A stretch of DNA of 22,001 bases. Origin: a virus. The stretch is taken from the IMG/VR virus record IMGVR_UViG_3300020601_000088, positions 1 to 22,001 of that record, one strand, 5' to 3'. Of this stretch, positions 1 through 22,001 are shown piece after piece (position 1 is the first letter of the stretch; the number at the start of each line of letters is the position of its first letter). The translations under genes and the position numbers were made by a program. The notes below the pieces were generated by a model. That model was given only the letters and a program-made list of their open reading frames with translations, had not been told where the DNA came from and searched no databases.

Positions 1-1
1 T

Positions 2-739
2 GGTAATACTGGAACATTTGCTCCTCTTGAACAGACTCTCTATGAATTCACTGCTGATTCTGGTCAGACTATATTTACTGGTGCTGATAATAATGCAGCG
101 ACACTTGATTTCAGTAATGACAAAATTACCGTATATCTAAATGGTATCTTGCTTTCAAGCAATGACTATACTCCATCTAGTGGAAATACAATTACATTGG
201 ATGTTGGTGCAGATTCCGGTAACCTACTGACAATTGCTAAACTTTCTGGTAATAATATTGGTTTAGACTCTGCACAAGTAAATGCACTAATTGGTGCATC
301 AGGACCTAGTGGAGTTGATTCGGCCGCTATAATTGCATTGGTAGATTCTGCCTATGTTCAGGCTAGACAAACTACTGGCGGATCAGGAACTGTTGATTCT
401 GCCGGGGTAAATGCTCTTATCAATAATTATATTATTGATGCAGATACAGCACTATCAACAACTGCTGCTAACCAAGTTGTTGATACATTCTCTGCTTCAA
501 CATATAGAACAGCAAAATATATTGTTCAAATGTCACATAGCAGCGGCTATCATTCAAATGAAATACTTCTTGTGCATGATGGTTCTACTGTTTATATGAC
601 AACATATGCTGAAGTTATTACTGCTTCTTCGCTTGGAACAATTGATGCAGATATTAATAGCGGAAACGTAAGACTACTAGTAACACCCACAAACACAAAT
701 ACGGATATTAACATAACTCGTATAAATGTAGATGTATAA
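2..739 (+). CDS. Fibre/adhesin-like virion protein, C-terminal part (5' end outside window)
   Basis: The reading frame is open from base 2, so the gene starts upstream of the window; about 245 residues and the stop are visible. It begins with one copy of the roughly 70-residue module (bases 41-250) found six times in the next gene, with core VYLNGILL followed by a DYT motif and beta-strand-like sequence. A DSA-type motif follows (LVDSAYVQARQ, near bases 346-370). The last 100 or so residues form a separate segment, with TANQVVDTFSASTYRTAKY-like sequence (ANQVVDTFSA, YRTAKYIVQM, NEILLVHDG), which I recognise as a recurrent C-terminal domain of marine phage fibres. Role inferred: a virion surface fibre or adhesin subunit in the T4 gene 10-12 position. 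The exact fibre type is not determinable. Its stop codon lies inside a TATAAATA box. Confidence 0.75.
   Translation, partial: GNTGTFAPLEQTLYEFTADSGQTIFTGADNNAATLDFSNDKITVYLNGILLSSNDYTPSSGNTITLDVGADSGNLLTIAKLSGNNIGLDSAQVNALIGASGPSGVDSAAIIALVDSAYVQARQTTGGSGTVDSAGVNALINNYIIDADTALSTTAANQVVDTFSASTYRTAKYIVQMSHSSGYHSNEILLVHDGSTVYMTTYAEVITASSLGTIDADINSGNVRLLVTPTNTNTDINITRINVDV
41..250 (+). repeat. Single copy of the YLNGILL-type module in the upstream fibre gene
   Basis: This coding segment reads as F-T-A-D-S-G-Q-T, then a TGADN segment, V-Y-L-N-G-I-L-L, D-Y-T, I-T-L and a final hydrophobic strand. The order and spacing match the six modules in the neighbouring 1751-residue protein. It shows that the module is shared between two adjacent virion genes. 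Confidence 0.75.
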
Positions 740-742
740 ATA
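735..742 (+). promoter_or_regulatory. T4-type late promoter box (TATAAATA)
   Basis: This is an exact match to the T4 late-promoter core, which is recognised by RNA polymerase with the gp55 sigma factor and the gp45 clamp. It overlaps the TAA stop (737-739) of the upstream fibre gene and lies 32 bases before the ATG at 775. Transcription would be expected to start near 748. A purine-rich ribosome-binding site (ATAGGGAA) lies just before the ATG. The assignment rests on sequence match and position only. Confidence 0.75.
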
Positions 743-774
743 GAAGTATATAACATCGACGGATAGGGAACTCG

Positions 775-3700
775 ATGGCACAGCACCATGATTTTAAAGT
801 CAAAAATGGCCTAGTCGTAGCTGACTCAGGCACTTTCGGAAATACAATTACCGGAACAAATGCTGTCTTTACTGGCAGTGTTACTGCATCTAATATTCTC
901 GATTCTGCCGATGTTATAGGTATTATTGCATCCGAAGGACTTGATTCGAATCTAGTTATTTCTATTGTTGATTCGGCATATGTTAAATTACGAGATAGAT
1001 TTCAAGATTCTGGACTTGTAACATCTACTGTTAATAAGGCCTATGTTGATGCATTAAACATCGATGCCGATACTCTTGACGGTCAGTCTGGTACATTCTA
1101 TCTCGATTATAATAATTTTACTAATGTCCCATCTAGCAGCGGTCTTGATTCTGCTGGCGTTATTTCCCTTATCGATTCCGATTATATTGAATTAAGAAGA
1201 CCTCCAGAAACAGTATTTAATATTGTAAATAATGGTACATCTGCTTATACATTTACTGGCGATGGATTTAGTTCCAGTGCAGATAATCCTACACTTTATC
1301 TTACAAGAGGAAAAAGATATAAATTTAGCGTAAATGCTAGTGGTCATCCATTACAGATTAGACTTTCATCTGGTGGAACAACATATAATAATGGTGTATC
1401 AAATAACGGCGTACAAACTGGGACTATGTATTTTACACCAGATATGAGCGCGCCTACAAGTCTGGTATACCAATGTACTGTACACAGTGGTATGGTAGGT
1501 AACATTGTTATCTTAGATGACACTGACGCTGGATTGGACTCTGCCAATGTTATATCACTTATTGATTCAGCTTATATTCAGGCAAGACAAACGACAGGCG
1601 GTGGGTTAGACTCTGCCAGCGTTATTTCTCTTATAGATTCTGATTACGTAACTCAAAGGGTAGATTTTTCTGCAGCGTCATATAGTGCACTTGAGTTAAC
1701 TGCTGTCGCGACTGGATCAAATACTGCAACTTGGACATTTAATACAAATGATCAAGCAGAAAACTTTAGGTTGATTTTTAACGGTCTGGTATTTCCTTCA
1801 ACTTCTACTGGATCAATACTTATTTTTGAAGATGCCGCTGGGTACACATATGCGCCAGCAGATAACTATAATATCACTGGCACAGACTATACGATTACAG
1901 CCACTCGAAACAACAACGCTGTTACACTAAGTTGGGGTAGAGGTAACTTTTTCAACGCCACCGGATATCCCGGTGGATTTAGTGCGGCATTCACCGCCGG
2001 CGGTGGTAAAGTAGATCTAATCAGAGTTTGGAGTGGATTACGAAATGTTAATACTCAAGGTGGACAGAACGATCAATATCTCTTAGGAGAGCAAATATCA
2101 TCTGGTAATTATTTCGGATCAAATCCTCCAATATTCGGTGTAGAAAATGCAGCAACGGCGGTATACACATCAGTAAACAATGTTATTACTTCTACTGTTG
2201 ATTCTGCATATGTCACTGGAAGAGTAGATTTCACTGGCAATATTGATTCAGCCTATGTGCAATTAAGACAAAGCTATAACTATAACTCACTAATTAATAG
2301 ACCAGAAAAAGTAAGCACATGGTCAAACGATGCTGGTTATATAACTGATGCTAATCTCAGTGACTATAACGCTGTTACTTTTGTAGGAGAAAACCCAGAA
2401 AAAACCGAATACTGGGTAGTTCCAGCAGGTGTAACGTCTATTTCAGTAGTAGCCATCGGTGGCGGCGGTGGCGGCGGTGAAGCAGCAAGTGGAACAAATG
2501 GTATTGGTGGCGGCGGCGGACTTGCATATGACACGGCTCTTACAGTAACTCCAGGTGAAACTCTAAAGATTGTTGCCGGAAGCCGGGGCTCTGGCGGACT
2601 TGCGCCGTCTGATCCTCCTGGCTCAATTGGCACTGGTTCTGCTGGCGGTAACACATATCTTTATAGAGGTTCTAGCACAGTTCTGTTACAAGCTGATGGC
2701 GGTACTGGAGCGTCAGGGGGTACAAATGGTACTGGTGGAGACGGCGGTACCACAAAGGGATATGACGGTGGTGGTGATGGTGGTGTAAGAGGCGCAGGTC
2801 AATACAGTACTAATGGTACAGCATCAGGAGGCGCTAGCGTTTACGGATCTTCTGATACAAATTATAATTATGGTGAAGGTGGTCCAGGTCAAGGCCTCGG
2901 TCAATATGGTGCTTTAAGAATTATTTGGGGAGCAAATAGATCATATCCTAACACAAATATTACCCAGTCGTTTTTCACAATATACGATAGTGATTTAGGT
3001 AGCGGTGGTGGAACAGTTGATAGTGCAGACATCATCGCCATCGTTGATAGTGCATATGTTATAGAGAGACAACTAAAAAGTCACGCTATAGGTGGTAAGT
3101 ACAGATTTGATACTTCAACAACTGCTGGTGATCCTGGATCTGGTGACATTAGGCTCAGCATTGATTGGACTACAGGTGTTGAAGGTAGCTCTTATAATGC
3201 TTATGTTAGTGAAACAGATAAAGATGGAGTAGGGATAGCACCTTTACTTGATCAATTAACTGTTTCTACTAATACTAATAAGGCTTTAGTAATTATTTAC
3301 AAAGCAGATGCGCCTACAACAAACGCTAAATTTTATGTAACAGGACAAACTGATAATGGTTCTTATAGAACTTTAGATATCACTTATGTTGATAGAGATG
3401 CATGGGGTCAAATCTCAAATGGTGATGAAATCTTTATGTCCTTATCTATCATTGGTGATAAGGGAGATATTGGTAGTGGTATAGATTCAGCTGCTGTAAC
3501 ATCTATTATTGATTCTGATTATATTCAAGCAAGACAAACGACAGGTGGTGGCGGAATTGGAACTGTAGATTCTGCATATGTTCTTTCTGTTGTTGATTCT
3601 GCTACTCTTCCAATTACACAAAAATTCTATCACTTTACTGCAGATTCAGGTCAAACCACATTTAGTGGGTTTGATGATGATTCTGATACTCTAGTATATA

Positions 3701-6030
3701 CTGCTGGAGCACTTGCAATATACCTTAATGGTATTCTTCTTGTAGATTCAGCTGATTATACAGCTAGCAATGGTACATCAATTACTTTAACTGATGCATC
3801 AGTTGCTGGAGACGTTCTTACCGTTCAAAGATTTGGCGGTAATTCAATTTATACTAATGCAATACCATTTAGTCAAACGTTCTATCATTTTACTGCAACA
3901 GGTGGACAAACTACATTTAGTGGATCTGATGATGATGCCGACACTCTACAATATTCTGCTGGTCATATCGCAGTTTATCTTAATGGTATTCTTCTTGTAG
4001 ATTCTGCTGATTACACTGCATCTAATGGCACATCGATTGTTCTTACTGATCCTGCAGTTAATGGTGATGTTCTTTCAATTCTTAAATTCGGCGGTAATAC
4101 TGTAGGTGTCGATTCTGCTGGTATAATTAACCTAATTGATTCAGCATATATTCAGGCAAGAACAGTAGCCGGTACAGACTCTGCAGCTATTATTCAATTA
4201 ATCGATTCTGCTTATATACAAGCACGCCAGGTAGATGTTTATCGTGATTCTGGGTTTGTAACTGGTATCGTTAATTCTAGCTATATTCAAAGTTTACAAA
4301 CAACATATGATTTTCTTGATTCTGCAGAAGCCATTGCACTTATTGATTCTGCATATATTAATGCAAGGATAGGTGCCGGCACAGTAGAAGCAATTGTAGA
4401 TAGTGCTTACATTCAATTGCGTGATAGATTCCAGGATTCGGCTGGTATTCTTGCAATAGTAGATTCTGCTTATGTTCAGGCTAGACAAACAAATGTCTTT
4501 AATAATATCCATGTAAGCGGTCAAGATTCAATTGAAGCTAATTCAGCAAATGGTATATTAACATTTGAAGCCGGTCTTGGCATTACGATTACCACAGATG
4601 CAAATACGGATACAGTAACTATTGCCGGTCATGCCGAAGTTGATTCTGCATTTATTACAAATATTATTGACAGTGCTTATATCAATGGTAGAGTAAGTGC
4701 AACAGATTCAGCTTCTGTTATCTCTATAATTAATACGACTGTTGATTCAGATTATATTGGAACAAAGGTTGACTTTACTCGCGGTGAATTTGTAAATGAA
4801 AAATCACAATACACTGCGACGGCAGCACAAACAGTATTCAACCATAGTTCAATTGATCCTACTCATTTGGATGTATATCTCAATGGTATTCTTCAGGTTG
4901 CTGATGATGATTATACAGCATCAACATCTGCCGTAACATTTACTACTGGTGTTGATAGTGGTTATAGTGTTACTATTGTTGAAAAACGTGGCCGTATCCT
5001 TACTCAACGTGGATTAGTTGAAAACAAATATTACTTTACAACACCAACACCAATCACATCAATTACCGGTGCTGATGATAATGGTACTACACTTGATTAT
5101 TCTGATGGGTTCTTGGATGTTTACCTAAATGGTGTTTTGCTTAAAGATTCAGATGATTATTCTACCAATGCCGGTACCACAGTCACTCTTGTATCTGCTA
5201 CAGATTCAAATGATCTTGTTACTCTGATCAACCGTAAGGGTGTTGTTGTATCACCAAATATAAAGAATTATGAATTTACTGCTGACTCTGCTCAAACCTT
5301 ATTTACTGGATCTGATACCAATGGTAATACTTTATCATATGTTCCTGGTGCAATACAAGTTTACCTAAATGGTATTTTATTACAGAATACAGACTTTACC
5401 GCAATTAACGGTTCAAGTATTACCCTTACTTCTCCTTCAATACTTAACGATGAATTGGCTATATCTGTATTTAGTAATCCTGGTCAGAATATGGATATGT
5501 ATAAGTTTACTGCAGATTCAGGCCAAATAATCTTTAGTGGTAATGATCTTACCGGTGCATCGCTTGCGTATCAGCCTGGTAACATTCAGGTCTTTATGAA
5601 TGGTTTATTACTAAATGATTCAGATGATTATACTGCAATTAATGGTATGTCGGTTGTCCTTACAACTGGTGCTGATCTCAATGATGAAATTAAAATTGCA
5701 TCTTTTGTATCAAATGCAGATGTAATTAGAACAAATCGGATGCTATGGTCCGCGCCAAGTGGAACACCGGTTGCAGCATCTGCAGGTGATAGACTCTTTA
5801 TTGATACATCAACTGCTAAGACTGTGACACTTCCACCATCTGCAACTATGGGTGATGAAATTAGAATTATTGATGTAACAGGAAATGCATCAACTAATAA
5901 TATTACGGTATCACGAAATGGTCATAATATTCAAGGTGCAGCAAGTGATTTAACAATTAACATAGACAGAGCAGGTATTGGATTGGTTTATTACAATTCT
6001 GCTCAAGGTTGGGTACTAATAGAGAACTAA
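775..6030 (+). CDS. Giant modular tail fibre/adhesin-like structural protein (1751 aa)
   Basis: A very long beta-rich virion protein in the place of T4 gp10-gp12, inferred to be a fibre or adhesin. Residue layout: 1-40 N-terminal attachment-like segment; 98-119 an LDGQSGTFYLDY motif recurrent in marine phage fibres; 146-248 cupredoxin-like domain (His191, Cys234, His237, Met240); 300-470 unrecognised domain; 537-720 glycine-rich domain ending ALRIIWG; about 768-900 a domain with DPGSGDIRL and GDEIFMSLSIIGDKGD motifs; 951-1645 six YLNGILL-type modules; 1655-1751 C-terminal domain with AGDRLFIDTSTAKTVTLPPS and a terminal YYNSAQGWVLI, typical of marine phage fibres. Sixteen DSAYV/DSDYI motifs punctuate residues 67-1332. 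There is no signal peptide or membrane segment. The ATG at 775 follows an ATAGGGAA site and a late promoter box. The receptor is unknown. Confidence 0.85.
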   Translation: MAQHHDFKVKNGLVVADSGTFGNTITGTNAVFTGSVTASNILDSADVIGIIASEGLDSNLVISIVDSAYVKLRDRFQDSGLVTSTVNKAYVDALNIDADTLDGQSGTFYLDYNNFTNVPSSSGLDSAGVISLIDSDYIELRRPPETVFNIVNNGTSAYTFTGDGFSSSADNPTLYLTRGKRYKFSVNASGHPLQIRLSSGGTTYNNGVSNNGVQTGTMYFTPDMSAPTSLVYQCTVHSGMVGNIVILDDTDAGLDSANVISLIDSAYIQARQTTGGGLDSASVISLIDSDYVTQRVDFSAASYSALELTAVATGSNTATWTFNTNDQAENFRLIFNGLVFPSTSTGSILIFEDAAGYTYAPADNYNITGTDYTITATRNNNAVTLSWGRGNFFNATGYPGGFSAAFTAGGGKVDLIRVWSGLRNVNTQGGQNDQYLLGEQISSGNYFGSNPPIFGVENAATAVYTSVNNVITSTVDSAYVTGRVDFTGNIDSAYVQLRQSYNYNSLINRPEKVSTWSNDAGYITDANLSDYNAVTFVGENPEKTEYWVVPAGVTSISVVAIGGGGGGGEAASGTNGIGGGGGLAYDTALTVTPGETLKIVAGSRGSGGLAPSDPPGSIGTGSAGGNTYLYRGSSTVLLQADGGTGASGGTNGTGGDGGTTKGYDGGGDGGVRGAGQYSTNGTASGGASVYGSSDTNYNYGEGGPGQGLGQYGALRIIWGANRSYPNTNITQSFFTIYDSDLGSGGGTVDSADIIAIVDSAYVIERQLKSHAIGGKYRFDTSTTAGDPGSGDIRLSIDWTTGVEGSSYNAYVSETDKDGVGIAPLLDQLTVSTNTNKALVIIYKADAPTTNAKFYVTGQTDNGSYRTLDITYVDRDAWGQISNGDEIFMSLSIIGDKGDIGSGIDSAAVTSIIDSDYIQARQTTGGGGIGTVDSAYVLSVVDSATLPITQKFYHFTADSGQTTFSGFDDDSDTLVYTAGALAIYLNGILLVDSADYTASNGTSITLTDASVAGDVLTVQRFGGNSIYTNAIPFSQTFYHFTATGGQTTFSGSDDDADTLQYSAGHIAVYLNGILLVDSADYTASNGTSIVLTDPAVNGDVLSILKFGGNTVGVDSAGIINLIDSAYIQARTVAGTDSAAIIQLIDSAYIQARQVDVYRDSGFVTGIVNSSYIQSLQTTYDFLDSAEAIALIDSAYINARIGAGTVEAIVDSAYIQLRDRFQDSAGILAIVDSAYVQARQTNVFNNIHVSGQDSIEANSANGILTFEAGLGITITTDANTDTVTIAGHAEVDSAFITNIIDSAYINGRVSATDSASVISIINTTVDSDYIGTKVDFTRGEFVNEKSQYTATAAQTVFNHSSIDPTHLDVYLNGILQVADDDYTASTSAVTFTTGVDSGYSVTIVEKRGRILTQRGLVENKYYFTTPTPITSITGADDNGTTLDYSDGFLDVYLNGVLLKDSDDYSTNAGTTVTLVSATDSNDLVTLINRKGVVVSPNIKNYEFTADSAQTLFTGSDTNGNTLSYVPGAIQVYLNGILLQNTDFTAINGSSITLTSPSILNDELAISVFSNPGQNMDMYKFTADSGQIIFSGNDLTGASLAYQPGNIQVFMNGLLLNDSDDYTAINGMSVVLTTGADLNDEIKIASFVSNADVIRTNRMLWSAPSGTPVAASAGDRLFIDTSTAKTVTLPPSATMGDEIRIIDVTGNASTNNITVSRNGHNIQGAASDLTINIDRAGIGLVYYNSAQGWVLIEN
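1210..1518 (+). other. Cupredoxin-like domain encoded within the giant fibre gene
   Basis: Residues 146-248 read as a small beta-barrel with the order of a type-1 copper site: an early His (SGHPL, His191), then a strand ending in Y-Q-C-T-V-H-S-G-M-V-G (Cys234, His237, Met240). The Cys-x2-His-x2-Met spacing and the GMVG turn resemble plastocyanin-type proteins. Similar domains recur in marine phage structural proteins as far as I recall. Copper binding is not demonstrated, and the fold may be used only as a structural or binding unit. Confidence 0.6.
2383..2934 (+). other. Glycine-rich domain encoded within the giant fibre gene
   Basis: Residues 537-720 begin with a strand-forming WVVPAGVTSISVVAIGG motif and run into a long stretch of Gly with Ala, Ser, Thr and Asn. 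The segment closes with YGALRIIWG. It includes two oligo-Gly runs (562-568 and 578-582) and VTPGETLKIVAG between them. This layout matches the glycine-rich domains of phage adhesins, where Gly-rich loops can form the receptor-binding surface. The Gly codons are mainly GGC and GGT, making the DNA locally GC-rich. Confidence 0.7.
3625..5709 (+). repeat. Six YLNGILL-type modules (about 60-72 residues each) in the giant fibre gene
   Basis: Approximate module bounds are 3625-3837, 3880-4095, 4810-4989, 5029-5235, 5269-5475 and 5500-5709. Each has an aromatic/FTA start, a (T/S)G-x-DD turn, a (V/I)(Y/F)(L/M)NG(I/V)L(L/Q) core, a D(Y/F)(T/S) turn and a closing hydrophobic strand. The first two are 255 bases apart and very similar in DNA, indicating recent tandem duplication. 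The third and fourth are more divergent. DSA-type motifs separate the second and third copies. A beta-rich fibre repeat is the likely role. Confidence 0.8.
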
Positions 6031-6031
6031 T

Positions 6032-8530
6032 ATGGCAACATTATCATCAATAAGAAGTGCAGCAATAGAAGATACGGGATTTAGTAGCGGATTAGATTCA
6101 GCTCAAGTAACTGCAATTGCTGGAGAAGTAGGACTTTCAGTATATTCTACACTGGATGATTTGCCTACAACTGGATTAACATCTGGCGATCAAGCATTTG
6201 TATCCTCCACGAATAGATTTTATATCTCAAACGGATCAGGTTGGTATAATGTTGCTTTAGTTAATGCAACACCAACATTGGTTGTGAGTCCGACAGGCAC
6301 AGTTGCATTAGCAATTGATGGATCTACACCTACGGTAATTACTCTTACTGCTACAGATTCAGATAACGCGGATGCTAGCTTGACTTATAGTGTTGAATCA
6401 GATGGTTCATTTGCCGGACTTGGCACAATCAGTCAAGATTCTAGTGTGTTTACAATCACACCATTAAGCGAAGATAGTGCTACAACAGAAACATCTACCC
6501 TTACATTTAAAGCATCAGACGGAATTTCATTTGGATCTGGTACAACTACGTTTACATTGACATTTATAACAACTATAGAAAATTCCAATTATACTACACT
6601 TCTATTGAAAAATGAAGAAACAACAGATAACCAGGTTGATGCTTCAACCAATAATCATACTATTACAGAAAACGGTAATGTAACTTCAACAGCATTCGCA
6701 CCATATAATCCTGGTGGATATAGTGTTGCCTTTGCTGGATCAGATGACTATATAGGATTTGATAATGGTTATATAGCAACCAATGGTACGTGGTGGAATT
6801 CTTCAGGTTTTACATTAGAATTGTGGTTCTACAAAACAGTCTCAACAGGTACTACTGGGACAGTATTTGACAATAGACAATCTCCTACTAATGGATTTTT
6901 ACTTACTAATAAAAACACTGGATGGGATATGTATCTCAATGGTGGCTATTTGTTTCAAAGTGTAGGTACTGAAAAAGTAGGACAATGGGTACATCTGGCA
7001 TTAGTTGCTAGTGGTACAACTGTTACTCTTTATGAAGACGGGACATCTATATACACTACTGGATCAGCACCGAATACATCGTCCTATGCTTATTTTGGTA
7101 GAAGTCAAAATACTGTAGGTGCAGTACAATACACCCCTCGTGGTACCAACGTCGACTGGCCAGGGTATATGTATGATATTCGAATTTCTTCTGGATCAAG
7201 GTACACAACAGCGTTTACACCGTCAGAAACACCTCATGAAAATGATGGTAATACAATATTATTAGCATGTTCATCACCTATGCTTAAAGATAAATCATCT
7301 AATAATCATGAAATTACTGTATTTGGTGATGGTATTAGTACTGCTAGATTTACCCCGCATGATCATGATCCTTACACAAAAGCAGATCACGGTGGTTCAG
7401 TATACTTTGATGGTACTAGTGATTATCTATCATTTACTATGACTTCGGATTTTAGTTTAACTGGTGATTTTACTCTTGAATGTTGGTTTAAACCTAATTC
7501 TATCACAGTAGATACACAACACCCTAATTTAATTATACTGGGAACCTATCAACTATATTTAAACTCTTCTACTAATTTTGTCGGTGTATCTCCTGACGGT
7601 TTATCCATTACTTTGCAAAGCAATGCTCAAACTATTAAACCTAATTTATGGTATCACGCTGCAGTAGTAAGGTCTGGTACATCAGAAGCTCTGTTTTTAA
7701 ATGGTGTTAGGGTTGATACTAATACAGCATCTACGAATTATGGAGCATCTAGTGGTACTTCTTATATAGGAAGTTATAATGGAACTGGTGGTGATTATAA
7801 CGGATACATAACAGATCTTAGATTAGTGAATGGTACTGCTGTTTATGATCCATCTCAAACTACAGTTACCATACCAACAGCTCCTTTAACTGCAATAACA
7901 AATACAAAATTACTTACATGTACAAATAAAAATGATATCTGGGATGCTGGTTCTGGTAATCGATTAACTAAAGCAGGTAATGTAACTGGTGGTGCTAATT
8001 CTGGTACACTTAAATTTGGTAAGACTGCAGTATATTTTGACGGTACTGGTGATTATTTAAATACAAATAGCAATGATTTACTAGCTTTGGGAACTGGAGA
8101 TTTTACTGTAGAATGCTGGGTAAATAAGTCAGATACAAACCATAGAGGAATATTTCAAATTGGATCAGACGCGAGTGGTTTAGACACAAATTATACAGTG
8201 ACATTAGGATTTGGCTGGGGGAATTCAACTGCATGGCAAATTTATGCAGGTGGCTCCGCCACTAATGGAAGTACTTTTTCGTTATCTACAGATACTTGGT
8301 ATCATGCTGCTGTAGTTAGAAGCAGTGGTACTACAAAATTATATATTGACGGCACAGAAGAAATTTCTATATCAGACTCACAAAATTATGCAGGTACTTA
8401 CATGGCTATTGGTGGTTACTATAGTACTACTTATTTACATAATGGTTATATTCAAGACCTAAGAGTCACAAAAGGTTTAGCCAGATACACCGCTAACTTT
8501 ACACCACCAACTACAGAATTTGAGGCCTAG
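6032..8530 (+). CDS. Multi-LamG adhesin-like virion protein (832 aa), at the position of T4 wac
   Basis: A large surface-type protein without signal peptide or membrane segment. Residues 20-30 hold a DSAQV motif. Residues 40-80 hold a segment with DDLPTTGLTSGDQAFV and FYISNGSGWYNVAL, recurrent near the ends of marine phage fibre proteins. Residues 80-180 resemble an Ig/cadherin-like repeat (LTATDSDNADASLTYSV; LTFKASDG). Three concanavalin/LamG-like domains follow, at about 186-400, 408-610 and 626-826; each has a (V/Y)(A/Y)F(A/D)G(S/T)xDY strand, a (F)T(L/V)E(L/C)W(F/V) strand, a W(V/Y)H(L/A)A(L/V)V strand and a YI-x-D-(I/L)R end. LamG folds commonly bind glycans, so a host-surface or accessory binding role is inferred. 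The ATG is 1 base after the preceding stop, suggesting coupling. The protein is not recognisably T4 fibritin. Confidence 0.8.
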   Translation: MATLSSIRSAAIEDTGFSSGLDSAQVTAIAGEVGLSVYSTLDDLPTTGLTSGDQAFVSSTNRFYISNGSGWYNVALVNATPTLVVSPTGTVALAIDGSTPTVITLTATDSDNADASLTYSVESDGSFAGLGTISQDSSVFTITPLSEDSATTETSTLTFKASDGISFGSGTTTFTLTFITTIENSNYTTLLLKNEETTDNQVDASTNNHTITENGNVTSTAFAPYNPGGYSVAFAGSDDYIGFDNGYIATNGTWWNSSGFTLELWFYKTVSTGTTGTVFDNRQSPTNGFLLTNKNTGWDMYLNGGYLFQSVGTEKVGQWVHLALVASGTTVTLYEDGTSIYTTGSAPNTSSYAYFGRSQNTVGAVQYTPRGTNVDWPGYMYDIRISSGSRYTTAFTPSETPHENDGNTILLACSSPMLKDKSSNNHEITVFGDGISTARFTPHDHDPYTKADHGGSVYFDGTSDYLSFTMTSDFSLTGDFTLECWFKPNSITVDTQHPNLIILGTYQLYLNSSTNFVGVSPDGLSITLQSNAQTIKPNLWYHAAVVRSGTSEALFLNGVRVDTNTASTNYGASSGTSYIGSYNGTGGDYNGYITDLRLVNGTAVYDPSQTTVTIPTAPLTAITNTKLLTCTNKNDIWDAGSGNRLTKAGNVTGGANSGTLKFGKTAVYFDGTGDYLNTNSNDLLALGTGDFTVECWVNKSDTNHRGIFQIGSDASGLDTNYTVTLGFGWGNSTAWQIYAGGSATNGSTFSLSTDTWYHAAVVRSSGTTKLYIDGTEEISISDSQNYAGTYMAIGGYYSTTYLHNGYIQDLRVTKGLARYTANFTPPTTEFEA

Positions 8531-8546
8531 TTTAATTCAAAAAACA

Positions 8547-8554
8547 TATAAATA
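8547..8554 (+). promoter_or_regulatory. T4-type late promoter box (TATAAATA)
   Basis: An exact TATAAATA in the 57-base gap between the LamG protein gene and gp13. It sits 33 bases before the gp13 ATG, with a CGGAGA ribosome-binding site between them. This is the expected spacing for a late transcript beginning near 8560 and covering the neck genes. The evidence is sequence and position only. Confidence 0.75.
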
Positions 8555-8587
8555 GTCAAAAGAATTTTACATGTCGGAGACTATTTT

Positions 8588-9343
8588 ATGGCACCACCTA
8601 ATTCCAGAGATACGCTAATTGATTATTGTAAGCGTCGTCTTGGCGATCCAGTCTTGGAAATTAACGTTGATGAGGACCAAATTGAAGATCGTATTGATGA
8701 AGCAATTCAATATTGGCAAGAATATCATTCAGATGCTACTATAAAGACTTATCTTAAGCACGTAGTAACTTTTACTGATGTTACAAATGAATATATTCCT
8801 ATTTCTTCAGATGTTCTTTATATATCTAAGCTTTTTCCAGTCGCAAGTACATTTTCTGGCTCACAAAATTTCTTTGATATTAAGTATCAAATGATGCTTA
8901 ACGATATTGCTGATCTCCAAAATTTTGCTGGAGATTTGGCTTATTATGATCAAATGCAACAATATCTTTCAATGCTAGATATGAAATTAAATGGTACACC
9001 ACAAACACACTGGTCTAGACATCAAGATAGACTGTATATTTTTGGCGATTTTGCTACAAAAGATATTATAGCAGGAGATTATTTGGTAGCAGAAGTTTAT
9101 ACTCTTATTGATCCCGATACTTATACATCGATCTATAACGATATGTGGCTTAAGGATTATTCTACGGCTCTCATTAAACAACAGTGGGGATCGAATCTTA
9201 TGAAATTTGAAGGAGTAATGTTGCCGGGTGGAGTAACATTTAATGGCAGACAAATGTACGATGATGCTACTACAGAAATTGAATCACTTAGACAAAGAAT
9301 TAGAGACGAGCACGAATTTCCAGCAGATTTTTTTGTAGGTTAA
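8588..9343 (+). CDS. 13: gp13-like neck (head completion) protein
   Basis: The product (251 aa; T4 gp13 is 309 aa) is the neck protein that, with gp14, completes the DNA-filled head and forms the site where the tail joins. The N-terminus (SRDTLIDYCKRRLGDPVLEI, then DEDQIEDRIDEAIQYWQEYH) is the pattern I recognise from gp13 of marine T4-like phages. Its place directly before gp14 fits as well. The start has a good CGGAGA site at about 8575 and a late promoter box upstream. No truncation is evident; marine homologues are generally shorter than in T4. Confidence 0.88.
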   Translation: MAPPNSRDTLIDYCKRRLGDPVLEINVDEDQIEDRIDEAIQYWQEYHSDATIKTYLKHVVTFTDVTNEYIPISSDVLYISKLFPVASTFSGSQNFFDIKYQMMLNDIADLQNFAGDLAYYDQMQQYLSMLDMKLNGTPQTHWSRHQDRLYIFGDFATKDIIAGDYLVAEVYTLIDPDTYTSIYNDMWLKDYSTALIKQQWGSNLMKFEGVMLPGGVTFNGRQMYDDATTEIESLRQRIRDEHEFPADFFVG

Positions 9344-9347
9344 CTTT

Positions 9348-9944
9348 ATGGCTCGTAATTTATATTTCTCTGAAAAGGTTAGATCAGAAATGGATCTATA
9401 CGAGAACCTCGTTATTGAGGCTCTTAAGATCTATGGACAGGATATCTATTACCTACCAAGAAGTTTAGTAAATGAAGATAAATTACTTGGAGACGACGTA
9501 GCATCTCTATTTCCTCATTCTCATAAAATTGAAATGTATATCGAGAATGTAGAAGGATTTGACGGTGAAGGTGATCTCTATACCCGTTTTGGCGTTGAAA
9601 TTAGAGATGAAGTAACACTAGTGGTGTCTAAGCAAAGATTTGCTACACAAGTAAGAAGACCAGATAATGCAATTGAAGTTGAGAGGCCGGCCGAAGGTGA
9701 CCTCATTTATATTCCTCTAACAAATAAAATGTTTCAAATTCAGCATGTTGAACATGAACAGCCATTTTATCAAATAGAAAATTTACCTGTCTATAAAATG
9801 CGTTGTACTCTGTTTGAATATAGTGGTGAAGATTTCGATACGGGAGTTCAAGGTATCGATGACATCGAAAGAAAATATGCATACCAGTATAAAGTGACTC
9901 TAAAAGCTCCTAGGAATGCAACTGGAACAGCGAGTATTACGTAA
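9348..9944 (+). CDS. 14: gp14-like neck protein, core part
   Basis: The 198-residue product matches the gp14 core: N-terminal NLYFSEKVRSEMDLYENLVIE, then IYYLPRSL, DVASLFPHSHKIEMYIENVEG and a DEVTLVVSKQRF strand, followed by a GDLIYIPLTNKMFQI strand. T4 gp14 shows the corresponding YYVPR, EGYEG, DEVTLSI and EGDLIYFP elements in the same order. It acts with gp13 in the neck. The protein is shorter than T4 gp14 (256 aa) and stops just after a TASIT strand. The next ORF starts in the overlapping TAATG and looks like its C-terminal continuation. The gene begins 4 bases after gp13. Confidence 0.88.
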   Translation: MARNLYFSEKVRSEMDLYENLVIEALKIYGQDIYYLPRSLVNEDKLLGDDVASLFPHSHKIEMYIENVEGFDGEGDLYTRFGVEIRDEVTLVVSKQRFATQVRRPDNAIEVERPAEGDLIYIPLTNKMFQIQHVEHEQPFYQIENLPVYKMRCTLFEYSGEDFDTGVQGIDDIERKYAYQYKVTLKAPRNATGTASIT

Positions 9945-11194
9945 TGGGTGTAGTAACTAGTTTAACAATTACAGATTCCGGAAATTACTATCAGTATAAT
10001 CCGTCTGTGCATTTGTCATTTCCTAATATCGATAGTGATTATGCCGGAATTGATAGCCAAGATTTTAAATTTGGTTATAGCTCCTTAGTACATGATTCTT
10101 CTAATACTAGTACTATTGCTACTCTTACAGATAGCTATGGTGGTATAAATCAACAAATTGCTGAGATAGCATTTTGGATTAAACCGACATTCATTGAAGC
10201 TTCTACAATTCTGTGGTCAGATGATTTTAGAATTGTTATGGATAGTTACGGTTATGCGGGTATGGTATTCAATGTTGATTCAACTATCTATCAAGATGCA
10301 CATGCAGTTGGAGTAACCCAAACTGTTTTTAATACGAGTCTTCCGCTTGATTCGGGTGCATGGAATTTTATTCATTTTGAATTATTAAAAAATACATTTA
10401 GAGCAAATGTTAATACACAAATAGGTCCAAGCACTAATGTAAATATTGAATTAAACCCACCTTATGATAGTGGTGACATTTTTAGAGTTGGTAAAGACTT
10501 AGCTAATATTTCTCCTATTGCTACTAAACCAGGAATTCAAATCCCAAGTAAAAGTTTTACTGGACAATTTGACCACTTTACATTTACAAAAAAATCTGCT
10601 CAACCTATCTTTGATAATATTTGGTCAACTCGAGTTCCTGTTGATAGCGATGATTACTATTATAACCAAGTTCCGGAAATTAAAGTTGGATTTGATTATA
10701 AAAGAGCCACTGCTCGAGCAACTATTGATAGCTCAATTGGAGAAGTAAATGGTTTATTTGTAATCGACGGAGGATTTGGTTATGATTCTGCACCTATTGT
10801 TACAATATCAAGCGGAAGATCTTTAAACTTTGATAGCTCATACGAAATTGGAGATAGTGTAACCCAGACTCTGTCTTCAGGTGTTATTATGAGAGGTGAG
10901 GTTCAGAGATATCAACTTGATTCTTCCAATGATTTAAATCGTTATCTATATCTTGCTCATGTGGGATCAGACGACGGTAAATTTACTACATTTACTGCAA
11001 GCAATCCTACAGTATTAAGTAGTCGACTTAGTAAAACAAATCCTTCCTATTCAATAGGTCTAGAAGTCATATCTGCTACTGAAATAAATACATTATCTGA
11101 AGGCGAACAGAATGAATTATTTACTGAACAATTTGTAGATGATTTCCTTGACTTTAGTGAAGATAACCCATTTGGTGATCCGGAGAATCAATAA
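9944..11194 (+). CDS. Probable detached gp14 C-terminal extension with LamG-like insertion (416 aa)
   Basis: The product begins with a beta repeat (VTSLTITDSGNYYQYNPSVHLS); a second copy of this type occurs at residues 265-290 (GLFVIDGGFGYDSAPIVTIS). Between them, residues about 41-218 look LamG/concanavalin-like (FGYSSLVHDSS, EIAFWIKPT, WNFIHFELLKN, FTGQFDHFTFTK). Residues 298-372 form another domain (EIGDSVTQTL, LYLAHVGSDDGKF). The acidic end (FVDDFLDFSEDNPFGDPE) resembles gp14 C-termini of marine T4-like phages as I recall them. The gene overlaps gp14 and gp15 by one base each (TAATG at both ends), implying translational coupling. It could be a neck-attached decoration or fibre protein, or the second half of a split gp14. 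Confidence 0.7.
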   Translation: MGVVTSLTITDSGNYYQYNPSVHLSFPNIDSDYAGIDSQDFKFGYSSLVHDSSNTSTIATLTDSYGGINQQIAEIAFWIKPTFIEASTILWSDDFRIVMDSYGYAGMVFNVDSTIYQDAHAVGVTQTVFNTSLPLDSGAWNFIHFELLKNTFRANVNTQIGPSTNVNIELNPPYDSGDIFRVGKDLANISPIATKPGIQIPSKSFTGQFDHFTFTKKSAQPIFDNIWSTRVPVDSDDYYYNQVPEIKVGFDYKRATARATIDSSIGEVNGLFVIDGGFGYDSAPIVTISSGRSLNFDSSYEIGDSVTQTLSSGVIMRGEVQRYQLDSSNDLNRYLYLAHVGSDDGKFTTFTASNPTVLSSRLSKTNPSYSIGLEVISATEINTLSEGEQNELFTEQFVDDFLDFSEDNPFGDPENQ

Positions 11195-11976
11195 TGTTTG
11201 GTACCTATTTCTATCATGAAAAGATTCGCAAGTCGGTTGCTATATTTGGGCGGCTTTTCAATAACATATATGTAGTTCGTAAAGATGCTGCAGGCGGTGT
11301 TCTTAATCAATTAAAAGTTCCTTTGGCATACGCACCGAAACAGAAGTATTTAGAGCGACTAAGAGAAAATAGTGATTTAAATAACGACACAAAAATTGCA
11401 GTCAAACTGCCACGCATGTCATTTGAAATTACTCAAATTAGTTATGATCTTACTCGACAATTGACAAAGGTAAGTAATTTTAAAACTTTAGGGTCAACAC
11501 CTCAGACTAGACAGAAGTTTTATTCGCCGGTACCGTATAATATTAATTTTCAGTTAAATATATACGCCAAAAGTCAGGATGATGCGTTACAAATTGTAGA
11601 ACAAATTTTACCTACATTTAATCCACAGTATACCTTGACTATTAAACCATTTGCTGAAAAATATCCTGACTTTAAAGAAGATATTCCTGTTATTATTACA
11701 GGCGTATCCTTTACCGATGATTATGATGCACCTATGGAACAACGTAGAACAATCATATATACATTAGAATTCGAAATGAAATTAAGTTTCTTTGGTCCTA
11801 TTGGTGAAGGTGAAGTTATTAGAAAATCTATTGCTGATGTGTATCTTATTAACCAAGATTCAGATAAATTATTAGAAACTATTACAATTAATCCTGATCC
11901 ATTAAATGTAATTGGATTACCAGACAGTGATTACGGATTTGATACAGAAATCGACTTAGCATTTGATAGTGCTTAA
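11194..11976 (+). CDS. 15: gp15-like tail completion and sheath stabiliser protein
   Basis: The 260-residue product (T4 gp15 is 272) forms the tail terminator ring that caps the finished tail tube and sheath and contacts the neck. Recognisable parts are the N-terminus (MFGTYFYHEKIRKSVAIFG, FNNIYVVRKD), the VPLAYAPKQKYLERL segment, and the LPRMSFEITQISYD motif, followed by PYNINFQLNIYAKSQDDALQIVEQILP. This is the standard gp15 pattern in T4-like phages. Its start overlaps the preceding stop as TAATG. It is followed not by gene 16 but by an inserted repeat protein. Confidence 0.9.
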   Translation: MFGTYFYHEKIRKSVAIFGRLFNNIYVVRKDAAGGVLNQLKVPLAYAPKQKYLERLRENSDLNNDTKIAVKLPRMSFEITQISYDLTRQLTKVSNFKTLGSTPQTRQKFYSPVPYNINFQLNIYAKSQDDALQIVEQILPTFNPQYTLTIKPFAEKYPDFKEDIPVIITGVSFTDDYDAPMEQRRTIIYTLEFEMKLSFFGPIGEGEVIRKSIADVYLINQDSDKLLETITINPDPLNVIGLPDSDYGFDTEIDLAFDSA

Positions 11977-11995
11977 AATTAATTAGGAGAATAAA

Positions 11996-12847
11996 ATGGC
12001 ACTCACACTTAGATCCACAAAAGGCTCAATGCTTACGCATACTGAAATGGATAATAATTTTACGTACCTTCAAGGATTGATTGGTGGTGTTTCAAATTTT
12101 GATTCCGGAAATGCATCACAATTGATTGATGCTGCATATATACAATCCAGACAAAGTTATGCATATGCTAGTTTAACCGGAGCGCCGAGCTTATCTACAG
12201 TTGCGACATCCGGATCATACACAGATCTAATTAACAGACCTGCTCTTGCTGCAGTATCTACCTCAGGATCATATAATGATCTAAGCAATACACCTACTCT
12301 CTTTAGTGGTGCATATGCAGACCTTACAGGTAAACCAGTCCTAGCAACTGTAGCAACTTCTGGATCATATAATGACTTATCTAATCAGCCTACACTTTTC
12401 AGTGGAGCATATGCAGACTTAACCGGCAAACCTACACTTGCAACTGTTGCTACTTCGGGATCGTATGATGATTTGACAGATACACCATCACTTTCTACCG
12501 TTGCAACAACAGGATTATATAGCAGTTTGGTCAATGCCCCAACTTTAGCAACTGTAGCTACTTCAGGCGCATATGCAGACTTAACCGGCACACCTACCTT
12601 ATCGACTGTAGCAACCTCTGGAAACTATGTTGATCTTTCAAATAAACCTGATCTTGGTAGAACTCAGCTTACTGTATATACAGTTGACACACTTCCTTCT
12701 GGTGGTTCAGAAGGTGAACTTATCTATGTACAAGATGGTGATGCAGGATCTCCTTGTCTAGCAGTGTTAGATGGAAATGGAGATTATTTGGTTGTTTCAA
12801 CTCTTGGATCTGCTGTTAGTACCGGTGGTGGTGGAGGTGGATTCTAA
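11996..12847 (+). CDS. Repeat-rich fibre-like virion protein inserted between gp15 and gp16 (283 aa)
   Basis: The N-terminus (LTLRSTKGSMLTHTEMDNNF) is a recurrent start of marine phage fibre-like structural proteins. A single DSA-family motif follows (LIDAAYIQSRQ, residues 43-53). Residues 57-220 contain ten tandem units of the form YxDLxxxPxLxTVATSGS. The C-terminal region (about 223-270: TVYTVDTLPSGGSEGELIYV, DGDAGSPCLAVLDGNGDYL) is a known-looking capping segment of marine phage virion proteins. The protein ends in a Gly-rich tail. An AGGAG ribosome-binding site precedes the ATG. A neck or head fibre, or a whisker-like appendage, is plausible; the precise role is not assignable. Confidence 0.75.
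   Translation: MALTLRSTKGSMLTHTEMDNNFTYLQGLIGGVSNFDSGNASQLIDAAYIQSRQSYAYASLTGAPSLSTVATSGSYTDLINRPALAAVSTSGSYNDLSNTPTLFSGAYADLTGKPVLATVATSGSYNDLSNQPTLFSGAYADLTGKPTLATVATSGSYDDLTDTPSLSTVATTGLYSSLVNAPTLATVATSGAYADLTGTPTLSTVATSGNYVDLSNKPDLGRTQLTVYTVDTLPSGGSEGELIYVQDGDAGSPCLAVLDGNGDYLVVSTLGSAVSTGGGGGGF
12164..12655 (+). repeat. Ten tandem units, 18 or 14 residues, of YxDLxxxPxLxTVATSG type
   Basis: The units run through residues 57-220 of the 283-residue protein. Seven interior units are 18 residues long and end in a variant of TVATSGS. Two (YNDLSNTPTLFSGA and YNDLSNQPTLFSGA) are 14 residues long and end in LFSGA. The last unit is cut short after KPDL. The alternation 14-18-14-18 in the middle suggests that a 32-residue (96-base) pair was duplicated as one block. 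Similar units are common in phage tail-fibre proteins. Confidence 0.85.
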
Positions 12848-12863
12848 AATCCATTAGAAAAAT

Positions 12864-13214
12864 ATGAGTGATATTGAAAATAAAAACGTACAAACAGACT
12901 ATGATTACTCACGCCAAACTTACTATGATCTCATAGAAAAAGGTAGAGAAAGTTTGGAAATGATGATTGAAGTTGCTCGAGAAAGTGAGCATCCAAGAGC
13001 ATATGAAGTTCTTTCTGGAATGATTAAAAATATATCTGATGTGAATGACAAGTTAATGGATCTGAATAAAAAACAAAAAGATATTAATAAGAATGAAGAG
13101 CCAAAAGAAATTGGCAATCAGACTACAAATAATCTTTATCTAACAACAGCAGATCTACAAAAAATGATGAATAGTGAAGATGAAAAATTAATTGATGTCA
13201 CTCCAACAGAATGA
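12864..13214 (+). CDS. 16: gp16-like small terminase subunit
   Basis: The 116-residue product (T4 gp16 is 164) is the small terminase, which regulates genome recognition and stimulates the large subunit during packaging. The central helical part (RESLEMMIEVARESEHPRAYEVL, then MIKNISDVNDKLMDLNKKQ) is a predicted coiled coil and is the conserved core of gp16 in marine T4-like phages. The C-terminus (TTNNLYLTTADLQKMM) is the probable segment for contact with gp17. Position immediately before gp17, overlapping it by 20 bases, supports the call. The ribosome-binding site (TTAGAAA) is weak. Confidence 0.88.
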   Translation: MSDIENKNVQTDYDYSRQTYYDLIEKGRESLEMMIEVARESEHPRAYEVLSGMIKNISDVNDKLMDLNKKQKDINKNEEPKEIGNQTTNNLYLTTADLQKMMNSEDEKLIDVTPTE

Positions 13215-14835
13215 TTCATATTTAGGAAACCCAAATGTAAAGAGAGACGGTGTTCTCCAGGTTTGGTCTCCCGAATTATTACAAGAATATAAGAGGTGTA
13301 TGACTAACCCCATATACTTTGCCGAAAATTATGTCAAGGTAATTTCACTTGATAGAGGTTTAGTACCGTTTAAACTATATCCCTATCAAAAAAAGATGTT
13401 TGGACATTTCAATGACCATCGTTTCTCAATCGTTCTTGCTTGCCGCCAGTCTGGAAAATCAATCTCGGCGTGTGCGTACCTCCTCTGGTATGCGCTCTTC
13501 CATCCGGAAAAAACAATTGCGGTTCTTGCGAACAAGGGGGCAACTGCTCGGGAAATGCTATCTCGTATCACGCTCATGCTGGAAAATGTTCCTTTCTTTT
13601 TACAGCCAGGTTCGAAGGCACTTAATAAGGGTTCATTAGAGTTTAGTAACAATTCACGTATTATCGCTGCTGCTACTAGTGGCAGCTCTATTCGGGGCAT
13701 GTCTGTCAACCTACTTTACCTAGATGAGTTTGCATTTGTAGAAAGAGCAAATGAATTTTATACCTCAACATATCCAGTTGTTTCAGCCGGTAAAAACACA
13801 AAGGTTATTATTACATCTACCGCTAACGGCATCGGCAACCAATTTCATAAAATTTGGGAAGGTGCAGTACAAAAAATTAATGAATTTATTTCATTTAGAG
13901 TCGATTGGTGGGATGTACCAGGAAGAGATGAGGAATGGAAAAAAGAAACTATATCAAACACAAGTCAGCTGCAGTTTGATCAAGAATTTGGCAACACCTT
14001 TTTTGGTACAGGTGATACACTTATTAATGCAGAAACTTTATTAGGATTTAGATCTGAACCATATATCAGAACGCTCGAAGGTGGTGATCTTCGAATATAT
14101 AGTGAACCAGTAAAAGGTCATAATTATATTATGACCGTAGATGTAAGTAAGGGAAGAGGACAGGACTATTCTACTTTTAACTTAATCGATATTAGCATTC
14201 GCCCATTTGCACAGGTGGCTGTTTATCGGAACAACACTATCTCTCCAATACTCTTCCCTAATATTATATATAAGTATGCGAAAGTCTACAATGAAGCTTA
14301 TGTAGTAATTGAATCAAATGACCAAGGAACTGTGGTTTGTAATGGTTTATATCACGATTTAGAATATGAAAATGTACATGTAGAATCTGCCATTAAAGCC
14401 AATGCTATCGGTATCGAAATTACTAGAAAAACAAAAAGACTTGGCTGTTCAGCAATTAAAGATATTATTGAAACCGGCAAATTAAAAATTGTCGATGATA
14501 ATACTATTATGGAAATTTCTACCTTTGAAGCAAAGGGACAATCATACGAAGCATCTGACGGAAATCATGATGATTTAATGATGAATTTAGTTATGTTTGG
14601 ATATTTTGCTTCAACACAATATTTTGGAGATATGACAGATATTAATCTAAAACAAATGCTGTTTGATCAACAAATGAAACAAATTGAAGATGATATGATT
14701 CCATTCGGTTTTATTGATGATGGTAATGATTATATTGAAGTATTAGAAAAAGGTGAGGATAATTGGCAAATTAAAGAATATGACCCGATGAGATCAACTA
14801 CAGATGGAGTATTCGATAAAGTTGAAGATTGGTAA
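13195..14835 (+). CDS. 17: gp17-like large terminase (packaging ATPase and nuclease)
   Basis: The 546-residue product (T4 gp17 is 610) powers DNA packaging through the portal and cuts the concatemer. ATPase motifs: Walker A CRQSGKS at residues 83-89, Walker B LLYLDE at 173-178, and the coupling motif TSTAN at 207-211. Nuclease acidic residues: Asp316 in IMTVDVSKG, Glu373 in VVIESND, and Asp459/Asp460 in GNHDDLMMN. All key residues are present, so the enzyme looks active. I chose the ATG at 13195 over the in-frame TTG one codon earlier. The gene overlaps the end of gp16 by 20 bases, implying coupled translation. The DNA around the Walker A region is GC-richer than the rest of the gene. Confidence 0.95.
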   Translation: MSLQQNDSYLGNPNVKRDGVLQVWSPELLQEYKRCMTNPIYFAENYVKVISLDRGLVPFKLYPYQKKMFGHFNDHRFSIVLACRQSGKSISACAYLLWYALFHPEKTIAVLANKGATAREMLSRITLMLENVPFFLQPGSKALNKGSLEFSNNSRIIAAATSGSSIRGMSVNLLYLDEFAFVERANEFYTSTYPVVSAGKNTKVIITSTANGIGNQFHKIWEGAVQKINEFISFRVDWWDVPGRDEEWKKETISNTSQLQFDQEFGNTFFGTGDTLINAETLLGFRSEPYIRTLEGGDLRIYSEPVKGHNYIMTVDVSKGRGQDYSTFNLIDISIRPFAQVAVYRNNTISPILFPNIIYKYAKVYNEAYVVIESNDQGTVVCNGLYHDLEYENVHVESAIKANAIGIEITRKTKRLGCSAIKDIIETGKLKIVDDNTIMEISTFEAKGQSYEASDGNHDDLMMNLVMFGYFASTQYFGDMTDINLKQMLFDQQMKQIEDDMIPFGFIDDGNDYIEVLEKGEDNWQIKEYDPMRSTTDGVFDKVEDW

Positions 14836-14838
14836 TAT

Positions 14839-14846
14839 TATAAATA
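14839..14846 (+). promoter_or_regulatory. T4-type late promoter box (TATAAATA)
   Basis: An exact TATAAATA, four bases after the gp17 stop and 59 bases upstream of the gp18 ATG. The expected transcript start is near 14852, leaving a leader of about 50 bases with an AGGGAAGA ribosome-binding site. It would give the highly produced sheath and tube proteins their own late transcript, ending at the hairpin after gp19. Confidence 0.78.
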
Positions 14847-14905
14847 ATGATAAGTTGACTAATCGTATTATGGAACCATATAATTTTTAATAGGGAAGAT
14901 AAAAA

Positions 14906-16660
14906 ATGGCACTTTCAACACCGTCTGCATCCCCAGCGGTAGTCGTCAAAGAAATAGATCTGACTGGTGGCGTTCCAAACGTACAGTCAACTACAGGCGC
15001 AATCGTAGGGAACTTTCGTTGGGGTCCAGTAGAGCAAAGAGTATTAGTAGACACAGAGGCTTCTCTTGTCAATACTTTTGCAACTCCGGATACCACAACG
15101 ACAATCGATTTTCATTCGGCATCTTATTTCCTTCGGTACTCTGGATCACTTCAAGTAGTACGGTCGGCTGATAGCGATGCCCGAAACGCTGTTTCAATTA
15201 TTGGCCAGACTGCTGCAGATTCTGCTGGAAGTCTTGGTGGAATTACTGTAAATAACGAAACAGACTTTAACTCACAAATTTCAAGTCTTAACGCAGCAAG
15301 TCAAACATTTATTGCTAAATATCCTGGAGCACTAGGAAACGGAATTAAAGTTTCTGTCTGTCCTCCAAGCTCAGCAGCGTTTACTGCATGGGATTATGCA
15401 CCATCATTTGATTTTGCTCCGTCCACATCAGACTTTGCTACCGCTATCGGTGCAACAAATGACGAAGTTCATATTGCTATTATCGATAGTGATGGTGAAT
15501 TTTCTGGAACAAGAGGTACAGTACTAGAAACATATCCTTTTGTATCAGTAGCCAGTAATGCAAAGAATAATGACGGCACTACAAACTATGCAGTAGATGT
15601 CATTAATGCGCGTTCAGATTACATTAAAATGATTGATTTTGATGCTGTATATTCAGCAGCTAATGCCGGTACAGCTGCAGCAAATAGTACTGCCTATAAC
15701 AGCGGTATTGTAACTGCAACTGATTATGCCTTTGCAAACGGAGTTAACTCCGGAACCTTTGGCACAGCAGAATATCTTAAAGGATATGATTTGTTTGAAG
15801 ATAAGGATCAAGTAGAAATCGACTTCTTGATTTCTCCTTCAATGGCAAGTCAAGAAGCACAAGCAACAATCGTGAATGACTTAACTGCTACAGCACAATC
15901 ACTTCGTAAGGATTGTGTGGTTACTGCAAGTCCAAATAGAAATGCTGTTGTAAATATTACAAATGCAAATACTATTGTAACTAATACAGTTACAACGGTA
16001 AATACGTTTACTAACTCATCATATTTGGTAGTTGATAACAACTTCCTTAAAATTTATGATAAGTATAACGATCAGTATATCCAAATTCCAGCTGCTTCTT
16101 CTACTGCAGGTATTATGGCAGCAACTGACCTTAATCGGGCTCCATGGTTCTCACCAGCAGGTTCACGTCGCGGTCAGTATCTTGGAATTACTGCAATTGC
16201 ATATTCGCCGACTAAAATTCAAAGAGATACACTCTATAAAGCAGGAATTAACCCAGTTGCAAATATTCCTGGTCAAGGTGTTCTACTATTCGGCGATAAA
16301 ACAAAGCTAAATAGACCTTCAGCTTTTGATAGAATTAACGTTCGTAGACTGTTCCTTATTCTAGAAAGAGCAATTGGTAAAGCAGCTGAGCAAGTAATGT
16401 TCGAGTTTAACGATGAGTTTACTCGTGCAGAATTTGTAAATATTGTTGAGCCAGTTCTCAGAGAAGTAAAAGGTCGCCGTGGTATTACAGACTTCCGTGT
16501 TATTGCAGACGCAACTAATAACACAGCGGAAGTTGTCGACCGCAACGAGTTCATTGCAAACATCTTCATCAAGCCAGCCCGTTCAATCAACTACGTAACA
16601 CTTAACTTCGTAGCTGTAAGATCTGGTGTTGACTTCGAAGAAGTTGTTGGCACAGTTTAA
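14906..16660 (+). CDS. 18: gp18-like contractile tail sheath protein
   Basis: The 584-residue product (T4 gp18 is 659) polymerises around the tail tube and contracts to drive injection. The N-terminus (SPAVVVKEIDLTGGVPNV, GAIVGNFRWGPVEQRVLV, then FHSASYFLRYSGSLQVVRS) is characteristic of T4-type sheath proteins. The conserved C-terminal domain, about residues 445-584, carries NPVANIPGQGVLLFGDKT, RINVRRLFLILERAIG and FEFNDEFTRAEF, and ends in a long strand used for inter-subunit meshing. The middle region is variable, as is usual in the family. An AGGGAAGA site and a late promoter box precede the ATG. C-ending codons are enriched at the 3' end, consistent with high expression. Confidence 0.95.
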   Translation: MALSTPSASPAVVVKEIDLTGGVPNVQSTTGAIVGNFRWGPVEQRVLVDTEASLVNTFATPDTTTTIDFHSASYFLRYSGSLQVVRSADSDARNAVSIIGQTAADSAGSLGGITVNNETDFNSQISSLNAASQTFIAKYPGALGNGIKVSVCPPSSAAFTAWDYAPSFDFAPSTSDFATAIGATNDEVHIAIIDSDGEFSGTRGTVLETYPFVSVASNAKNNDGTTNYAVDVINARSDYIKMIDFDAVYSAANAGTAAANSTAYNSGIVTATDYAFANGVNSGTFGTAEYLKGYDLFEDKDQVEIDFLISPSMASQEAQATIVNDLTATAQSLRKDCVVTASPNRNAVVNITNANTIVTNTVTTVNTFTNSSYLVVDNNFLKIYDKYNDQYIQIPAASSTAGIMAATDLNRAPWFSPAGSRRGQYLGITAIAYSPTKIQRDTLYKAGINPVANIPGQGVLLFGDKTKLNRPSAFDRINVRRLFLILERAIGKAAEQVMFEFNDEFTRAEFVNIVEPVLREVKGRRGITDFRVIADATNNTAEVVDRNEFIANIFIKPARSINYVTLNFVAVRSGVDFEEVVGTV

Positions 16661-16674
16661 GGAGGTAATGTAAA

Positions 16675-17202
16675 ATGGCTGTTCTCGGTGTAGATGACTT
16701 TAAGTCAAAACTGAGAGGTGGCGGTGCTCGTCCTAACCTCTTTAAAGTAACAATTAACTATCCTGGCTTTGCAGATGGAGATGCAGAACTTACTTCGTTC
16801 TTGTGTGAAACTGCTTCATTGCCTGGATCAACATTCGGTATTATTCCTGTACCATTTAGAGGACGTGTTCTCAAAATTGCAGGTGATAGAACATTTGCCG
16901 AATGGTCCACAACTATTATCAACGATACTGATTTTGCTATCCGCGATGCAATTGAGCGTTGGATGAATGGCATTAATGCTCATTCTGCTAACACTGGTCT
17001 ATCTGCTCCAATTTCATATGAAGCAGATCTTCTAGTACAACAATTGGATCGTAATGGAGATGTTTTGAAGACATACACCTTCCGTGGTGCATATCCTCAA
17101 GATCTATCAGAAATTGCAGTATCATATTCTGATACTGATAATATTGAAAGATTCACATGTGTCTGGGCTTATCAGTACTTTGAGACTAATACTACTAGCT
17201 AA
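16675..17202 (+). CDS. 19: gp19-like tail tube protein
   Basis: The 175-residue product (T4 gp19 is 163) forms the stacked hexameric rings of the inner tail tube, inside the gp18 sheath. The N-terminus (VDDFKSKLRGGGARPNLFKVTINYP) and the SLPGSTFGIIPVPFRGRVLKIAGDR-type central motif (SLPGSTFG, PFRGRVLKIAGDRTF) followed by W.MNGINAHS are standard for gp19. It ends with the YSDTDNIERFTCVWAYQYF strand. An unusually strong Shine-Dalgarno (GGAGGT, 16661-16666) sits nine bases before the ATG, fitting high output. A hairpin terminator follows directly. Confidence 0.95.
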   Translation: MAVLGVDDFKSKLRGGGARPNLFKVTINYPGFADGDAELTSFLCETASLPGSTFGIIPVPFRGRVLKIAGDRTFAEWSTTIINDTDFAIRDAIERWMNGINAHSANTGLSAPISYEADLLVQQLDRNGDVLKTYTFRGAYPQDLSEIAVSYSDTDNIERFTCVWAYQYFETNTTS

Positions 17203-17211
17203 ATATATAAT

Positions 17212-17243
17212 AGGAGCCAGTCTTTTGGCTGGCTCCTTTCTCT
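17212..17243 (+). terminator. Rho-independent terminator between gp19 and gp20
   Basis: A perfect 9-bp inverted repeat (AGGAGCCAG, 17212-17220, with CTGGCTCCT, 17229-17237) can be extended by one G-T and one C-G pair to a TTTT loop. The stem is 11 bp and GC-rich in an otherwise AT-rich region. The following tract is TTCTCT, so the U-run is imperfect. It lies 10 bases after the gp19 stop, which suits termination of the sheath-tube transcript. No other GC-rich hairpin of comparable strength was seen in the gaps. Confidence 0.85.
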
Positions 17244-17259
17244 AGCTTAGGAATTTAAA

Positions 17260-18834
17260 ATGGCAGATGATAAAGGTTTAACCCTATTTGGTTTTGAAAT
17301 TAAGAAAGCCAAAAGGAAGGAAGAAGAAAAAGCTCCTTCTATTGTTCCGCCACGTGATGATGAAGGTGGTAGTTATGCCACTGCATCTGGCTCACATTAT
17401 GGCCAGTATCTTAATCTTGGTGATGACGATTCGAAAGACAACTATCAACTCATAATGAAATATCGTGGTAATGCAATGCATCCAGAAGTTGATGCAGCAA
17501 TCGAAGATATTGTAAATGAGGCAATTACTGGATCACAGCTAGAACAGACTCTTGATATTAATCTAGAAGATGTTCAGGCTCCAGATAGAATCAAAAAAGT
17601 AATTAAAGAAGAATTTGATGAAATCTATGGCATGCTCAATTTTAAAGAGTTGGGTCATGATATCTTTAGACGTTGGTATGTCGATGGTCGTATGTATCAC
17701 CATCTTGTACTTAATGAAGCAAATCCAAAAGAAGGTATTGTTGAAATTAGACCTATTGATGCTGCAAAAATGCGCAAGGTCAAAAAGGTAAAGAAGAAAA
17801 AAGATTCAGCAACAAATGCTGAAATCATTGAAAGTACAGAAGAGTTTTTTGTATTTCAAGAAAAACCGGGTCAATCCACTAACGGCGTCAAGATGACAAC
17901 TGACTCAGTAAGTTATGTTACATCTGGACTACTTTCAGAAGACCGTAAAAAGATTATTTCATTCTTACATAAAGCACTCAAGCCAATTAATCAGTTGCGT
18001 ATGATGGAAGATGCATTGGTTATCTATAGATTGGCACGTGCGCCAGAACGTCGAATGTTCTATATTGATGTAGGCAACTTGCCTCGCGGTAAAGCCGAAC
18101 AATATATGAAAGACATTATGGCCAAGTATCGTAATAAACTTGTCTATGATGCTAAGACCGGTGAAATTAGAGACGATCGCAAGCATATGTCTATGCTTGA
18201 AGATTTTTGGTTGCCTCGGCGCGAAGGTGGTAGAGGCACAGAAATTCAAACTCTGCCTGGTGGTGAAAATCTAGGACAAATTGAAGATGTTATCTTTTTC
18301 CAAAAGAAAGTATATCGCTCTTTAAATGTTCCTATTGCACGTTTAGAACAAGAAAATCAATTTAGTCTTGGTAGATCTACTGAGGTCAATAGAGATGAAC
18401 TAAAATTCCAAAAGTTTATCGATAGACTTCGTATGAGATTTGCACATCTTTTCTATGGAATTTTGAAAAAGCAGCTGATATTAAAAGGCATTTGTACAGA
18501 AGAGGATTGGGAAGATTGGAAGAATGATATTACTGTTGACTTTGTAAAAGACAATCATTTTACAGAGTTGCGTGATATTGAAATTCTTCGTGAAAGAATC
18601 CAAACTTTGGATCAAGTACAAAACTATGTCGGTGAATACTATTCAAAAGAATGGGTACAAAAGAATGTTCTCATGCTTTCTGACGAAGATATTGAAAAAA
18701 TGAAAAAAGAAATAGATGGTGAAGAAGCTGAAGCACCTAATGAAGAAGAACCGCCAGTTCCGGAAGAAACTCCACAAGAACCGGCAGGCAGTCAAAAACA
18801 TAGTATTGATATTAATGTAAAAGGAAATAACTAA
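17260..18834 (+). CDS. 20: gp20-like portal vertex protein
   Basis: The 524-residue product is the same length as T4 gp20. It forms the dodecameric portal at one head vertex, starts prohead assembly, and is the channel for gp17-driven packaging. Diagnostic stretches are KDNYQLIMKYRGNAMHPEVD followed by AIEDIVNEAI near the N-terminus, HDIFRRWYVDGRMYHH, IRPIDAAKMRKV, and the clip/stem region LVIYRLARAPERRMFYIDVG, then LPRGKAEQYMKDIM. A charged Glu/Pro-rich tail closes the protein, which is typical. The only candidate ribosome-binding site is a modest TTAGGAA upstream of the ATG, and the strong hairpin lies just before it. The gene ends in TAATG, coupling it to the next gene. Confidence 0.95.
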   Translation: MADDKGLTLFGFEIKKAKRKEEEKAPSIVPPRDDEGGSYATASGSHYGQYLNLGDDDSKDNYQLIMKYRGNAMHPEVDAAIEDIVNEAITGSQLEQTLDINLEDVQAPDRIKKVIKEEFDEIYGMLNFKELGHDIFRRWYVDGRMYHHLVLNEANPKEGIVEIRPIDAAKMRKVKKVKKKKDSATNAEIIESTEEFFVFQEKPGQSTNGVKMTTDSVSYVTSGLLSEDRKKIISFLHKALKPINQLRMMEDALVIYRLARAPERRMFYIDVGNLPRGKAEQYMKDIMAKYRNKLVYDAKTGEIRDDRKHMSMLEDFWLPRREGGRGTEIQTLPGGENLGQIEDVIFFQKKVYRSLNVPIARLEQENQFSLGRSTEVNRDELKFQKFIDRLRMRFAHLFYGILKKQLILKGICTEEDWEDWKNDITVDFVKDNHFTELRDIEILRERIQTLDQVQNYVGEYYSKEWVQKNVLMLSDEDIEKMKKEIDGEEAEAPNEEEPPVPEETPQEPAGSQKHSIDINVKGNN

Positions 18835-19157
18835 TGAGTGAAGAAGTTGAAGTAATGGATCAGGAACTGCCATCTCCGGAGATTCAGAATATGGTCCAAC
18901 ATGCAATGGACCAAGAATACACCAAGGCTAATGACATTTTTAAAGATGTCATGACAATTAAATTAAATGATTTGCTTGACCAGGAAGAAGTGAGAATAGC
19001 AGATCAAATGTTTAATGGAGTCGAAGATGAAGATTTTGAAGATGACGACGAACAACTCGAACTTGACCTTGAAGCAGAGAGCGAGTCTGAATCGGAAGAA
19101 TCGGATGATGAAGAAGAATACGAAGAGTCGGATAATGAAGAAGAGTTAGAAAATTAA
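18834..19157 (+). CDS. 67: gp67-like acidic prohead core protein
   Basis: The 107-residue product (T4 gp67 is 80) is a small internal core protein of the prohead, normally degraded by the gp21 protease during maturation. The helical part (KANDIFKDVMTIKLNDLLDQ then EEVRIADQMF) lines up with the T4 gp67 pattern of LF-x-EAM, IDLIKEEK and IA-NF. It is followed by a strongly acidic Glu/Asp/Ser tail, as in T4. The start overlaps the gp20 stop (TAATG), and the 20-67 order is that of T4. Identification rests on this pattern and on position. Confidence 0.8.
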   Translation: MSEEVEVMDQELPSPEIQNMVQHAMDQEYTKANDIFKDVMTIKLNDLLDQEEVRIADQMFNGVEDEDFEDDDEQLELDLEAESESESEESDDEEEYEESDNEEELEN

Positions 19158-19186
19158 ATTTTCTTTTAAGTATAAAATAATAAAAT

Positions 19187-19194
19187 TATAAATA
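19187..19194 (+). promoter_or_regulatory. T4-type late promoter box (TATAAATA), close to the gp68-like start
   Basis: An exact TATAAATA in the very AT-rich 48-base gap after gp67. It is only 11 bases before the ATG at 19206, so a start at the usual distance (near 19200) would leave about 5 bases of leader and no ribosome-binding site. The transcript may serve mainly gp21, gp22 and gp23, or the small ORF may begin at the later ATG (19263). Confidence 0.65.
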
Positions 19195-19205
19195 ATAGTA
19201 CGATT

Positions 19206-19418
19206 ATGAAACAGTTTTCTCAATTGCGTGAACTCACAGGAAGAAAACCAGAAGGCCAATTAATGGTCAATAAAAAACTGGGTAGGATTCAAGTGATGGT
19301 CTATAAAGAAAGAAACGGTTATGTTGCCTATATAGATGGTGACAGACTGGATTCTTATAGAACAAAAAATGAAGCTGAAAAAGCTGCAAATGAATTTGTA
19401 AAGGTATTAAAAAAATGA
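19206..19418 (+). CDS. 68: gp68-like small prohead core protein
   Basis: A 70-residue basic protein at the place of T4 gene 68 (141 aa), between gp67 and gp21. It reads MKQFSQLRELTGRKPEG, then a beta-like stretch (GRIQVMVYKERNGYVAYIDGDRL) and a C-terminal helix (TKNEAEKAANEFVKVLKK). I do not see sequence similarity to T4 gp68 that would settle it; the call is from gene order and size. Its stop overlaps the gp21 start (ATGA). No clear ribosome-binding site precedes the ATG at 19206. An in-frame ATG at 19263 has GAAGG seven bases upstream and would give 51 residues. A conserved-looking N-terminus makes me prefer the longer form. Confidence 0.6.
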   Translation: MKQFSQLRELTGRKPEGQLMVNKKLGRIQVMVYKERNGYVAYIDGDRLDSYRTKNEAEKAANEFVKVLKK

Positions 19419-20071
19419 AGCTGATTGCTGAATATACTGAAGACCAGTTGGAAGTTGTCACTGAGGCAACTAAAGACGGCGGCAAGAAGTATGCCATTGA
19501 AGGTGTATTCATGTCAGCCGAACAAAAGAATCGTAACGGTAGAATATATCCTCGTCCTGTAATGGAAGCCGCTGTAGGCAAATATGTCAATGAGCAGGTT
19601 TCAAAGGGAAGAGCAGTAGGTGAATTAAATCATCCTGAAGGTCCTACCGTTAATCTCGACAAAGTTTCCCACAAAATCGAATCACTGACCTGGTCAGGTA
19701 ATGATGTTGTGGGCAAAGCGACTATTTTGGAAACTCCTATGGGACAAATTGTAAAAGGTTTGCTTGACGGAGGTGTCAAACTAGGCGTATCAACTCGTGG
19801 TATGGGAAGCCTCGAATCTCGTGGTGGCGTAATGATGGTAAAAGGAGATTTTCTCCTTAATGCTGTCGATATCGTTCAAGATCCATCTGCACCTAGCGCA
19901 TTTGTTAATGGAGTTATGGAAGGTGTTGAATGGGTATGGAACAACGGCATTATCGAGCCACAGGCAATTGAAAAGATAGAGACTGAAATTAAGAAAGCTC
20001 CGCGTGCTGACCTCTATGAGACTCAAGTTCGTGAGTTTAAGAATTTCCTCTCGTTGCTCAAAACTAAATAA
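19415..20071 (+). CDS. 21: gp21-like prohead core protease
   Basis: The 218-residue product (T4 gp21 is 212) is the serine protease that matures the prohead, cleaving core proteins and the capsid protein. It belongs to the herpesvirus-assemblin-like fold. Visible catalytic positions are His73 in GELNHPEGP and Ser126 in KLGVSTRGMGS; the nearby Asp152 in NAVDIVQDPS is a conserved position of uncertain role. The N-terminal YAIEGVFMSAEQKNRNGRIYP motif is standard for gp21. The start overlaps the preceding stop (ATGA), with AAGG about 10 bases upstream. The next gene starts 12 bases after the stop. Confidence 0.95.
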   Translation: MKLIAEYTEDQLEVVTEATKDGGKKYAIEGVFMSAEQKNRNGRIYPRPVMEAAVGKYVNEQVSKGRAVGELNHPEGPTVNLDKVSHKIESLTWSGNDVVGKATILETPMGQIVKGLLDGGVKLGVSTRGMGSLESRGGVMMVKGDFLLNAVDIVQDPSAPSAFVNGVMEGVEWVWNNGIIEPQAIEKIETEIKKAPRADLYETQVREFKNFLSLLKTK

Positions 20072-20083
20072 AAGGAGTCAATT

Positions 20084-21148
20084 ATGACTGAAGATCAAAT
20101 CATTGAAGATCAGGAAGTTGAACTCCATGACGATGACAACGAAGTCGTGGAAGGAACTCACGATCCTAAAAATGCTGAAGCACAATCAGTAGCTGCTACC
20201 GATAAAGCCGGTGAAGCTACTAAGAAAGCTCCAGCACGTAAAGGTGACAACACAAAGCAAGATCCAATGCCAAAAACTAAAGCTGGTATGATGAGTGCTG
20301 CTGTTGGTGCAATGCAAGGCATGTCAAAGGAAAAACTTTCTGGTGTTCTGGCTACTCTTACAGCCGGTACTCATGCAGATGCTTTTGACGGCGAAGAAAT
20401 TGCAGAAACCGCAATTGATCTCGATTATAAAGCAGATTTTTCAGAAGACCTAAACGCATTGGTCGCTGAAGAAGCTACTTTGTCTGAAGAGTTCAAGGAG
20501 AAAGCCGAAGTAATTTTTGAAGCAGCTATTAAATCTAAGCTTGCTGAAGAAATTGATCGTCTTGAAGAAAAATACAACGAAGAATTGGCCGAAGAAGTTG
20601 CTACTACTAAAGCTGATCTCGTTGAAAAAGTCGATAGCTATCTTAACTACGTAGTTGAGAATTGGATGGAAGAAAATAAACTTGCTGTCCAGTCTGGCCT
20701 AAGAACTGAAATTGCCGAGAAGTTTATGAACAGCTTGAAAGATCTGTTTGTAGAGTCATACATCGAAGTTCCAGAGTCAAAGGTTGACCTAGTTGACGAA
20801 CTAGCAGAAAATGTTGAAGAGCTAGAAAATGCTCTTAATGAAACAACTGCTAAACACATCTCAATGGCAGAAGAGCTTGAGCAGTATAAGCGTGATGCGG
20901 TTATCCGTGAGCACTCAGCTGGTCTAGCAGAAACTCAAATTGAGAAACTCAAAGATTTGGTAGAAGATTTTGATTTTGATACAGAAGAAGCTTTCTCTGC
21001 GAAAGTAGCGACTGTTAAAGAATCTTATTTTACCAAAAAAGTAACTGAGTCCGCTGCCATCGAAGAAGATGAAAGTGGTGATGACATCGTAGAAACTTCT
21101 CCGATGATGGCTCAGTATCTCTCAGCAATCCAAAAAACAAACAAATAA
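20084..21148 (+). CDS. 22: gp22-like prohead scaffold (main core) protein
   Basis: The 354-residue product (T4 gp22 is 269) is the main scaffold that shapes the prohead and is then removed by gp21. It has an acidic N-terminus, an Ala/Lys-rich linker (30-65), a helical segment (68-95) and a long Glu-rich coiled-coil region, about 125-295. It ends with the conserved-looking DFDTEEAFSAKVATVKESYF segment and an acidic tail. Several LxE sites of the type gp21 cuts are present: residues 133-135, 153-155, 168-170, 240-242 and 281-283. An AAGGAG ribosome-binding site lies before the ATG. The extra length compared with T4 is mainly in the N-terminal linker. Confidence 0.9.
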   Translation: MTEDQIIEDQEVELHDDDNEVVEGTHDPKNAEAQSVAATDKAGEATKKAPARKGDNTKQDPMPKTKAGMMSAAVGAMQGMSKEKLSGVLATLTAGTHADAFDGEEIAETAIDLDYKADFSEDLNALVAEEATLSEEFKEKAEVIFEAAIKSKLAEEIDRLEEKYNEELAEEVATTKADLVEKVDSYLNYVVENWMEENKLAVQSGLRTEIAEKFMNSLKDLFVESYIEVPESKVDLVDELAENVEELENALNETTAKHISMAEELEQYKRDAVIREHSAGLAETQIEKLKDLVEDFDFDTEEAFSAKVATVKESYFTKKVTESAAIEEDESGDDIVETSPMMAQYLSAIQKTNK

Positions 21149-21160
21149 TTGGAGTCCAAA

Positions 21161-22001
21161 ATGCAAGTATCTTACGATAGATTGATCGAAAAATGGGCAC
21201 CGGTACTGAACGAAGAGTCAGCGGGCACAATTAAAGATCATCACAGAAAAGCAGTTACTGCTGCTATCCTCGAAAACCAGGAAAAAGCTTTCCTTGAAGA
21301 AGCTGGTCAAGCTAGCTCTCTTAACGAAGCTGCTCCTACAAACAACACTGGTAACGTAGCTAACTGGAACCCAGTATTGATTGCTCTCGTACGTCGTGCA
21401 ATGCCTAACTTGATGGCATATGACATGTGCGGTGTTCAGCCAATGTCTGGTCCAACAGGTCTGATCTTCGCAATGAAGTCAACCTACGAAACAACCCGCG
21501 CCGGTGCAACTGCTGGTGACGAAGCTCTCGCGATTAACGAGCCAGTCTCTGGCTTCTCTGGCGATTCAGCTGCTACTCAGGCTCAGGATCCATCAGGTCT
21601 TTCAGGTCTGACAAATGCAAACTCACCAAACACCATTGATTCAGACCGTAATGGCCCTGACTTTGGTGGAGCAATGCCTTTGTCATCTGCTGAAGCACTT
21701 GGTTCAACTGGAGCTTCAGACTTTGCTGAAATGGGTTTCACCATTGAGAAAGCTACAGTCACTGCCAAGAGCCGTGCGCTGAAAGCAGAATACTCATTGG
21801 AACTGGCTCAGGATCTTAAAGCTATTCATGGCTTGGATGCTGAAACAGAACTGGCTAACATTCTCTCAACAGAGATCATGGCTGAAATCAACCGTGAAGT
21901 TATCCGTACTGTTAACTCACAAGCTAAGACTGGCGCACTGACTTCTAACACAGCTGTTAATGGTATCTTCGATCTGTCATCAGACGCAGACGGCCGTTGG
22001 T
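21161..22001 (+). CDS. 23: gp23-like major capsid protein, N-terminal part (3' end outside window)
   Basis: The frame is open from the ATG at 21161 to the window edge, giving 280 residues of a protein that is 521 residues in T4. It builds the hexameric capsid lattice with a HK97-type fold. The N-terminus (SYDRLIEKWAPVLNE) and the GNVANWNPVLIALVRRAMPNLMAYDMCGVQPMSGPTGLIFAMKS-type region (NPVLIALVRRAMPNLMAYD, GVQPMSGPTGLIFAM) are unmistakable for gp23. A likely gp21 cleavage site lies after Glu56 (Leu54-Asn55-Glu56, then Ala57). TTGGAG precedes the ATG. The codons are distinctly C-ending (Asn mostly AAC), as expected for the most abundant virion protein. Confidence 0.96.
   Translation, partial: MQVSYDRLIEKWAPVLNEESAGTIKDHHRKAVTAAILENQEKAFLEEAGQASSLNEAAPTNNTGNVANWNPVLIALVRRAMPNLMAYDMCGVQPMSGPTGLIFAMKSTYETTRAGATAGDEALAINEPVSGFSGDSAATQAQDPSGLSGLTNANSPNTIDSDRNGPDFGGAMPLSSAEALGSTGASDFAEMGFTIEKATVTAKSRALKAEYSLELAQDLKAIHGLDAETELANILSTEIMAEINREVIRTVNSQAKTGALTSNTAVNGIFDLSSDADGRW

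Follow-up and report, generated by a model that had tools for sequence, protein, structure and literature searches.

A predicted cupredoxin domain with a conserved type-1-like ligand set in a tail-fibre-like protein of a T4-like marine myophage

Does a tail-fibre-like protein of a marine phage carry a copper site, and, if so, what would the metal do there? The question is raised by a giant protein encoded in a 22,001-nucleotide stretch of viral DNA (positions 1 to 22,001 of IMG/VR record IMGVR_UViG_3300020601_000088, here called the window). A preliminary description had proposed that residues 146-248 of this protein form a cupredoxin-like domain with an apparently complete set of type-1 copper ligands. 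The four residues in question, His191, Cys234, His237 and Met240, are all found where that description had placed them (Table 1).

Table 1. The predicted domain, its ligand residues and neighbouring features in the window
Feature	Position	Strand	Basis
Giant tail-fibre-like protein, 1,751 aa, carrier of the domain	775..6030	+	Open frame; PHROG tail matches
Predicted cupredoxin domain, residues 146-248	1210..1518	+	AlphaFold2, Foldseek, VIA-align, PHROG_677, PDB profile search
His191, first ligand, in GHP	1345..1347	+	Sequence; conserved
Cys234, sole cysteine of the 1,751-aa protein	1474..1476	+	Sequence; conserved
His237, second histidine ligand	1483..1485	+	Sequence; conserved
Met240, candidate axial ligand; also present in the lineage without the other three	1492..1494	+	Sequence
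Left linker, LDSAGVISLIDSDYIELRRPPE; in sibling contig L001 the second copy follows a near-identical linker	1144..1209	+	
Right linker with DSA repeat	1519..1590	+	
Cassette site in the upstream gene; 22 bp in the window, 397 bp (1787-2183) with a second cupredoxin domain in L001	371..392	+	DNA comparison

The giant protein and its genomic setting

The window derives from a T4-like marine myophage. The terminase that it encodes shares 74% identity with that of Phage C48C1, which is classed in the Kyanoviridae, and the downstream genes are arranged as in C48C1: neck, sheath stabiliser, terminase, sheath, tube, portal, protease, scaffold and capsid. The gene of the giant protein is situated upstream of the T4-like neck genes, and its product matches the PHROG tail families phrog_677, 21412 and 38058. 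Given this position and these matches, "phage fibre" is a fair label, and the protein is likely a fibre. DSA..IDSAYI linkers recur along it. The T4 gp9/gp10 N-terminal domain (PF07880) was absent in the domain search of the protein.

Further along the same protein, a glycine-rich domain (PF21722, E 6.5e-8) occupies residues 545-723 (window 2407-2943). The gene adjoining the fibre gene (window 6032-8530) encodes a protein with three concanavalin A-like (Laminin_G_3) stretches, which makes its product a candidate carbohydrate-binding protein. The head-closure protein (Hc2, T4 neck) appears to be split into two open reading frames, 9348-9944 and 9944-11194, that overlap by one base. These match positions 14-207 and 234-377, respectively, of the 385 positions of PHROG_460, and a weak LamG-like stretch lies between the two matches. 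In C48C1 the locus is occupied by one gene of 879 bp. The pair of frames may represent a real split, an insertion or a frameshift.

Fold and ligand arrangement of the domain

Residues 146-248 are predicted, with high confidence, to be a cupredoxin domain. The AlphaFold2 model, calculated from an alignment of the window domain with 42 relatives, has a mean pLDDT of 84.9, reaching 93-98 in the 10-residue blocks of the core. Upon comparing the model with the PDB using Foldseek, all 42 matches at E<=0.001 were found, judging by their titles, to be cupredoxins or proteins with cupredoxin domains, including nitrite reductase, cytochrome oxidase and supercomplexes, laccases, AcoP, rusticyanin, plastocyanin and amicyanin. 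The best match in VIA-align is the N-terminal domain of the Hyphomicrobium denitrificans nitrite reductase, a redox enzyme (2dv6 residues 24-137; Z 11.0, rmsd 2.2 Å over 98 residues, 24% identity). The pLDDT values and both structural comparisons place the modelled residues within the cupredoxin fold superfamily.

The sequence profile of the family leads to the same fold. Copper proteins account for 42 of its 43 matches among PDB sequences at E<1, and in the printed alignments the C, H and M fall on the blue-copper ligands. The first histidine coincides with the ligand histidine in some of these alignments and is two positions off in that with 2plt. The domain is included in PHROG_677, where its fold is unnamed, and is covered by positions 307-410 of the 412 in that profile (E 5.1e-32). 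The window domain has no match to the Pfam Copper-bind model PF00127 at E<=1 or to any NCBIfam model. PF00127 does match 10 of the 43 relatives (best E 0.00042), and the amicyanin, halocyanin, plastocyanin and Copper-bind models give weak matches in some relatives.

His191 is situated in the sequence GHPLQI, and the other three ligands in QCTVHSGMVG. Between residues 6 and 769 of the giant protein, the only histidines are His191 and His237, and the C..H..M motif occurs once across all 18 coding sequences of the window. The lone cysteine, the two histidines and the unique motif show that the ligand pattern did not arise by chance, an explanation also ruled out by the invariance of the residues described below. 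His-Cys-His-Met thus stand in the order, and in the kind of loop, of type-1 copper proteins. The order is plastocyanin-like, as had been suggested; the spacing is not that of plastocyanin, because the loop, C-x2-H-x2-M, has two residues fewer than the plastocyanin loop in the profile alignment. This spacing is that of amicyanin. The loop also aligns without gaps with the CTPHPFM loop of the NirK entry 2vmj. The cupredoxin-like fold and the complete ligand set of the preliminary description are therefore backed by the model, the fold search, the profile search and the conservation of the ligands.

The domain shares its predicted fold, its ligand order and the Cys-x2-His spacing with type-1 blue copper proteins such as amicyanin and plastocyanin. 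However, these are secreted single-domain electron carriers, whereas the phage domain is part of a virion protein. Unlike them, the phage domain has an invariant proline after the first histidine (HP). Outside phages, the C-terminal domain of Gillisia lipoproteins is 50-53% identical and has all four ligands, and is situated behind CHRD domains. The Gillisia proteins are chromosomal bacterial proteins with a lipoprotein-like signal (judged by eye).

Conservation and loss of the ligands

Free variation of the cysteine and histidines among homologues, which the preliminary description had named as evidence against a copper site, was not seen: these residues are nearly invariant, and their losses are mostly joint. 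To avoid circularity, the HMM was built with the four ligand columns masked. In loci that were sampled by sequence similarity, often via the copper loop, and so are not a random sample, HCHM is found in 180 of the 211 distinct domains in which each of the four positions is aligned; after clustering, all four ligands are kept in 32 of 33 representatives at 60% identity and in 15 of 15 at 50%. The masked HMM is able to find ligandless copies, since a ligandless lineage was recovered. Across the family, the exceptions are one clade and two single sequences. The ligands rank with the most conserved positions of the domain but share that rank with others: Pro47, Tyr87 and Pro27 (domain numbering) show the same invariance. 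As the methionine and neighbouring proline and tyrosine residues are as conserved as the ligands, the conservation may partly serve folding. Cysteine is about nine times as dense inside the domain as elsewhere in the same reading frames (11.7 versus 1.3 per 1,000).

The deviating clade (support 0.937) is a tail-fibre lineage comprising S-B43 and its relatives, with 29 distinct domains, and adjoins Bellamy, which retains HCHM. In this lineage the His, Cys and His are replaced by Phe, by Ala or Ser, and by Val, Thr or Ile, respectively, while the Met is kept. The homology of the ligandless domain rests on its 47% identity to the Bellamy domain; its model is a weak prediction (mean pLDDT 69.8) and has no Foldseek matches at E<=0.001. 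Parsimony gives three ligand losses among 100 representatives, two of which involve two or three ligands at once. The losses other than that of the S-B43 lineage are single sequences, HSNM and HCYM, which could be sequencing errors.

Both states occur in RB11-B. Its tail-fibre copy belongs to the ligandless lineage and is 92% identical to the S-B43 domain, and its second copy is intact (GAHPFEI...YYQCTSHAGM) and is part of a protein with the gp9/10 N-terminal domain (PF07880). The joint loss in the S-B43 lineage and the two copies of RB11-B indicate that the three strong ligands act as a single site. They also indicate that the homologous domain survives loss of the site, which is then filled by mainly hydrophobic residues. 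Related fibres with or without the site, even inside one genome, thus form a natural experiment. Since the methionine is invariant where His, Cys and His are lost, Met240 is weak evidence and was rejected as independent support for a copper site.

The persistence of the ligandless domain is in keeping with a metal-free beta-sandwich that serves adhesion or as a spacer, its His, Cys and His being kept for packing or as a cupredoxin relic. The promiscuous use of the domain in fibres, and the description of some relatives in BFVD merely as immunoglobulin-domain or beta-sandwich proteins, point the same way. However, a relic should lose its ligands singly and often, whereas the losses are few and two of the three affect several ligands together; moreover, the ligands are invariant among sequences that are less than 50% identical. 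A metal-free domain is unlikely.

A shuffled module and the possible role of a metal

Of 50,697 phage records searched, 355 contain the domain, and nearly all of these are from Synechococcus or Prochlorococcus phages; the preliminary description was thus correct that other structural proteins of marine phages have similar domains. Further queries added one Pelagibacter phage and one Actinomycetia phage, and a query without the copper loop gave few IMG/VR loci and many phage records. No copy of the domain was found in the plasmids searched. In the gp9-like connectors of PHROG_677 a domain of the same sequence family and with the same ligands forms the C-terminus. The connectors (P-SSM4 gp9, RB11-B) begin with the T4 gp9/gp10 N-terminal domain, whereas in the window the cupredoxin domain is internal to a protein that lacks it. 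Elsewhere the domain comes after collagen-like repeats, is flanked by QAN or DSA repeats, or is found at the ends of subtilases and at the start of a podovirus protein, and coiled regions also neighbour it in some phage proteins.

The sibling contig L001 matches the window at 99.9% identity over 4.1 kb. At the cassette site in the upstream gene (Table 1) the two differ by the second cupredoxin domain, and on the far side of this site the identity steps from 99.9% to 92%. The difference shows that a cassette was gained, lost or exchanged between near-identical phages. In marine T4-like phages the domain serves as an exchangeable unit of the adsorption apparatus, that is, of fibres and gp9-like baseplate connectors.

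The reading that we favour, at somewhat better than even odds, is that this cupredoxin module of the adsorption apparatus has an intact short-loop type-1-like metal site in which copper is mainly stabilising. The ligands are nearly unchanged across hundreds of marine phages, suggesting that the host-attachment parts hold copper, and the site probably binds one copper ion. Phage proteins fold in a reducing cytoplasm in which copper is scarce, which counts against copper. The metal would be bound either in the cell or after release and would statically stabilise the exposed beta-sandwich, leaving the outer surface of the domain free for protein or host-surface contacts. That copper acts mainly as such a static stabiliser and not as an electron carrier is a tentative proposal, to be given slightly less than an even chance. 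Two observations favour it: the module is found at positions that are unrelated, and mainly hydrophobic residues occupy the lost site, as would suit a structural role.

Alternatively, the domain may be a redox or copper-sensing device, in which Cu(I)/Cu(II) cycling or the gain or loss of copper alters the attachment or conformation of the fibre, either at the cell surface or when the phage is released into sea water. Its closest folds and profiles are those of electron-transfer proteins, its ligands are strongly conserved, and the hosts of the cultured records are mostly cyanobacterial. Nevertheless, there is no partner or redox gene nearby within the window, the module occupies many unrelated positions, and one lineage manages without the site, all of which makes this role improbable. 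Equally improbable is a reading in which the adsorption machinery of many marine cyanophages is an assembly of copper metalloproteins, with fibre stability or attachment governed by its copper state (loading or redox), so that infectivity is tied to copper in sea water. Copper sensing and host binding by the domain, both raised earlier, have no direct support. Binding of a different metal (zinc, or only Cu(I)) or a chemistry of the lone cysteine such as cross-linking is very unlikely: cysteine and histidine do bind several metals and the identity of a metal cannot be read from sequence, but both the short loop and the complete order of the ligands can be aligned with blue-copper sites, and cross-linking would give no reason for the two histidines to be conserved, or to disappear along with the cysteine.

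Should the site hold copper as favoured here, several hundred sequenced marine phages, most of them cyanophages, would have metalloproteins as host-attachment parts, and copper chemistry would gain a place in phage adsorption or virion stability. Cupredoxins are well known. Structural proteins of phages that contain a cupredoxin module with a conserved site are apparently undescribed in the open-licence literature, which was covered mostly by titles and abstracts. Cyanophages are known to encode the plastocyanin PetE as a metabolic gene (PMC3037559). PetE is also a copper protein, but is a stand-alone photosynthetic electron carrier and not a structural domain (PMC3037559). The main text of the same paper does not name gp9 in its virion proteomics.

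Some additional sequences resemble the domain. The Gemmatimonadales matches (L131-L133) were not accepted as members of the family, because they match only around the copper loop. In S-SSM4 and S-RIM14 (L134 and L149) a large structural protein encoded after the gp9-like gene has a distant second cupredoxin-like sequence (ANHPLALS...YFCRYHALM and GHGILFS...YYFCYNHANM). In a fibre-like protein of S-CAM1 (L066), a C..H..M tail (YWYQCTAHPNM) is immediately followed by a domain start, STHPFEI, that contains the first histidine and lacks a clear copper loop; this is possibly a rearranged or permuted copy.
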